DNA of 64,000 bases, from positions 2,480,001-2,544,000 of the forward strand of contig NC_014924.1 of assembly GCF_000185965.1 (NCBI RefSeq), read 5' to 3'. The notes beneath the pieces were generated by a model. It saw nothing but the letters and a program-made list of their open reading frames with translations, did no database searches and was not told the DNA's origin. A program made the position numbers and the translations under genes. Shown in pieces: positions 1 through 64,000 of this stretch (within the stretch, counting starts at the first letter, position 1; each line of letters opens with the position of its first letter). Origin of the DNA: Pseudoxanthomonas suwonensis 11-1. GTDB taxonomy: Bacteria; Pseudomonadota; Gammaproteobacteria; Xanthomonadales; Xanthomonadaceae.

Positions 1-286
1 ACAGCAGGGCAGCCCACAGCGCGACCAGGCCCGGGACTAGCAGGCCCAGGGCACGCAGCGCGCGGTGGCGGCGGTAGCTCAGGCCCAGGCTGAACAGCCC
101 CAGCAGGGTCACGAACGACACCAGCGCCCACTCCACCCCGTCGTCGAACCACAGCGACACGCCCAGCGCGGGGATCACCGCCAGCAGAAGGGGCGCCGCA
201 GCGCAGTGGATCGCGCACAGCAGCGAACCCGTGGCGCCGAAACGGTCCAGGAGGTTGTGGTGCCGGTGGTGGTGGTCGTGCGGCAT
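1..286 (-). CDS. MerC-domain small membrane protein (3' part outside window)
   Basis: The reading frame starts at the ATG at 286 and runs off the left edge, so only the first 95 residues are visible. The N-terminus is His-rich (MPHDHHHRHHNLLDRFG). It is followed by the segment ATGSLLCAIHCAAAPLLLAV, which is typical of the MerC family of small inner-membrane metal-transport-like proteins, and then by further hydrophobic segments. The CAIHC pair is the expected metal-binding cysteine motif. The gene is divergent from a TonB receptor across a short region with a Zur-like box, so a role in zinc handling is more likely than mercury resistance. That role is an inference from context; the family assignment comes from the sequence. 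Confidence 0.75.
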   Translation of the reverse strand, partial: MPHDHHHRHHNLLDRFGATGSLLCAIHCAAAPLLLAVIPALGVSLWFDDGVEWALVSFVTLLGLFSLGLSYRRHRALRALGLLVPGLVALWAALL

Positions 287-315
287 CGGTGGCCCGGGGG
301 TGGCGACAGAAGTGA

Positions 316-340
316 TAGATACATTATAACATTCGCTATC
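316..340. promoter_or_regulatory. Putative Zur box in a divergent promoter
   Basis: On the minus strand this AT-rich island reads GAATGTTATAATGTATC. It closely resembles the left half and centre of the enterobacterial Zur operator (GAAATGTTATANTATAAC type). GATA/TATC arms at 318-321 and 337-340 bound it. It contains a perfect minus-strand -10 hexamer TATAAT (328 to 323), correctly placed for the MerC-like gene, and lies about 40 bp before the TonB receptor start. A Zur protein is encoded at 4.3-4.8 kb. The match is by eye and the right half-site is degenerate. Confidence 0.55.
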
Positions 341-375
341 CCACGTCACCCCCTGGATCCCACGTGCTTCAAGAG

Positions 376-2547
376 ATGTATCCCGCGCGCGCCCCGCTGG
401 CGGCCGCCCTGGCCCTGGCCTGCCTTGCGCTGAGCGCCCCCGCCCTTGCCCACGACGATCCCACCGACCTGCCCGCCCTGCAGGTCACCGCCTCGCCGCT
501 GCCTGGCGATGCCGAGAGCCTCACCCGCCCGGTCGAGGTCCTCCAGGGCGAGACCCTCGACGACGCCCGCGGCGCCACCCTTGGCGAGACGGTCGCCCGG
601 CTTCCCGGCGTGCAGACCAGCTATTTCGGCCCGGGTGTGGGCCGGCCGATCCTGCGTGGCCTCGATGGCCCGCGGGTGCAGGTGCTCGCCAGCGGCCTCG
701 GCAGCCAGGACGCCTCCACCGTCAGCGCCGACCACGCCGCCAGCGTCGAGCCGTTCCTGGCCGACCAGATCGAGGTACTCAAGGGCCCGGCCACCCTGCT
801 GTTTGGTTCCGGAGCGATCGGTGGCGCGGTCAACGTGGTCGACGGGCGCATCGCCCGCGAGGTGCCGGAGGCGCCGCTGTCCGGCCGCGCCGAACTGCGC
901 GGCAACACGGTCAACCACGAACGCAGCGGCATGTTCCGGCTGGACGGCGTCAGCGGCGGCAACCTGGTGCTGCACGCCGATGGCCTGGTGCGCGACACCG
1001 ACGACTACCGCATCCCCGGCCAGGCCCATGCCACGCATGCCGAAGGCGAAGACGAGGCCGGCCACGACACGCCGGCCGGCCACCTCGCCAACAGCGCAAT
1101 GCAGACCCGTGCCGCAGGCCTCGGCCTCACCTGGTTCGGCGAAGCCGGCTACCTGGGTGTCGCCGCGAGCACGTACCGCAGCGAATACGGCATTCCCCCG
1201 GGCGCGCACGTCCACGCCCACCCGCACGATGATGACCACGACCACGATCACGATCACGGCGGGGACGGGGAGGAAGAACACGGACACGAGGCGCACGAGG
1301 CCGACGTACGCGTCGACCTGCGCCAGGACCGGCTGGAGCTCAAGGGCGGCATCTACAACCCGGCGTCCTTCCTGGAGCGGATAGATTTCCATGGCGCCTG
1401 GAGCGATTACGAGCACGTGGAGCTGGAAGGCCACGAGGTCGGCACCCGCTTCACCAGCCGCGGCCACGACGCGCGCCTGCAGGCGGTGCAGCAGGAGCTG
1501 GCCGGCTGGCGCGGTGCGTTCGGCCTGCAGTCGACCCGGGTCGATTTCGGCGCGGTGGGTGCCGAGGCTTTCGTGCCCGGCACGGTTACCCGCAGCACCG
1601 GCGTGTTCGTGCTGCAGGAGAAGAGCGCAGGCCCGCTGAAGATGGAGTTCGGTGCGCGCCACGACCGGGTCGAGCTGGATCCGCAGGGGGCGAACCCGCA
1701 GCGCAGCTTCGGTGCCACCAGCCTCTCCGCCTCGGCCATCTGGAAGCTCACCCCGGCGCTGGACCTGCGCTTCGGTGCGGACCGCTCCGAGCGCGCGCCC
1801 ACCCAGGAGGAGCTGTACGCCAGCGGCCTGCACGTGGCCACCGCCTCGCTGGAGATCGGCGATGCGCGGCTGGAGACCGAGAGCGCCCTGCGCGGAGAGA
1901 TCGGCCTGCATGCGCACCACAGCCGCTTCGACCTGGAACTGTCGGTCTACCGCAGCCGTTTCGACGACTTCATCCACCTGGCGGACACCGGCGTGAGCGA
2001 GGACGGCGTCCCGGTGCGGCTGTGGACCCAGGCCGGCGCGGTGTTCACTGGCGCCGAGGCCGAGGCCATCGTGCACCTGGCCGACAACGCCAGCGGCCGC
2101 TGGGACCTGCGCCTGTTCGCCGACCACGTCCGTGGCAGCCTGGATGGCAGCGGCAGCCGTACCGCCGCCTTCGGCGTGCCGCACGCCGACCATCTGCACG
2201 CCTACACCGTGGAACTCGACAACGGCGGCCCGCTGCCGCGCATCGCCCCTGGCCGTTTCGGCGCAAGCCTGGGCTGGGACCACGAAGGCTGGCGTGCCTC
2301 GCTGGGCGCGGTGCGCTACCGCGCCCAGGACCGGGTCGCGCGCAACGAGGAACCCAGCCCCGGCTACACCCTGGTCGACGCGCACCTGTCCTACGGCTGG
2401 GACCAGGCCGAGGGCGGCCGCTGGGAGGTGTTCCTGGACGGCAGCAACCTCACCGATGCCGAGGCGCGGCCGCACACCTCGCTGCTGCGCGAGTACGCGC
2501 CGCTGCCAGGGCGGGCGGTGGCCTTCGGCATCCGCGCCTGGTTCTGA
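376..2547 (+). CDS. TonB-dependent outer-membrane receptor, probable zinc receptor (ZnuD-like)
   Basis: The protein has about 723 residues. A signal peptide ends near SAPALAHDD, the plug domain includes LPGVQTSYFGPGVGRPILRG and the conserved VLKGPATLLFGSGAIGG stretch, and a 22-stranded-type barrel ends in the aromatic C-terminus (IRAWF). One extracellular loop (residues about 277-312) is extremely rich in His and Asp/Glu, for example HDHDHDHGG, as in ZnuD-type zinc receptors. A Zur-like box lies just upstream and zur is nearby, so zinc import is the best guess. The ATG at 376 was preferred over an in-frame GTG at 364; neither has a good ribosome-binding site, so the start is uncertain. Confidence 0.85.
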   Translation: MYPARAPLAAALALACLALSAPALAHDDPTDLPALQVTASPLPGDAESLTRPVEVLQGETLDDARGATLGETVARLPGVQTSYFGPGVGRPILRGLDGPRVQVLASGLGSQDASTVSADHAASVEPFLADQIEVLKGPATLLFGSGAIGGAVNVVDGRIAREVPEAPLSGRAELRGNTVNHERSGMFRLDGVSGGNLVLHADGLVRDTDDYRIPGQAHATHAEGEDEAGHDTPAGHLANSAMQTRAAGLGLTWFGEAGYLGVAASTYRSEYGIPPGAHVHAHPHDDDHDHDHDHGGDGEEEHGHEAHEADVRVDLRQDRLELKGGIYNPASFLERIDFHGAWSDYEHVELEGHEVGTRFTSRGHDARLQAVQQELAGWRGAFGLQSTRVDFGAVGAEAFVPGTVTRSTGVFVLQEKSAGPLKMEFGARHDRVELDPQGANPQRSFGATSLSASAIWKLTPALDLRFGADRSERAPTQEELYASGLHVATASLEIGDARLETESALRGEIGLHAHHSRFDLELSVYRSRFDDFIHLADTGVSEDGVPVRLWTQAGAVFTGAEAEAIVHLADNASGRWDLRLFADHVRGSLDGSGSRTAAFGVPHADHLHAYTVELDNGGPLPRIAPGRFGASLGWDHEGWRASLGAVRYRAQDRVARNEEPSPGYTLVDAHLSYGWDQAEGGRWEVFLDGSNLTDAEARPHTSLLREYAPLPGRAVAFGIRAWF

Positions 2548-2559
2548 CCGTCGGAATGC

Positions 2560-2590
2560 AGCGTGCCGTCGCGAACCACGGCGGCACGCT
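2560..2590 (+). terminator. Hairpin after the TonB receptor
   Basis: The sequence AGCGTGCCG (2560-2568) pairs with CGGCACGCT (2582-2590) across a 13-base loop, 13 bases after the receptor stop codon. Only TTCC follows, so it is at best a weak intrinsic terminator. Confidence 0.3.
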
Positions 2591-2597
2591 TCCATGA

Positions 2598-2620
2598 ATA
2601 CGTGCATATGCACCTATAGT
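2598..2620. promoter_or_regulatory. Palindromic operator overlapping the -10 of the marR-MFS operon
   Basis: A perfect 12-bp palindrome GTGCATATGCAC at 2602-2613 is extended by matching ATA and TAT arms to 2598-2617. It overlaps a -10-like TATAGT at 2615-2620, 30 bases before the marR start. Such symmetric sites over the promoter are typical of autoregulating MarR repressors. Binding by the adjacent MarR is inferred. Confidence 0.6.
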
Positions 2621-2649
2621 GGCGGCCTGCCCAACGCCGGCCCCCCGCC

Positions 2650-3081
2650 ATGCCTGCAACCGCTTCGCCCTGCACCTGCTTCCGGCTGCGTCGCGCGGCG
2701 CGCCAGGTCTCGCAGGTCTACGACCACGCCCTTGCCGGCGCGGGACTCAACGTCAACCAGTATTCGCTGCTGCGCCACCTGCGCACGCCCGGCACCCTGG
2801 GCGCGCTGGCCGCCCACCTGGGCATGGACCGCACCACCCTCAGCCGCAACCTGCGCCCGCTGCTGCGCGACGGTCTGGTTGCCGATGCGCGTGGTGACGA
2901 TCCGCGCCAGCGCGTACTGATGCTCACCGCCGCCGGGCGCGAGCGCGTCGCCAGCGCGCGTCCGCTGTGGCGGCGTGCGCAGCAGCGGATCGATGCCCTG
3001 CTTGGCGCCGACGCCGGCAACCAGCTGCTGGCTGGGCTGGATGCGCTGGAGAGCGCGCTGGCACGGGAGCGCCAGGCATGA
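2650..3081 (+). CDS. MarR-family transcriptional regulator
   Basis: The 143-residue protein has the MarR winged-helix layout. There is an N-terminal dimerisation helix, a helix-turn-helix around LAAHLGMDRTTLSRNLRPL (residues about 53-72), and the wing with the family signature DPRQRVLMLTAAGRE. It is probably a dimeric repressor that responds to a small ligand. Its stop codon overlaps the start of the MFS gene (ATGA), so the two are translationally coupled. The palindrome at 2602-2613 is the likely operator. The ligand is unknown. The N-terminal CTC pair could be redox-active, but this is speculation. Confidence 0.85.
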   Translation: MPATASPCTCFRLRRAARQVSQVYDHALAGAGLNVNQYSLLRHLRTPGTLGALAAHLGMDRTTLSRNLRPLLRDGLVADARGDDPRQRVLMLTAAGRERVASARPLWRRAQQRIDALLGADAGNQLLAGLDALESALARERQA

Positions 3082-4289
3082 ACGCGGCACGCAACTCCAG
3101 CACCACCGGCCTGGTCATCGCCGCCGCGCTGATCCTGATGCTGACCATGGGCGCGCGCCAGACCACCGGCCTGTTCGTCGCACCGATCCATCTGGATACC
3201 GGCGTCGGCATCGCCACCATCAGCCTGGCGCTGGCGATCGGCCAGTTCACCTGGGGCGCGGTGCAGCCGGTGTTCGGTGCGCTGGCCGATCGCTACGGCC
3301 CCGAGCCGGTGCTGGTCGGCGGTGGCCTGCTGCTGGCCGCGGGCCTGGCCCTGGTGCCGTTCCTGCCTTCCGGGCCCGGGCTGATGCTGAGCCTCGGCCT
3401 GATGACCGCCGCCGGCGCCGGTGCCGGCAGCTTCTCGATCCTGATCGGCGCCACCGCCGGGCGGCTGCCACCGGAGCGGCGCTCGTCCGCCGCCGGCCTG
3501 ATCAACGCCGGCGGCTCGCTGGGGCAGTTCGTGTTCGCGCCGGTGCTGCAGCTGGTGATCGGCGCGGCCGGCTGGACCGTGGCGATGCTTGGCATGGCCG
3601 CGACCTCGCTGCTGACCCTGCCGCTGGCGCGCCTCTTCCGCCGCCGCGAGGGCGAGGCGCCGCCGGCGCACGAGGGCTTCGAGGACCGCGGCCTGCGCCA
3701 CCAGCTGGGCGTGGCCGCGCGCGACCGCAGCTACTGGCTGCTGCACCTGGGCTTCTTCACCTGTGGCGTGCACGTGGCCTTCCTGGTCACCCACCTGCCC
3801 GGCGAGGTGGCGCTGTGCGGATTGCCGGCCAGCGTCTCGGCGGTGTCCATCGCCCTGATCGGCCTGTTCAACATCGCCGGTAGCCTGGCCGCCGGCAAGC
3901 TCGGCGAGCGCTTCCGCATGAAGTGGATCCTGGCGGCCATGTACGCCAGCCGCGCCGTGCTGATCGCGCTGTTCCTGCTGGCGCCGCCAAGCGCCTGGAC
4001 CTTCTACCTGTTTGCCGCGGGACTGGGATTCACCTGGCTGGCGACGGTGCCGCCGACCGCGGGCCTGGTCGGCAAGCTGTTCGGGCCGCGCTACCTGGGC
4101 ACGCTGTTCGGCCTGACCCTGCTGTCGCACCAGGTCGGCGGCTTCTTCGGCGCGTGGCTGGGTGGCGTCGCGCTGGAAGCCACCGGCAGCTACCAGTGGA
4201 TGTGGTACGCGGACATGGCGCTGGCGCTGGTGGCCGCGGTGGCCAATGCGCCGATCAGGGAGCGGAAGCTCGTGCCCGCGGCGGCCTGA
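3078..4289 (+). CDS. MFS transporter
   Basis: The start is the ATG at 3078 that overlaps the marR stop, giving 403 residues with about twelve hydrophobic segments. The loop between segments 2 and 3 has the MFS motif GALADRYGPEPVLVGG. A central cytoplasmic loop (RRREGEAPPAHEGFEDRG) separates the two halves. The architecture resembles OFA/monocarboxylate-type and nitrate/cyanate-type MFS carriers. Coupling to a MarR regulator suggests inducible export or uptake of a small acid or toxic compound. The substrate cannot be read from the sequence. Confidence 0.85.
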   Translation: MNAARNSSTTGLVIAAALILMLTMGARQTTGLFVAPIHLDTGVGIATISLALAIGQFTWGAVQPVFGALADRYGPEPVLVGGGLLLAAGLALVPFLPSGPGLMLSLGLMTAAGAGAGSFSILIGATAGRLPPERRSSAAGLINAGGSLGQFVFAPVLQLVIGAAGWTVAMLGMAATSLLTLPLARLFRRREGEAPPAHEGFEDRGLRHQLGVAARDRSYWLLHLGFFTCGVHVAFLVTHLPGEVALCGLPASVSAVSIALIGLFNIAGSLAAGKLGERFRMKWILAAMYASRAVLIALFLLAPPSAWTFYLFAAGLGFTWLATVPPTAGLVGKLFGPRYLGTLFGLTLLSHQVGGFFGAWLGGVALEATGSYQWMWYADMALALVAAVANAPIRERKLVPAAA

Positions 4290-4313
4290 TCGCACCGCGA
4301 TCCGGTCGCCGGC

Positions 4314-4793
4314 TCAGCCGGCGCAGCGCGCGCAGAGCCCGTGCACTTCCAGGGTCTGCGCCTGCGGCTGGAAGCCCAGCGCCTTGGCGCGTGCGTCGAG
4401 CTGCTTCACCACCTCGCGATCCTCCAGCTCCACCGCGCTGTGGCAGCGGTCGCAGATCAGGAACGGCACCGAGTGCTGGGCGCTGTTGGGATGGTGGCAG
4501 GCGACGAAGGCGTTGACCGACGACAGCTTGTGCACGAAGCCGTTGGCCATCAGGAAATCCAGCGCGCGGTACACGGTCGGCGGCGCATCGGCGCCGGCGC
4601 CCTTGGTCTCGCGCACCTTCTCCAGCAGGTCGTAGGCCTTCACCGGCTTGCCGGCATCGGCGATCAGGCGCAGCACGTTGGCCCGGATCGGGGTCAGGCG
4701 CAGGCCGCGCTCGCCGCAGGCCCGCTCCACCGCCCGTACGAACGCTTCGGCGCTGTGGACGTGGTGATGGGGGTCGGTACAGGCGTGCGGCAT
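4314..4793 (-). CDS. zur: Zinc-uptake regulator Zur (Fur family)
   Basis: The 159-residue protein has a Fur-type winged helix (GLRLTPIRANVLRLI, then PPTVYRALDFLMANGFVHKL) followed by the metal-binding dimerisation domain. CDRC and CARC at the C-terminus form the structural zinc site, and the N-terminus has a DPHHHVH cluster. Length and motifs fit Zur better than Fur or PerR. It represses zinc-import genes when zinc is plentiful. The chosen start (ATG at 4793) lies 13 bases after the gltX stop, so zur probably shares the gltX transcript. A longer in-frame start at 4838 would overlap gltX and is less likely. Confidence 0.85.
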   Translation of the reverse strand: MPHACTDPHHHVHSAEAFVRAVERACGERGLRLTPIRANVLRLIADAGKPVKAYDLLEKVRETKGAGADAPPTVYRALDFLMANGFVHKLSSVNAFVACHHPNSAQHSVPFLICDRCHSAVELEDREVVKQLDARAKALGFQPQAQTLEVHGLCARCAG

Positions 4794-4806
4794 GGCGTCT
4801 CCGGGG

Positions 4807-6210
4807 TCAGCCCTTCGGTACCTTGGTGATGGCGGCATCGATGCGCTTCAAGGCTTCGTCGCGGCCAGCCAGGTAGACCGTCCAGGAAATGTCCGGGCTC
4901 ACCTGGGTGCCGGTGATGGCCACGCGCAGCGGCTGGGCGACCTTGCCCATGCCCAGTTCCAGCGCGGCGGCGGTGTCGTGCAGGGCCTGGCCGACGCCCT
5001 CGACCGTCCACTCCGGCAGCGCAGCGAGGAGCTCCCGGGCCTTGGCCAGCGGCGCGTCGGCACCGGCCTTCAGGTGCTTGGCCACCGCGGCCTCGTCGTA
5101 GGTCTCCAGCGGCGTGTACCAGACCACCGCCTTCTCGGCCATCTCGCGCAGGGTCTGCACGCGCTCGCGCAGGGCCACGACCACGTCTTCCGGCTTCGGT
5201 CCGTTGGCCTGGTCCAGGCCCAGCTTTTCCAGGTGGTAGGCCAGCTGCGGCGCGACCTGGGCCGGATCGGTGGTCTTGAGGAAGTGCTGGTTGACCCAGC
5301 CCAGCTTGGCCATGTCCAGGCGCGCGGCCTTGGAATTGCAGTTGCGCACGTCGAACAGGTCGATCAGCTCCTGGCGGCTGAAGATCTCCTGGTCGCCATG
5401 CGACCAGCCCAGGCGCGCCAGGTAGCTCAGCAGGGCGTCAGGCAGGTAGCCCATGTCCTTGTACTGCATGACGTCGGCCGCGCCGGTGCGCTTGGACAGC
5501 TTGGCGCCGGCTTCGTCCAGGATCATCGGCATGTGGCCGAACTTCGGCACCGGGGCGCCGATGGCCTCGTACAGGTTGATCTGGCGCGGGGTGTTGTTGA
5601 TGTGGTCGTCGCCGCGGATGACCTCGGTGATGCCCATGTCCCAGTCGTCGACCACCACCGCGAAGTTGTAGGTCGGGTAGCCGTCCGGGCGGAAGATCAC
5701 CATGTCGTCGAGCTCGCTGTTGGCGATCTCGATGCGGCCCTTGATCAGGTCGTCGAAGGCGACCACGCCATCGGTCGGGTTCTTGAAGCGGATGACGCGG
5801 TTCGGGTCGTCCCGATACGGCAGGTTGAGCTCGCGCGCGGCGCCGTTGTAGCGCGGCTTCTCCTGCTTCGCCATCGCGGCCTCGCGCATGGCGTCGAGCT
5901 CCTCGCGGGTCTCGTAGGCGTAGTAGGCCTTGCCCTGGGCGACCAGCTGCTCGGCCACTTCCTTGTAACGCTCGACCCGGTGGGTCTGGTAGATCGGGCC
6001 TTCGTCGTAGTCCAGGCCCAGCCAGTCCATCGCCTCGAGGATGGCGTCGATGGCCGCCTGGGTGCTGCGCTCGCGGTCGGTGTCCTCGATCCGCAGCACG
6101 AACCTGCCGCCGCGATGGCGGGCCTCCAGCCAGCAGTACAGCGCGGTGCGGGCGCCACCGATGTGCAGGTAGCCGGTGGGACTGGGGGCGAAGCGGGTGC
6201 GGCAGGTCAT
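4807..6210 (-). CDS. gltX: Glutamyl-tRNA synthetase
   Basis: The 467-residue class I synthetase charges tRNA-Glu. The N-terminal [19 protein letters not shown] carries the HIGH-type motif (HIGG). KLSKRTG is the KMSKS-equivalent loop, and the Rossmann fold contains [12 protein letters not shown]. The C-terminal anticodon-binding region ends in [20 protein letters not shown]. The start at 6210 gives [10 protein letters not shown], the usual N-terminus of xanthomonad GltX. An upstream ATG at 6240 is possible and has a slightly better purine-rich leader. Confidence 0.97.
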
Positions 6211-6328
6211 GGGAATGGGGGCAGACAGGGAATGGGACATTTTACCCCGCCGGCGCCGCAGCCATCTCCGGCCCCTCACGACGCCGGCGCACCACCCTTC
6301 CGCGGTGCGCCAGACCGGACCGCGCCCC

Positions 6329-7645
6329 TTATGGACCGTCCGCGAATACGACCCGGTTACGCCCGGCGCGCTTGGCCTCGTACAGCGCCTCGTCGGCTCG
6401 CTTGAACAGCGCCTCGAAACCCTCGTCCGGACCGCGCAGGGCCACGCCCAAGCTCACCGTGACCGGCACTGGCACGCCGTGCTCGAACGGATGCCTCTCG
6501 ACCGCCCGGCGCAGGTCCTCGGCGATCCCGGCGACCTGGTCGGTACGCACGCCCGGCAGCAGGACCACGAACTCCTCGCCGCCCCAGCGCACCAGCCAGT
6601 CGCCGGGGCGCAGCTGGCGCCGCAGTACCGCGGCCAGTTCGTGCAGCACGCGGTCGCCGGTGTCGTGGCCGCAGCTGTCGTTGACCCGCTTGAAGTGGTC
6701 GATGTCCAGCACCAGCAGGGCCTGGGCATGGCCAGGCGCGACGCTGGAGCCGGCCGGCAGCCGCGCCCAGCGCTGCTCGAAGCCGTGGCGGTTCAGGGTC
6801 AGGGTCAGCGGATCGGTGGTGGCGCGGGTGCGGTAACGCTCGGCCTCGCTCTGCAACGAGATCCGCTCGGCGCGGTAGATGCGCAGCTGCAGCAGCGCGT
6901 ACAGCACGATCCCTGCCAGCCACACTCCTAGGATCCCCAGGTACCAGCTCTCGCGCGACAGGCCCGGGCGCACGAAGGTGATTTCCTGCACCTCCAGGTC
7001 GTGCACGCCCTCGGTCATGGGGTAGGAGAAATCCAGTCCCACCGTGACCACGTTGCTCAGTTCGGCGCGCGCCAGATCGCGCGGCAGCTTGTAGTACAGC
7101 CGCCACCACTCGGCGACGGTGAACTCGTCCACGCTCAGCGACAGCGGCGCGCGCAGGTCCTGGGTGGCCAGGAACACCGAGTTGTACTTGGTGCTGTTGG
7201 TGTCGCCCACGATCGAGTAGCGCGGGTCGAAATGGCGCGCGAACAGCCGCAGCTTCGGCACGTCGCCCTTGTAGACGACCTTGACCTCCACGTGCGTGTA
7301 GTTCGACAGGTCCACGCCACGGTCCGGGCCGGCGCCGACGAAATAGTTGATCGCGCAGTAGTAGAGCGGCTCGTCGGTGCCCGGCGGGTAATGGCAGCGC
7401 ATGCGGCGCTTGCTCGCGTCCAGCCACTCTCCGGCCTCGGGGTGGCCGGGCACCGGGGTCGAGGACAGGACGATCCCGTCGGCGGGGATCCGGGTCACGT
7501 CGAAGCGCACCGGCGGGATCAGGTCGTAACCGGCGATGGCACCGAGGGTCAGGGCCACGCCCGCCAGCAGGGCCAGGGCGGCACGCTTGCGCTGCCCGGA
7601 ATGGGCCGTCGGGGTCTGGGGTACTTCGGTGCCGCCCGAGGTCAT
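6329..7645 (-). CDS. Membrane diguanylate cyclase with periplasmic sensor domain
   Basis: The 438-residue protein makes cyclic di-GMP. After one N-terminal membrane segment comes a periplasmic domain of about 200 residues with a beta-sandwich look ([20 protein letters not shown]), reminiscent of carbohydrate-binding folds. A second membrane segment ([19 protein letters not shown]) leads to the GGDEF domain. The active site is GGEEF, so it should be active. An allosteric inhibitory I-site RPGD lies exactly five residues before it. It is monocistronic between gltX and lpxH. The signal sensed is unknown. Confidence 0.88.
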
Positions 7646-7818
7646 GTGCGCCTTGCCAGTGCTGTCGGTGGGCGATCCTTGCGTCACCCGTATGGCGCGC
7701 ACGTTAGCAAAGGCCACCGCGGGCTGCACCGTGCACTCCCGGCCAATCGACCGCGGCCACGCCCCGGTCGGGGACCGCACGGGGGCGGAAGGGGCGGCCC
7801 AGGGCCTACAATCCGGTG

Positions 7819-8556
7819 ATGAGCACCCTGTTCGTCTCCGACCTGCACCTGGATCCGGTCCGCCCGGAAATCACCGCCCTGTTCCTGCGTTTCCTGCGCG
7901 AACGCGCGGCCACGGCCGATGCCCTCTACATCCTTGGCGACCTGTTCGAGGCCTGGGTGGGCGACGACGATCCCTCCGAGGCCGGGGCCGAGGTCGCCTC
8001 CGGGCTGCGGGCGCTGGCCAACGCCGGCGTGCCTGTCTACTTCATGCACGGCAACCGCGACTTCCTGGTCGGCCAGGACTACGCCCGCCGCGCCGGCATG
8101 CGCATCCTGCCCGACCCTTCGGTGGTGTCCCTGCATGGAAAGCCGGTGCTGCTGATGCACGGCGACCTGCTGTGCAGCGACGACACCGCCTACCAGGCCT
8201 TCCGCGCCCAGACCCGCGATCCGGCCTGGCAGCAGCGCTTCCTGGCGCAGCCGCTGCAGGCACGGCTCGCGTTCGCCGCGCAGGCCCGCCAGGCCAGCAT
8301 GGCCCGCCAGCAGGAAATGCTGCAGGGCGACCGCGGCAGCTTCGAGACCGTGACCGACGTTACCCCGGCCACGGTGGAAGCCACCCTCGCCCGCTTCGGC
8401 GTGGACACCCTGGTCCACGGCCATACCCACCGTCCGGCGGTGCACGAACTCCAGGTGGACGGGCGCGGGTGCCGCCGCGTCGTCCTGGGCGACTGGTACG
8501 AGCAGGGCTCGGTGCTGGTAGTGGACGCCACGGGCATGGCGCTCGAGCGGCTCTGA
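7819..8556 (+). CDS. lpxH: UDP-2,3-diacylglucosamine hydrolase
   Basis: The 245-residue calcineurin-like metallophosphoesterase forms lipid X in lipid A synthesis at the inner-membrane face. The metal-binding motifs are in order: [38 protein letters not shown] and [10 protein letters not shown], with a terminal [10 protein letters not shown]. Length and motif order match LpxH rather than LpxI. The ATG at 7819 was chosen over a GTG one codon earlier. Confidence 0.95.
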
Positions 8557-8580
8557 CCGGCCGCCGGCGCAGCACCCTGC

Positions 8581-9396
8581 TCAGCGGTTGGCGTGCTCGG
8601 CCTCGGCGTGGCGCAGCGATTCCAGCTCGTCCTCGTCGAAGCCGGCCAGCAGCCGCGCCTCGATGTTGAACGGGCCGTGCAGGTAGCCGCCGGCGTACTC
8701 GCGCAGCAGCTCGCGGAAGCGGGCGCGCGGCTCCACCCCGGCGCGCTCGCAGTACCAGCGGTACCAGCGCGAACCGGCGGCCACGTGGGCCACTTCCTCG
8801 CGCAGGATCACCTCGAGGATCGACACCGTGTCGGCATCGCCGAGATCACGCAGGCGCACGATCATCCCCGGGGTCACGTCCAGTCCGCGCGCCTCCAGCA
8901 CGCGCGGCACCAGGGCCATGCGCGCCAGGCCGTCGTGCGCGGTCTTCTCGCACATCTCCCACAGGCCGTTGTGCGCGTCGAAGTCGCCGTAGTCGCGGCC
9001 CATCCGACGCAGGCGCTCGCGCAGCAGGGTGAAGTGGCGGGCCTCGTCGTCGGCCACCTGCACCCAGTCGCGGTAGAACTGCTCCGGCAAGCCGCGGAAG
9101 CGGTAGGCCGCGTCCCAGCCCAGGTCGATGGCGTTGAGCTCGATATGGGCGATGGCGTGCAGGAACGCGGCGCGCCCCTCCTCGCTGCCCAGCCCGCGCC
9201 GCGGCAGGCGTCGCGGGTGCACCAGCTGCGGCCGCTCCGGGCGGCCCGGCATGCGGATCGGCTCCGGCGGCGGCGCGTCGGCGGGCAGGACGATGTCGCC
9301 GCGGGCGAAGGCCGCGGCATATTCGTGGGTCAACGCGACCTTGCGGGCCGGATCGGCCTCGTCCAGGCAGGCGCGCGCGGCCTGGTACAGGTCCAT
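8581..9396 (-). CDS. DUF455 ferritin-like domain protein
   Basis: The 271-residue protein has paired ExxH-type motifs of a di-iron helical bundle: HIELNAIDLGWD, DDEARHFTLLRERL and EVILREEVAHVAAGSRW. These identify the DUF455 family, which is distantly related to MiaE-like and ferritin-like proteins. The biochemical function is not established. It is the last gene of the folC-SPOR-cvpA-purF run, starting 16 bases after the purF stop. AAGGAAGG is well placed for the ATG at 9396, so this start was preferred over a GTG two codons upstream. Confidence 0.85.
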   Translation of the reverse strand: MDLYQAARACLDEADPARKVALTHEYAAAFARGDIVLPADAPPPEPIRMPGRPERPQLVHPRRLPRRGLGSEEGRAAFLHAIAHIELNAIDLGWDAAYRFRGLPEQFYRDWVQVADDEARHFTLLRERLRRMGRDYGDFDAHNGLWEMCEKTAHDGLARMALVPRVLEARGLDVTPGMIVRLRDLGDADTVSILEVILREEVAHVAAGSRWYRWYCERAGVEPRARFRELLREYAGGYLHGPFNIEARLLAGFDEDELESLRHAEAEHANR

Positions 9397-9412
9397 CACC
9401 ACGCGCCTTCCT

Positions 9413-10882
9413 TCAGCAGGCGCGACGGCGGTGCTTGGCCTCGTCCGAGCGCAGCTGCTGCAGGCGCTCGAAGTAACCCGGCTCGATCCCGGTCACGTAA
9501 TCGCCGTTGAAGCACGAAGAATCGAAGCGGGCGAGCTGCGGGTTGCCCTCGCGCACCGCCGCCTCGAGGTCCTCGAGGTCCTGGTAGATCAGCCAGTCGC
9601 AGCCCAGCAGCTTCTCGATCTCCTCGATGCTGCGGTTGTGCGCGATCAACTCGTCCGGCGACGGCATGTCGATGCCGTAGATGTTCGGGTAGCGCACCGG
9701 CGGCGCGGCGCTGGCCAGGTAGACCTTGCGCGCGCCGGCGTCGCGCGCCATCTGCACGATCTGCTGGCTGGTGGTGCCGCGCACGATCGAGTCGTCCACC
9801 AGCAGCACCACGCGGTTGCGGAACTCCAGGTGGATCGGGTTGAGCTTGCGGCGCACCGACTTAACCCGCTCGCCCTGGCCCGGCATGATGAAGGTGCGGC
9901 CGACGTAGCGGTTCTTGATGAAGCCCTCGCGGTACTTCACGCCCAGCACGTTGGAGATCTCCAGCGCCGCGTCGCGCGAGGTGTCCGGGATCGGGATGAT
10001 GGTGTCGATGTCGTGGTCCGGGCGCAGGCGCAGGATCTTCTCGCCCAGCTTGATGCCCATGCGCATGCGCGCCTTGTGCACCGAGACGTTGTCGATCATC
10101 GAGTCCGGGCGCGCGAAGTACACGTACTCGAAGATGCACGGCGCCTGGGCGCCGGCCTGGGCGCAGACCTCGGAGAACACCTCGCCGCGCGGAGTGATAA
10201 CCAGGGCCTCGCCCGGCTGCACGTCGCGCACGCGGGCGAAGCCGAGGATGTCCAGCACCGCCGACTCGGAGGCGACGATGTACTCGGCGCCCTCGTTGTG
10301 CTCGCGCTTGCCCAGCACCAGCGGGCGGATGCCGTGCGGGTCACGGAACGCGACCAGGCCCAGGCCCAGCACCACGCTGACCACCGCGTAGCCGCCCTTG
10401 ACCCGGCGGTGCACGCCGGCCACCGCGCGGATCGCCGCCTGCGGGGTCAGCTCGCCCTGCACGTCCAGCTCGTGCGCGAACACGTTCAGCAGCACTTCGC
10501 TGTCGGAGTCGGTATTGATGTTGCGGCGGTCCTGGGCGAACACCTGCTGGCGCAGGGCCTCGGTGTTGATCAGGTTGCCGTTGTGCGCCAGGGCGATGCC
10601 GTAGGGCGAGTTGACGTAGAACGGCTGCGCCTCGTCCATGCCCTCCGAACCGGCGGTCGGGTAGCGGCAGTGGGCGATGCCCACCCTGCCCTGCAACACG
10701 CTCATGGCCTTGGCGCTGAACACGTCGCGCACCAGGCCGTTGTCCTTGTGCACGCGCAGGCGGGTGCCGTCCGCGGTGGCGATGCCCGCCGCGTCCTGGC
10801 CGCGGTGCTGGAGCACGGTCAGGCCGTCATACAGCTGGCCTGCGACGTTGTCGTTGCCGACGATTCCGACGATGCCGCACAT
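9413..10882 (-). CDS. purF: Amidophosphoribosyltransferase
   Basis: The 489-residue enzyme catalyses the first committed step of purine synthesis, PRPP plus glutamine to phosphoribosylamine. The N-terminal nucleophile Cys2 (MCGIVGIVG) starts the Ntn glutaminase domain. The PRTase domain carries the PRPP loop [19 protein letters not shown]. It lies in the conserved folC-SPOR-cvpA-purF order and starts 19 bases after cvpA. No propeptide precedes Cys2, consistent with the E. coli-type enzyme. Confidence 0.97.
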
Positions 10883-10901
10883 GATGCGAATCTCCGACGG
10901 T

Positions 10902-11543
10902 CTACTGACCGGGGTTGGGACTGGAAGACGAAGGGGGTTCCCCGCCGGACGGCGGCGGCGCCGCCTCGTCTGGAACGGGCAAGGCCCCGGTAAGGGTTTC
11001 GACGATGGCGCCGGCGCGCTGGAGGGCGCCATTATCGCCGCCGGGCTTGCCGTTGCCAAAGTCCAGCTCGCTGGCGGCCCATCCGGGCAGCCAGCGCGCC
11101 AGCCACTGCGCGCCAGGCACCAGCAGCGGCAGCGCGCGCGACTCCGACCAGGCCGCCTCGCGCGGCAGCGAGCTGAAGGCCATCAGCAGCACCAGCACGC
11201 AGGCCACCAGCGCGCCGCGCAGCAGGCCCACGGCCAGGCCGAGGGTGCGGTCCAGCCCGGACAGGCCGACCGACTGCAGCAGCTTGCGCATCAGCCAGCC
11301 GACCAGGCTCACGGCCACCAGCACGCCGAAGAACGCGATCGCGTAACCGGCCAGCAGGCCGGTTGCGCTAGGCTGGCCGTTGTCGCTGAGCAGGAAAGCG
11401 ATGTGGCCGCCGAAGCGGAACGCGCACCAGGTCGCGCCGATCCACGCCACCAGCGAGGCGACCACGCCGATGAAGCCGCGCATCAGGCCAAGCAGGGCCG
11501 AGGCGGCAATCACCAGTAGCAGGACCAGGTCGATCGCGTTCAT
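10902..11543 (-). CDS. cvpA: CvpA family membrane protein
   Basis: The 213-residue protein starts [20 protein letters not shown] and has four predicted membrane segments, with the family signature [16 protein letters not shown]. The C-terminal tail is rich in Pro, Ser and Gly (ending SSSSPNPGQ). CvpA is needed for colicin V production and envelope or bile resistance in enterobacteria; the exact activity is unknown. Its place directly before purF is strongly conserved in Gammaproteobacteria. Confidence 0.92.
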
Positions 11544-11577
11544 GGACCGGGCACGCGCGCGACGGCGACGGTGTCGA

Positions 11578-12606
11578 TCAAGGGTGCGGGACCACCATGC
11601 CGCCGCCGTGGGCGGCAAGGCGACCTTGCAGCTGCTCGGCCTCGGCCCGCGAGGCCACCGGCCCCACCCGCACGCGGTGCAGCGTGCCCTTGTCGGTGCG
11701 CACCGGCTGCACGATGGCGCTGAAGCCGGAGGCGCGCAGGCGGTCGCGCAGCGCGGTGGCGTCGGCCTCCTTCGAGAACGCACCCATCTGCACCGCGAAG
11801 CCGACGCCCTGGGCGGCCGGGGTCGGCGACGGGGCCGGGACCTGGGCCGGCGCAGTGCCCGCCGCGCTGGGCGCAGCGGGCTTCGGGGCCGGGGCGGTTG
11901 CCACGGTCTTCGCGGGGGCCGGCGGGGGCGTGGTGGCAGCGGGGCGCTCGGTTCCGGAGGTGGCAACCGTCGGCGCCGGCGCGGGAGCCGGCGCCGGCGC
12001 CGGGGTCGCCGCGGTGGTCGCGGCGGCGACGGCGGGTTCCGGCGCGGGCGTGGCCGCCGTGGCCGCCGCGTCCTCGGCGGTGGCATCCAGCGCGATCACC
12101 TGGGCGTTGACGTCGTTGCGGATGCGCACCGCGCGCAGGCGGCCGGCCTCGGCCAGCGAGCGGTCGGCGAACGGGCCGACGCGCACGCGCCAGGCCTGGC
12201 GGCCGTTGACCGTGGTCTGCTCGCTGAAGCCTTCCAGGCCGGCCTGGCGCAGGCGGCTGATCACCGCGTCGGCATCCTTCTCGCTGGCATAGGCGCCGAA
12301 GCTCACCGCCCAGCGGCCCGCGGCCACCGCCGGATCGGCCGGATCGGGCGCCGCAGCGGCTTCCTCTTCCGGCTCCGCGGCGTCGGTTCCGGCCGCCAAC
12401 ACGGGGGCACCCGGTTCGGCGGCAGGACCCAGCAGCGGCAGCTCGCGGGTCTCGTAGCCGCTGGCCGGGGCATCGGGGACGCGGGTGGAGACGTCAGCCA
12501 CGCCGCTGTCGGGGGCAGGGCCCTGGACCAGCATCGGCAGGAAGATGACCGCGAGCGCGACCAGCACGGCCGCTCCGATCAGGCGTTGTTTCAGCGTGCT
12601 ATCCAC
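11578..12606 (-). CDS. SPOR-domain protein (DedD-like) with two SPOR repeats
   Basis: With the GTG start at 12606 (VDSTLKQRLIGAAVLVAL) the protein has 342 residues. It has one N-terminal membrane segment, a first SPOR domain (WAVSFGAYASEKDADAVISR, residues about 98-170), a long Ala/Pro/Thr-rich linker, and a second SPOR domain (FAVQMGAFSKEADATALRDR) at the C-terminus. SPOR domains bind denuded septal peptidoglycan, so it probably acts in cell division. A longer frame from 12639 exists, but the family normally starts at the DSTLKQR motif. Confidence 0.88.
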   Translation of the reverse strand: MDSTLKQRLIGAAVLVALAVIFLPMLVQGPAPDSGVADVSTRVPDAPASGYETRELPLLGPAAEPGAPVLAAGTDAAEPEEEAAAAPDPADPAVAAGRWAVSFGAYASEKDADAVISRLRQAGLEGFSEQTTVNGRQAWRVRVGPFADRSLAEAGRLRAVRIRNDVNAQVIALDATAEDAAATAATPAPEPAVAAATTAATPAPAPAPAPAPTVATSGTERPAATTPPPAPAKTVATAPAPKPAAPSAAGTAPAQVPAPSPTPAAQGVGFAVQMGAFSKEADATALRDRLRASGFSAIVQPVRTDKGTLHRVRVGPVASRAEAEQLQGRLAAHGGGMVVPHP

Positions 12607-12668
12607 GGGGAGCGGTGGCCTGGCGGGGAGTCGCCGCAATTATAGGGTGCGGCCCGCCAAGCCAGCCG

Positions 12669-13943
12669 TCATTGCCCTGAACGCAACACCGCAAGCGCCG
12701 CCGCGGCGGTGTGGAAGGAACCGGCGACCACCACCCGGTCGCCCGGCGCGGACTGCGCCAGCGCGCGGGCCAGCGCCGCCTCCACGCTGGCGTCGCGGCT
12801 GCCTGCGGCCGCAGCGGTGCCGGCCAGGCGCGCGGCCAGGGCATCGACGTCCTCGCCGCGGGCGATCCCGGCCAGGCCGGCCAGGTGCCAGCGGTCGACC
12901 ACGCCGTCCAGCGCCTGCACCAGGGCCACCACGTCCTTGTCCGCCAGCACCGACAGCACCATCGCCGTGGCACCGGCCGCCGGGCGCACCCTGGCCCAGG
13001 CCGCCAGCTCGCGCGCGGCCTGCGGGTTGTGGGCGACATCAACCACCACCTCGATGCCATCACGCTCGAACCGCTCCAGCCGGCCGGGCACGCGCGCGGC
13101 GGCCACGCCGGCGGCGCAGGCCGCGTCCGAGGGCGAGCGCGGCAGCGCGCGCAGGGCGGCGATCGCAGCGGCGGCGTTGGCGCGCTGCACCGGCGCGGCC
13201 AGCACCGGGTCCGGCAGCAGCAGTTCGGCGCCGACCTCGCGCCACTGCCACTGGCCCTCGCCCGCCGGCTCGTGGAAGAAGTCGCTGCCGGAGCGGATCG
13301 CGTTGGCGCCGATCGCGTAGGCGTGGCGCAGCACGCTGGAGGGCGGATCGATCTCCCCCAGCACCAGCGGCTTCCAGGCCCGGGCGATGCCCGCCTTCTC
13401 CTGGCCGATGGTCTCGCGGTCGCTGCCCAGCCAGTCGACATGGTCCACGTCGACGGTGGTGATCACCGCCACGTCCGGATCGACCAGGTTCACCGCGTCC
13501 AGGCGGCCGCCGAGGCCGACCTCCAGCACCGCCAGGTCCAGCGCCGCGCGCTGGAACAGCCACAGCGCGGCCAGGGTGCCGTACTCGAAATAGGTCAGTG
13601 GCGTGTCGCCGCGTGCCGACTCGACCGCGGCGAAGGCCCCGGCCAGCTCGTCGTCCCCTGCCTCGGCGCCGTCGATGCGCACGCGCTCGTTGTAGCGCAG
13701 CAGGTGCGGCGATGTGTACGCGCCGACCTTCCAGCCCTCGGCCCGGGCGATGGCCTCGATGAAGGCCACGGTCGAGCCCTTGCCGTTGGTGCCGCCGACG
13801 GTGACCACCTGCGCGGCCGGCCGTTCCAGGCCCAGGCGCGCGGCGACCTCGCGCACGCGCTCCAGGCCCATCTCGATGGCGCGCGGGTGACGGGTCTCGA
13901 TGTAGGCCAGCCAGTCGGCCAGGGTGCGGGGCGAGTCGCTCAT
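12669..13943 (-). CDS. folC: Bifunctional folylpolyglutamate/dihydrofolate synthase
   Basis: The 424-residue Mur-ligase-type ATPase adds glutamate to folates and makes dihydrofolate from dihydropteroate. The ATP-binding P-loop is VTVGGTNGKGSTVAFIEAI. Further signatures are SPHLLRYNERVRIDG, EVGLGGRLDAVN and VDVAHNPQAAREL. It is the first gene of the folC-SPOR-cvpA-purF-DUF455 run. In many relatives accD precedes it; here a histidine phosphatase lies upstream instead. Confidence 0.95.
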   Translation of the reverse strand: MSDSPRTLADWLAYIETRHPRAIEMGLERVREVAARLGLERPAAQVVTVGGTNGKGSTVAFIEAIARAEGWKVGAYTSPHLLRYNERVRIDGAEAGDDELAGAFAAVESARGDTPLTYFEYGTLAALWLFQRAALDLAVLEVGLGGRLDAVNLVDPDVAVITTVDVDHVDWLGSDRETIGQEKAGIARAWKPLVLGEIDPPSSVLRHAYAIGANAIRSGSDFFHEPAGEGQWQWREVGAELLLPDPVLAAPVQRANAAAAIAALRALPRSPSDAACAAGVAAARVPGRLERFERDGIEVVVDVAHNPQAARELAAWARVRPAAGATAMVLSVLADKDVVALVQALDGVVDRWHLAGLAGIARGEDVDALAARLAGTAAAAGSRDASVEAALARALAQSAPGDRVVVAGSFHTAAAALAVLRSGQ

Positions 13944-14091
13944 GCGGGATCAGGGTAATGGCGCGGGGTGGCCATGTCGCGGCCACGGGCGCGGGCCATG
14001 CAGCCACCCGGAAGCGGCTGCAGGCGGGAAGGAGGTATCGGCGGCGGATGCCGGCAGGGCGCCACGGCGACGCCCCGCCCGCCAGCGCGGA

Positions 14092-14736
14092 TTACAGCGC
14101 GCGGTGCTTGGCTTCGCCGAAGAACGGGGTGTGGTGGGCGCAGTCGTTCAGGCGCACCACTTCCAGGCTGTCCACGTCCGCGCCCTCGAGCAGGTTGAGC
14201 GTGGTCGGGGCCTGGCGGAAGGTCCACAGCTTGCTGATCGGCAGGCCCAGGATCTTGCACAGCAGGACGCGGTTGACCGCGTCGTGGGCCACCAGCAGCA
14301 GGGTGTCGTCCGCACCGAGGCCCTCGGTCGCGCGGACCAGGCCGCGCCAGGAACGGTCCAGCACCTGGCGCAGCGACTCCCCACCGGGCATCAGCACCGT
14401 GTCCGGCTCCTCGCGCCAGGCACGCAGGCGGGCCGGATCCTTCTCGTTGATCTCCGACGCCAGCAGGCCTTCCCACTCGCCGTGGGCGATTTCCTGCACG
14501 TCCGGATCGATCTGCAGCATCCCCGCCCGCTCCTCGCCCAGCGCCAGCTCGGCGGTACGCCGCGCGCGCGACAGCGGCGAAGCCACGGCGCGGGTGATCG
14601 GCACCTCGCGCAGGCGCTCGCCCAGCGCGCGGGCCTGTGCCTCGCCGACCGGCGAAAGCGGGATGTCGATCTGGCCCTGGTAACGGCCCTCGGCGTTCCA
14701 CGGCGTCTCGCCGTGGCGTGCAAGCAGGATGCGCAT
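14092..14736 (-). CDS. Histidine phosphatase family protein (phosphoglycerate-mutase-like)
   Basis: The 214-residue protein has the phosphohistidine RHG motif in LLARHGETPWNAEGRYQGQ (His8). The second Arg is in VASPLSRARRTAE, the catalytic acid region is EIAHGEWEGLL, and the second His is in LLLVAHDAVNRVLL. This pattern fits the CobC/GpmB/PhoE branch of small-molecule phosphatases; the substrate cannot be told. It stands alone between folC and a terminator that ends the upstream S46 peptidase gene. Confidence 0.88.
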   Translation of the reverse strand: MRILLARHGETPWNAEGRYQGQIDIPLSPVGEAQARALGERLREVPITRAVASPLSRARRTAELALGEERAGMLQIDPDVQEIAHGEWEGLLASEINEKDPARLRAWREEPDTVLMPGGESLRQVLDRSWRGLVRATEGLGADDTLLLVAHDAVNRVLLCKILGLPISKLWTFRQAPTTLNLLEGADVDSLEVVRLNDCAHHTPFFGEAKHRAL

Positions 14737-14749
14737 GGAATCCCCTCTG

Positions 14750-14783
14750 GAAAAAACCCCCGCCGTGAGACCACGGCGGGGGT
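14750..14783 (-). terminator. Intrinsic terminator of the S46 peptidase gene
   Basis: An 11-bp stem ACCCCCGCCGT/ACGGCGGGGGT (14756-14766 and 14773-14783) has a six-base loop. On the minus strand it is followed by six T residues (14755-14750). It lies 41 bases downstream of the S46 gene. Confidence 0.9.
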
Positions 14784-14824
14784 GCGCATGATACCCGACG
14801 GCCGGGCCATCGGCCCGGACGGTT

Positions 14825-16984
14825 TCAGCGGGTAATACCCATCTCTTCCAGCAGCTGCGGGGCCGGGTAGACCTCCTGCATGATCCAGCGCATGTAGCGG
14901 CTGTCGACCGCGATCATGCGGGTCATCTTCGGGTCGAACACCCAGTTGGAGCTGACCGACTCCCAGTTGCCGTCGAAGGCCAGGCCGACCAGCTTGCCGC
15001 GGGCGTCCAGCACCGGCGAACCGGAGTTGCCGCCGGTGATGTCCAGGTCGGAGAGGAAGTTGACCGGCACCGAGCCGATGCGCGGGTCTTCCAGGCCGCC
15101 GTAGCGCCTGGCCGCGACCGCGTCCAGCAGGGCCTGCGGGGAATCGAACGGATCCTCGCCGGTGTTCTTGGCGACCAGGCCCTCGAGCGTGGTGAACGGG
15201 GTGTAGGCCACGCCGTCCTTCGGCTCGTAGCCGGTGACGTTGCCGAAGGTGATGCGTAGCGACAGGTTGGCATCCGGATAGACCGCCTTGCCCTGGCTCT
15301 TCTTGTAGTCGGCCACGGCCTGCAGGTAGACCGGGCGCGCGGCCAGGTTCTCGCCGGTGCGCACCTTGCGCTCCTGTTCGAGCTTGAGCAGGGTCGGCAT
15401 CACCGCCACCGCGTACTGGATCGCCGGATCGTCGCTGGACTCGAACGCGGCGCGGTCGGCCGACATCCACTTCAGGCGCTCCTCGGTGCTGCCCAGCTTC
15501 GTCTGCGACAGCCGGTCCAGGGCGCGCTCGATGGCGGCGGCGTCGTTGCCGCCAAGCCACTCGTCCACCGCGGCCACGCGCTGGCTGGCCGGCAGCTTGA
15601 TGTACTCGTTGAGCCAGTACGCCTGCAGCTGGCGGTCCATGGCCGGGACGAAGCGGCGCTCGAGCTGCTTCATCGCGCCTTCGATGGTCGGCAGGTCGCG
15701 CTCCTGGTAGCCGGACTCACGCTCGGCGTCGGGCTTGGCCTTCTCCAGCGACAGGCGGTACAGCTGGGTCGCCGCGCCGGTGGTCGCGGTGTTGTTGAAC
15801 ATCGCCAGCACCAGGTCGCGCTCGCGGGTGGCCCTGGACTGCTCAAGCAGCTTCAGCAGCTTGGCGTGGGCCTCCAGCGCGAGGCGGCCCTTGCTGCCCT
15901 GGCCCTTGAGCCACTTCAGCACCGCCGCTTCCTCGGCCTGCTTCTGGCCGGCGGCGTCGATGCGCTTGAAGCCCTCGAGCTGGCCTTCGTAGTTCTTGCG
16001 CACGTTGTTCCAGCTGGCCATGGTGCTGGCGTACTTGACCTGGATGTCGGGGTCTTGGCGGCCGGCGGCCTCGACCATCTCGATCAGCTTCGCGTAGTGC
16101 CCGCCGACCACCGGGTAGGTCCACTGCTCGGTGTTGGCGAACTCGGCGGCCAGGGCGTAGCGGTTGGTCGAACCCGGGTAGCCGGCGACCATCACGAAGT
16201 CACCCGCGCCCAGCGGCTGGTCGGCGATCTCCAGCCAGCGCTTCGGGGTGTAGGGCACGTTCTCCGGGGAGTACGGCGCCGGCTTGCCGTCCTTGCCGAC
16301 GTAGGCGCGGTAGAAGGCGAAGTCGCCGGTGTGGCGCGGCCACATCCAGTTGTCGATGTCGCCACCGTACTTGCCCACGCTGCCCGGAGGCGCATAGGCC
16401 AGGCGCACGTCGCGGATCTCGAGGTTCTTGAACAGGCGGTATGTGTTGCCGCCGGAGAAGCTGTACAGGCGGCAGCGGTAGCCCGGCTCGGATTCGCACT
16501 GGGCGATCAGCTTCTTCTCGAAGGCGTCCAGCGCGCGGGTGCGGGCCAGCGCGTTCGGCGCGGCGGCGATCACGGCCTTGGCCTCGGCGGTCACGTCGGT
16601 GATCTCGTCCAGCACGAACACCCGCGCGTTCGGGCCGGCGCTCAGCTCGTCGGCCGGGGTCGGGGCGTTGAAGCCTTCCTTGATCAGGTTCTTCTCGGCC
16701 GTCGAATTGAGCTGGATCGCGCCATAGGCGCAGTGGTGGTTGGTGACCACCAGGCCCTGCGGCGAGACGAAGCTCGCGGTGCAGCCACCCAGCGCGACCA
16801 CGGCGCCCATGGGGTCGCCGGTCAGGTCGGCCAGCTGCTCCGGCGCCAGCTCCAGGCCGGCCTTCTTCAGCGGGCCGGCGATCTCCGGCAGCTGCTGCGG
16901 CACCCACATGCCTTCGGCGGCGTGGGCGAGCGGCGCCGCCACCAGGGCGGCAAGGACGGACAGGGACAGGTGGCGCAGGCGCAT
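14825..16984 (-). CDS. S46 family serine dipeptidyl-peptidase (DPP7/DAP BII type)
   Basis: The 719-residue protein has a signal peptide (LAALVAAPLAHAAEG) and is expected in the periplasm or outside the cell. It has the chymotrypsin-like S46 double barrel. The catalytic His lies in VVTNHHCAYGAI, a conserved DIDNWMWPRHTGDFAFYR stretch follows (the region holding the substrate N-terminus and triad Asp in this family), and the catalytic Ser lies in ITGGNSGSPVLDARG. A helical cap of about 250 residues is inserted between. The family removes dipeptides from N-termini; the structural model is DAP BII of Pseudoxanthomonas mexicana. A terminator follows. Confidence 0.93.
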   Translation of the reverse strand: MRLRHLSLSVLAALVAAPLAHAAEGMWVPQQLPEIAGPLKKAGLELAPEQLADLTGDPMGAVVALGGCTASFVSPQGLVVTNHHCAYGAIQLNSTAEKNLIKEGFNAPTPADELSAGPNARVFVLDEITDVTAEAKAVIAAAPNALARTRALDAFEKKLIAQCESEPGYRCRLYSFSGGNTYRLFKNLEIRDVRLAYAPPGSVGKYGGDIDNWMWPRHTGDFAFYRAYVGKDGKPAPYSPENVPYTPKRWLEIADQPLGAGDFVMVAGYPGSTNRYALAAEFANTEQWTYPVVGGHYAKLIEMVEAAGRQDPDIQVKYASTMASWNNVRKNYEGQLEGFKRIDAAGQKQAEEAAVLKWLKGQGSKGRLALEAHAKLLKLLEQSRATRERDLVLAMFNNTATTGAATQLYRLSLEKAKPDAERESGYQERDLPTIEGAMKQLERRFVPAMDRQLQAYWLNEYIKLPASQRVAAVDEWLGGNDAAAIERALDRLSQTKLGSTEERLKWMSADRAAFESSDDPAIQYAVAVMPTLLKLEQERKVRTGENLAARPVYLQAVADYKKSQGKAVYPDANLSLRITFGNVTGYEPKDGVAYTPFTTLEGLVAKNTGEDPFDSPQALLDAVAARRYGGLEDPRIGSVPVNFLSDLDITGGNSGSPVLDARGKLVGLAFDGNWESVSSNWVFDPKMTRMIAVDSRYMRWIMQEVYPAPQLLEEMGITR

Positions 16985-17116
16985 GGGCAATGGTTCCAAC
17001 CGAAAGAGACCGGGAATTCTAGCCCTGCCCGGCCGCCCCGGCGCCATGACTGATGGCAGGTCGGGCGCCGGCCTGGCCTGCCCTGCCCCCCCGGCAGCGG
17101 CGCGGGTCTCCGCCCG

Positions 17117-17148
17117 GCCGGTGGTGGCCGGGCCCGGCCACCACCGGC
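17117..17148. repeat. Perfect 32-bp palindrome
   Basis: GCCGGTGGTGGCCGGG (17117-17132) is followed immediately by its exact reverse complement (17133-17148) with no spacer. It lies in the 257-bp divergent region between the S46 gene and tdh and could extrude as a cruciform or form a long RNA hairpin. No T-run follows on either strand. Confidence 0.9.
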
Positions 17149-17182
17149 TCCCGGGCGAGCCCGCGGACGCTGGAATCGACGC

Positions 17183-17206
17183 TTGGTTTCGCCGGCAACC
17201 TATAAT
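17183..17206 (+). promoter_or_regulatory. Putative tdh promoter
   Basis: A perfect -10 hexamer TATAAT at 17201-17206 lies 35 bases before the tdh start. The only -35-like hexamer nearby, TTGGTT at 17183, is spaced 12 bases from it, which is too short for a classical sigma-70 promoter, so only the -10 is convincing. Confidence 0.5.
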
Positions 17207-17241
17207 GTGCAGCTTCCGTTCCCCCGTCCGAGGTCCTGCCG

Positions 17242-18276
17242 ATGTCCCGAACCATGAAGGCGCTGGTGAAGCGCGAAGCCGCCAGGGGCATCTGGATGGA
17301 GGAAGTGCCGGTCCCGCAGCCGGGTCCCAACGAGGTCCTGATCAAGGTCGAGAAGACCGCCATCTGCGGCACCGACCTGCACATCTACCTGTGGGATGAA
17401 TGGAGCCAGCGCACCATCAGGCCGGGCCTGGTCATCGGCCACGAGTTCGTCGGCCGCGTGGTCGAGATGGGCACGGGCGTGTCCGGCTACAGCGTCGGCC
17501 AGCGCGTGTCGGCCGAGGGCCACATCGTCTGCGGCCACTGCCGCAACTGCCGCGGCGGCCGCCCGCACCTGTGCCCGCACACCGTGGGCATCGGCGTGAA
17601 CCGCAATGGCGCGTTCGCCGAGTATATCGTGATGCCGGCCTCCAACCTGTGGCCGATCCCGGACCCGGTGCCGTCGGAGTTGGCCGCGTTCTTCGATCCC
17701 TACGGCAACGCCGCGCACTGCGCGCTGGAGTTCGACGTGGTCGGCGAGGACGTGCTGATCACCGGCGCCGGCCCGATCGGCATCATCGCCGCCGGCATCT
17801 GCAAGCACATCGGCGCGCGCAACGTCGTCGTCACCGACGTCAACGACTACCGCTTGAAGCTGGCCGCCGACATGGGCGCCACCCGCGTGGTCAACGTCGC
17901 CAACACCCCGCTCAAGGACGTGATGGCCGACCTGCACATGGAAGGCTTCGACGTGGGCCTGGAGATGAGCGGCAACCCGCGCGCGTTCAACGACATGCTC
18001 GACTGCATGTACCACGGCGGCAAGATCGCCATGCTTGGCATCATGCCCAGGGGCGCCGGCTGCGACTGGGACAAGATCATCTTCAAGGGCCTGACCGTGC
18101 AGGGCATCTACGGCCGCAAGATGTACGAGACCTGGTACAAGATGACCCAGCTGGTGCTGTCCGGCTTCCCGCTGGGCAAGGTGCTGACCCACCAGCTGCC
18201 GATCGACCAGTTCCAGCAGGGCTTCGACCTGATGGAGGAAGGCCGCGCCGGCAAGGTCGTGCTCAGCTGGACCTGA
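17242..18276 (+). CDS. tdh: L-threonine 3-dehydrogenase
   Basis: The 344-residue zinc-dependent medium-chain dehydrogenase oxidises threonine to 2-amino-3-ketobutyrate with NAD. The catalytic zinc region is [13 protein letters not shown] with GHEFVGRV. The structural zinc is held by the cysteine cluster [15 protein letters not shown]. The NAD fold is [28 protein letters not shown] is the Tdh-specific stretch. Its pathway partner kbl lies 6.5 kb away instead of next to it. Confidence 0.97.
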
Positions 18277-18300
18277 GCACCCGCCAGACCCGGATACGGG

Positions 18301-18325
18301 AAAAGGCGCCTTGCGGCGCCTTTTT
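18301..18325. terminator. Bidirectional terminator between tdh and the TorF porin
   Basis: AAAAGGCGCC (18301-18310) pairs with GGCGCCTTTT (18315-18324) around a TTGC loop. It has a T-run on the plus strand and an A-run on the other side, so it can stop both converging transcripts. Confidence 0.9.
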
Positions 18326-18345
18326 CCGTTCCAGCGCGGGCCGGT

Positions 18346-19038
18346 TTACTGGCCGATGCTGAGGCTCAGCACGACGCGGTCGTCGGCCAGGTCGCCGAAC
18401 AGGTCGCGGCCGTTGCCGTCGGTGCCGACGTAGGCCAGCGAGGCGCTGAACAGGCCCCAGCTGCGGCTCAGGCCGACGGACCAGTCGGTGTAGTCCTCGC
18501 TGTAGTCGTCGTCGAACAGGCTGCGGCCGACGCCCAGGTCGAGGCTGAACTCGTTCGGCAGGCCGAAGCTGGCGCCGCCGGCCACGTACCAGGCCTTGGC
18601 GTCGGCGCCGCCGAAGTCGTTGGTGTAGGCGACGGTCAGCGAATAGTTCTCGGCGAAGGTGGTGGTGGTGATCAGCTCGTTGAAGTTGAGCTCGCTGGCA
18701 CCCGGGTAGGTGTAGCGGTTGATCATCACGTCGAAGTTCACCGAGTCGCTGAAGTCGGTGTTGTAGCCGATGAAGCCGTCAACCTCGGCGTTCGGGTCGC
18801 CCGGGCCGAAATCGACGCCCGAACCCCATACGCCGGCATAGAAACCGGACGGCGAGGTGTAGGTGAAGCCGGCCTGCAGGGTCGGCTCCTCGTCGGACTG
18901 CGAGACACCGCGCCAGACGTAGTCGGAAACCGCGGTGACTTCCCAGGAGAACGGGGATTCCTCCTCCTGCGCGAAGGCGGCGAACGGTGCAGCGGACAGC
19001 AGGACGGCGAGCGAAGCAGCGAGCTTGAAGGACTTCAT
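18346..19038 (-). CDS. TorF family putative porin
   Basis: The 230-residue outer-membrane protein has a signal peptide (ending PFAAFAQEE) and the family's opening strand WEVTAVSDYVWRGVSQSDEE. The rest is alternating beta-strand sequence rich in Tyr, Phe and Asp, ending in SLSIGQ. This matches the TIGR02001/TorF-type porin family (gcw_chp). The substrate is unknown. AGGAGA precedes the ATG at 19038. It lies downstream of the sulfate operon but has its own 140-bp leader, so it may be separate. Confidence 0.85.
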   Translation of the reverse strand: MKSFKLAASLAVLLSAAPFAAFAQEEESPFSWEVTAVSDYVWRGVSQSDEEPTLQAGFTYTSPSGFYAGVWGSGVDFGPGDPNAEVDGFIGYNTDFSDSVNFDVMINRYTYPGASELNFNELITTTTFAENYSLTVAYTNDFGGADAKAWYVAGGASFGLPNEFSLDLGVGRSLFDDDYSEDYTDWSVGLSRSWGLFSASLAYVGTDGNGRDLFGDLADDRVVLSLSIGQ

Positions 19039-19178
19039 CCCTGGATCTCCTCTGGTGGGGTGGTGCAGCACGGGGCGGCCCGGAGCCACCTCGGTTCACA
19101 ATTACTTAACCCAACCGATATTGCGACGCAACATTTTCGTCGTCAACCACTTTTCCCGCCCCCGGGAGATCCGTCGCT

Positions 19179-20225
19179 TCAGCCTCCCGCGAAGGCGCCG
19201 TAGCGCACCGGCACCAGGCCCAGGCGGCTGCCCGGCGGATGCGCCTGCTGCGCGTCCACCGGCAGTTCCAGCTCGACCTCCTCGCCCTGCCCGCCTTCCA
19301 GCCGCGCTCGCAGGCGCACGCGTGGGCCGCTGCGCTGGGCGTCGACCACCACCGCGTCCCAGCCGCCCTCGCCGACCCGCAGGTCCTCCGGGCGCACGTA
19401 GACGTCCAGCTCGGCCGCCTCGCCCGCCGGCAGCGGCCCGCCCGGCGGCAGGGCCAGGCCGCCGACCTCGATGCGGTCGCCACGGCGACGCCCGCGCAGC
19501 CGGTTCACCGCGCCGACGAAGGAATACACGAACGGGCTGGCCGGGCGGTCGTAGGCCTCGGCCGGGGTCGCCAGCTGCTCGATCCGGCCGCCGTTGAGGA
19601 TGGCCACGCGATCGGCCAGTTCCAGCGCCTCTTCCTGGTCGTGGGTCACGAACACGGTGGTCAGGCCGGTCTGCACGTGCAGCTGGCGCAGCCAGGCGCG
19701 CAGGTCGCGCCGCACCTGGGCGTCGAGCGCGCCGAACGGTTCGTCCAGAAGCAGCACGCGCGGCTCGATCGCCAGCGCCCGTGCCAGGGCCACGCGCTGG
19801 CGCTGGCCGCCGGACAGCTGGGTCGGGTAACGCCCGCCCAGGCCCTGCAGCTGCACCAGCGACAGCAGCTCCTCGACCCGCGCGGCGATCCTGGCCGCCG
19901 GCCAGCGGTCGCGGCCGCGCCGCACCTTCAGGCCGAAGGCGATGTTGTCGGCCACGGTCATGTGCCGGAACAGCGCATAGTGCTGGAACACGAAGCCGAC
20001 CCGCCGCTCCTGCACGCTCAGGCGCGAGGCATCCTCGCCGCCGAACAGGATGCGCCCGCCGTCGGCATGCTCCAGGCCGGCGATCACCCGCAGCAGGGTG
20101 GTCTTGCCCGAGCCGGACGGACCCAGCAGCGCCAGCAGCTCGCCGTCGTGGATCTCCAGGTCGATGTCGTCCAGCGCGGCGAAGGAACCGAAGCGCTTGT
20201 GCAGGTTCTGGATATCGATCTTCAT
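19179..20225 (-). CDS. cysA: Sulfate/thiosulfate ABC transporter ATP-binding protein
   Basis: The 348-residue ATPase has Walker [13 protein letters not shown], signature [15 protein letters not shown], Walker [13 protein letters not shown] and switch His in [16 protein letters not shown]-terminal TOBE-like regulatory domain starts near residue 240. It energises the CysTW permease. It ends a five-gene run (porin, sbp, cysT, cysW, cysA) and starts nine bases after cysW. Confidence 0.95.
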
Positions 20226-20234
20226 CGCGTTTCC

Positions 20235-21146
20235 TCAGTGGCGGTGGCCGGCGGCCAGCGATTCGCCGTGCCGCCATTCCAGCCAGGTCTTGAGCACCAG
20301 GGTCACCAGTGCGCTGAGCGCCAGCAGCGAGGCCACCGCGAAGGCGGCGCTGTAGGCGTATTCGTTGTAGAGGATCTCCACGTGCAGCGGCAGCGTGTTG
20401 GTGCGCCCGCGGATGTGGCCGGACACCACCGACACCGCGCCGAACTCGCCCATCGCGCGCGCGCCGCACAGCAGCACGCCGTAAAGCAGGCCCCAGCGGA
20501 TGTTGGGCAGGGTCACCCGCCAGAAGGTCTGCCAGCCGCCGGCGCCCAGGCTCAGCGCGGCCAGTTCCTCGTCGCTGCCCTGCTGTTCCATCAGCGGCAT
20601 CAGCTCGCGGGCGATGAACGGGAAGGTGACGAACACCGTGGCCAGCACGATGCCCGGCAGGGCGAACACGATCTTCGGCAGCTGCAGGTGGAACTGCCAG
20701 CCCAGCAGCGACAGGTCCACGCCCTCTTCGATCAGCGGCCAGGCCCAACCGTGCGAGCCGAAGATGAGGATGAAGACCAGGCCGGCGACCACCGGCGAGA
20801 CCGCGAACGGCAGGTCGATCAGGCTCACCAGCAGGCGCTTGCCGCGGAACTCGTGCTTGGCCACCAGCCAGGCCGCGGCCACGCCGAACACCAGGTTGAG
20901 CGGCACCGCGATCGCGGTCACCAGCAGGGTCAGCTTCACCGCCGCCAGCGCGTCCGGCTCGCGGATCGCGGCCAGGAATGCACCGGCGCCGCCGCGCAGC
21001 GCCTCGGCGAACACCAGCAGCAGCGGCAGCAGCAGGAAGGCGAGCAGGAAGCCGACCGCGGCGGCGATCAGCAGCCATTGCACCCAGCGCGGCTCGCTGG
21101 TCGGCGAAGGCCGGCGGACGCGTGCGGTGGATGCAGGTTCGGCCAT
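20235..21146 (-). CDS. cysW: Sulfate ABC transporter permease CysW
   Basis: The 303-residue inner-membrane permease has six hydrophobic segments. The EAA loop is [22 protein letters not shown], and the C-terminal part [20 protein letters not shown] is typical of CysW. The ATG at 21146 has GGGAG six bases upstream. It lies between cysT and cysA. Confidence 0.95.
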
Positions 21147-21210
21147 CGTCAGCTCCCGGGGATCCAGGGCGAGGACGCCCTGCACGTTACCACTGCCCTG
21201 TGGTGCCATC

Positions 21211-22089
21211 TCACCGTCCTCCCCTGCGCGCGGCCAGGCGCGACTGCAGCGTGTTGATCAGCAGCAGCAGCGCGAACGACAGCAGCAGCATCGCCACCGC
21301 GATCGCGTTGGCGCCGGCGTAGTCGAATTCCTCGAGCTTGATCGTGATCAGCAGCGGCGCGATCTCCGAGACCATCGGGATGTTGCCGGCGATGAAGATC
21401 ACCGAGCCGTACTCGCCCACCCCGCGCGCGAAGGCCAGGGCGAAGCCGGCCAGCACCGCCGGCCACACCGCCGGCAGCACCACCTTCCATACCGTGCTCC
21501 AGCGGCCGGCGCCAAGCGTGGCCGCGGCTTCCTCCAGCTCGCCCTCGGTCTCGGCCAGTACCGGCTGCACCACCCGCACCACGAACGGCAGGCCGATGAA
21601 CACCAGGGCCACGGTGATGCCCAGCGGGGTGTAGGCGACCTTGATCCCGGCCGCCTCCAGCCACTGCCCGATCCAGCCGTTGCCACCGTACAGCGCGGTC
21701 AGGGCGATGCCGGCGACCGCGGTGGGCAGCGCGAACGGCAGGTCGATCATGGCGTCGAACAGGCGCCGGCCCGGGAACTCGTAGCGCACCAGGGCCCAGG
21801 CCACCAGGGTGCCCATCACCGCGTTGAACGCGGCCGCGGCCAGCGCGGTGCCGAAGCTGACCTTCAATGCCGCCAGCACCCGCGGATCGGTCCAGATCGC
21901 CCACAGCCCGCTCCAGCCCAGGCCGGCCGAATGGATGAACACTCCGGCCAGCGGGATCAGCACGATCAGGCTCAGCCAGGCCACGGTGTAGCCCAGGCTC
22001 AGGCCGAAACCGGGCATCACCCGGCGGCGGCGACCGGACACGGGTACGCCGCCCGCGGGCGGCGTCAGGGGGTTGGGGACGCTGGACAT
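21211..22089 (-). CDS. cysT: Sulfate ABC transporter permease CysT (CysU)
   Basis: The 292-residue permease has a Pro/Arg-rich cytoplasmic N-terminus followed by six membrane segments. It contains the CysT stretch [21 protein letters not shown]. The EAA loop is [23 protein letters not shown] and is followed by [19 protein letters not shown]. It forms the channel together with CysW. Confidence 0.95.
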
Positions 22090-22160
22090 CGTTCGCTTCG
22101 TCGGTGGCCGTCTTCAGCAGTGGAAGGGGCCCGGGGCTGCACGCGCCCCGGGCCGCCCGG

Positions 22161-23183
22161 TTACTTGCCCTTCGCCGCGGCGAGGATCTGGTCGAACTCG
22201 CCGCCGTCGCTGAAGTGCCGCTTCTGCGCCTGCGCCCAGGAGCCGAAGGCGCCATCGATGGTCACCAGCTGCACCTTCGGGAAGCGCGCCACGTCGGCTG
22301 GATCGGCGTGCTGCGGATGGCGCGGGCGGTAGTAGTTCTTCGCCGCGATGCGCTGGCCTTCCGGCGAGTACAGGAACTCCAGGTAGGCCTGGGCGATCTC
22401 GCGGGTGCCCTTCCTGTCGACGTTGCGGTCGACGATCGCCACCGGCGGCTCGGCCAGGATCGACAGCGACGGGACCACGATGTCGAACTTGTCCGGGCCC
22501 AGTTCCTCGATCGACAGGAACGCCTCGTTCTCCCAGGCCAGCAGCACGTCGCCGATGCCACGCTGGACGAAGGTGGTGGTCGAGCCGCGGGCGCCGGTAT
22601 CCAGCACCGGCACGTTGCGGAACAGCGCGGTCACGAAGTTGCGGACCTTGGCCTCGTCGCCCTTGAAGATCTTCTCGGCGAAGGCCCAGGCGGCCAGGTA
22701 GTTCCAGCGCGCGCCGCCGGAGGTCTTCGGGTTGGGGGTCACCACCGAGACGTTGGAGCGCAGCAGGTCCGGCCAGTCCTTGATGTTCTTCGGGTTGCCC
22801 TTGCGCACCAGGAACACGATGGTCGAGGTGTACGGCGAGCTGTTCTCCGGCAGGCGCTGCTGCCAGTCCGGACGGATCAGCTTGCGCTCGGCGATGGAGT
22901 CGATGTCGTAGGCCAGGGCCAGGGTGACCACGTCGGCCTCGAGGCCGTCGATCACCGCGCGGGCCTGCTTGCCCGAGCCGCCATGGGAGTTCTCGATCTC
23001 GACCTTCTGGCCCTTGGCCTGCTGCCAGTGCCTGGCGAAGGCGGCATTGAACTCGCGGTACAGCTCGCGGGTGGGGTCGTAGGACACGTTGAGCAGCTTC
23101 GCGTCCTTGGCGAAGGCCCCCACCGCGAGGGTCAGGCCGAAGGTGGCGGCCAGGACCAGGAGGGAACGGCGGATGGTTTTCAT
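22161..23183 (-). CDS. sbp: Periplasmic sulfate-binding protein
   Basis: The 340-residue protein has a signal peptide (ending [10 protein letters not shown]) and the family signatures [35 protein letters not shown] and [19 protein letters not shown]. These residues surround the bound sulfate in Sbp/CysP. It delivers sulfate or thiosulfate to CysTWA. It starts 31 bases after the porin stop and is followed by cysT after 71 bases, consistent with one transcript. Confidence 0.95.
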
Positions 23184-23214
23184 CGGGAAACGCTCCGTTG
23201 GGATGGGGAAGCTG

Positions 23215-24648
23215 TCAGAACGCGACCTGCAGGCGGGTGAAGACGGCCTTCTCGTCCTCGCGGTCGGCGCCGCCCGGGGCCCCGCCCTCGAATCCGGTGT
23301 GCAGGTAGTTCAGCACCAGCTTGAGGTTGCTGTTGAGGTACCAGTTCACGCCGGCGACCCAGGCCGTGGCCTCGCGCGCCGAGGTGGCCGGGTCGGCGAA
23401 CACCGGGAACGCCGCCTCGTCGACTTCAAGACGTCCGTAGCGGGCCACGAGTTCCCAGGCCCCCCAGGTGCCCTTGCCCGGGGCGAAGGCGCGCGAGGGC
23501 TTCACCCCGCGGTAGCTGGCTTCCTCGCCGGTGAGCACCCAGCTCGCGGTGGCCTGCCAGGCGGTGGTTTCCAGGTCCGCCGTGGTTCCGCCGACGGCGA
23601 GCTCCTGGCTGGAGGAAGCGTACTCGGCCAGCAGGCCGAACGGGCCGCGGTAGTAGTAGGCCTGCGGCGACCAGCGCTTGCGCTGGCCGGCCGCGGCCAC
23701 CGCGCCGCGGTAGGCGAAGAACTGCTGCTGGCCCGGGGTGCGGTAACGCGGCAGGAAGTTGTTGCCCGCGCCTTCGACGTCGCCGATGCTCGCGCCAAGG
23801 CCGAAGCCCAGCCCGGCCCAGGCGCTGTCCGAACCCTTGAGCGGCTCGAAGAACACGCGGCCGGCGTACTCGAAGTTGTCGTCCGGGTTGCTGGTGACCG
23901 CGTCGCGGCCATCGGCCGCGCCGTTGAACACGCCGATCGCGTAGGAGACCTTGCCGTCGCCCGACTCGCCCTGCAGCTGCACGCCGAGGTCGCGGTTGGG
24001 CAGCAGCTCGGAGACCAGGGCGCGCTCGATGTCCGCCAGCGAGGCCGAGGACTGCAGCCGCTCCAGGCCCACCGGCGAGGTGAACTTGCCGACCCGCACC
24101 GTGGCCGCCGGGGAGAACTTCAGGTCGGCGTAGGCGTCGACGATGCTGGCGCTGTCGCCGGCGAACTCCGGGGTGAAGCGGTAGCCCACCCACTTGCCCA
24201 GGGCGCCCTCGATGGTCGGGCGCGCGGTGCGCAGCAGGAAGGTGTCGTTGGCACCCGGAGCGCCGCTGTTGAAGAAGCGGCCGTCGCCCTGCAGCAGGCC
24301 GCGGATCTTCAGTTCGTAGGCGCCGTCACCGGAGCGGAAGGACGCGCCCTTGTCGTTGACCGCCACCACCGGCGCGGCCTTCTCCCTGGCGACCCGCGCC
24401 TCGTCCTGCAGCTCCAGGTTGCGCTCCAGCGCGCGCAGTCGCTGGTCCAGGGCCTGCAGGTCCAGGTTCTCCTGGCCGTCGACGCTGCTGCCGCCGTAGC
24501 GGGCTTCCAGCGCCTGCAGGCGGGCGGCGAGTTCTTCCACCGTCGGCCTGGACTGGGCGAAGGCGGGGCCGGCGAGGGCCAGGGCGATGGCGCCGGCAAG
24601 CCAGGCGCGCGCGGGGAGGCGGCTGCGCGGGTTTTGTCCGTTATGCAT
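23215..24648 (-). CDS. OprP/OprO-type anion-selective porin linked to sulfate transport
   Basis: The 477-residue protein has a signal peptide (ending AGPAFAQSR), an N-terminal coiled coil ([15 protein letters not shown] and [15 protein letters not shown]) that may trimerise, and a 16-strand-type barrel. The barrel contains the family sequence [20 protein letters not shown] and closes with RLQVAF. It belongs to the phosphate-selective porin O/P family. As the first gene of the sbp-cysTWA run it probably admits sulfate or sulfonates rather than phosphate; this is inferred from context. Confidence 0.88.
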
Positions 24649-24689
24649 GGTCGTTCCCTCGTGGGGGCCGGGATCGGCCGTGGCGTGAC

Positions 24690-24704
24690 GAATACTCCGT
24701 ATTC
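24690..24704. promoter_or_regulatory. Inverted repeat upstream of the sulfate porin operon
   Basis: GAATAC and GTATTC flank a three-base spacer in an AT-richer patch 42-56 bases before the porin start and about 120 bases before kbl. It may be an operator for the sulfate operon (for example for a CysB/LysR-type or other dimeric regulator) or part of the promoter. No regulator is encoded next to it. Confidence 0.4.
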
Positions 24705-24824
24705 AGTTTGCCTGCGGGAAATGAATTAGGGGGCGACTCTTATAGCTGATGTGCATGACGCCGGGCCCCGCCGACGGGGCGCCGGTAGAATGGGCGTTTC
24801 CCTTTGCCTGCAAGGCCTTGCCCC

Positions 24825-26024
24825 ATGTCCGAAGCCGCCCTCGCCCGCTATGCCACCCAGCTGGAAGACCTCCGCGCCAAGGGCCTGTTCAAGTCCGAGC
24901 GGGTGATCACCAGCCCGCAGTCGGCCGAGATCGAGCTGGCCGACGGCCGCAAGGTGCTGAACTTCTGCGCCAACAACTACCTGGGCCTGGCCGACCATCC
25001 GGAGATCATCGCCGCCGCGCGCGAGGCCCTGGACAGCCACGGCTTCGGCATGGCCTCGGTGCGCTTCATCTGCGGCACCCAGGACCTGCACAAGCAGCTG
25101 GAGGCGAAGATCGCGGAATTCTTCGGCACCGAGGACACGATCCTCTACGCCGCCTGCTTCGACGCCAACGGCGGCCTGTTCGAGCCGCTGCTGGACGAGA
25201 ACGACGCGATCATCTCCGACGCGCTCAACCACGCTTCGATCATCGACGGCGTGCGCCTGTGCAAGGCCCGGCGCTACCGCTACGCCAACTGCGACATGGC
25301 CGACCTGGAGAAGCAGCTGCAGCAGGCACGGGCCGACGGCGCGCGCACCATCATGATCACCACCGATGGCGTGTTCTCGATGGACGGGTTCATCGCCCCG
25401 CTCGACGAGGTCACCGCCCTGGCCAGGAAGTACGACGCCCTGGTCCATATCGACGAGTGCCACGCCACCGGCTTCCTCGGCGCCACCGGCCGCGGCTCGG
25501 CCGAGGTCAAGGGCGTGCTGGACAGGATCGACATCTTCACCGGCACCCTGGGCAAGGCCATGGGCGGCGCGCTGGGCGGCTTCACCACCGCGCGCAGGGA
25601 AGTGATCGAGCTGCTGCGCCAGCGCTCGCGCCCCTACCTGTTCTCCAACTCGCTGCCGCCGCACGTGGCCGCCGCCGGTACCAAGGCCTTCGACATGCTG
25701 TCCTCGGCCGGCGAGCTGCGCAGCCGCCTGCAGGAGAACACCGCCTATTTCCGCGAGCGCATGACCGCCGCCGGTTTCGACATCAAGCCGGGCGTGCACC
25801 CGATCTGCCCGGTGATGCTGTACGACGCGCCGCTGGCGCAGCGCTTCGCGCAGCGCCTGCTCGAGGAAGGCATCTACGCGATCGGCTTCTTCTTCCCGGT
25901 GGTGCCGCAGGGACAGGCACGCATCCGCACGCAGATGAGCGCGGCCCACACCCGCGAGCACCTGGACCGCGCGATCGATGCCTTCACCCGCATCGGCCTC
26001 GAGCTGGGCGTCATCAAGGGCTGA
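24825..26024 (+). CDS. kbl: Glycine C-acetyltransferase (2-amino-3-ketobutyrate CoA ligase)
   Basis: The 399-residue PLP enzyme cleaves 2-amino-3-ketobutyrate with CoA to glycine and acetyl-CoA, after Tdh. The PLP lysine is in [15 protein letters not shown]. The aspartate that contacts the cofactor is in [13 protein letters not shown], and [14 protein letters not shown] is the usual N-terminal signature. The start at 24825 ([10 protein letters not shown]) agrees with the family. It is divergent from the sulfate porin operon and monocistronic. Confidence 0.97.
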
Positions 26025-26094
26025 GCCACTGCGCGATACCGGCCGGGCAGCGCCTGGCCGGAAGCCCGTGTCCGCAGGCTTGCGGCAGCGCGGA

Positions 26095-26400
26095 TCAGTT
26101 CGTAAGCGTCTCTGGCACCTGCGCCGGGACCCGGGTGGGTGCAGGCGCCGGCTTGCCGGTGGCGATGCGGATGCCGCGCGCCTTCATCCACGCGTCGAAC
26201 TCGTCGGCGCTCATCCGCCGGCCTTCCTGGTCCATGTCGAAGCGGTAGTCCAGTGGATTGTCGCTACGCACGATCACCATCTCCTCCGGTTTCTCCGGCG
26301 GCGGCTCGGGCAGCGCGAGGGCGGCCTCGCGCGGCTTGTGCGCGACACAGGCGCACAGGCCGAGAAGCATCAGCGGCAGGATCTTTCGCAGGACGGTCAT
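26095..26400 (-). CDS. Small putative lipoprotein, paralogue of the gene at 27297-27689
   Basis: The 101-residue protein starts MTVLRKILPLMLLGLCACVA, a signal peptide with a lipobox-like LCAC. A Pro/Glu-rich linker follows, then the segment YRFDMDQEGRRMSADEFDAW continuing MKARG, and a Pro/Ala tail. The same segment recurs in the secreted protein 1.2 kb away, and 29 bases of DNA within it are identical. The function is unknown. The two paralogues flank a pseudouridine synthase, all on the minus strand. Confidence 0.75.
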   Translation of the reverse strand: MTVLRKILPLMLLGLCACVAHKPREAALALPEPPPEKPEEMVIVRSDNPLDYRFDMDQEGRRMSADEFDAWMKARGIRIATGKPAPAPTRVPAQVPETLTN

Positions 26401-26479
26401 TGCAGCTCCGGGGGGGGGACGGAAGGACGTGCCGCGAACCCATGCGGCAACCGGGGCAGCCGCGCTGCCCGCGCAAGCA

Positions 26480-27286
26480 TCACGATATGGATGTGCGCGT
26501 GGCGTCGTCGGCAGGCAGTGCGAGTGCATCGCGTTCGGCCGGCTGCAGCATGCGCCACTGGCCCTTGCCGAGATCACCCAGCTGCAGCGCGCCGATGGCC
26601 ACGCGCACCAGGCGCAGCACCGACAGGTCGAAGGCGGCCAGCAGCCGCCGGATCTGGCGGTTGCGGCCTTCGTCCAGCACGATCTCCAGCCAGGCATTGC
26701 GGGTACCGGTGCGCAGCACGCTCGCGGACACGGCACGCAGGTGTTCGCCATCGGCATCGACGCCGGTACGCAGCGCCTGCAGCAGGGTTTGGTCGGGGAT
26801 GGCGTCGACCTGGACGTGGTAGGTCTTGTCGGGGCCGCTGTCCGGATCCAGCACGCGCGCGGCCCAGGCCGGGTCGTTGCTGAAGAGCAGCAGGCCTTCG
26901 CTCGCGCGGTCCAGGCGCCCGACCGGCGCCAGCCACGGCAGCCCGCTGCCGTCGAGGCAGCGGTAGACGGTGTCGCGGCCCTGCTCGTCGCGGGCGGTGG
27001 TCACCAGGCCGCGCGGCTTGTTGAGGGCCAGATAGATCCGCTCCGGTCCGGCGGGCGCGCGGCCATCGACCAGCACGCCACGCAGGCCGTGGCGCATCGG
27101 GTATTCGGGATCACGGACGATCCGGCCGTCCACCTGCACCCGGCCGGCCTCGATCCAGCGCGCGGCCTCGGTACGCGAACACAGCCCGGCCTTGGACAGG
27201 ACCCGGGCCAGGCCATGGCGTACCCCAGCCGTGGAACTGCCGGGCGCGGCCCGGTCCTTTCGTGGGGACCGGTGCGACGCGCCCAT
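26480..27286 (-). CDS. rRNA pseudouridine synthase (RsuA/RluB/E/F family)
   Basis: The 268-residue enzyme has an N-terminal S4 RNA-binding domain (LARVLSKAGLCSRTEAARWI). The catalytic motif GRLDRASEGLLLFSND holds the nucleophilic Asp. Other family signatures are YLALNKPRGLVTT and DEGRNRQIRRLLAAF. It converts a uridine in rRNA to pseudouridine; which of RsuA, RluB, RluE or RluF it equals cannot be decided by eye. It starts 10 bases after the upstream small secreted protein gene. Confidence 0.9.
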   Translation of the reverse strand: MGASHRSPRKDRAAPGSSTAGVRHGLARVLSKAGLCSRTEAARWIEAGRVQVDGRIVRDPEYPMRHGLRGVLVDGRAPAGPERIYLALNKPRGLVTTARDEQGRDTVYRCLDGSGLPWLAPVGRLDRASEGLLLFSNDPAWAARVLDPDSGPDKTYHVQVDAIPDQTLLQALRTGVDADGEHLRAVSASVLRTGTRNAWLEIVLDEGRNRQIRRLLAAFDLSVLRLVRVAIGALQLGDLGKGQWRMLQPAERDALALPADDATRTSIS

Positions 27287-27296
27287 CCCGTTCCCT

Positions 27297-27689
27297 TTAG
27301 TCCTTCGAAGGCGCTGCCGCCGCCTCGGTGGCCGGAGCCGCCGCAGCGGCCGGCGCCGGGGCGCCGCGGGCCACGCGCACGCCGCGGGCCTTCATCCACG
27401 CGTCGAACTCGTCGGCGGTCATGCGCTTGCCGCCCTGGCTCATGTCGAAGCGCCACGGCGTGTTGTCGTGCTCGGTCGCCGGCTTGTAGGCCGTCGCATC
27501 GGCGGGAGCCGGGGTGCAACCCGCCTGGCCGGCGAGGCCCGCGGCCGGGGCACCCAGCTGCGAGTTGCCCGAGGCCAGCTCGGCCGCCGGAGCGGTTCCC
27601 GAGGCCGCCTGCGGCGCACAGTCGTTGGCCATCGCGGCCAGCGGAAGAAGGGTGAAACCGAGCAGCCCGACCGCAATCAGATTACGCAT
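27297..27689 (-). CDS. Small secreted protein, paralogue of the gene at 26095-26400
   Basis: The 130-residue protein has a signal peptide (MRNLIAVGLLGFTLLPLAAM ending AND). The middle is Ala/Gly-rich with two cysteines (DCAP and GCTP). It then has WRFDMSQGGKRMTADEFDAW followed by MKARG and an Ala/Pro-rich tail. The shared segment defines a small family with the downstream lipoprotein. It may be periplasmic. The function is unknown. Confidence 0.75.
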   Translation of the reverse strand: MRNLIAVGLLGFTLLPLAAMANDCAPQAASGTAPAAELASGNSQLGAPAAGLAGQAGCTPAPADATAYKPATEHDNTPWRFDMSQGGKRMTADEFDAWMKARGVRVARGAPAPAAAAAPATEAAAAPSKD

Positions 27690-27867
27690 TTGGAACTCAC
27701 TCCCCCTGAAGACGAGCCGAGTGTAGGCACGGCGTGTAGGCCGATTCAAGGACCATCTGCGGAAACTGTCCTAAACCGCCAATAAGTCGACAGAAATTCC
27801 GGGACGCCCGTCTTCACGTCCCTTGCCGGGAGCGAAACGGATCCGGGCCTCGGGCCGGCGAACGCAC

Positions 27868-27900
27868 AAAAAAACGGGGCCTGGCTTGCGCCAGGCCCCG
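27868..27900 (-). terminator. Intrinsic terminator of ompA
   Basis: CGGGGCCTGG (27875-27884) pairs with CCAGGCCCCG (27891-27900) around CTTGCG. On the minus strand a run of seven T residues (27874-27868) follows. It lies 26 bases beyond the ompA stop. Confidence 0.93.
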
Positions 27901-27925
27901 CTTCTTCACGCTTGCGGTCCTGAAC

Positions 27926-29035
27926 TTAGTTCTGGACGTTCAGCTCGGTGCGACGGTTCTTCGCACGGCCTTCCGGATTGTCCGAACCATCCGGGTTGGC
28001 GTTCGGGGCAATCGGACGGCTCTCGCCGTAGCCGATCGGGCCGACCAGACGCGAGGCGTCGATGCCGTTGCTGGTCAGGTAGTCGTACACGGCCTTGGCG
28101 CGACGCTCCGACAGCTTCTGGTTGTAGGCGTCGGTACCGCGCGAGTCGGTGTGGCCGGCGACTTCGACGCGCAGATCCGGGTAACGCTTCAGGATCTCGG
28201 CGGCCTCGGACAGGATCGCAACCGCGTCAGGACGCAGGGTGGCCTTGTCGTAGTCGAAGTTCACGCCCTTCAGGTCGATCGAGACCGGAACCGGGCAGCC
28301 GTCCGGACCGATGGCCTGGCCAGCCTGCGAACCCGGGCACTTGTCGTCGCAGTTGTTGACGCCGTCGCCGTCGTCGTCCAGGTCGGCGCAGCTCGGGGCA
28401 ACCGGAGTCGGGGCCGGAGCCGGCGGCGCAGCCACGGCGGCCGGGCCCAGGGGGATCACGACGCCGATCGAGGCCAGCAGGTCGCCGAAGTAGTCCTCGT
28501 CACGACCGGCGCGGGCCGGGTTGATGCTCTGGTCGTCGAAGTCGGCGCGGTAGGCCAGCTCGGCACGCACGGCAACGCGGCTGTCGAAGGTGGTCTGCAG
28601 GCCGGCACCGACCTTGGCGGCAACATTGCCGTCAGCACGCTCGAACGGCGAGTTCGGGGCCGGGACGACGTACTCCTCCTCGGAGAACTGCGCGCCGATG
28701 CCGAACAGCAGGTACGGGTTCCAGCTACGGCCGGCCTGGATGAAGTGGCGGCGGAAGTCCAGGGACGCGCCGTACTGGCTCCAGTTGAGGTTCTGGTTGT
28801 CCTCGAACGACGGGTTCTGGTAGTTCAGCTCGGCGTCGACCGACCAGTTCGGCGAGAAGAAGCGGCCGAAGCCGAGGGTGCCGAACGGGACGTCCTCGGT
28901 ACCACGGTTGCTGTCCTGGAAATTGAAGCCCGCAGACCCGGTCAGGTACCAGCGGTCGTCAAACTCCTGCGCGGAAGCCGACTGGGCCAGGGCAAGGCCG
29001 CCCAGCAGCGCAGCGGTCAGAAGTTTCTTGTTCAT
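27926..29035 (-). CDS. ompA: OmpA family outer-membrane protein
   Basis: The 369-residue protein has a signal peptide (ending QSASAQEFD) and an N-terminal eight-strand-type barrel (residues about 25-200). A Pro/Ala hinge leads to a calcium-binding TSP3-like segment DLDDDGDGVNNCDDKCPGS. The C-terminal OmpA domain contains VNFDYDKATLRPDA and the peptidoglycan-binding VEVAGHTDSRGTDAYNQKLS. It anchors the outer membrane to the wall. The leader is about 150 bases or longer and an intrinsic terminator follows. Confidence 0.95.
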   Translation of the reverse strand: MNKKLLTAALLGGLALAQSASAQEFDDRWYLTGSAGFNFQDSNRGTEDVPFGTLGFGRFFSPNWSVDAELNYQNPSFEDNQNLNWSQYGASLDFRRHFIQAGRSWNPYLLFGIGAQFSEEEYVVPAPNSPFERADGNVAAKVGAGLQTTFDSRVAVRAELAYRADFDDQSINPARAGRDEDYFGDLLASIGVVIPLGPAAVAAPPAPAPTPVAPSCADLDDDGDGVNNCDDKCPGSQAGQAIGPDGCPVPVSIDLKGVNFDYDKATLRPDAVAILSEAAEILKRYPDLRVEVAGHTDSRGTDAYNQKLSERRAKAVYDYLTSNGIDASRLVGPIGYGESRPIAPNANPDGSDNPEGRAKNRRTELNVQN

Positions 29036-29337
29036 CTCATGCTCCTTGATGATACGGGGGTGATCCGGGGGAAGAAGTGTTGCTCTTTGCCTCAGGATTC
29101 AGACAGACATGCGCTGGGTGCGACATATCCTGACGGCCGTTGTCACGACGTCGGGCCGCAGGTTAGGCGGGTTTGTGTGAAGGCAATGTTAACATGCACG
29201 TAACAAGTAAACAGTATGGCGGCATTCCCTGGCCGCGGTTACAGGCCCTGCCCCACCCGGGTACGCTCGGCCGATCCGCCAGCTGCCAGTCAGCTGCTGC
29301 GTATCATCAGGAATCCTTTCCCGGACCGGAGACCTGC
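29036..29337. other. Divergent intergenic region ompA / dehydrogenase
   Basis: This 302-bp gap has no gene. An AT-rich patch at about 29185-29215, with TGTTTACT and TGTTAACATTG on the minus strand, probably holds the ompA promoter. No clear operator or riboswitch was seen. Confidence 0.5.
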
Positions 29338-30357
29338 ATGAGAGCCGTCGGACTGACCCGTTACCTGCCGATCGACGATCCGCAGTCCTTGCAGGACATC
29401 GAGCTGCCGCGTCCCGAGCCGGGTCCGAACGACCTGCTGGTGCGCGTGGAGGCGGTCTCGGTCAATCCGGTCGACACCAAGGTGCGCGCGCCGAAGGACG
29501 TGGTCGAGCCGCAGCCGCGCGTGCTCGGCTACGACGCCGCCGGCGTGGTCGAGGCTGTGGGCCGCGAGGTCACCCTGTTCCAGCCCGGCGACGAGGTCTA
29601 TTACGCCGGCGACATCACCCGCCCCGGCAGCAACGCCCGGTACCAGCTGGTCGACGAGCGCATCGCCGGCGCCAGCCCGGTCACCCTGGACTTCGCCGAG
29701 GCCGCCGCCCTGCCGCTGACCACGCTCACCGCGTGGGAGCTGCTGTTCGAGCGCATGCCCTACGACTTCGACGGCGACAACGCCGGGCGCCGCCTGCTGG
29801 TGGTCGGCGGGGCCGGCGGCGTGGGCTCGATCGCCATCCAGCTGGCACGGCATGCCGGCTTCACCGTGATCGCCACCGCCTCGCGCGATGAGACCGCGGA
29901 CTGGTGCCGGAGCATGGGCGCGCACGAGGTGGTCGACCACCGCCAGCCGCTGGGCCCGCAGCTCAAGGCGCTGGGGATCGATGAAGTGGACGCGGCGGTC
30001 AACCTCGCCGACACCGACCACTACTGGGACGAGCTGGGCCAGCTGCTGGCACCGCAGGGCCATGTCGGCCTGATCGTGGAGCCGAAGGGCCCGCTGCGCA
30101 TCGGCGATCCCTACAAGGCCAAGTGCATCGGCATCCACTGGGAATTCATGTTCGCGCGGCCGCGCTTCCGCACCGCCGACATGATCTGCCAGCACCGCAT
30201 CCTCAACCGTGTCGGCAGCCTGGTCGAGGCGGGCGAGCTGAAGACCACGCTTACCGGCGTGCTGGGCCCGATCAACGCCGCCAACCTGCGCGAGGCGCAC
30301 CGGCGGCTGGAGTCCGGCGCGACCATCGGCAAGCTGGCCCTGGCCGGCTGGGAGTAG
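29338..30357 (+). CDS. Zinc-free medium-chain alcohol dehydrogenase / quinone oxidoreductase
   Basis: The 339-residue protein belongs to the MDR superfamily, branch zinc-binding alcohol dehydrogenase family protein (ZADH_SH3-like). The GroES-like domain has VRVEAVSVNPVDTKVR and LGYDAAGVVEAVG, without the catalytic zinc Cys/His set. The NADPH fold is VVGGAGGVGSIAIQLARHAG. It probably reduces quinones or enones. It is followed after 75 bases by fadH on the same strand and may share its transcript. Confidence 0.85.
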   Translation: MRAVGLTRYLPIDDPQSLQDIELPRPEPGPNDLLVRVEAVSVNPVDTKVRAPKDVVEPQPRVLGYDAAGVVEAVGREVTLFQPGDEVYYAGDITRPGSNARYQLVDERIAGASPVTLDFAEAAALPLTTLTAWELLFERMPYDFDGDNAGRRLLVVGGAGGVGSIAIQLARHAGFTVIATASRDETADWCRSMGAHEVVDHRQPLGPQLKALGIDEVDAAVNLADTDHYWDELGQLLAPQGHVGLIVEPKGPLRIGDPYKAKCIGIHWEFMFARPRFRTADMICQHRILNRVGSLVEAGELKTTLTGVLGPINAANLREAHRRLESGATIGKLALAGWE

Positions 30358-32472
<2,115 letters not shown>

Positions 32473-32908
32473 GCCCCCCCCCCTGCGCAGAACGGCGCCG
32501 TCCGCCACCTGCCGGGTCGAGCCCCTGACCCCTATTCAGGTTCGGACTGGCGGCCCGGTACCGGGCTTTCAGCACCCGCGGCCCCGGCCACGCCCCGGCG
32601 TGAAAGCCCGGGAAAACCCGCTTCGCGACCCCGTCACGGCCCCGGAAGCCCCCCTTTCTGGGGTTCCGCGGAGCCACCAACCGTGACCGCTGTCAAGCAG
32701 AAGCGTTCAGTTTCGGTTGGGGAAATCGAACCTAATGTGCGCGCCACTTCGACCTGCCCCCACTGATTGGCAGGTCCGGCCGGCCCACTTGCCGGCACCC
32801 GGGCGGCCCGCGGAAAGAATAGGCCGCCTCCCCATGACGCCCCGCGTGTCGTCCGCCAACCGGCCCTGCCGGCTGGCCAGACAGCGAAGACGGAGCAAGG
32901 AGATACAT
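32473..32908. other. Intergenic region without a recognisable gene
   Basis: This 436-bp gap holds several GC-rich inverted stretches, such as the self-complementary CGGTACCG near 32554, but no convincing ORF, RNA gene or terminator. Short ORFs in it lack ribosome-binding sites and coding character. Confidence 0.4.
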
Positions 32909-33364
32909 ATGAAGCTGGCCTGGATCCTCTGGCTGTCGCAGTTCCTGCCGCAGCCAGCCGCAGACTCGCTGTGCCTGAGCACCACCGTTTACCTGGAAGC
33001 CCGCAACCAGAGCCTGCAAGGCCAGCAGGCGGTTGCCGAAGTGGCTCTGCGCCGCAAGGACAGCGGGCTGTGGGGCGATTCGATGTGCGACGTGGTCACC
33101 GCGCGCAAGCAGTTCGCCCCGACCATTGTCTCGCCCAATACCCGCCTCCAGAACATGGATGCGTGGCACCGTTCGGTGAACGTGGCCCTGGACGCCGAGC
33201 GCAACTGGGCGCTGCCGGTGGGCCAGCGCAAGGAGATCGTGCCCGGGGCGAGCCATTTCGCCGCGCACGCCATCGCCAACCCGAGCTGGTCCAACGCCTA
33301 CCAGGTCGCTACGATCGGCGACCACACCTTCTACAGGGTCCAGCGGCTCAAGCCGCGGGCCTGA
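32909..33364 (+). CDS. SleB-type cell wall hydrolase
   Basis: The 151-residue protein begins with a short signal-like segment (MKLAWILWLSQFLPQPAA). The Hydrolase_2/SleB domain follows: CLSTTVYLEARNQSLQGQQA with the catalytic Glu, VALRRKDSGLWGDSMCDVV and SHFAAHAIANPSW. The family hydrolyses peptidoglycan glycan strands (lytic transglycosylase or amidase activity). It has an unusually strong Shine-Dalgarno AAGGAGATACAT directly before the ATG, so translation should be efficient. Two cysteines (in SLCLST and SMCDVV) may form a disulfide. Confidence 0.85.
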   Translation: MKLAWILWLSQFLPQPAADSLCLSTTVYLEARNQSLQGQQAVAEVALRRKDSGLWGDSMCDVVTARKQFAPTIVSPNTRLQNMDAWHRSVNVALDAERNWALPVGQRKEIVPGASHFAAHAIANPSWSNAYQVATIGDHTFYRVQRLKPRA

Positions 33365-33404
33365 TCCCGCCCGGCGCCCGCGGCGCCCTGCCAGCCCGAA
33401 CCGC

Positions 33405-34016
33405 ATGAAGCTCCATACCAAGCCCGGCGCCTGCTCCACCGCGATCCACATCGACCTGTGCTGGACCGGCCAGCCGTTCGAGGTCCAGGTCCTCGACGCG
33501 GACGGGCTGAAGTCGGAGGAGTTCCGGGCTCTGAACCCGGCCGGTGCGGTGCCGGTGCTGGTCGATGGCGACTTCGTGCTGACCCAGAACGCTGCGATCG
33601 TCGGCTACCTGGCCGACCGCTTCCCCGACGCGCGCCTGGCCGGCGACGGCAGCGCGCGCCAGCGCGCCGAGGCCACCCGCTGGCTGTCCTTCGTCAATTC
33701 CGACCTGCACCCGGCGTTCAAGCCGATGTTCGCACCCGCCGCCTTCATCGCCGACCCGATGCAGCACGAGCCGCTGCGCAGCACCGCCCGTGCCCGCGTT
33801 CGCGGCCTGTTCGAGAGTGCCGACCGGGTCCTGGTGAGCCGTGACTGGCTGGCCGGCTTCCGCAGCTTCGCCGACCCCTACTTCTATATGACCCTGCGCT
33901 GGGCCGGCCGTACCGGCGTCGACCTGTCCGGCCTGGACGCCCTGGCCGCCTTCCAGGCGCGCATGGATGCCGATCCGGGCGTGCAGCGCGCCCTCCGGGC
34001 CGAAGGCCTGGCCTGA
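33405..34016 (+). CDS. Glutathione S-transferase, beta-class-like
   Basis: The 203-residue protein has the N-terminal thioredoxin fold with KPGACSTAIHI; Cys10 is the mixed-disulfide cysteine of bacterial beta-class GSTs. The cis-proline stretch GAVPVLVDGDFVLTQNAAIV contacts glutathione. The C-terminal half is the all-helical GST domain. It starts 40 bases after the SleB gene on the same strand. The substrate is unknown. Confidence 0.88.
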   Translation: MKLHTKPGACSTAIHIDLCWTGQPFEVQVLDADGLKSEEFRALNPAGAVPVLVDGDFVLTQNAAIVGYLADRFPDARLAGDGSARQRAEATRWLSFVNSDLHPAFKPMFAPAAFIADPMQHEPLRSTARARVRGLFESADRVLVSRDWLAGFRSFADPYFYMTLRWAGRTGVDLSGLDALAAFQARMDADPGVQRALRAEGLA

Positions 34017-34069
34017 TCCGCCACTGGGTCCCGCTGGCGGCATCCCGGCGCCGACGGCGCCGGTGGACT

Positions 34070-34630
34070 TCAGCGGGCCAGCGCCTGCTCCCAGAACGTG
34101 GCGAAGTCCTCGCCCCTTGCCTTGGCCAGCGCCTGGCGCAGCTCCGGCAGCACTTCCCGCAGCCCGGCCGCGTCGGTGCAGCGCTCGATCTTCAGCTGCA
34201 GGAAATAGCCGCGCAGGCCCAGGTGGGCGCGCACGGCCTCGCTCATGGCCTCGTAGAGCCGCACGTAGTCGTTGGCCTCGCCTTCCGAACGCGCCGCGAC
34301 CGGCTCCGGCTCGGCCACGGGGGCTGGCGCAGCCGGCGCCGGCGTCGCGGCGGCACCTGCCGCACCCGGGACGGCCGCACGGGCCAGGCTGGCGGCATCG
34401 AAGCCACCGCCACCGGTCACGGATACGGGTTCAATCAGGCCTTCGGCCAGCAACCGCTCAAGGGCGTCCTCGGGAGCCTTGACCCCCGCGGCCACCTGGC
34501 GCAGTTCGGCCAGCGTGCGCTGGCCGTCCACCATGAGCAGGACCGTCCGCAGCTGCGGAGGCAGCTTGCGGGTGCGGTGGCCGATCTCTTCACGACCGGC
34601 CTCTGTCTTTCGGTAAATCCCCTCGCGCAT
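34070..34630 (-). CDS. Conserved hypothetical protein, winged-helix-like N-terminus
   Basis: The 186-residue protein is not assigned to a named family. Residues 1-70 (YRKTEAGREEIGHRTRKLPP, then LMVDGQRTLAELRQVA) look like a small helical, possibly winged-helix, domain seen in short proteins of Xanthomonadaceae and Burkholderiales. An Ala/Pro-rich linker (residues about 85-120) joins a C-terminal helical domain (NDYVRLYEAMSEAVRAHLGL). There is no signal peptide. It lies 39 bases upstream of the end of prpC's frame on the same strand but with unrelated content. Confidence 0.65.
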   Translation of the reverse strand: MREGIYRKTEAGREEIGHRTRKLPPQLRTVLLMVDGQRTLAELRQVAAGVKAPEDALERLLAEGLIEPVSVTGGGGFDAASLARAAVPGAAGAAATPAPAAPAPVAEPEPVAARSEGEANDYVRLYEAMSEAVRAHLGLRGYFLQLKIERCTDAAGLREVLPELRQALAKARGEDFATFWEQALAR

Positions 34631-34669
34631 CGTTTCCCCCCCAGGAATACGCGAGCCCACAATAGCACT

Positions 34670-35830
34670 TCAGGGGCGCTGGTCCAGAGGGACGAACGAG
34701 AGATTTTCCGGGCCGGTGTAATTGGCGCTGGGACGGATGATCTTGCCGTCCTGGCGCTGCTCGATCACGTGGGCGCTCCAGCCGGCGGTGCGGGCCAGCA
34801 CGAACAGCGGGGTGAACATGGCCGTGGGCACGCCCATCATGTGGTAGCTGACGGCGCTGAACCAGTCGAGGTTGGGGAACATCTTCTTGATGTCCCACAT
34901 CACCGTCTCCAGCCGCTCGGCGATGTCGAACATCTTCATGCTGCCCTGCTCGGCCGACAGCTCGCGCGCCACTTCCTTGATCACCTGGTTGCGGGGGTCG
35001 CCGACGGTGTACACCGGGTGGCCGAAGCCGATCACCACTTCCTTGCGCTCGACCCGGGCCTTGATGTCGGCCTCGGCCTCGTCCGGGCTGTCGTAGCGCT
35101 TCTGCACCTCGAACGCGACCTCGTTGGCGCCGCCGTGCTTGGGACCGCGCAGCGCGCCGATCGCGCCGGCGATGCAGCTGTACATGTCCGAGCCGGTGCC
35201 GGCGATCACGCGCGCGGTGAAGGTCGAGGCGTTGAACTCGTGCTCGGCGTACAGGATCAGCGAGGTGTGCATCGCCTTGACCCAGGACTCGCGCGGCTTC
35301 TCCCCGTGCAGCAGGTGCAGGAAGTGGCCGCCGATGGAGTCGTCGTCGGTCTCGACCTCGATGCGCTTGCCGTTGTGGCTGTAGTGGTACCAGTACAGCA
35401 GCATCGAACCGAGCGAGGCCATCAGCTTGTCGGCGATGTCGCGCGCGCCCGGGTGGTTGTGGTCGTCCTTCTCCGGCGAGATGCAGCCGAGCACCGACAC
35501 GCCGGTGCGCATCACGTCCATCGGGTGGGCCGACGGCGGCAGCTGCTCCAGCGCGGCCTTGACCGCGGCAGGCACGCCGCGCAGCGCCTTGAGCCTGGCC
35601 TTGTAGCCGGCCAGCTCGGCGCGGTTGGGCAGCTTGCCGTGGACCAGCAGGTAGGCGATCTCCTCGAACTCGCTGCCATGGGCCAGGTCGAGGATGTCGT
35701 AGCCGCGGTAATGCAGGTCGTTGCCGCTGCGGCCGACGGTGCACAGCGCGGTGTTGCCGGCGGCGGTGCCGGACAGGGCCACGGACTTCTTCGGCTTGAA
35801 TGGGGTGGCGGGGGCGGTGGTCTCGCTCAT
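34670..35830 (-). CDS. prpC: 2-methylcitrate synthase
   Basis: The 386-residue citrate-synthase-fold enzyme condenses propionyl-CoA with oxaloacetate. The catalytic residues are all visible: the His in GPKHGGANE, the His in [16 protein letters not shown] and the Asp in [14 protein letters not shown]. The sequence [20 protein letters not shown] is typical of PrpC rather than GltA. It follows prpB after 52 bases. acnD/prpF are not adjacent, and prpE lies at 52.3 kb. Confidence 0.95.
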
Positions 35831-35882
35831 CTTCTTGCTCCAGGTTCTGTGCCCGGCCGGCGCATGGCCGGGCCGGATGCGG

Positions 35883-36767
35883 TCACTTCTTGGCGGCGAA
35901 CAGCGCGTCGAGCTTCTGCTCGAAGGCGTGGTAGCCGATGCGGTCGTACAGCTCCTCGCGGGTCTGCATGCTGTCGACCACGGCCTTCTGGTGGCCATCG
36001 CGGCGGATGGCCTCGTACACGTTCTCGGCGGCCTTGTTGGCGGCACGGAACGCCGACAGCGGGAACAGCTGGATGGCGACGCCGGCGCTGGCCAGCTCGT
36101 CGCGCGAGAACAGCGGGGTCTTGCCGAACTCGGTGATGTTGGCCAGCACGGGCACCTTCACCGCGTCGACGAACCTGCGGTAGGTGTCCAGGTCGTAGGC
36201 GGCCTCGGCGAAGATGCCGTCGGCACCGGCCTCGACGCAGGCGATGGCGCGCTCGATCGCCGCGTCCACGCCGTCGACCTGGATGGCATCGGTGCGCGCG
36301 ATCAGGAAGAAGTCCGGATCGGTCTTCGCATCGGCCGCGGCCTTGACCCGGTCGACCATCTCGCCCTGGGTCACGATCTCCTTGCCCGGGCGGTGGCCGC
36401 AACGCTTGGCGCCGACCTGGTCCTCGATATGGCACGCCGCGGCGCCGGCCTTGATCAGGCCCTTGATGGTGCGCTCGATGTTGAACGCGCTCGGGCCGAA
36501 GCCGGTATCGATGTCCACCAGCAGCGGCAGGTCGCACACATCGGTGATGCGACGGGTATCGACCAGCACGTCCTCGAGGGTGTTGATGCCCAGGTCCGGC
36601 AGGCCCAGCGAACCGGCCGCGACGCCGCCGCCGGAGAGGTAGATCGCCTTGTAGCCGGCGCGCTTGGCCAGCAATGCGTGGTTGGCGTTGATCGCGCCGA
36701 TCACCTGCAGCGGCGACTCGGCGGCCAGGGCGGCGCGGAAGCGGGCTCCGGCGGAAAGGGTGGACAT
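35883..36767 (-). CDS. prpB: 2-methylisocitrate lyase
   Basis: The 294-residue isocitrate-lyase/PEP-mutase superfamily enzyme splits 2-methylisocitrate to pyruvate and succinate. The catalytic Cys loop is [12 protein letters not shown] (KKCGH type). Mg-binding residues are in VDIDTGFG and EDQVGAKRC. It is the first gene of prpBC and is divergent from the citrate-synthase fusion gene, with a 16-bp repeat shared by both promoters. Confidence 0.95.
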
Positions 36768-36801
36768 GGGGTGCTCCAGGCGGGTGCTATCGACCGGCGC
36801 A

Positions 36802-36848
36802 ATGTGTCACCGAGGTTCCGGTTGATCAATCTTGATCCGGACGATCAA
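36802..36848. promoter_or_regulatory. Putative operator, prpB side
   Basis: GTTGATCAATCTTGAT at 36821-36836 is repeated exactly at 37039-37054. An ATGTGTCAC nonamer stands 19 bases before it. A third half-site, GATCAA at 36843-36848, makes TTGATC-n5-GATCAA dyad symmetry with 36832-36837. It lies 35-82 bases before the prpB start. It is probably bound by the divergently encoded HTH-citrate synthase fusion. Confidence 0.65.
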
Positions 36849-37020
36849 TGTTTCGCCGCCGCGAGGGCGTGACAGGGTGCACGCGGCGCGCCGATCCGGT
36901 GCCGCCTGGTACTCGCCGGTCACGTGCTGGCGACAACGTGGCGGCAGTCACAGTGCGGACTTGGCCAATGGTCGAAATCCGGCGACCCAAGGCAACCGGA
37001 CCGGTGCACAACGGTTCCGC

Positions 37021-37054
37021 ATGTGTCACGCTGTTATCGTTGATCAATCTTGAT
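37021..37054. promoter_or_regulatory. Putative operator, fusion-gene side
   Basis: The same 16-bp GTTGATCAATCTTGAT occurs at 37039-37054, and the same ATGTGTCAC nonamer at 37021-37029, spaced 18 instead of 19 bases from it. The repeat ends 13 bases before the start codon of the fusion gene. This is a position where a bound protein would block transcription or translation, as expected for autoregulation. Confidence 0.65.
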
Positions 37055-37067
37055 TCTTGTAGTCAAC

Positions 37068-38294
37068 ATGTCCATCGACCGAGACCTGATCCCCGCATCC
37101 GAGGCCTGCCGAGTGCTGGGCATCAGCCCGGCCACGCTCTACGCCTACGTCAGCCGCGGACTGCTGGAGTCGCGCCCCGGTCGCGACCACCGCAGCCGCG
37201 TCTACCGGCGCCAGGACGTCGAGCGGCTTGCCCAGCGCAAGCGCCTTGGCCGCGGCCCGGCACGCGGCGCCGCGCAAAGCCTGGACCGCGGCCTGCCGGT
37301 GCTGGAGACCCGGATCTCGCTGATCCGCCCGGACGGCCCGTACTACCGCGGCCGCTCGGCCGTGGGCATGGTCCGCGCCGGCGCCACGCTGGAGGACACC
37401 GCGCGACTGCTGTGGGACTGCGGCACCCAGGATCCCTTCGCCGACCCGGCGGGCGACTGGCCCGCGCGGGTGGTCTCGCTGGCCAACGATGCCGAGCTGC
37501 CGCCGCTGGCGCGGGCGATGGCGGTGATCCCGCTGCTGGCGCTGCAGGTGCCGCATTCGTTCCAGGCCGACCAGGGCACCCGTCGTGCCCTCGCCGCTAC
37601 CCTGCTGCGCCAGAACGCTGGCCTGCTGGTGGCGCGGCGTCCGTCCGGCCCGGTGCACCGCCTGCTCGCCGACACCTGGCGCCCGGACGACGAGGGCTTC
37701 GCCGAACTGGTCCGCGCCGCCCTGGTGCTGTGCGCCGACCATGAGCTCAATGTCTCCGCCTTCGCCGCGCGCGTGGTCGCCTCCACCGGCGCACACCTGC
37801 ACGCGACCGTGTGCGCCGGCCTCTCGGCCCTCGCTGGTCCGCGCCACGGCGGTGCCACCACGCGCGTCTACAAGCTGCTGGAGGATGCGCGCCAGAGCCG
37901 CGACGTGCGCCGCCTGATCGCCTCGCGCTGGCGCCAGGGCGAGGACCTGCCCGGCTTCGGCCACGCGCTGTACCCGGAAGGCGATCCGCGCGCCAGCGAA
38001 CTGCTGGCGATGCTGCGTACCCAGCCGGTGCCGGAGCAGCCGATGGCGCTGCTGGAGGAAGTCATCGCCGCCGCCGAGAGCGTGGCCGAGCGCCGCCCGA
38101 ACGTGGACTTCATGCTCGGCGCGATCTGCTTCGCCTACGGGCTGCCAGCGGCGCCCGCACTGTCGATCTTCGCCGCCGGCCGCCTCGCCGGCTGGCTGGC
38201 CCACGTGCTCGAACAGCAGGCCCTGGGCCGCCTGATCCGCCCGCGCGCCAGCTACACCGGCCTGCCGCCGGAAACCGACGCCGAGCAGGAGTAG
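37068..38294 (+). CDS. MerR-type HTH fused to citrate synthase; probable propionate regulator
   Basis: The 408-residue protein has an N-terminal MerR-like helix-turn-helix (residues 7-57: ACRVLGISPATLYAYVSRGL, then VYRRQDVERLAQ). A full citrate-synthase fold follows (about 78-400). The catalytic set is retained: His260 (GPRHGGA), His299 (GFGHALYPEGDPR) and Asp347 (PNVDFMLGA), plus the Arg-rich RPRASY motif. Family members are usually annotated simply as citrate synthase. The DNA-binding domain, divergence from prpBC and the shared repeat suggest a transcription factor sensing propionyl-CoA, oxaloacetate or methylcitrate. Whether it also catalyses is open. The ATG at 37068 was chosen over a frame opening at 37050. 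Confidence 0.85.
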   Translation: MSIDRDLIPASEACRVLGISPATLYAYVSRGLLESRPGRDHRSRVYRRQDVERLAQRKRLGRGPARGAAQSLDRGLPVLETRISLIRPDGPYYRGRSAVGMVRAGATLEDTARLLWDCGTQDPFADPAGDWPARVVSLANDAELPPLARAMAVIPLLALQVPHSFQADQGTRRALAATLLRQNAGLLVARRPSGPVHRLLADTWRPDDEGFAELVRAALVLCADHELNVSAFAARVVASTGAHLHATVCAGLSALAGPRHGGATTRVYKLLEDARQSRDVRRLIASRWRQGEDLPGFGHALYPEGDPRASELLAMLRTQPVPEQPMALLEEVIAAAESVAERRPNVDFMLGAICFAYGLPAAPALSIFAAGRLAGWLAHVLEQQALGRLIRPRASYTGLPPETDAEQE

Positions 38295-38298
38295 CGGG

Positions 38299-38495
38299 AA
38301 AACCGGGGTCAGAGTGCAATTTCTCTCCCAGCTTCCCGATCCCAAAACCGGGGTCAGAGTGGGATTTCCGCAGACCTCCATCCAGTCTCACGGATGCTGG
38401 AGAGCAAAAACCGGGGTCAGAGTGCGATTTCTCCTCGACGCAGCCACGGGCTGGTCGGGAATGTCCGGAGAAATTGCACTCTGACCCCGGTTTTT
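38299..38495. repeat. REP-like cluster 1 (four copies)
   Basis: Four copies of the element CCGGGGTCAGAGTGCAATTT, with flanking A-rich and C-rich ends, lie between the converging fusion and hybrid-kinase genes. Direct copies are at 38299-38323, 38344-38368 (GGGATTT variant) and 38406-38431 (GCGATTT variant), and an inverted copy is at 38470-38495. The last two can pair into a stem of about 25 bp, so the cluster may act as a bidirectional terminator or mRNA stabiliser. Confidence 0.9.
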
Positions 38496-38502
38496 GTTTC
38501 CC

Positions 38503-40419
38503 TCAGCCGAGCTTCTGGCGGACGGCGCGCAGCAGTTCGTTGAGGTTGAACGGCTTGAGCAGCATGTCCATGCCTTCGCCGAGGAAGGCCTGGCGGTTCT
38601 GGGCGTTCTCGGCGTAGCCGGTGATGAACAGCACGGCCATGTCCGGGTCGCGCTCGCGCACGCGGTCGGCCAGTTCGCGGCCACTGAGGCCGGGCAGGCC
38701 GACGTCGGTCAGCAGCAGGTCGAAGCCACGCGTGGCCACCGCCTGCAGCGCTTCGCCGGCATCGGCGCAGGCCACCACCTCGTAACCGGCGTCGACCAGC
38801 ACTTCCAGGGCCATGCCGCGGACCAGCTCGTTGTCGTCCACCAGCAGGATGCTCTCGGCACCGCCGCGGACCTCGGCCTCCTCCGCCTGCACCTCGGTCG
38901 CGACCTCGGTGCCGCGTGGCAGCAGCAGCTCGATCGTAGTGCCCTGGCCTTCGACGCTGTGCACGCGCGCGGTGCCGCCGCTCTGGCGGGCGAAACCGTA
39001 GGTCATCGACAGGCCCAGGCCGGTACCCTGGCCGATCGGCTTGGTGGTGAAGAATGGCTCGAACACCTTGTCGACGATGTCGGCGGGGATGCCCGAGCCG
39101 TTGTCGCTCACCTTCAGGCTCACGTACTCGCCCGGCGGCAGGTCGCCCGGCAGCGACTCGGCCGGACGCGCGGAAATGGTCACCCGGCCGGCCCCACGCA
39201 GCGCGTCGCGGGCATTGATCACCAGGTTGAGGACCACGCTTTCCAGCTGGTTGGCATCGGCCACGACGACGAGTGACTCGTCCGGCAGGTCGAACTCCAG
39301 CTCGATGTTCTCGCCGATGGTCCGGGCCAGCAGTTCGGACAGGCTGGCCACGCGCGGGCCGATGTCGAAGGCCGTGGTGTCCAGCGACTGCTTGCGCGCG
39401 AACGCCAGCATGCGCTGGGTCAGCGCCGCGGCGCGGAAGGCCGAAGTCGTGGCGACGCTGGCGAAGCGCGGGATCCGCTCCAGGCGGTTGGTCTCCACCG
39501 CGGAGTTGATCATGTCCAGCGCACCGATGATGCCGGTCAGCAGGTTGTTGAAGTCATGGGCAATGCCGCCGGTGAGCTTGCCCAGCGCGTCCATCTTCAT
39601 CGCCTGCTGCAGCTCGGCCTCGGTGCGCTCGCGCTCGGCGATCTGCACCGCCAGCTCGCTGGTGGCCGTGTGCAGGCGCTGGCGGTGTTCCTGCTCGCGC
39701 GCGTGCTGCTCGGTCTGGTCCTCCACGTACAGCAGGCCGGCACCCGGCTCCCGGTGCGGGGTGACCCGCCACTCGGTCACTCGGGTGCCGCGCGGGGTAT
39801 GCAGCCAGTACCGGCCCTTCCAGCTGGTGCCGTTGCGCAGCGCCTCGCACAGCTCGGCCACCGGCTGGTCGGCGAACAGGCTGGACAGGTCCGCGGCGCC
39901 GGCTTCGTCCAGCAGCCGCTGGAAGGCCTGGTTGGCCTCGCGCACGTCCAGCGCGCCGGTGACCACCGCGATCGGCGCGCCGATGTTCTCGAAGATCTCG
40001 CGGAAACGCGCCTCGCTGGCATGCAGCGCGTCCTCGGCGCGACGCACGCGCAACAGGGTGCGCAGCGTGGCCAGCAGCACGTCGTGGTCCACCGGATGGA
40101 CCAGGTAGGCGTCGGCGCCGGCGTCCAGGCCGGCGATCACGTCGCCATTGGCGATCGAGGCGGCGGAGACATGGATCACCGGCAGCAGGCTCGTGGCCGG
40201 ATCGGCGCGCAACTTGCGCACCAGGTCGAAGCCGCTCATGTCCGGCAGGTTCACGTCCAGCACCAGCGCGTCGTACTGCGCGGTGTCCAGGCACTGCTGC
40301 CCCTCGGTGCCGGTCCCGGCCTCGTCCACGCTGAAGCCATGCCGCTCCAGCACGCGCCGCACCGAGTAGCGGGTGGCGGCGTTGTCGTCGACCACCAGGA
40401 TCCGGTTAGCCCCCGTCAT
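38503..40419 (-). CDS. Hybrid histidine kinase with N- and C-terminal receiver domains
   Basis: The 638-residue cytoplasmic protein has these domains in order: receiver 1 (phospho-Asp55 in LVLDVNLPDMSG), PAS-like domain (about 135-245), HisKA (His288 in LTGGIAHDFNNLLTG), HATPase_c (N-box LVINARDAL, and DNGSGIP), and receiver 2 (Asp near 572 in LLLTDVGLPGLSG). It is the last of six overlapping stressosome-operon genes and overlaps the preceding kinase by 14 bases. It has no DNA-binding or GGDEF output of its own, so it must pass phosphate on or act by protein contact. Confidence 0.9.
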   Translation of the reverse strand: MTGANRILVVDDNAATRYSVRRVLERHGFSVDEAGTGTEGQQCLDTAQYDALVLDVNLPDMSGFDLVRKLRADPATSLLPVIHVSAASIANGDVIAGLDAGADAYLVHPVDHDVLLATLRTLLRVRRAEDALHASEARFREIFENIGAPIAVVTGALDVREANQAFQRLLDEAGAADLSSLFADQPVAELCEALRNGTSWKGRYWLHTPRGTRVTEWRVTPHREPGAGLLYVEDQTEQHAREQEHRQRLHTATSELAVQIAERERTEAELQQAMKMDALGKLTGGIAHDFNNLLTGIIGALDMINSAVETNRLERIPRFASVATTSAFRAAALTQRMLAFARKQSLDTTAFDIGPRVASLSELLARTIGENIELEFDLPDESLVVVADANQLESVVLNLVINARDALRGAGRVTISARPAESLPGDLPPGEYVSLKVSDNGSGIPADIVDKVFEPFFTTKPIGQGTGLGLSMTYGFARQSGGTARVHSVEGQGTTIELLLPRGTEVATEVQAEEAEVRGGAESILLVDDNELVRGMALEVLVDAGYEVVACADAGEALQAVATRGFDLLLTDVGLPGLSGRELADRVRERDPDMAVLFITGYAENAQNRQAFLGEGMDMLLKPFNLNELLRAVRQKLG

Positions 40420-41269
40420 TGCTCTCCTCCGGCAGTGCGATCGGCACGATCACATGGAATTCCGACCCCTCGCCCACCACGCTGCTGACGCCTACGCTGC
40501 CGCCGAGCAGTTCGGCGAAGCGCCGGCACAGCGCCAGCCCCAGGCCGGTGCCGCGCAGGCGCTTCTGGATCGGGGTATCGACCTGGATGAAGTCCTCGAA
40601 CAGCGCGCCCAGCATATGTTCGGGGATGCCGATGCCGGTATCGCGCACGCTGAAGCGCACGAAACCCACGCCCTCGGGACGCGCGGAGATCGCCACGCGG
40701 CCCTTCGGGGTGAACTTGAGCGCGTTGGAAATGAAGTTGCGCAGGATCTGCGCCAGCTTCTTGTCGTCGGTGTAGAGCATCGGCAGCGGCGGCGGCTCCT
40801 CGAACACCAGCTCGACGTGGTGGGCGTCGTCGACCAGCGGGCGGAACATGCCGCGCAGGGCCGAGAACAGGTCCATCAGGTCGAACCACGCCGGCGAGAT
40901 CGAGATGCGCCCGGCCTCGATCTTGGCCAGGTCCAGCAGGTCGTCGACCATGTCGCGCAGCTCCACCGCCGCGCTGCTGACGAACCGCACCTGCCTGAGC
41001 TGCTCGTCGTTGAGCGGGCCGTCCATTCCCTCTTCCAGCAGCCGGGTGATGCTCAGGATCGAGCCCAGCGGCGTGCGGAACTCGTGGCTCATGTAGGACA
41101 GGAACCGGCTCTTGAGATCCGAGACCTCCTTGAGCTGCTCGGCCTGCTGGTCCAGCTCGGCGTACAGGGCGAGCACGCCCTGGTTGGTCTCCTCGAGCTC
41201 GGTCCGCAGCGCGGCGTTCTCCGCGCGCAGGCGCTCCAGTTCCGCGGCGATGTCAGTGGTACTGGTCAC
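40406..41269 (-). CDS. Soluble sensor histidine kinase of the stressosome operon
   Basis: With a GTG start at 41269, preceded by GGAGG six bases upstream, the protein has 287 residues. An N-terminal coiled coil (LERLRAENAALRTELEETNQ) leads to HisKA (SHEFRTPLGSI, the phospho-acceptor His) and HATPase_c (NFISNALKFTP, DTGIGIP, GTGLGLALC). It has no membrane segment or sensor domain, so the signal must come from a partner, plausibly RsbT or the stressosome. It overlaps the phosphatase gene upstream by 17 bases and the hybrid kinase downstream by 14 bases. Confidence 0.9.
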   Translation of the reverse strand: MTSTTDIAAELERLRAENAALRTELEETNQGVLALYAELDQQAEQLKEVSDLKSRFLSYMSHEFRTPLGSILSITRLLEEGMDGPLNDEQLRQVRFVSSAAVELRDMVDDLLDLAKIEAGRISISPAWFDLMDLFSALRGMFRPLVDDAHHVELVFEEPPPLPMLYTDDKKLAQILRNFISNALKFTPKGRVAISARPEGVGFVRFSVRDTGIGIPEHMLGALFEDFIQVDTPIQKRLRGTGLGLALCRRFAELLGGSVGVSSVVGEGSEFHVIVPIALPEESNDGG

Positions 41270-42284
41270 GTTGCGCCTCCAGGCGAACGGCAAGGGCGCC
41301 GGTGTCGTCGCGGCCGCGATCGAAATCGCGCAGCAGCACGGCGAGCACCAGGGCGGGATGGCGGTACACCAGGCCTTCGTACTGGGACAGGCTCCAGCGG
41401 GTCTGCAGGCCGTCACTGTGCATCAGCAGCAGTGCACCCGGCGCCGCCGGCACGACGAAGGAGGGTGTGCGGCGGTGCTGGCTGCCGACGATGCCCGGGT
41501 GCGAGGCAAGGCCACGCGATGGCTGGCCCGGCTCGTGGATCGCCGCGGCGATGTTGCCGACGCCGGCGAAGCGGACCACGCCGGACTCCGGTTCGTGGAC
41601 GAAGGCAGCGGCGGCGCCACCGCGGGTCGGGGACATGCGCGCGTGCATCCGCGACAGCACCTCGTCCGCGGCCAGCTCCGGGCCCTCGGCGGCGGCGGCG
41701 ATCCCGGCATCGGCCGCCTCGGCGGCGAGCAGGCCGTGGCCGAGGCCATCGACCAGGACGCCCGAGGTGCGCCCGCCATCGTCGCGGGACACGAACCAGG
41801 CGTCGCCGCACACCGGTTCCTGGCGCATCGGCAGGCGCAGCGCGCCGTAGCCGAGGTCCTCGTTGCGGGTGCGCTCGCCGTAGATGCGCGCCAGCACGAT
41901 CGCGCCGCGCGCGTCCGACCACACGTCGAACACCTGTGCCTGGCGCTTGATCGCGCCCAGGCCCTGTCCGGGGGTGCCGCCGGTGGAATAGCCGTCCGGC
42001 AGGCAATCGGAGAGCGAGAAACCCGGCCCCCGGTCGATGCCGCAGACCTCCACGCCCTTGCTGGTGCGGCCCTGCACCAGCGACAGCAGCACGCGCCCGC
42101 CGCGACCATGGCGCAGCACGTTGGTGGCGATCTCCACGGCGGCCAGGGTCACGCGCCCGGCATCCAGCTCGGCGAAATCGGCCAGCTGCGCGAGAACCTG
42201 CGCCTCGCGGCGGACCTGGCCGACCTGGCTGGCTTCGTCCACCGTGATGGCGCGGGTGACCTGGCCGACGAACCCTATGCCCAT
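41253..42284 (-). CDS. ATPase (RsbT/RsbW-like) fused to SpoIIE/RsbX-type phosphatase
   Basis: The 343-residue protein has two domains. Residues about 10-135 are a GHKL ATPase (VEIATNVLRHGRGGRVL, GIDRGPGFSLSD, GTPGQGLGAI). Residues about 155-340 are a PP2C-type phosphatase with metal-binding Asp residues in VCGDAWFV and VLVDGLGHGL, and a C-terminal DRGRDDTGALAVRL. RsbX in Bacillus dephosphorylates RsbR and RsbS to reset the stressosome; here that phosphatase carries its own ATPase module. The gene overlaps rsbT by 10 bases. Confidence 0.88.
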   Translation of the reverse strand: MGIGFVGQVTRAITVDEASQVGQVRREAQVLAQLADFAELDAGRVTLAAVEIATNVLRHGRGGRVLLSLVQGRTSKGVEVCGIDRGPGFSLSDCLPDGYSTGGTPGQGLGAIKRQAQVFDVWSDARGAIVLARIYGERTRNEDLGYGALRLPMRQEPVCGDAWFVSRDDGGRTSGVLVDGLGHGLLAAEAADAGIAAAAEGPELAADEVLSRMHARMSPTRGGAAAAFVHEPESGVVRFAGVGNIAAAIHEPGQPSRGLASHPGIVGSQHRRTPSFVVPAAPGALLLMHSDGLQTRWSLSQYEGLVYRHPALVLAVLLRDFDRGRDDTGALAVRLEAQRDQYH

Positions 42285-42673
42285 TTGGTGATCGCAACCC
42301 GCGTGCCCTTGCCGGGCGAGCTTTCCAGCTCGAATGCATCCACCAGCCGGCGCGAGCCGGAAAGCCCCAGGCCCATGCCGTTGCCGGAGGTCCAGCCGTC
42401 GGTGAGGGCCCGGTCGATGTCGGGGATGCCGGGGCCCTGGTCGACGAACTCCAGGCGCACGCCCTTGCGCATGCCGTCCTTGACCGCGCGCCAGCTCATG
42501 CTGCCGCCACCGCCATAGACCACGGCATTGCGCGCCAGCTCGGATGCGGCGGTGATCAGCTTGGTCTGGTCGACCAGGCGCAGGCCGCAGGCCACCGCCG
42601 CCTGGCGCGCGGCCTGGCGGGCGAGGACCACGTCCTGCTCGGTGCGGATCGACAGTTGGCCATCGGCGCTCAT
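42275..42673 (-). CDS. rsbT: Serine/threonine kinase RsbT (stressosome switch)
   Basis: The 132-residue GHKL kinase has an N-box in ITAASELARNAVVYGGGG, a G1 box FVDQGPGIPDIDRAL and the G2 stretch GNGMGLGLSGSRRLVDAFEL, all typical of RsbT. In Bacillus it phosphorylates RsbS and RsbR and, once released, activates the downstream partner (RsbU). Here no RsbU is encoded; the fused phosphatase or the kinases that follow are candidate partners. Its start overlaps the rsbS stop (ATGA). Confidence 0.93.
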   Translation of the reverse strand: MSADGQLSIRTEQDVVLARQAARQAAVACGLRLVDQTKLITAASELARNAVVYGGGGSMSWRAVKDGMRKGVRLEFVDQGPGIPDIDRALTDGWTSGNGMGLGLSGSRRLVDAFELESSPGKGTRVAITKWA

Positions 42674-43035
42674 TCGGACTCCGCGCTGGCCTGGCGCAGG
42701 AGGCGCATGCCGCGCTCCACGTCCAGGGCGGTGGAGACGCCGGTGAGGTTGAGGCCCAGCTCGACCAGGGTGATGGCCACCGCCGGCTGCATGCCCACCA
42801 CCACGGTGCGCGCGTCCATCACCGCGGCCAGCGCGGAAATGGTGGCGATCATCCGGCCGATGAAGGAGTCGACGATGTCCAGCGCCGAGATCTCGATCAG
42901 CACGCCGCGCGCGGAGGTCTTGCGGATGCGCTCGGCCAGGTCGTCCTGGAGGGTCAGCGCCAGCTGGTCGTGCATGTCCACCTGGATGGTCACCAGGAGG
43001 ACGTCGCCCATCTGCAGGATCGGGATGCGCTCCAT
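42670..43035 (-). CDS. rsbS: Stressosome scaffold protein RsbS (STAS domain)
   Basis: The 121-residue single STAS domain (MERIPILQMGDVLLVTIQVD start) contains SALDIVDSFIGRM. Ser57 matches the RsbT-phosphorylated Ser59 of Bacillus RsbS. Together with RsbR it should form the stressosome core that sequesters RsbT. Its start codon shares bases with the rsbR stop (TGATG), so the pair is translationally coupled and probably made at a fixed ratio. Confidence 0.93.
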   Translation of the reverse strand: MERIPILQMGDVLLVTIQVDMHDQLALTLQDDLAERIRKTSARGVLIEISALDIVDSFIGRMIATISALAAVMDARTVVVGMQPAVAITLVELGLNLTGVSTALDVERGMRLLRQASAESE

Positions 43036-43886
43036 CAGCCCGCCTTGGTCACGGTGACGCCCGTGCGCTTGAGCGCCAGCGCCAGCGCATCGGCGAGGTT
43101 GGCCTTGGTGACGATGCCCTGCAGGTCCAGGCCCAGGTGGACGATGGTCTGCGCGATCTGCGGACGCACGCCGCTGATGATGGCGTCGGCGCCCATCAGG
43201 CGGATGGCGGTGACGGTCTTGAGCAGGTGCTGGGCGACCAGGGTGTCCACGGTGGGCACGCCGGTGATGTCGATGATCGCGATCTCCGAACCGGTCTCGA
43301 CGATCCGCTGCAGCAGCGATTCCATCACCACCTGGGTGCGCTGCGAATCCAGCGTGCCGATCATCGGCAGCGCCAGCACGCCTTCCCAAAGCTTCACCAC
43401 CGGGGTGGACAGCTCCAGCATCTCTTCCTGCTGGCGCTTGATCACGTCCTCGCGGTTCTTCTGGAACACCTTGACCGTGTGCAGGCCCAGCTGGTCGACC
43501 AGCTCGGACACCGCGCGCAACTGGGCGGCCATCAGCTGCGGCTCGCCGGCATGGCCCTGCTCGATCACGTCGAACAGCGGGCGCTTGAGCGAGAACACGA
43601 AGCTGGCGGTCTCTGCCGCGCTGAAGCCCTTGAGCACGCGCTCGCGGGACAGCTCCTCGAGGAAGTGGCGGGTGTCTTCCCAGGCGTTGCCCTGGAGGTT
43701 GCCGGCGTCGCCGGAGGCGACCGCGCCGAGGAACAGCTGCCAGAACTCGCGTGCCTGGGCGTCGAGCTCACGCTGGGTGGTGCGGCCATCGAGGCCGGTC
43801 CTGGCGAAGTTCGCCACCCAGGTCTCGACGACCTGGTCCTGGCGGGACTGGAGAAGGGTGTAGGTACGCGGATCGAGGGCGGCCAT
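43035..43886 (-). CDS. rsbR: Stressosome sensor protein RsbR
   Basis: The 283-residue protein has an N-terminal helical sensor domain (1-155; LLQSRQDQVVETWVANFART resembles the RsbRD-type N-terminus) and a C-terminal STAS domain (about 160-280). Both regulatory threonines are present: Thr178 in LPMIGTLDSQRT and Thr215 in GVPTVDTLVAQH, equivalent to Thr171 and Thr205 of Bacillus RsbRA. It is the first gene of the operon. The sensed signal is unknown. The start at 43886 gives MAALDPRTYT. Confidence 0.92.
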   Translation of the reverse strand: MAALDPRTYTLLQSRQDQVVETWVANFARTGLDGRTTQRELDAQAREFWQLFLGAVASGDAGNLQGNAWEDTRHFLEELSRERVLKGFSAAETASFVFSLKRPLFDVIEQGHAGEPQLMAAQLRAVSELVDQLGLHTVKVFQKNREDVIKRQQEEMLELSTPVVKLWEGVLALPMIGTLDSQRTQVVMESLLQRIVETGSEIAIIDITGVPTVDTLVAQHLLKTVTAIRLMGADAIISGVRPQIAQTIVHLGLDLQGIVTKANLADALALALKRTGVTVTKAG

Positions 43887-44230
43887 GCAGGGGTCCTGTG
43901 TTGGCGCAGCCGGACGACCTCGACTCTGCAAGGATCCCCCCAGCCACATTGTTGATCGAGCCTAACGGAAACGTAATCACCGCGTCGGCGCGCGCGATTA
44001 GCGGGAAACGGATGTGAAACCGGTGTGAAATGCAGCCGGAACGGCGTCGTGCGGACTGCGTCGTGCGGAGGCTGGTCCGCTGCCCGTTGGCAGCTTCCCC
44101 GGACCGGCCGTGCTCCACGGTATCAGTGAATGCCTAATCGCTGCGAATGCAATCCGAATTGGTCGCGGCAACCGTTCACCCTAGACTCGGGCCGGCCACG
44201 GGCGCCGATGCCCGGATTCCGGGAGCTCCC
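43887..44230. other. Divergent region upstream of the stressosome operon and GH43 gene
   Basis: This stretch of about 340 bp has no gene. It is AT-richer near 43950-44040, where the stressosome promoter probably lies, and contains the GH43 promoter at 44159-44187. No sigma-B-like consensus was recognised. Confidence 0.5.
44159..44187 (+). promoter_or_regulatory. Putative promoter of the GH43 gene
   Basis: TTGGTC (44159-44164) and TAGACT (44182-44187) are separated by 17 bases, an ideal sigma-70 spacing, and end 43 bases before the proposed start codon. Confidence 0.5.
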
Positions 44231-45301
44231 ATGGACGACCATCGACCGCACCACCCTGCCCGCCCTGCCGACGACCTGGTGCCGCGCCTTCCGGCGACGC
44301 GGCGCGCGCGCGTGGCCATGCGCCTGCTGGTGCTGCTGCCCCTGCTGGGCGCGGCGCTGGGCGTCGCCGCGGGCGAACCGGCGCCCGGCTCCAATCCGCT
44401 GTTCCGCGACCGGTTCACCGCCGACCCCGCCCCACTCGTGGTTGGCGACCGCCTCTATCTGTACGTGGGCCACGACCAGGCCCGGGGCGAGGAGATGTTC
44501 AACATGCGCGAGTGGCTGGTGTACTCGACCACCGACATGAAGCAGTGGACCGACCACGGCCCGGTCATGAAGTTCTCCGACTTCAAGTGGGCCAAGGCCG
44601 ACGCCTGGGCCTCGCAGGCCATCGAGAAGGACGGCCGCTTCTGGTTCTACACCGCGGTCGAGCACGACGACACCCACCCGGGCAAGGCCATCGGCGTGGC
44701 CGTCTCGGATTCGCCGACCGGTCCGTTCGTCGACGCCAAGGGCTCGGCGCTCATCACCAACCAGATGACGCCCAAGGGCGAGCACAGCTGGGAGGACATC
44801 GACCCGACGGTGTTCACCGACGACGACGGCACGACCTGGATCGCCTGGGGCAATCGCCAGTGCTACATCGCCAGGCTCAAGCCGAACATGATCGAGATCG
44901 ACGGGGAGATCACCGAGATCACCCCGCCGCACTTCGAGGAAGGTCCCTGGCTGCACAAGCGCGGCGACATCTACTACCTGACCTATGCCTCGCTGGATCG
45001 CAGCGACCACACCGACGAGCGCATCTCCTACGCCACCGCTCCCTCGATCCAGGGCCCGTGGACCTACCGCGGCGAACTGACCGGATCGGGGAAGAACAGC
45101 TTCACCATCCACCCGGGCATCGCCGAGTTCAAGGGCCAGTGGTACATCTTCCTGCACAACGCCGCGCTGTCCATCGGCGACCAGGAAGGCGCCCTGGGCC
45201 GCCGCGCGGTGACCGTCGAGTACCTGCAGTACAACGACGACGGCACGCTCAAGCCTGTGGTGCAGACCGAGGAAGGCGTGTCGGTACCGCCGCCGCGCTG
45301 A
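44231..45301 (+). CDS. Secreted glycoside hydrolase family 43 protein
   Basis: The start at 44231 (GGGAG just upstream) gives 356 residues with a basic N-terminal extension before the hydrophobic signal MRLLVLLPLLGAALGVAAG. A start at that Met (44318) is also plausible. The five-bladed propeller shows the GH43 catalytic set: base Asp in RFTADPAPLVV, pKa-modulating Asp in EDIDPTVFTDDDG, and acid Glu in HFEEGPWLHKRG. Such enzymes release arabinose or xylose from plant polysaccharides. No other glycan-utilisation gene is adjacent. Confidence 0.88.
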   Translation: MDDHRPHHPARPADDLVPRLPATRRARVAMRLLVLLPLLGAALGVAAGEPAPGSNPLFRDRFTADPAPLVVGDRLYLYVGHDQARGEEMFNMREWLVYSTTDMKQWTDHGPVMKFSDFKWAKADAWASQAIEKDGRFWFYTAVEHDDTHPGKAIGVAVSDSPTGPFVDAKGSALITNQMTPKGEHSWEDIDPTVFTDDDGTTWIAWGNRQCYIARLKPNMIEIDGEITEITPPHFEEGPWLHKRGDIYYLTYASLDRSDHTDERISYATAPSIQGPWTYRGELTGSGKNSFTIHPGIAEFKGQWYIFLHNAALSIGDQEGALGRRAVTVEYLQYNDDGTLKPVVQTEEGVSVPPPR

Positions 45302-45313
45302 GGCGTCGAGCTG

Positions 45314-45402
45314 GAAAAACCGGGGTCAGAGTGCAATTTCCTTCCCGCTGCCCACGCCGCGGCGGCGTCCAGGGAGAAAACTGCACTCTGACCCCGGTTT
45401 TC
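45314..45402. repeat. REP-like cluster 2 (inverted pair)
   Basis: A direct copy (45314-45340) and an inverted copy (45376-45402) of the GGGGTCAGAGTGC element form a potential stem of about 26 bp with a 35-base loop. They lie between the converging GH43 and DUF4259 genes. Confidence 0.9.
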
Positions 45403-45458
45403 TCTTTACAGGCGTGCAGCGGCCATCCGGCCCGCGGGCTAGCGAGCTGCAACCAGGA

Positions 45459-45872
45459 TCAATGCGAGTCGCGAAGTGCCGTCTGCAGGGCGGCTATCGA
45501 GGACTGCCATTGGGCGAAGTCGTCGCTCTCCTCCCACAGCTCGCGCAGCTCGGAATCCGGAGCCAGGACGCGGGCCAGCGCCCGCTGCGCCAGCTGCAGC
45601 AGTTCCACTGACGGCTTGACGGTGATCGAGGCCAGCCACTCGTCCACCGGCTCGGTGTAAGCGTCGGACTGGGTTCCGCGGCCAAGGGCCTTGGCAAGGA
45701 CCTCCGCGGCCGCGACAGCCTCTTCGGCCTCCCCGGCATCGAGATCCTCCCCGCTGTCGGCGGCGCGCTGGAGGACCGCAGCGACGGGCCCGAAATCCCT
45801 GCTCTCCTCCAGCCCGTCAGCCCAGTCGGCGGCAGTGTCGTTGCCAAACGGCTCGTGTGACCATGCACCCAT
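45459..45872 (-). CDS. DUF4259 domain protein
   Basis: The 137-residue acidic protein begins MGAWSHEPFGNDTAADWADG, the hallmark of DUF4259 (MGAWG...F.ND.A.DW). The remainder is helical and rich in Ala and Glu. The start at 45872 has AGGAG at the right distance; an ATG two codons earlier has none. The function is unestablished; family members are common in strain-specific islands and often near toxin/immunity genes. It has no signal peptide. It is divided from the SUFU gene by 58 bases on the same strand. Confidence 0.8.
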   Translation of the reverse strand: MGAWSHEPFGNDTAADWADGLEESRDFGPVAAVLQRAADSGEDLDAGEAEEAVAAAEVLAKALGRGTQSDAYTEPVDEWLASITVKPSVELLQLAQRALARVLAPDSELRELWEESDDFAQWQSSIAALQTALRDSH

Positions 45873-45930
45873 CGTCATCTCCTCTTGGACCAGCGGTCCT
45901 GGACATTCCCCGTGCACCCGGCCCAGGCCG

Positions 45931-46665
45931 TCACCGGAAGGGCCATGCCCGCCTCCTCGCGACGTTCCTGCGGCCGATATCGATGAAGTCGGTGACATCG
46001 TGCTCGTCGAAGCGCTCGAGCAATGCGTCCGAACCCTCGCGCAGCTTCAGGTCCATCTCTTCCTGGAAAAGCGGGACGAGCGAGTAGAACTGGATCTCCT
46101 TCACCCCCGGAATGGACAGCTGCTCGAACTCCGGCGGGGTGCCCAGCGGTGGGAGCACGATGGTGCCGGTGAAGGGAACGCCGGGTGCGTAGGGCTCGGC
46201 CGGGTGGCCATTGGGCACGGTGTGGCCGTAGCCGAGCCAGGTCGCATGCTTGTGCGGGAGCCGCGCCAGGTCCTTCAGCAGGCGGATGGGCCAGTACCAG
46301 CGCTCGTCCTTGAAGGACTCCTGGTCGAGCTTCCAGTCCGCCGGCAGGGTGACCATCAGCTCGGCGAATTCCGGGAACCCGGAATCCTCCGGCACCGTCA
46401 TTGGCAGGTCACTCATGCCCGATGTCACCAGGCGGACGGCGGGGAAATCCTCGCTCGCAGGCACCACATGCACATCGATATGCACGGTGTCCGAGACGAG
46501 CTCGTGGAATACGGAGCTGATCGGCCCCAGGTGCTGTTCGATATGGTCGGAGATCTCGGCGATGAACTCCTCGCCCTTGGGCGCCGCAAAAGGCGCCGGT
46601 TCGTCACGGTAATGGATTGGCTGCCCGCCAAGGCTGACGACCTTGGCCTTCCCGTGCGTCCCCAT
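45931..46665 (-). CDS. Suppressor-of-fused (SUFU) domain protein
   Basis: The 244-residue cytoplasmic protein matches the bacterial SUFU family: ISDHIEQHLGPISSVFHELV, HIDVHVVPASEDFPAVRLVT and a C-terminal IQFYSLVPLFQEEMDLKL. Bacterial SUFU proteins are known as immunity proteins in polymorphic toxin systems. No toxin gene was found here, so it would be an orphan. The ATG at 46665 follows GGGAGGAG closely; an in-frame ATG 18 bases upstream is weaker. Confidence 0.82.
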   Translation of the reverse strand: MGTHGKAKVVSLGGQPIHYRDEPAPFAAPKGEEFIAEISDHIEQHLGPISSVFHELVSDTVHIDVHVVPASEDFPAVRLVTSGMSDLPMTVPEDSGFPEFAELMVTLPADWKLDQESFKDERWYWPIRLLKDLARLPHKHATWLGYGHTVPNGHPAEPYAPGVPFTGTIVLPPLGTPPEFEQLSIPGVKEIQFYSLVPLFQEEMDLKLREGSDALLERFDEHDVTDFIDIGRRNVARRRAWPFR

Positions 46666-46833
46666 CCCTCTCCTCCCTGGCATCCCCCGTCGCGAACCAC
46701 CGTCGACCGGCGCACCGGTCCATGGCGCTGCTTGCTGGCAGTCGATCTTGCCGTGTCCCGCGCCGGCGTGTCAGCACCTGTCGCGTGGGGAAGTGCCCGG
46801 ATTCCGACAAGCGGTCGCCAGGATGCCTGCCAG

Positions 46834-46922
46834 AAAACCGGGGGTCAGAGTGCAATTTTTCCCTTACGCCGCGCCAGGTCCAGGCGGTGCATCGGGGAAA
46901 TTGCACTCTGACCCCGGTTTTT
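46834..46922. repeat. REP-like cluster 3 (inverted pair) invading a gene end
   Basis: A direct copy (46834-46860, with one extra G) and an inverted copy (46897-46922) are separated by 36 bases. The inverted copy lies inside the coding frame of the TPR-like gene, whose stop codon (46864-46866) is in the loop between the copies. Confidence 0.9.
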
Positions 46923-47352
46923 CTTCGTCCTGCACGGAGTTGTCGAGCAGGAACTGGCTGATGGCGCGACGCAGGTCGAGGTCATCGGTGCCCGAGGCGA
47001 CGGCGTCGGCGCGGACGGCGTACTCGTAGGCAAGCGCCGACTCTCCCAGGGTCACGTGGCGCTCGGCCAGTTCCAGCAGGATCGAACCTTCGTACGTGGC
47101 GGCGCCGTGCAGCGAGGCCTGTTCCAGCGCGCGCTTGTAGAGCTCGATCGCCGCGCGGTCGTCGGGGGTGAAGTCGGCCAGGGTTTCCCACAGGAAGGGA
47201 TGGTCGCGACCGGCCGCGGCGGTCGATTCGCAGAACTCGCGCAGTTCGGCGTGCAGTTCCCAGGCCGCCTTGCGATCGGCCGACGCGTAGCTGTCGACGA
47301 TGGCACGCGTCAGCTCCAGTACGCGCGCATGGATGTCTTCGGGAACTCGCAT
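46864..47352 (-). CDS. TPR-like helical protein with repeat-encoded C-terminus
   Basis: The 162-residue protein is predicted all helical. ELYKRALEQASLHGAATYEG and LLELAERHVTLGESALAYEY look like tetratricopeptide-type helix pairs. It resembles small TPR-like proteins found beside SUFU and other immunity genes, but no function is proven. The last 20 or so residues (EKPGSECNFPDAPPGPGAA) are encoded by a REP-like element and the sequence between two copies, so the original C-terminus probably ended near NSVQDEE. Confidence 0.7.
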   Translation of the reverse strand: MRVPEDIHARVLELTRAIVDSYASADRKAAWELHAELREFCESTAAAGRDHPFLWETLADFTPDDRAAIELYKRALEQASLHGAATYEGSILLELAERHVTLGESALAYEYAVRADAVASGTDDLDLRRAISQFLLDNSVQDEEKPGSECNFPDAPPGPGAA

Positions 47353-47448
47353 CGGGGGTCCTGCAGGTCGGGGGTCAGGGCCTATTGTCGCCGCGATGGA
47401 AGCGCAGTGGGGTCAATCCGTCGCCACGCCACCCTCGTGTGCTCCCGC

Positions 47449-47780
47449 CTACCTCGACAACAGCCACAGGGCCACGGCGTGCACGCCGATGACGAACATG
47501 ATGGCCCCTGTCCGAGACCCGTGGCACCAGGCGCAGGAACCGGTTGAACCAGCGCTTGCGTTCCTCCTCGTCGAGGCTTTCGAAGTAGGCCTGCAGCTCC
47601 TTCTCGGGCGACCGCTTGAACAGGGCGTCGAACCGCGAGCTTTCCTCGATCCTGATCCCTTGTCAGCGAGCCGGACGACCACGAAGAAGAACAGCGCCCG
47701 GAACAGCAGGCCGGTAACCACGGAGCTCGTGAAGGTGGTTGCGAAGATGATTACGAACAGCGTGGAGATGCCGCTCTACC
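47449..47780 (-). pseudogene. Frameshifted small membrane protein gene
   Basis: Three frames in succession give protein-like sequence. First comes a hydrophobic stretch, TSSVVTGLLFRALFFFVVV. A second frame gives RFDALFKRSPEKELQAYFES followed by LDEEERKRWFNRFLRLVP. A third gives AIMFVIGVHAVALWLLSR and a stop at 47449. Together they would form a protein of about 110 residues with membrane segments at both ends. No start codon is in frame with the first part. Two frameshifts (or sequence errors), near 47655 and 47505, best explain the pattern. Confidence 0.6.
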
Positions 47781-47875
47781 GTCCCCGAAGTTGGACAAGA
47801 AGCCTTGGGGCCAGCGCCCGGAGGGAGCAGGACCTGGCGCACTGGATGGACGTCGACCTCCAGGGCCATCCGCCC

Positions 47876-48325
47876 TCAATCCGCGAACCTGACCTGGGCA
47901 GGACTGAATACCTCGACGTGAGTCTGGTAGTAGTACTTGCCGGTCCGCTTGCCCGCCTCGTCGGCGAAGTCGATGCGGATGCGCCGGGCGATGCCGCGCA
48001 CCACCAGCCTGCGTCCGCGGAGCTCCTGGAACTTCACGCCGAGGTGCTTCTCCAGCCTGGGGACGATCGAGGTGTGCATGCGGATGGTCAGGTTGCGCTG
48101 GTCGCGATAGTCCTTCTCGGAGTTCAGGTAGGACTGATCCGGGTAGGAATCGAGGTTCCTGACCGTAAGCACGAACTCCCCGTGCATGCCGCGGCCGGGG
48201 GCCTCGTTCGCCCCGCGGATCGCCTCGAGCGGCTCGATCCAGCCTTGCCCGGTTGCCGGCACCGAGGCGCAGGCGCTGGCCGCGAGAACAACCATGGCCG
48301 TGAGTAGAAGGATCAGCAAGCGCAT
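47876..48325 (-). CDS. Putative lipoprotein of unknown function
   Basis: The 149-residue protein has a lipoprotein-like signal (MRLLILLLTAMVVLAASACA, Cys19). The mature part has alternating strands: GEFVLTVRNLDSYPDQSYLN, then RNLTIRMHTSIVPRLEKHLG and RRLVVRGIARRIRIDF. It looks like a small OB-fold or beta-barrel domain, possibly related to nucleic-acid or metal-binding periplasmic domains, but I do not recognise a named family. REP-like cluster 4 lies directly upstream. Confidence 0.7.
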   Translation of the reverse strand: MRLLILLLTAMVVLAASACASVPATGQGWIEPLEAIRGANEAPGRGMHGEFVLTVRNLDSYPDQSYLNSEKDYRDQRNLTIRMHTSIVPRLEKHLGVKFQELRGRRLVVRGIARRIRIDFADEAGKRTGKYYYQTHVEVFSPAQVRFAD

Positions 48326-48351
48326 CCGGATTCCATGGGAACAGTGGCAAG

Positions 48352-48565
48352 AAAAAGCCGGGGTCAGAGTGCGATTTCCATCCGGCGCCGCCCTGGGGGA
48401 AAACCGGGGTCAGAGTGCAATTTGCTGCGTGGCAGCGGCCCAGGTGATGCCGGAGAAAGTGCACTCTGGCCCCGGTTTTCCGCCCGCCGCCTGCCGCGCC
48501 AGAGAGAAATCGCACTCTGACCCGGTTTTCTGCGCAAGAAAATCGCACTCTGACCCCGGTTTTTC
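48352..48565. repeat. REP-like cluster 4 (five copies)
   Basis: There are two direct copies (48352-48379 and 48400-48423) and three inverted copies (48454-48480, 48504-48530 and 48538-48565) of the same element. Variants include GGCCCC and a copy lacking one C. The cluster fills the gap between the lipoprotein gene and the upstream cupin gene and can fold into several alternative hairpins. Confidence 0.9.
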
Positions 48566-48572
48566 TGGGGCG

Positions 48573-48893
48573 CTAGCTGTAGAAGACCGCCAGCCAAACG
48601 GTGGGTATGTCCGGATCCGTCCAGGCCACCCTGTGCTTCACGTGGGCGGGAATGTCGACGTAGTCGCCGGCCGACAGCTCGCAGCTGGAACCATCCTCGA
48701 ACTCCAGCGACGCCCTGCCCGCGACGACCATCACCCACTCGTTCTCGCCCTGGTCGTACCACCCGGCTTCCGGCGAGGCGTGGCCCCTGGAGACGATGCG
48801 TTCGATCCTCACCGACGGCGAGCGGACGATGTTCTGGAAGACCTCGTGCGTCAGGTCCGCGGGAAGTGATCCGAGCAGGTTGGCTGGCTTCAT
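48573..48893 (-). CDS. Cupin domain protein
   Basis: The 106-residue single-domain cupin has motif 1-like WYDQGENEWVMVVAGRASLE and motif 2-like AGDYVDIPAHVKHRVAW. It retains His and Glu positions for a bound metal, although the first His pair of the classic motif is replaced (EAGWYDQGENE). Its role may be small-molecule binding or dioxygenation. The start at 48893 (MKPANLLGSLP) was chosen; an ATG at 48926 is also possible. REP-like cluster 4 follows its stop directly. Confidence 0.8.
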   Translation of the reverse strand: MKPANLLGSLPADLTHEVFQNIVRSPSVRIERIVSRGHASPEAGWYDQGENEWVMVVAGRASLEFEDGSSCELSAGDYVDIPAHVKHRVAWTDPDIPTVWLAVFYS

Positions 48894-48998
48894 GGTGGCT
48901 CGGGTCTCCGCCCAGGGATCGAACATGGAGCTTATCGAACCGCACGTCCGACAGCCGGGTTCGGGCGACATCGCCAGGCAGGTCCGGCAGGACAAGCA

Positions 48999-49355
48999 TC
49001 ATGCGTCCTGCTTCGGCCTGGACCAGGGCGGCTCGCGCAGCCAGTAGTAGCAATGGACGCACACCTCCTCGTCGGCGCCGCTTCCCCGCGCGAGGTACCC
49101 GCCTGGTGGTCTGTTGCAGTTCGGGCACAACAGGCTGAGCTGCGAATGCCCCTGCAATGCGATGAGGACGCAAACCAGGGCGAACATCGCCACCAACGCG
49201 AACGCGGACGGCGCGTAAAGGAGCCAGCACACGCCGACGACGAGCGCGGCGACGAGCACTCTTCGTGGGCGGCCATACTTGCGCTCGAACGCGGCCACCT
49301 TGGCGTCCCAGGCCTCGATCACACGCTTGTCGACTGTCGCCCGATAGTTCTTCAT
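48999..49355 (-). CDS. Two-helix membrane protein with zinc ribbon
   Basis: The 118-residue protein has a basic N-terminal helix (AAFERKYGRPRRVL), two adjacent membrane segments (VLVAALVVGVCWLLYA and FALVAMFALVCVLIAL), and a C-terminal zinc-ribbon-like CPNCNRPPGGYL...CVHCYYW with CxxC pairs 25 residues apart. Function is unknown. It is expected in the inner membrane with the ribbon in the cytoplasm. Confidence 0.7.
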   Translation of the reverse strand: MKNYRATVDKRVIEAWDAKVAAFERKYGRPRRVLVAALVVGVCWLLYAPSAFALVAMFALVCVLIALQGHSQLSLLCPNCNRPPGGYLARGSGADEEVCVHCYYWLREPPWSRPKQDA

Positions 49356-49445
49356 GCCCTCGCTCCCTCATCCACCACCGGTACCGTCGGATACATGCCC
49401 CCTGTCGCCCCCATCGCGTCATGGAGTCACGATGCGTCCCCGTAG

Positions 49446-49617
49446 CTAACGGGTCCCGTCCAATACACCAATCCTGCAGCAGCTGCGCCAGTCCAGCTCG
49501 ACACCTGGGTCGACCGCCTTCCCAACCAGGTAACTGGTGGATTCCGCGCGTGCCAGATAGCAGACGCTTACAAAGCTCTATCGCCTGATGCCTTCTGGCC
49601 CACCGAGTCCCTTCCAA
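49446..49617 (-). pseudogene. Possible gene remnant
   Basis: Within the 289-bp gap between the zinc-ribbon gene and the next secreted-protein gene, one minus-strand frame gives natural-looking VCYLARAESTSYLVGKAVDP, continuing to GVELDWRSCCRIG and a stop at 49446. A second frame upstream gives RHQAIELCKRLLSG. It looks like the 3' end of a decayed gene with a frameshift. The evidence is only sequence character. Confidence 0.3.
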
Positions 49618-49644
49618 TCCTGCAAACGCAAGCCGGCGAACACT

Positions 49645-50060
49645 TCACAACTGCTCGGCCATCGTGTCGGAGAAGAAGAAGGAGTTGACCAGCCAGTGAT
49701 CCGCGGGCTTGGAGAACACGAAGCGCCATCCCACCGGGTGCTTCTCGAACTTCTGCACGTAGCGGACGATGGATTTCCCGGCTTTCTCTTCCTTCACGAA
49801 CTCATGGCCGAGGCTGTTGCCGAAGCGCCCCTCCACCATCGGCGCCTGCAGCAGCGCCTGCCCGGTCATTGCTTCCAGTTCGGCCCTGGGAACGACCGTA
49901 TAGGCCTCGCTGACCAGGTCCAGCGCGGCCTTGAGGTTGCCGGCGGACGCCAGCTCCATCACCTGATCGGTGAATGCGCGCATTTCGGCTTCGGACCTGA
50001 ATTCGCGGGCCGGGAGCGTGGCCGGCATGAGCAGCACGCAAGCAGCAGGACACGACGCAT
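49645..50060 (-). pseudogene. Secreted protein gene with a frameshift in the signal peptide
   Basis: The ATG at 50060 follows a strong GGGAGGGGG ribosome-binding site and encodes MRRVLLLA, but the frame then fails. Shifting by one base at about 50038 continues as VLLMPATLPAREFRSEAEMR, completing a perfect signal peptide. The frame then runs to SDTMAEQL at 49645. The total length (416 bases) is one short of a whole frame, so a single-base deletion or sequence error is likely. The mature domain (about 115 residues, GWRFVFSKPADHWLVNSFFF) is of unknown function. Confidence 0.65.
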
Positions 50061-50289
50061 GACATCCCCCTCCCTGTTGGATTGACCCGGATTATGCCGT
50101 GCGCACGGGTTGGCGGAATTGACCTGTTGGGGCCTGCTGGTGGCGTCCGGCGAAAGGCATGGGCGGCGGTGCCATCCACGGGAACGGCCAATGGGAGACT
50201 CGCCGGACCAGCCGGTCTGGATAACCTGGTCCGGATAACCCGGGGGTGCATGTCGGGGACACTCCGGGCCCGGATGACGGGACCTGCTG

Positions 50290-50754
50290 CCTGTTCGCAA
50301 AGTCCGGAGCTTCGCCTGCAAGGCTTTCTACCTTGCGTGCAAGGCTCGGAGCTCCGCCTGCAAGGCTTTCTGCTTTGCGCGCGAAGCTTTTTTCCTTGCA
50401 CGCGAAGCCCGGAGCCCGGCGCGCCGGGCAAATTTCCTTGCGCACAGGGCTTTCAGCCTTGCGGTTGGAACGCTGCGTGGCACGGCGCAAGGCTTTTTGC
50501 CTTGTGCGCAAGGCCCTGGAATCCAGTTGCAAGGCTCCAGGCTTTGCACGCAAGGCTCGGAGCCTTGCAACTGGAGCTTTTTTCCTTGCCATCACAAGCC
50601 CCGGAGGCTTGCGCGCAAGGCTCCAAGGCTTGCGTGCAAGGCAAGGAGCCTTGCGGTCGGAGCTCCTATCCCCGTGCGCAAGCCTCCGGGCCTTGTGCGC
50701 GAGGCTCCCAGGCTTTGCGTGCAGCGCTTTGGGCCTTGTGGCTGGCCGCGGGAA
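50290..50754. repeat. 21-bp tandem array with palindromic cores (about 22 units)
   Basis: About 22 head-to-tail units, nearly all exactly 21 bp (a few 20, 22 or 24), fill 465 bp. The best units contain the perfect 14-bp palindrome CCTTGCGYGCAAGG followed by a 7-bp linker such as CTCGGAG. Clean units start at 50331, 50352 and 50541. Because 21 is a multiple of three, all frames stay largely open; one minus-strand frame reads a heptad of the form A-R-K-A-x-S-L. No ribosome-binding site or normal gene start supports translation. It is not CRISPR: there are no variable spacers. Confidence 0.9.
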
Positions 50755-50868
50755 ACTTGCACGCCGCGATTCGAATTCCCGTGGAGCGGCAGCCTTTGCC
50801 GGCCTGGAGGCTGGGCAGGAAAGACGCTGGGCTCCAGCTTCCGCCGCGACGACGAGTGGGGATCCGGG

Positions 50869-51440
50869 CGGTCGTAGGCCGGGCACGCGGAGCGCACCCG
50901 GGGTGGAGGCCAGGCATCGTGATCCGACGAATCCACGGAAGCCCCGGAGCGGCCTTTGGCCGTGTCCGGCTACACGCGTCGCTGCCTGGGGCGGTGGGAT
51001 GCGCGCAGCTGCCGATCCTCGCCCCCCAAATCGCTCTCCCAAAGGGAGAGGGATTACACGTAACCGGGGTTAGCGAAGCGCACCCGGGGTGCGATCGCAG
51101 TCACCGCCTGACGCATGTGTGAAGGACCCGGATGCGGCCTTCGGCCTTATCCGGGCTACACGCGTCGTTGCCTGGGGCGGCGGGATGTGCAGAGCTGCCG
51201 CCCTGCTTCCCCAACCCTGCTCCCGAAGGGAGAGAGGAATACGCGTAGCCCGGGTAAGCGGAGCGCACCCGGGGTGGGAGTAGCGTGTCGCTGGCAGCCG
51301 CGCACACAGAGGCGCCGGATGCGGCCTTCGCTACACACGTCGTTGCCTGGGGCGGCGGGATGCGCAGATCTGCCGCCCCTCTCCCCAGCTCCTTCCCCAG
51401 GGTTTGAAGGGATTACGCGTAGGTCGGGCGACCCACGAAG
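50869..51440. repeat. Tandem units of about 180 bp carrying GTAG/REP (SMAG-like) elements
   Basis: Three diverged units with anchors at 50971, 51157 and 51332 (offsets 186 and 175) share a TTGCCTGGGGCGG segment and two kinds of hairpin element. One kind begins GTAGCCCGGGTAAGCG and ends ACCCGGGG (50874-50904, 51059-51088, 51245-51274; partial at 51418-51440). The other reads CCCGGATGCGGCCTTCGG then CCTTATCCGGGCTAC (51128-51160; diverged at 50943-50973; truncated near 51313), which begins GTAG on the minus strand. These resemble the SMAG repeats of Stenotrophomonas and enterobacterial REP sequences. No gene is present. Confidence 0.85.
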
Positions 51441-51478
51441 CGATCAAAGGAGGGCCTGGCGGCGGACCCGGTGGCCCG

Positions 51479-51982
51479 TCAGGTTCCATCCGTGTCCTGC
51501 CGCTGCAGGAATTTGTGCATCACGTATGTGCCCACCGGGCCGAGCACGCGGTGCCTGAAGGCAGCGGGCAGCGTGCCCACGACGGCGAAACCAAGCTTCC
51601 TGTACAGCTCGACGGCCGGCGTATTGGTGCTTACGACGTAGTTGAACTGCATGGCCAGGTAACCATCACTCCGGGCCCGGGCAAGACTGTCCAGGACCAT
51701 CGCACGCCCGACACCCCTGCCCTGGGCGGCTGGCCGCACCAGGTAGGTGGCGCTGGCAACGTGCGACCCGAGGCCTGGGTAGTTGGCGCCGTACCTGTAC
51801 ATGCCCAGGACATCCGGACCTTCCGCGGCAAGATAGGTCGCCTGCGCGCCGAACCAGTGGGACTGGAATGTCGCCCGATCGAAGTCGGCGGAGAACGGCA
51901 GCGAATCACCGCCGGCGATGACTTCCTGGAAGATCTCCCACATCGCTGCAAGGTCGGATGGGACTGCCGGTCGGATTTCCAT
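51479..51982 (-). CDS. GNAT family N-acetyltransferase
   Basis: The 167-residue protein has the GNAT fold: MEIRPAVPSDLAAMWEIFQE at the N-terminus, the acetyl-CoA-binding motif A VRPAAQGRGVGRAMVLDSL, and motif B NTPAVELYRKLGFAVVGTLP. The C-terminal GTYVMHKFLQ is typical of the phosphinothricin-acetyltransferase-like/YhhY branch. The substrate is unknown. The start at 51982 (ATG) was preferred to a longer frame with an unusual Pro-rich N-terminus. It borders the repeat block. Confidence 0.85.
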   Translation of the reverse strand: MEIRPAVPSDLAAMWEIFQEVIAGGDSLPFSADFDRATFQSHWFGAQATYLAAEGPDVLGMYRYGANYPGLGSHVASATYLVRPAAQGRGVGRAMVLDSLARARSDGYLAMQFNYVVSTNTPAVELYRKLGFAVVGTLPAAFRHRVLGPVGTYVMHKFLQRQDTDGT

Positions 51983-52349
51983 GGCGGAAGGCACCCCTGG
52001 GCCTGGCGCGGGTGGCACGCCCACACGGAGCACCCGCTGTCGGTGGACGGCGAGCCCTCATCGTGACATGTAACCGCCCAGGGAGTCGGCGGCCGGACCG
52101 GAGGCCACCTTCGCGCCCTGAGGGCCAAGCCATGGCAGCGCACCGGCGTTCTCGCACCTAGAACGCGCGCGGCCCGGGTTCCTGCCAGCCGGGCGCAGCG
52201 GCCGCGGCCGCCAGTCTCCATCGTCTGGGGCGCTTCCGGTGCGCCCGGCCCGCAGGACCGGGAAGGAACTGCAACGGCGTTGCCGTCACCTGGACGCGGA
52301 CGATGGGGTCGCCATCGCTCACGGGTGCGGCAGCGACTGCCGCGATGGC
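51983..52349. other. Intergenic region without a recognisable gene
   Basis: This is 367 bp of GC-rich sequence between the GNAT gene and the end of prpE. No plausible ORF, terminator or repeat was recognised. Confidence 0.4.
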
Positions 52350-54242
52350 TCAGGTGCCGGCGTCGGCGCCGCGTTCCAGCGCGCGCTTCACTTCCTCCAG
52401 CGCGTTGGGATCGTCCAGGGTGGAGAGGTCGCCCGGGTCGCGGTGTTCGGCCAGGGCCTGCAGCGAGCGGCGCAGCAGCTTGCCGGAGCGGGTCTTGGGC
52501 AGGGCGTTGACCACGTACACGCGCTGCGGGCGGGCGACCGCGCCGAGCTGGCTGGCGACGGTCTGCAGCATCCCGCTGGCGGCGCCGGCCGGGTCGGTAT
52601 CGGTGCGCTTGAGCGTGGCGAACACCACCGGCACCTGGCCCTTGACCTCGTCGTGCACGCCGACCACCGCGGCCTCGGCCACGTCCGGATGGCTGGCCAC
52701 CGATTCCTCGATCTCGCGCGTGCCCAGGCGATGGCCGGCGACGTTGATGACGTCGTCGGTGCGGCCGAGGATGAAGGTGTAGCCGTCCTCGTCGCGGATC
52801 GCCCAGTCCAGCGAGCTGTACAGCAGCTCCTTGAAGTGGCTGAAGTAGCTGGCGATGAAGCGGTCGTCGTTGCCCCACACCGTGCTCAGGCAGCCCGGCG
52901 GCAGCGGCGGCTGGATCGCCAGCACGCCCTTTTCGCCCGGACCGACATCCGCGCCGGTGTTCTCGTCGATCACGCGCAGGCGGTAGCCCGGCGATGGCAG
53001 GCCGGGCGAGCCGAGCTTGACCGGCTTCAGCTCCACGCCGGGCATCAGGGTCAGCACCGGCCAGCCGGTCTCGGTCTGCCAGTAGTTGTCGATCACCGTC
53101 TTGCCCAGGGCGTTGGTGATCCAGTCGGCGGTCGGCTCGTCCAGCGGCTCGCCGGCCAGGAACAGGTACTTGAGCTGGGACAGGTCGGCGCTGTCCAGCC
53201 ACTTGGGATCCTGCTTCTTCAGCACGCGCACGGCGGTGGGCGAGGAGAACATGGTGCGCACGCCGTACTTCTCGCAGATGCGCCACCAGATGCCGGGATC
53301 CGGGTTGGTCGGCAGGCCTTCGTAGAGGATCGAGGTGGCGCCGGCGATCAGCGGGCCGTAGACGTTGTACGAGTGGCCCACCACCCAGCCGATGTCGGAG
53401 GTGGAGAACATCGCCTGGCCGGCGCGCACGTCGTAGACCGACCACATCGACAGGGCCAGGGCGACGGCGTAACCGCCGACGTCGCGCTGCACGCCCTTGG
53501 GCTTTCCGGTGGTGCCGGAGGTGTAGAGGATGTAGCTGGGCTCGTTGGATTCCAGCCACTCCACCGGCACCTCGGCATCGGCGTGCTGCGCGGCCAGCGG
53601 GCCGTACTCGACGTCGCGGCCTTCCTGCATCGGCACTTCGCCGGCCAGGCCGCGGTTGACCACCAGCACGTGCGCCGGCGGATGCCCGGCACGCGACAGC
53701 GCCTCGTCCACCAGCGGCTTGAACGGGATGACCTTGCCGCCGCGCATGCCGGCGTCGGCGCACACCAGCACCGCCGGCCTGGCGTCGTCGATGCGCAGGG
53801 CCAGGTTGAGCGCGGCGAAGCCACCGAACACCACCGAGTGGATCGCGCCGATGCGGGCGCAGGCCAGCATCGCGACCGCGGCCTCGACGGTGTGCGGCAT
53901 GTAGATCACCACCCGCTCGCCCTTGTGCACGCCCAGCGACCTGAGCACGGCGGCGAAGGTGTTCACCTCGCGGTGGAGCTGGCGGAAGCTCAGCTCGCGC
54001 ACCTGCCCGGTCTCGGTGGACCAGCCGACCAGGGCCGGCTGGTCGCCACGCTCGGCCAGGTGGCGGTCGACCGCGTTGTGGCAGAGGTTGGTGGTGCCGC
54101 CGACGAACCAGCGCCGGAACGGCGGGTTGTCGTAGTCGAGGATGCGCTGCGGCTGGTCCTTCCAGTCGATGGCGCGGGCCGCTTCGGCCCAGAATTCCTC
54201 CGGTTGTTCGATCGAGCGCCGGTAAAAGTCTTCGTAACCCAT
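52350..54242 (-). CDS. prpE: Propionyl-CoA synthetase
   Basis: The 630-residue acyl-adenylate synthetase opens with MGYEDFYRRSIEQPEEFWAE, and WFVGGTTNLCHNAVDRHL follows, characteristic of PrpE rather than Acs. The P-loop is YILYTSGTTGKPKGVQRD. NYWQTETGWPV is the A5 motif, and the C-terminal catalytic Lys lies in LPKTRSGKLLRRSL. It activates propionate to propionyl-CoA, feeding PrpC and PrpB, which are encoded 15.5 kb away. The start at 54242 is the family start. Confidence 0.93.
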   Translation of the reverse strand: MGYEDFYRRSIEQPEEFWAEAARAIDWKDQPQRILDYDNPPFRRWFVGGTTNLCHNAVDRHLAERGDQPALVGWSTETGQVRELSFRQLHREVNTFAAVLRSLGVHKGERVVIYMPHTVEAAVAMLACARIGAIHSVVFGGFAALNLALRIDDARPAVLVCADAGMRGGKVIPFKPLVDEALSRAGHPPAHVLVVNRGLAGEVPMQEGRDVEYGPLAAQHADAEVPVEWLESNEPSYILYTSGTTGKPKGVQRDVGGYAVALALSMWSVYDVRAGQAMFSTSDIGWVVGHSYNVYGPLIAGATSILYEGLPTNPDPGIWWRICEKYGVRTMFSSPTAVRVLKKQDPKWLDSADLSQLKYLFLAGEPLDEPTADWITNALGKTVIDNYWQTETGWPVLTLMPGVELKPVKLGSPGLPSPGYRLRVIDENTGADVGPGEKGVLAIQPPLPPGCLSTVWGNDDRFIASYFSHFKELLYSSLDWAIRDEDGYTFILGRTDDVINVAGHRLGTREIEESVASHPDVAEAAVVGVHDEVKGQVPVVFATLKRTDTDPAGAASGMLQTVASQLGAVARPQRVYVVNALPKTRSGKLLRRSLQALAEHRDPGDLSTLDDPNALEEVKRALERGADAGT

Positions 54243-54331
54243 GACGTCCCCTCCAGAGGATGGGCCGAGCATAGACCCGGCCCGCCGGGGCGGGGGTGCG
54301 ACCTTGGTCGAAAACACGTGCCCCAGGTACA

Positions 54332-54358
54332 GGAAAGGCCGGTTTTGCCGGCCTTTCC
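54332..54358 (-). terminator. Hairpin between the S9 peptidase and prpE genes
   Basis: GGAAAGGCCGG (54332-54342) pairs perfectly with CCGGCCTTTCC (54348-54358) over a five-base loop, 26 bases beyond the S9 peptidase stop. No T-run follows on the minus strand, so termination may be partial. Confidence 0.6.
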
Positions 54359-54383
54359 ATGGGTCACAGGTTGATCGTGGCGA

Positions 54384-56909
54384 TCAATGCGCCGCGCCGC
54401 GGCCGGCCTTCCCGGTGGCGCCGCCGGTCGCCTTGCCGTCCGGGCCGCCGGCCTTCACGTAACGGTCGAACCAGGCCAGCATCTCGGCCACGAAATGCTC
54501 GTTGGACTCGCGCGCGGTATACCAGTGCGGCTCGAACGGCAGCATCACCAGGCGGGTGGTGCCGCCGTTGCCGCGGATGGCCTGGAACAGGCGCGGCGAC
54601 TGGGTGGCCTCGGTGCCGGGGTTGGCGTCGTCGGAGCCGTGCACGATCAGCAGCGGCTCGTTGATCTTGTCGGCATGGAAGAACGCCGAGGCCTGGTCGT
54701 AGGCGCCGGGCGCGGCCCAGAACGAGCGCCGCTCGCTCTGGAAGCCGAACGGGGTCAGGGTCTTGTTGTAGCCGCCGCTGGAGGCCACGCCGGCACGGAA
54801 CAGGTCGGTGTGGGCCAGCAGGTTGGCGGTCATCAGCGCGCCATGGCTGTGGCCGGTGACGCCGATGCGCTCGCGGTCGACCACGCCCAGCTCCACCGCC
54901 TTGTCCACCGCCGCCTCGGCGTTGGCCACCAGCTGCTCCAGGTAGGTGTCGTAGGCGCTGCGCGGGTCGCCGACGATCGGGAACGCGGCGTTGTCGATGA
55001 TCGCGTAGCCGGCCAGCAGCAGCAGGCGGTAGTTGGACAGGCGGGTGAAGGTCTGCTCCGAGCCGCTGACCTGGCCGGCCTTGGACGGGTCGGCGTAGTC
55101 CAGCGGGTAGGCATAGAGGATCGCCGGCACCCGGGTGCCTTCGATGTAGCCCGGCGGGGTGTACAGGGTGAAGGACAGGTCCACCCCGTCCTTGCGCTTG
55201 TAGGTCACCAGGCGCTTCTTGACCCCGCGCACCAGCGGCGTGGGATCGGGGAAGCGGGTCACCGCGGTGGCGGCGGAGGCGACCGCGGCCTCGCCTTCGG
55301 CGGCGTCGGCGAAGGGCTCGCCCAGGGTGCGCAGGTACAGGTTCGGCGGATCGACCGGGGACTGGTGCCAGGTCAGCAGGCGCGAGCTGTCGCCGCCGGC
55401 GAAGCCGACGAAGCTCTCGTAGGCGTCGGCGGCGCTGCGGAACAGGCGGGTGGTCTGGCCGCTGGCCAGGTCATAGCGGTCCAGGAACGGGCGATCGCCG
55501 TTGGGGTTGGCGCCGTCGCCGCGCAGGAACAGCTGGCCGTCCTCCTCGCGCAGCACCGAATAGCCATTGGGCAGGCGGCGGGTGACCGGGCTGCCCGGGT
55601 CCTCGTAGAGCTCGTCGGTTGACAGGTCCCACAGCACCCTGCCCGGCTGGCCGGGTCGGTCGATGTCGACCAGGGTGGTGGTCTGCCAGTTGCGGTTGGC
55701 GTCGTACTCGTAGGCCAGGGCGCGGCCGCCGTCGGCGAAGAAGGACACGCCGGCGAAGCGCTGCTTCGTGCGCAGGACCTCGCGCGGCTTGCCGGTGAAC
55801 GGGGCGGCCAGGGCCAGGACGCGGTCGCGGTACGGGACCTCGGTCTTCCAGTCGCCGCCGTCCAGGGCCTCGGCCCACAGCAGGGTCGCCGGCTGGTTGG
55901 CGCGCCAGCGGTGGCTGCGCTGGCCAGTGGGCACGCCGTGCACGGGCACGCGGTCGGCCACCGGCAGGCTGGCGAGGACGCGGCTGCGGCCGTCGGCCAG
56001 GTCCAGCACGGCCACGTCGCGGGCGAAGCGGTTCCAGGTGGTGACGTAGGAGTACGGGCGCTTGAGGGTCTCCACCAGCACGTGGCGGCCATCCGGGGCG
56101 GCGTCGATGCTGGCGACCACGGCCGGCTGGCCGACCGGGGCGGTGGCGCCGCTTGCCAGGTCCACGGTCACCAGCTGGGAGCTGGCGTAGTAGTCGAACA
56201 GGGCCTCGTCCTCGGGGCCGGACAGGGTGTCGCGGGCCTCGTAGGTGCTGCTCTCGCCCTTGCCGCCGATGGCTTCCTTGATCTCCGGGCCAGGCGGCAC
56301 GGCGGCCTTCTGCGGCGCGGGACCAAGGTTGGCGGGAACGGCCTTGACCAGCAGCTTCGACTGGCCGCCCAGCCACTGCATCCAGCCGCCGATCACGGTA
56401 TTGACGCGGATGCCTTCGATCCGGCGCACGGTGCCGGTGGCGGCTTCGCCGATCCACAGCTCGACGCCGCTGTCGGTGGTGTTGTCGAAGGCGAAGCGCT
56501 GGCCGTCGGGAGACCAGGACGGCATGCCGGGGCAGGCGCCCTCGGGCAGCTGCACGGGGGTCTCGGCGCCGGTGGCCAGCTCCAGCACGCTGAAGCCTTC
56601 CAGGCAGGTGCGGATGCCGTAGCCGTTGGAGCGGTCGTGGCGGCTGTGGTTGCGCGGTTCGACGCGCACGCCGGCCAGCTTGAGGTAGGGCTCGGCCACG
56701 CGCTCGACCGGCGGGTACTGGGACTGGCGCACCAGCAGGGCGCGGGTGGCGGTCGGATCCAGCGCGGGGCTCGGGTTGAGCGGTGCGCGCATCACGCCCA
56801 GCAGTGGCTCGGGGGGTTGCAGGTATCCGCTGTCGGCAGCCATGGCCGGCGCGCCGAACGCGCCCGCCACCAGCACCGTCAGTCCCAGGGGTCGCCACGT
56901 CTGCAGCAT
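54384..56909 (-). CDS. Secreted S9 family serine peptidase (glutamyl-endopeptidase-like)
   Basis: The 841-residue protein has a signal peptide (ending GAPAMAADSG), a seven-bladed propeller region (about 60-570) with WSPDGQRFAFDN and similar repeats, and a C-terminal alpha/beta-hydrolase domain. The catalytic Ser is in GVTGHSHGALMTANL, the Asp in HGSDDANPGTEA and the His in PFEPHWYTARES. The large size and EPH context resemble plant/bacterial glutamyl endopeptidases of the S9D type. It probably degrades peptides in the periplasm, complementing the S46 dipeptidyl-peptidase. Confidence 0.9.
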   Translation of the reverse strand: MLQTWRPLGLTVLVAGAFGAPAMAADSGYLQPPEPLLGVMRAPLNPSPALDPTATRALLVRQSQYPPVERVAEPYLKLAGVRVEPRNHSRHDRSNGYGIRTCLEGFSVLELATGAETPVQLPEGACPGMPSWSPDGQRFAFDNTTDSGVELWIGEAATGTVRRIEGIRVNTVIGGWMQWLGGQSKLLVKAVPANLGPAPQKAAVPPGPEIKEAIGGKGESSTYEARDTLSGPEDEALFDYYASSQLVTVDLASGATAPVGQPAVVASIDAAPDGRHVLVETLKRPYSYVTTWNRFARDVAVLDLADGRSRVLASLPVADRVPVHGVPTGQRSHRWRANQPATLLWAEALDGGDWKTEVPYRDRVLALAAPFTGKPREVLRTKQRFAGVSFFADGGRALAYEYDANRNWQTTTLVDIDRPGQPGRVLWDLSTDELYEDPGSPVTRRLPNGYSVLREEDGQLFLRGDGANPNGDRPFLDRYDLASGQTTRLFRSAADAYESFVGFAGGDSSRLLTWHQSPVDPPNLYLRTLGEPFADAAEGEAAVASAATAVTRFPDPTPLVRGVKKRLVTYKRKDGVDLSFTLYTPPGYIEGTRVPAILYAYPLDYADPSKAGQVSGSEQTFTRLSNYRLLLLAGYAIIDNAAFPIVGDPRSAYDTYLEQLVANAEAAVDKAVELGVVDRERIGVTGHSHGALMTANLLAHTDLFRAGVASSGGYNKTLTPFGFQSERRSFWAAPGAYDQASAFFHADKINEPLLIVHGSDDANPGTEATQSPRLFQAIRGNGGTTRLVMLPFEPHWYTARESNEHFVAEMLAWFDRYVKAGGPDGKATGGATGKAGRGAAH

Positions 56910-57032
56910 GGTTGTTGGTTCCGTATCGGTTGGAGAGGCGCCAGACCGTAACACGTGAAAACACGCGTAAAGCCGGGATCCGGGCCGGATGTGCCATCAG
57001 TCACGGGTGGTGGCGGGCGATACGTGGCACAC

Positions 57033-57872
57033 GTAGCCCGGGTAAGTGGAGCGCACCTGGGTGGGTTGGGCGGAGGCGTGCCACGGATGCAGGGCGGAGC
57101 GCGGCGCCGCAATGCCTGTTGTGCTGCTGCAAACCTCTTGCTGCATGCAGTGTGCCGCACACGCTGCAACAGCACTTGTCCGGAGGCATGGCGAGGCGCT
57201 GCGCTGCAACGCCTGTCGCCCTCCATGTCCCCCGGCTTCGTCCCCCGCTTCCGTAGGGAACGAAGCCTCCTCCTTTACTTCCGGGCAACAGGCATTGCAG
57301 CGCGGCGTGGATGCATTGCCGGCTTCCTGGGGAGAACAAAGGCAAGAGCAACGACCGGCTGCAAGGCGCGTAGCGCGTAGCCCGTGTAAGCGAAGCGCAC
57401 CCGGGGCTTTCTTCTTCGATGCACGCATGACGCCATGGACATCCGCTGCGCGTGGGATACATGCACACCCCGGATGCGGCCTCCGGCCTTCCGGGCTACA
57501 CGAACTGCAAACCCCTTGCTCAATGCGACGTGCCGCAACCCTGCAACAGCATTCGGCCGGGATGGATGGCGAGGCGCCGCGCTGCAACGCCTGTCGCCCT
57601 CCATGTCCCCCGGCTTCGTCCCCCGCTCCCGCGGAGGACGAAGCCTCCTCCTTTACTTCCGGGCAACAGGCATTGCATCGCGGCGTGGATGCATTGCCGG
57701 CTTGCCGGGAAAAACAAAGGCAAGAGCAACGACCAACTGCAAAAAGCGCGTAGCCCGTGTAAGCGAAGCGCACCCGGGGCTTTCTTCTTCGATGCACGCA
57801 TGACGCCGTGGACATCCGCTGCGCGTGGGATACATGCAACCCCGGATGCGGCCTTCGGCCTTATCCGGGCGA
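57033..57872. repeat. Tandem duplication of about 375 bp with GTAG/REP elements
   Basis: Two diverged copies of a unit of about 375 bp (roughly 57120-57500 and 57510-57872) lie between the S9 peptidase and mdh genes. Shared anchors are GCTGCAACGCCTGTCGCCCT at 57203 and 57581 (offset 378) and GACATCCGCTGCGCGTGGGA at 57438 and 57811 (offset 373). SMAG-like elements starting GTAGCCCG are at 57033-57061, 57377-57406 and about 57749-57779. Inverted partners beginning CCCCGGATGCGGCC are near 57468-57500 and 57840-57872. The 1.17-kb interval from 56910 to 58080 contains no convincing gene; open frames in it are repeat artefacts. Confidence 0.88.
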
Positions 57873-58031
57873 CGCGGGTAATCACGTGCGCAGCGGCCTG
57901 TGCGTCACAGGGTCACCGGCCCTCGCCCCCCGACGCCCGCTGCGTACCCTCACTCCACGTGGAGAGGGCTTCAAAGCGGGGTTCGCACGCGCGCCCTGCC
58001 CCACGGGGAGACAGGCATGGAAAAGGCAAAG

Positions 58032-58057
58032 AAAAGGGCGGCCCAAGGCCGCCCTTT
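58032..58057 (-). terminator. Intrinsic terminator of mdh
   Basis: AAAGGGCGGC (58033-58042) pairs with GCCGCCCTTT (58048-58057) around CCAAG. The minus strand then reads a T-rich tract. It lies 23 bases past the mdh stop. Confidence 0.88.
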
Positions 58058-58080
58058 CCATGCACAACCTGGTGGCTGGA

Positions 58081-59067
58081 TCAGCCCAGCAGGTGGGCGA
58101 CGCCGGAGCGCTCTTCTTCCAGCTCGGCAAGGGTCTTGTCGATGGCCTTCTGGCTGAACTCGTCGATCGGCAGGTCCTTGACCAGGGTGTACTTGCCGTT
58201 CTCGGTAGTCACCGGGAAGCCGAAGATCACGCCCTCCGGGATGCCGTAGGAGCCGTCGGACGGGATGCCCATGGTCACCCACTTGCCGTTGCTGCCCAGC
58301 ACCCAGTCGCGGATGTGGTCGATGGCGGCGTTGGCGGCCGAGGCGGCCGAGGACAGGCCACGGGCCTCGATGATGGCGGCGCCGCGCTTGCCGACCTTCG
58401 GGATGAACTCGTTGGCGTTCCAGTCGGCGTCGTTGATCTTGTCCTTCAGCGACTCGCCCTTGACGGTGGCGAAGCGGTAGTCCGGGTACATGGTCGGGCT
58501 GTGGTTGCCCCACACGACCAGCTTCTCGATGTCGCCGACGGCCACGTTGGCCTTGGTGGCCAGCTGGCTCAGGGCGCGGTTGTGGTCCAGGCGCAGCATC
58601 GCGGTGAAGTTCTCCGGCTTCAGGTCCGGGGCCGACTTCATCGCGATGTAGGCGTTGGTGTTGGCCGGGTTGCCGACCACCAGCACCTTCACGTCACGGC
58701 TGGCGACCTTGTTCAGCGCGGCGCCCTGGGCGGTGAAGATCTTGGCGTTCTCCAGCAGCAGGTCCTTGCGCTCCATGCCCGGGCCGCGCGGACGCGCGCC
58801 AACCAGCAGGGCCACGTCGGCGTCCTTGAACGCCACTTCCGGGTCGTCGGTGCCGACGATGCCGGCCAGCAGCGGGAACGCGCAGTCCTCCAGCTCCATG
58901 ATCACGCCCTTGAGCGCGGCCTGGGCCTTTTCCATCGGCAGCTCCAGCAGCTGCAGGATCACGGGCTGGTCCTTGCCGAGCATCTCGCCGGAAGCGATGC
59001 GGAACAGCAGGGCATAGCCGATCTGGCCGGCGGCACCGGTCACGGCAACTCGAACGGGGGTCTTCAT
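58081..59067 (-). CDS. mdh: Malate dehydrogenase
   Basis: The 328-residue NAD enzyme oxidises malate in the TCA cycle. The NAD fold is [19 protein letters not shown]. Substrate arginines are in [15 protein letters not shown] and [12 protein letters not shown], and the catalytic His is in [13 protein letters not shown]. The PRGPGMER loop shows malate rather than lactate specificity. It is the 328-residue type of Xanthomonas and Burkholderia rather than the 312-residue E. coli type. Its own terminator follows. Confidence 0.97.
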
Positions 59068-59139
59068 CGGTGGAGGTCCTTCGGTATGTGTTGCGGGAAA
59101 TGGAGTGGCGTCGACGGTCGCCCGTCCGGCGCGCGCAGG

Positions 59140-59496
59140 TTAATAGACGTCGTATCCCAGCGGGGTAAGCCTTTGGTCCAAGGCCGCGGTGTCGTAGCCG
59201 CGGACCACGTCCTGGCCGATCACGGTGACCGGGACGCCACGGGTGCCCAGGGCGAGCATGGCCTGGCTGCCCTCCTCCCGGTCGACGTCCAGCACCCGGT
59301 AACGGACGCCGGCGCGCTCGAAGTCGGCGCGCTGGCGCTGGCAGTAGCCGCACCAGTCGGCGGCCAGCATCACGATGCCGTCGTCGCCGGTGGCGCGGCG
59401 CGGGTCGTCCGGATGCAGCTGCGCCGGGCCCCGCGACCACCAGGCGAACACGCCGCCGGCCAGGCCCAGGATCAGTAGCAAGCCGAGGATGCGCAT
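59140..59496 (-). CDS. Membrane-anchored or secreted glutaredoxin
   Basis: The 118-residue protein starts with a single hydrophobic segment (MRILGLLLILGLAGGVFAWW). The thioredoxin/glutaredoxin fold follows, with active site DWCGYCQRQR and cis-proline loop GTRGVPVTVIG. The N-terminal anchor suggests that the domain faces the periplasm. It may act in thiol redox repair; the partner is unknown. The start at 59496 avoids a long Arg-rich extension that would lack coding character. Confidence 0.85.
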   Translation of the reverse strand: MRILGLLLILGLAGGVFAWWSRGPAQLHPDDPRRATGDDGIVMLAADWCGYCQRQRADFERAGVRYRVLDVDREEGSQAMLALGTRGVPVTVIGQDVVRGYDTAALDQRLTPLGYDVY

Positions 59497-59633
59497 GGGA
59501 ATCCGTCGTCGGGGGGCGGGAATTTTACCACCGCGCCCCCTGCCCGGCCGGGACGATGCCAATTGGAACCATTGGCCCGGACTGTCACCCGGCACCGGGA
59601 CGGGCCGCGCGTGGCGGCCCGGACGGGCGTGGA

Positions 59634-60128
59634 TCAGGCGCTCAGGAAGCGATTCCACTCGGCGACACGGTCGGCCTTGGCGGCCAGCACGGCGTCGGCA
59701 TCACCCTCGATCTTCACCGAGTTGATCTTGTCGCCCTGGGCGATGGCGTCGACCACGTCCAGGCCCTCGGTGACCTTGCCGAATACGGTGTGGCGGCCGT
59801 CCAGCCAGTCGGTCTTCACATGGGTGATGAAGAACTGGCTGCCGTTGGTGTTCGGGCCGGCGTTGGCCATGGACAGCACGCCGCGCTCGTGCGGCACGCC
59901 GTTGTTGGTCTCGTCCTCGAAGCGGTAGCCCGGGCCGCCGCGGCCGGAACCCTCGGGGCAGCCACCCTGGACCATGAAGTCCTTGATCACGCGGTGGAAA
60001 TTGAGGCCGTCGTAGAAACCGCGCTTGGCGAGGTTGACGAAATTGGCCACGGTCAGGGGGGCCTTGTCGGCCAGCAGGTCCACCTTGATCACGCCCTTGG
60101 CGGTGTCGAAGACGGCGGTGACGGTCAT
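59634..60128 (-). CDS. ppiB: Peptidyl-prolyl cis-trans isomerase B (cyclophilin)
   Basis: The 164-residue cyclophilin has no signal peptide and is cytoplasmic. The active-site residues are in [40 protein letters not shown] and [19 protein letters not shown]. It catalyses proline isomerisation in protein folding. It is divergent from typA across a 125-bp region with a shared TATAAT island. Confidence 0.95.
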
Positions 60129-60168
60129 TGGTTCATCTCCAGGCGCCCGGAAGGGGCAGTTGACCCGC

Positions 60169-60174
60169 TATAAT
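60169..60174 (+). promoter_or_regulatory. -10 box in the ppiB-typA divergent region
   Basis: A perfect TATAAT (60169-60174) lies 80 bases before typA. The overlapping reverse complement gives TATTAT for ppiB. No good -35 hexamer is visible at 17 bases on either side. Confidence 0.45.
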
Positions 60175-60253
60175 AGCCCGTTCGTCCGTCCACTATTCCG
60201 CGCCCTGTCCTCCTTCTGGCAGCCGGGTGCGTCTTACCCGATCCCAGAAAACA

Positions 60254-62083
<1,830 letters not shown>

Positions 62084-62116
62084 GCCTGCCCGGCGCGGCC
62101 TGTCCGCGCACGGGAA

Positions 62117-62160
62117 GGAAAACGGAGAACGCCGGCCCTGGTGGCCGGCGTTTTCCGTTT
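62117..62160 (+). terminator. Intrinsic terminator of typA
   Basis: AACGCCGGCC (62128-62137) pairs with GGCCGGCGTT (62143-62152) around CTGGT. Flanking GGAAAACG and CGTTTTCC extend the symmetry and a T-rich tail follows on the plus strand. Confidence 0.9.
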
Positions 62161-62186
62161 TGGACCCTGCCCAATTCCCTTCGCGC

Positions 62187-63365
62187 TCAGCCTGCCGGCG
62201 GCGGAGGTGGGGCGATCGGCATCTCGCCATCCTCGGCGCGCGGCGAGTCGGGCACCTCGACACCGGCATCGTGGCGGCGCCGCATCGGCTCCTCGCCGGC
62301 CACGTCGATCTGCGCGCGCATCCGCGGCAGCGCATAGGGATGCTTGCTGGCGAGGAAGTCGATCATCCGCTCGCGCACCGCGCAGCGCAGGTCGAAGGCC
62401 TGTCCGGAATCGGGCGAGCTCACCAGCAGGCGCACCTGCATCACGTGCTCGGCGGTCTCGGTGACCTGGGCGATGCACACCCGCCCATCCCAGCGAGGAT
62501 CGTCCTTGCAGATGCGTTCCAGCTCCGCGCGCACCTCGTCCATCGGCGTGCGGTAGTCCAGCCACAGGAAGGCGGTGCCCAGCATCTGCGCGGTGCGCCG
62601 GGTCCAGTTCTGGAACGGGTTCTCGATGAACCAGGACAGCGGCACCACCATGCGCCGCTCGTCCCAGATCCGCACCACCACGTAGGTGCTGGTGATCTCC
62701 TCGATCCGGCCCCACTCGCCTTCCACGATCACCACGTCGTCCAGCCGGATCGGCTGGGCCAGGGCGATCTGCAGGCCGGCGATCAGGTTGCCGAACACCG
62801 GGCGCGCGGCGATACCGGCGACCAGGCCGGCGATACCCGCCGAAGCCAGCAGGGTCGCACCCACCTGGCGCACCGCCGGGAAGGTCATCAGCGCCAACGC
62901 GGCACCGAGCAGGATGATCCCGCCCTGCACCACCCGGCTCAGCACCCGGGTCTGGGTCTGGATCCGGCGCGCGTGCAGGTTGTCGGCCACCTCCATCGGG
63001 TTGTGGCGCAGGATCGAGGCCTCGACCGCGCCGACGATCCGCACCAGCAGCCAGGTGACGCAGCCGAACACCGCCAGGCGCAGCAGGTGCAGCCAGTTGG
63101 CCAGGTGCTCCTCCGGCATCGGCACCGCGCGCAGGGCCTGGCCGAGGAAGACCAGCGGCAGGGCGAAGGCCAGCGGCAGGATCACCGCGTGGGCCACGCG
63201 GGCGCGGCTGGAGTCCTTCAGCGCGACGCGGCGCGCGAACCGGCGCAGCACGTAGTGCACCAGCAGGCCCAGCAGCAGGGCCGCGCCGATCGGGATGGCA
63301 TAGGCGACCGCAAGGCGCCAGTCGGGCACCGGCACGCCGGCGATGAGGAAATGGGGATCGGGCAT
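62187..63365 (-). CDS. MscS-type mechanosensitive ion channel protein
   Basis: The 392-residue protein has about five membrane segments, the last being the Gly/Ala-rich pore helix (ATLLASAGIAGLVAGIAARP). The MscS beta domain VFGNLIAGLQIALAQPIRLD and VVIVEGEWGRIEEITSTYVV follow, then the C-terminal alpha/beta region. The tail is basic then Pro-rich (APPPPPAG), which is unusual but not rare. It releases osmolytes on hypo-osmotic shock. It is convergent with typA. Confidence 0.9.
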   Translation of the reverse strand: MPDPHFLIAGVPVPDWRLAVAYAIPIGAALLLGLLVHYVLRRFARRVALKDSSRARVAHAVILPLAFALPLVFLGQALRAVPMPEEHLANWLHLLRLAVFGCVTWLLVRIVGAVEASILRHNPMEVADNLHARRIQTQTRVLSRVVQGGIILLGAALALMTFPAVRQVGATLLASAGIAGLVAGIAARPVFGNLIAGLQIALAQPIRLDDVVIVEGEWGRIEEITSTYVVVRIWDERRMVVPLSWFIENPFQNWTRRTAQMLGTAFLWLDYRTPMDEVRAELERICKDDPRWDGRVCIAQVTETAEHVMQVRLLVSSPDSGQAFDLRCAVRERMIDFLASKHPYALPRMRAQIDVAGEEPMRRRHDAGVEVPDSPRAEDGEMPIAPPPPPAG

Positions 63366-63507
63366 CTGTCTGCTCTCGCGTTGCCGTGAGTGGTAGCCAT
63401 GCCCTTCATGTCACTGCGGCATGGCGCACCGGTCGATGCACCATGCTGCCGATGCCGGCGTGAGGAACGCGCAAGCGCGCCCCGCGCCTCAGCATCACCC
63501 GCGGACT

Positions 63508-64000
63508 TCAGCCGTGCGCTTCGACCGGGCGCTGCGCCTGCGCCTGCTTGCGCACGATGGCCATCGCGATCTCCAGCGACTGCTCGTAGTTCAGGCGCGG
63601 ATCGACGGTGGAGCGGTAGGCGCGTTCCAGGTCCACGTCCTTGAGCTCGCGCGCGCCGCCGGTGCATTCGGTCACGTCCTCGCCGGTCAGCTCCAGATGC
63701 ACGCCGCCCAGGCGGGTGCCGGCCGCGGCATGCAGGTCGAAGCTCTGCTCGACCTCGCCGAGGATGTTGGCGAAGCGGCGGGTCTTGTAGCCGTTGCTGG
63801 TGCTCTCGGTGTTGCCGTGCATGGCGTCGCACACCCATAGCACGCGGCGGCCGTCACGCTTGAGCGCATCCAGCAGCGGCGGCAGTTTCTCGGCGATCTG
63901 GGCCGCGCCCATGCGGTGGATGAAGGTCAGGCGGCCCGGCTCGTCGTCCGGGTTGAGCACGTCGATCAGGCGCAGCAGCTGGTCCGGCTGCACCGACGGG
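63508..64000 (-). CDS. aroG: Class II (plant-type) DAHP synthase, C-terminal part
   Basis: About 163 residues are visible and the 5' part lies beyond the right edge. RLTFIHRMGAAQIAEKLPPL, VLWVCDAMHGNTESTSNGYK, GGVHLELTGEDVTECTGG and DPRLNYEQSLEIAM are the signatures of class II 3-deoxy-7-phosphoheptulonate synthase. This enzyme catalyses the first step of the shikimate pathway. DAMHGNT carries metal- and substrate-binding residues. Type II enzymes are usual in Xanthomonadaceae. The symbol follows common annotation; it is not homologous to E. coli AroG. Confidence 0.9.
   Translation of the reverse strand, partial: PSVQPDQLLRLIDVLNPDDEPGRLTFIHRMGAAQIAEKLPPLLDALKRDGRRVLWVCDAMHGNTESTSNGYKTRRFANILGEVEQSFDLHAAAGTRLGGVHLELTGEDVTECTGGARELKDVDLERAYRSTVDPRLNYEQSLEIAMAIVRKQAQAQRPVEAHG

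Follow-up and report, generated by a model that had tools for sequence, protein, structure and literature searches.

A putative Gram-negative stressosome operon with RsbX-type reset and a proposed two-component output in Pseudoxanthomonas suwonensis 11-1

The window analyzed here, a stretch of 64,000 nucleotides from Pseudoxanthomonas suwonensis 11-1, carries six consecutive minus-strand genes between positions 43886 and 38503, beginning with rsbR and ending with a hybrid kinase gene. As listed in Table 1, they encode a predicted stressosome core, a phosphatase with an attached ATPase domain and two kinases. Successive genes overlap by 1, 4, 10, 17 and 14 bases, the 17-base overlap between the ATPase-PP2C gene and the histidine kinase (HK) gene arising because GTG was taken as the HK start.

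Table 1 Features of the six-gene operon (positions within the window).
Feature	Position	Strand	Description
rsbR	43035..43886	-	283 aa; RsbRD_N+STAS (Pfam); N-terminal RsbRD_N sensor domain, long helix, STAS
rsbS	42670..43035	-	121 aa from ATG; STAS (Pfam); phosphosite Ser57
rsbT	42275..42673	-	132 aa; HATPase (Pfam); predicted switch kinase
ATPase-PP2C, RsbX-like	41253..42284	-	343 aa; HATPase_c_2+SpoIIE (Pfam)
Soluble HK	40406..41269	-	287 aa, GTG start; N-terminal coiled coil, HisKA+HATPase (Pfam)
HK coiled coil, proposed RsbT-responsive element	41114..41209	-	
Core motif T28-N-Q-G-V-L-A-L35 in HK coiled coil	41165..41188	-	
Hybrid kinase REC1-PAS-HisKA-HATPase-REC2	38503..40419	-	638 aa; Response_reg (2), PAS, HisKA, HATPase (Pfam)
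REC1 of hybrid	40030..40419	-	phospho-Asp55 kept, receiver Lys replaced by His108; conserved half of gene 6

The sequence-only reading had treated the overlapping genes as one unit, and this was corroborated: the overlaps were confirmed, and all six genes are present in 31 of the 32 fetched family loci and in 74 of the 80 named loci, five of the six misses running into contig ends. Ten loci are common to both sets; counts given below for distinct sequences are free of this overlap. With start codons estimated, the five junctions fall within 30 bases in 74, 74, 72, 70 and 62 of 74 loci, respectively. Evidently, the six-gene arrangement is not due to chance. The operon is frequently encountered in Pseudomonas, Xanthomonas, Stenotrophomonas, Luteibacter and the Burkholderiales, and its gene order is maintained across Xanthomonadaceae, Burkholderiales and Deinococcus. 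Considering its completeness in the named loci, the idea of a rare oddity was rejected. A dependence on the flanking methylcitrate genes was likewise discarded, as this synteny was found in only four fetched family genomes (L032–L035), three of which recur among the named loci. In one locus (L100) RSTX is present and no HK was found in the approximately 7 kb after X. Matches to the HK on plasmids amounted to 286 records, five of which were inspected.

For RsbR the structure model gave an all-helical N-terminal domain with 3zta among the Foldseek fold matches, and neither Thr178 nor Thr215 varies among 37 aligned rows. The position of RsbS Ser57 (Ser58 in P0002, a sequence with one additional leading residue) is occupied by Ser in 81/81 rows and aligns with the Ser of the solved Listeria and Bacillus RsbS structures. 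The ATP site of RsbT is intact, Glu45, Asn49, Asp78 and the glycines being retained, along with Asp92, in each of 81 rows. Thus, the initial assignment of Thr178/Thr215 and Ser57 as counterparts of the Bacillus phosphosites in an intact core proved sound. Gene 4 had been described as an ATPase-SpoIIE fusion; both domains were confirmed, and the description could be refined to an RsbX-like PP2C phosphatase with a RsbT-family ATPase. Its phosphatase domain (residues about 145–343) has 3zt9 and B. subtilis RsbX (3w40) as best solved matches in Foldseek, whereas residues 1–140 form the added N-terminal ATPase domain. The ATP-site residues Glu51, Asn55 and Asp84 as well as the phosphatase residues Asp161, Asp179, Asp291 and Asp326 are invariant in 40 rows. 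An assignment of gene 4 as RsbU was ruled out, since its phosphatase is RsbX-like and RsbU_N is missing. The phosphosites, the RsbT ATP site and the RsbX-like gene directly downstream point to a stressosome module of the rsbRSTX type.

The claim that the Gram-positive output is absent was upheld genome-wide for RsbU_N and the SigB family at the model cut-offs. RsbU_N (Pfam) gave no match at its cut-off in the whole genome, and SigBFG (TIGR02980) gave none over its cut-off and three weaker ones, so that by these two models the genome holds no SigB-type general stress response output. The sole other SpoIIE match in the genome is, judged by eye, an ordinary PPM phosphatase. Other STAS proteins are encoded in the genome as well. 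A receiver gene following the hybrid kinase gene was considered as output and set aside, being present in only 4 of 123 loci.

The HK had been read as a soluble kinase without a sensor domain. Indeed, Pfam found HisKA and HATPase, no sensor domain was found, and the input region is nothing but a coiled coil bearing the motif TNxGVxAL; RsbU_N was not detected by Pfam in this protein, which therefore is not a RsbT effector of the RsbU_N type. The pattern T-x-x-G-V/I-x-A-L, which precedes HisKA in the window HK inside its rsbRST operon, occurs in 116 of 117 distinct HKs. The full motif A2, spanning 48 columns of coiled coil and HisKA, was detected in 34 of 247 family genomes, namely in 34 of the 35 with RsbT versus none of the 212 others; in the 35th RsbT-bearing genome (G175) the operon is broken and the motif altered. 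A phylum sample of 398 genomes yielded the full motif in 15, each time at most 2 kb from a strong RsbT match. The co-conservation of the kinase with rsbRST, proposed as a check on the sequence-only reading, was thereby found, although these counts are not independent because the genomes are related, and block transfer of the operon would produce co-occurrence without contact between the proteins.

In one alternative, HK and hybrid kinase would merely be co-transcribed with the stressosome genes and obey a separate input, e.g. the hybrid PAS domain, the coiled coil being a generic signalling helix. In its favour, coiled-coil linkers precede many HKs, and the coiled coil of this HK is on average not its most conserved part (65th lowest entropy of 259 windows). 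Nevertheless, we regard this explanation as unlikely in view of the near-complete partition of the HK motif between genomes with and without RsbT, the constant gene order and the fusions of a RsbT-like ATPase to the HK described below.

The RsbU linker of Bacillus subtilis offers a precedent for a direct contact. According to the available parts of PMC12143880 it is bound and ordered by RsbT; its residues T89, R91, G92 and Q94 are important, and R91 forms a pair with D92 of RsbT. The HK motif shows the same T-x-x-G spacing as T89 and G92 of this linker, and RsbT Asp92 is kept, as stated above. At the HK position matching R91, only 27 of 116 HKs have R or K, whereas 85, among them that of the window, have Q; due to this mismatch and the few positions compared, the likeness between HK and RsbU may be a matter of chance.

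Further evidence comes from relatives in which a RsbT-like ATPase domain lies ahead of the same coiled coil, as observed in 10 of 117 distinct HKs including that of Deinococcus radiodurans. Eight of these domains are intact, six of them joined to the same HK type and two (L168, L169) to another kinase, and two are decayed (L172, L200), having lost the N-box Asn and the G1 Asp. HATPase_c_2 together with HisKA was found by Pfam in all three fused HKs scanned. In the tree the fused domains come out as a single clade (98/92), which lies with most RsbT and not with the RsbX-attached ATPase; the split placing them with RsbT has a support of 87/83, eight RsbT rows from distant loci falling on its other side. 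In agreement with this, the profile of the fused domains matches RsbT best (3e-40 versus 8e-21 for the X domain). In the window HK no RsbT-like ATPase domain was matched, so that it is not a fusion of the Deinococcus type. Loss of the domain in the window's lineage is suggested by the trees, with long branches as a caution, and the AU test, in which a single clade of fused HKs remained acceptable (p 0.249), gives it no backing. Free RsbT is present also in loci with a fused ATPase, and the fused domain may therefore do another job.

These fusions bear on two other routes from stressosome to kinase. The ATPase attached to RsbX could itself act as messenger, binding the HK or competing with RsbT on the stressosome and thereby coupling reset to output. 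Its invariant ATP-site residues and the location of its gene immediately before that of the HK in complete loci are consistent with this, but the ATPase fused to the HK of relatives groups with most RsbT instead of the X domain, and we judge such a role quite improbable. Alternatively, RsbT could function as a protein kinase that transiently phosphorylates HK or hybrid on Ser/Thr, the coiled coil being merely a dimerisation helix. This was proposed for loci without RsbU_N, as suggested for Vibrio in the available parts of PMC9237108, and both the intact ATP site of RsbT in the window and the conserved Thr28 of the HK motif would fit. It leaves unexplained, however, why a RsbT-like ATPase is fused to this very coiled coil and why the motif around Thr28 is so strict, and is in our opinion improbable.

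Regarding the last gene, the phospho-Asp of REC1 is kept in 123/123 loci and the canonical Lys in none; among distinct sequences the Lys position is never Lys (0/108) and mostly His (104/108, His108 in the window). Receivers normally need the conserved Lys, and REC1 is not a canonical phospho-receiver. Furthermore, several lineages have a divergent kinase in place of the kinase half of the hybrid. The initial proposal that RsbT or the stressosome steers phosphoryl flow to the hybrid is retained in so far as the HK is a plausible RsbT target, whereas the Lys-less REC1 and the variable kinase half argue against a simple flow into the hybrid.

Building on the parts, conservation, co-occurrence and fusions established here, we infer binding of RsbT to the HK, activation of the HK, phosphoryl flow and its final target as follows. 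In the resting state RsbT would be held by RsbR and RsbS. Upon a signal at the RsbR sensor domain it would phosphorylate RsbR Thr178/Thr215 and RsbS Ser57 and depart, the phosphosites being reset, by homology, by the RsbX-like phosphatase. The freed RsbT could then bind the HK coiled coil immediately before HisKA and alter kinase activity, similar to its ordering of the RsbU linker in B. subtilis. The coiled coil of related operons is equipped with an RsbT-like ATPase of its own; this domain is absent, probably lost, in the window's lineage, and free RsbT is therefore proposed to serve in trans, an action by analogy with RsbU that we hold to be slightly favoured by the evidence. From the HK the signal may pass via the atypical REC1 to the lineage-specific kinase module, REC2 and a regulator encoded elsewhere. 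As a whole, the explanation of the locus as a Gram-negative stressosome that is reset by an RsbX-type phosphatase and has a two-component output appears somewhat more probable than otherwise. A broader generalization is more tentative and, in our estimate, falls a little short of even chances: the HK may represent a class gated by RsbT through a TNxGVxAL coiled-coil receptor beside HisKA, in which an ancestral RsbT-like ATPase input first decayed and then disappeared from the Xanthomonas/Pseudomonas/Burkholderiales lineage, so that the HK came to rely on free RsbT and signals, via a receiver devoid of the Lys, to kinase modules that can be exchanged.

For comparison, the Bacillus subtilis RsbRST-UVW-SigB-X system (available parts of PMC12143880) shares with the window the RsbR/S/T core, matching phosphosites and, as proposed here, a coiled-coil linker as the site where RsbT acts, whereas the proposed effector in the window is a histidine kinase in a genome without RsbU_N or a SigB-family factor over cut-off. 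Vibrio vulnificus rsbRSTX with VvD1-VvD2, as far as described in the available parts of PMC9237108 and PMC10014275, likewise combines an RST core and RsbX directly after RsbT with two-component proteins in place of RsbU/SigB, RsbU_N being undetected. Only Vibrio has a heme globin sensor in RsbR, a single-domain RsbX and a presumed c-di-GMP turnover output, and only the window has RsbX with an ATPase, a soluble HK that is encoded separately and bears the TNxGVxAL coiled coil, and the REC-PAS-HK-REC end. In the same parts of PMC9237108, interaction tests between Vibrio RsbT and VvD1 gave no positive result, and RsbU_N was not found in most downstream proteins considered. Histidine kinases with RsbU_N in proteobacterial stressosome operons (PMC12143880, PMC9237108, available parts) resemble the window HK as proposed RsbT targets within the same operon, but carry RsbU_N for RsbT. 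A matching order was seen in an operon on plasmid MP1 of Deinococcus radiodurans (DR_RS15570–DR_RS15595), STAS-STAS-RsbT-RsbX-like-HK-REC/HK with the same coiled coil; there the HK starts with an intact RsbT-like ATPase domain and ends in a REC, and gene 6 is a REC-kinase without the second receiver present in the window hybrid.

That the arrangement seemed little described is fair for the exact operon in the literature searched; the operon itself is common, and links between stressosomes and HisKA/REC proteins have already been published (PMC9237108, available parts). New here is the proposed link of the stressosome to the kinase, with the coiled-coil motif, the ATPase fusions and the Lys-less REC1. 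Pane-Farre 2005 may already have drawn this operon for Xanthomonas. The restriction of the full motif to RsbT genomes (247 and 398 sampled), together with the fusions at that segment, makes the route from stressosomes without RsbU and SigB to two-component proteins, a question raised in the literature consulted, accessible to mutation and binding tests in common laboratory strains. A separate lead is provided by the Vibrio-type kinases of five loci (L182, L185, L187, L190, L193), which looked like possible holders of a decayed RsbT domain: RsbT ranked first, weakly, among nine profile models (probability 30%, E 5e-4), and the fused ATPase reached 54% (E 1e-4) versus 0.25% for the RsbU_N-like control.

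Key residues of the stressosome core are retained: Thr178 and Thr215 of RsbR were invariant in 37 aligned rows, position 57 of RsbS was Ser in 81 of 81 rows, and the ATP-site residues of RsbT were conserved in 81 of 81. The predicted structure of RsbR (mean pLDDT 85.8, pTM 0.59) was matched best by the Listeria stressosome entry 7b0u and more weakly (E 0.008) by 3zta, which we take to be the Moorella RsbR sensor domain. Among the named loci (best 80 of 525 relatives) the STAS half of RsbR kept 78-99% identity to the window protein in local BLAST and the sensor half varied between 28 and 74%. No His reached 90% conservation in residues 1-150 of the aligned RsbR rows, and therefore, in contrast to Vibrio RsbR, a heme sensor is not indicated. 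Gene 4, best matched by the RsbX structures 3zt9 and 3w40, carries an additional ATPase domain beside its RsbX-like part; its ATP-site residues Glu51, Asn55 and Asp84 and four phosphatase Asp were invariant in 40 rows. The whole genome holds one RsbRD_N protein, no match to RsbU_N and no SigBFG sigma factor over the cut-off (three matches were weaker).

Features of the operon and of its neighbourhood (window coordinates)
Feature	Position	Strand	Domains or character	Basis
prpC-like	34670-36046		methylcitrate cycle, adjoins operon	sequence reading
prpB-like	35883-36767		methylcitrate cycle, adjoins operon	sequence reading
Second citrate-synthase-like gene	37050-38294		helix-turn-helix start, adjoins operon	sequence reading
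Six-gene operon	43886-38503	minus	consecutive overlaps of 1, 4, 10, 17 and 14 bases	
Gene 1 (rsbR)			RsbRD_N+STAS	Pfam
Gene 2 (rsbS)			STAS	Pfam
Gene 3 (rsbT)			HATPase	Pfam
Gene 4			HATPase_c_2+SpoIIE	Pfam
Gene 5 (HK)			HisKA+HATPase	Pfam
Gene 6 (hybrid)			REC-PAS-HisKA-HATPase-REC	Pfam

RsbT was found (E <= 1e-15) in 35 of 247 family genomes and in 9 of 54 genera. Of the 34 family loci outside the window genome, 32 were fetched (G161 and G193, on contigs under 4 kb, were omitted) and 31 of these held the complete six-gene set; the sole incomplete one, L060 of G175, has its operon split into short ORFs. The set was also complete in 74 of the 80 named loci (best 80 of 525), ten of which are common to both samples; five incomplete loci reach contig ends (L087, L098, L129, L142, L156) and the sixth, L100 from a Rubrivivax MAG, holds rsbRST and gene 4 only. 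Estimated junctions of <=30 bases were found in 74, 74, 72, 70 and 62 of these 74 complete loci at the five successive borders. Among the matches listed, which may not include the window genome itself, the closest were from P. suwonensis (RsbT identity 95% and 90%), and further hosts were Xanthomonas, Stenotrophomonas, Dyella, Luteibacter, Pseudomonas, Stutzerimonas, Comamonas, Ramlibacter and MAGs labelled Planctomycetaceae and Eremiobacteraeota. Only 15 of 36 further RsbT loci in the phylum sample held all six parts, one more lacking just the last, thus many distant stressosomes have other outputs. Plasmids can carry the operon, as it lies whole on the 29-kb Xanthomonas vasicola plasmid pXVH29 (L198, NZ_CP034650.1); since, in addition, flanking genes are common to the nearest relatives only, the operon probably travels as a block.

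A sensor domain was looked for in the HK of the window and not found, leaving a coiled coil alone before HisKA, with the core motif T28-N-Q-G-V-L-A-L. Of the 131 coiled-coil loci, 130 show the form T-x-x-G-V/I-x-A-L (116 of 117 when distinct sequences are counted). The lone exception is the broken L060, where split operon and altered motif are as expected of a decaying copy. A 48-column model (core in columns 8-15) detected the full motif in 34 of the 247 family genomes, each of them one of the 35 bearing RsbT (Fisher p 5e-41, the genomes not being independent); in G161 motif and RsbT lie on different contigs. Another 11 family genomes gave partial matches whose first aligned column was 15, 18 or 19, at or beyond the end of the core. 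In the phylum sample the full motif occurred in 15 of 398 genomes, always <2 kb from RsbT, and a 16th match spans columns 18-48 only. The average conservation of the coiled coil is not exceptional, as it ranked 65th of 259 windows by entropy.

The T-x-x-G spacing of this motif is the same as in the B. subtilis RsbU linker. RsbT binds this linker and orders it into a coiled coil, for which T89, R91, G92 and Q94 matter, R91 pairing with RsbT D92 (PMC12143880). At the R91-equivalent position, 116 distinct HKs carry Q (85), R (24), K (3), N (3) or H (1). Asp92 of RsbT, presumably the counterpart of B. subtilis Asp92, was retained in 81 of 81 rows. RsbT is proposed to act on the HK coiled coil, which we regard as a lead, not a demonstration.

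An intact RsbT-like ATPase domain stands ahead of the coiled coil, in the same protein, in eight of the 117 distinct HKs with this coiled coil: L168-L171, L173-L175 and L196 on D. radiodurans plasmid MP1. Two more (L172 and L200 from Caballeronia) carry a decayed one; in the other 107 it was not found. The domain was backed by Pfam in the three HKs scanned, another kinase type follows the coiled coil in L168 and L169, and a free RsbT is retained in all ten fused loci. A tree of the ATPase domains placed the fused ones and that of L184 in one clade (98/92), separate from the RsbX-attached ATPases (100/98); a further branch (87/83) united the fused domains with 29 RsbT rows and left 8 RsbT rows from distant loci on its opposite side. 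The L184 domain (G358) sits on a kinase-like protein without coiled coil, in which an HHRTGNN box was seen by eye; here too a relative of RsbT serves as an input domain. Kinases lacking the ATPase grouped in one clade (99/97) of the HK tree, with the fused HKs around it, suggesting that the ATPase domain was lost; constraining the fused HKs to one clade was not rejected (p 0.249). L197 (Nonomuraea), with a weak ATPase match of 22 bits, was marked as fused in the first tree and left out of the later analysis that included this test.

Gene 6 is conserved in the half that holds the first receiver, REC1. Its kinase half belongs to the 'GGIAHDFNNLL' type in the window and, by score, in 60 of 74 named loci (best 80 of 525); in the other 14, mostly Burkholderiales, it is divergent, with about 30% identity or scores of 187-248 bits against the model, and so it is in four loci of the family sample, which have a 'HELRNPL' box. 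REC1 is an atypical receiver, because its phospho-Asp is always kept (123 of 123 loci) and its Lys never (0 of 123 loci, 0 of 108 distinct sequences); the Lys of the second receiver, REC2, is present in 117 of 118 loci (103 of 104 distinct). REC1 is perhaps a slow receiver or a docking site. Only 4 of 123 loci have a receiver gene after the hybrid, so the gene for the final regulator probably lies elsewhere.

RSTX modules followed by HisKA/REC proteins are described by Heinz et al. 2022 (PMC9237108), who also cite phosphorylation of Xanthomonas campestris RsbR, state that RsbU_N is absent from most downstream proteins and give no positive result for an RsbT-VvD1 interaction. In Vibrio, mutants of the two modules are reported to have similar phenotypes (PMC10014275). 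For D. radiodurans, PMC6501615 reports DR_B0028 as higher following vacuum exposure and links DR_B0028/29, which we infer to be the L196 kinases, to an anti-sigma operon. Among the papers listed by literature searches, no title or abstract opening named the RsbT-like fusion or the TNxGVxAL motif; an earlier mention is possible. Among distant loci, RsbT-like and RsbX-like phosphatase domains share one protein in L188, L190, L193 and L194, where no separate RsbT was seen. In L182, L185, L187, L190 and L193 the N-terminal region of the downstream kinases is weakly like RsbT; if this likeness is real, Vibrio-type kinases would contain a decayed RsbT domain. L185 has, by eye, an HD-GYP-like neighbour and a layout resembling published Vibrio VvD1-VvD2. 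In L176, L178, L180, L181 and L191, proteins encoded close to rsbT (kinases, or one that is GGDEF-like) begin with a region that looks RsbU_N-like by eye.

Outside the window, the methylcitrate-cycle genes and the second citrate-synthase-like gene (34670-38294) were found next to the operon in four near relatives only (L032-L035). The 22-bp repeat AACCGGGGTCAGAGTGCAATTT occurs with <=3 mismatches in 13 copies between 38301 and 48561 (0 matches in 100 shuffles), often as facing pairs and mostly between larger genes, and looks like a repetitive extragenic element.
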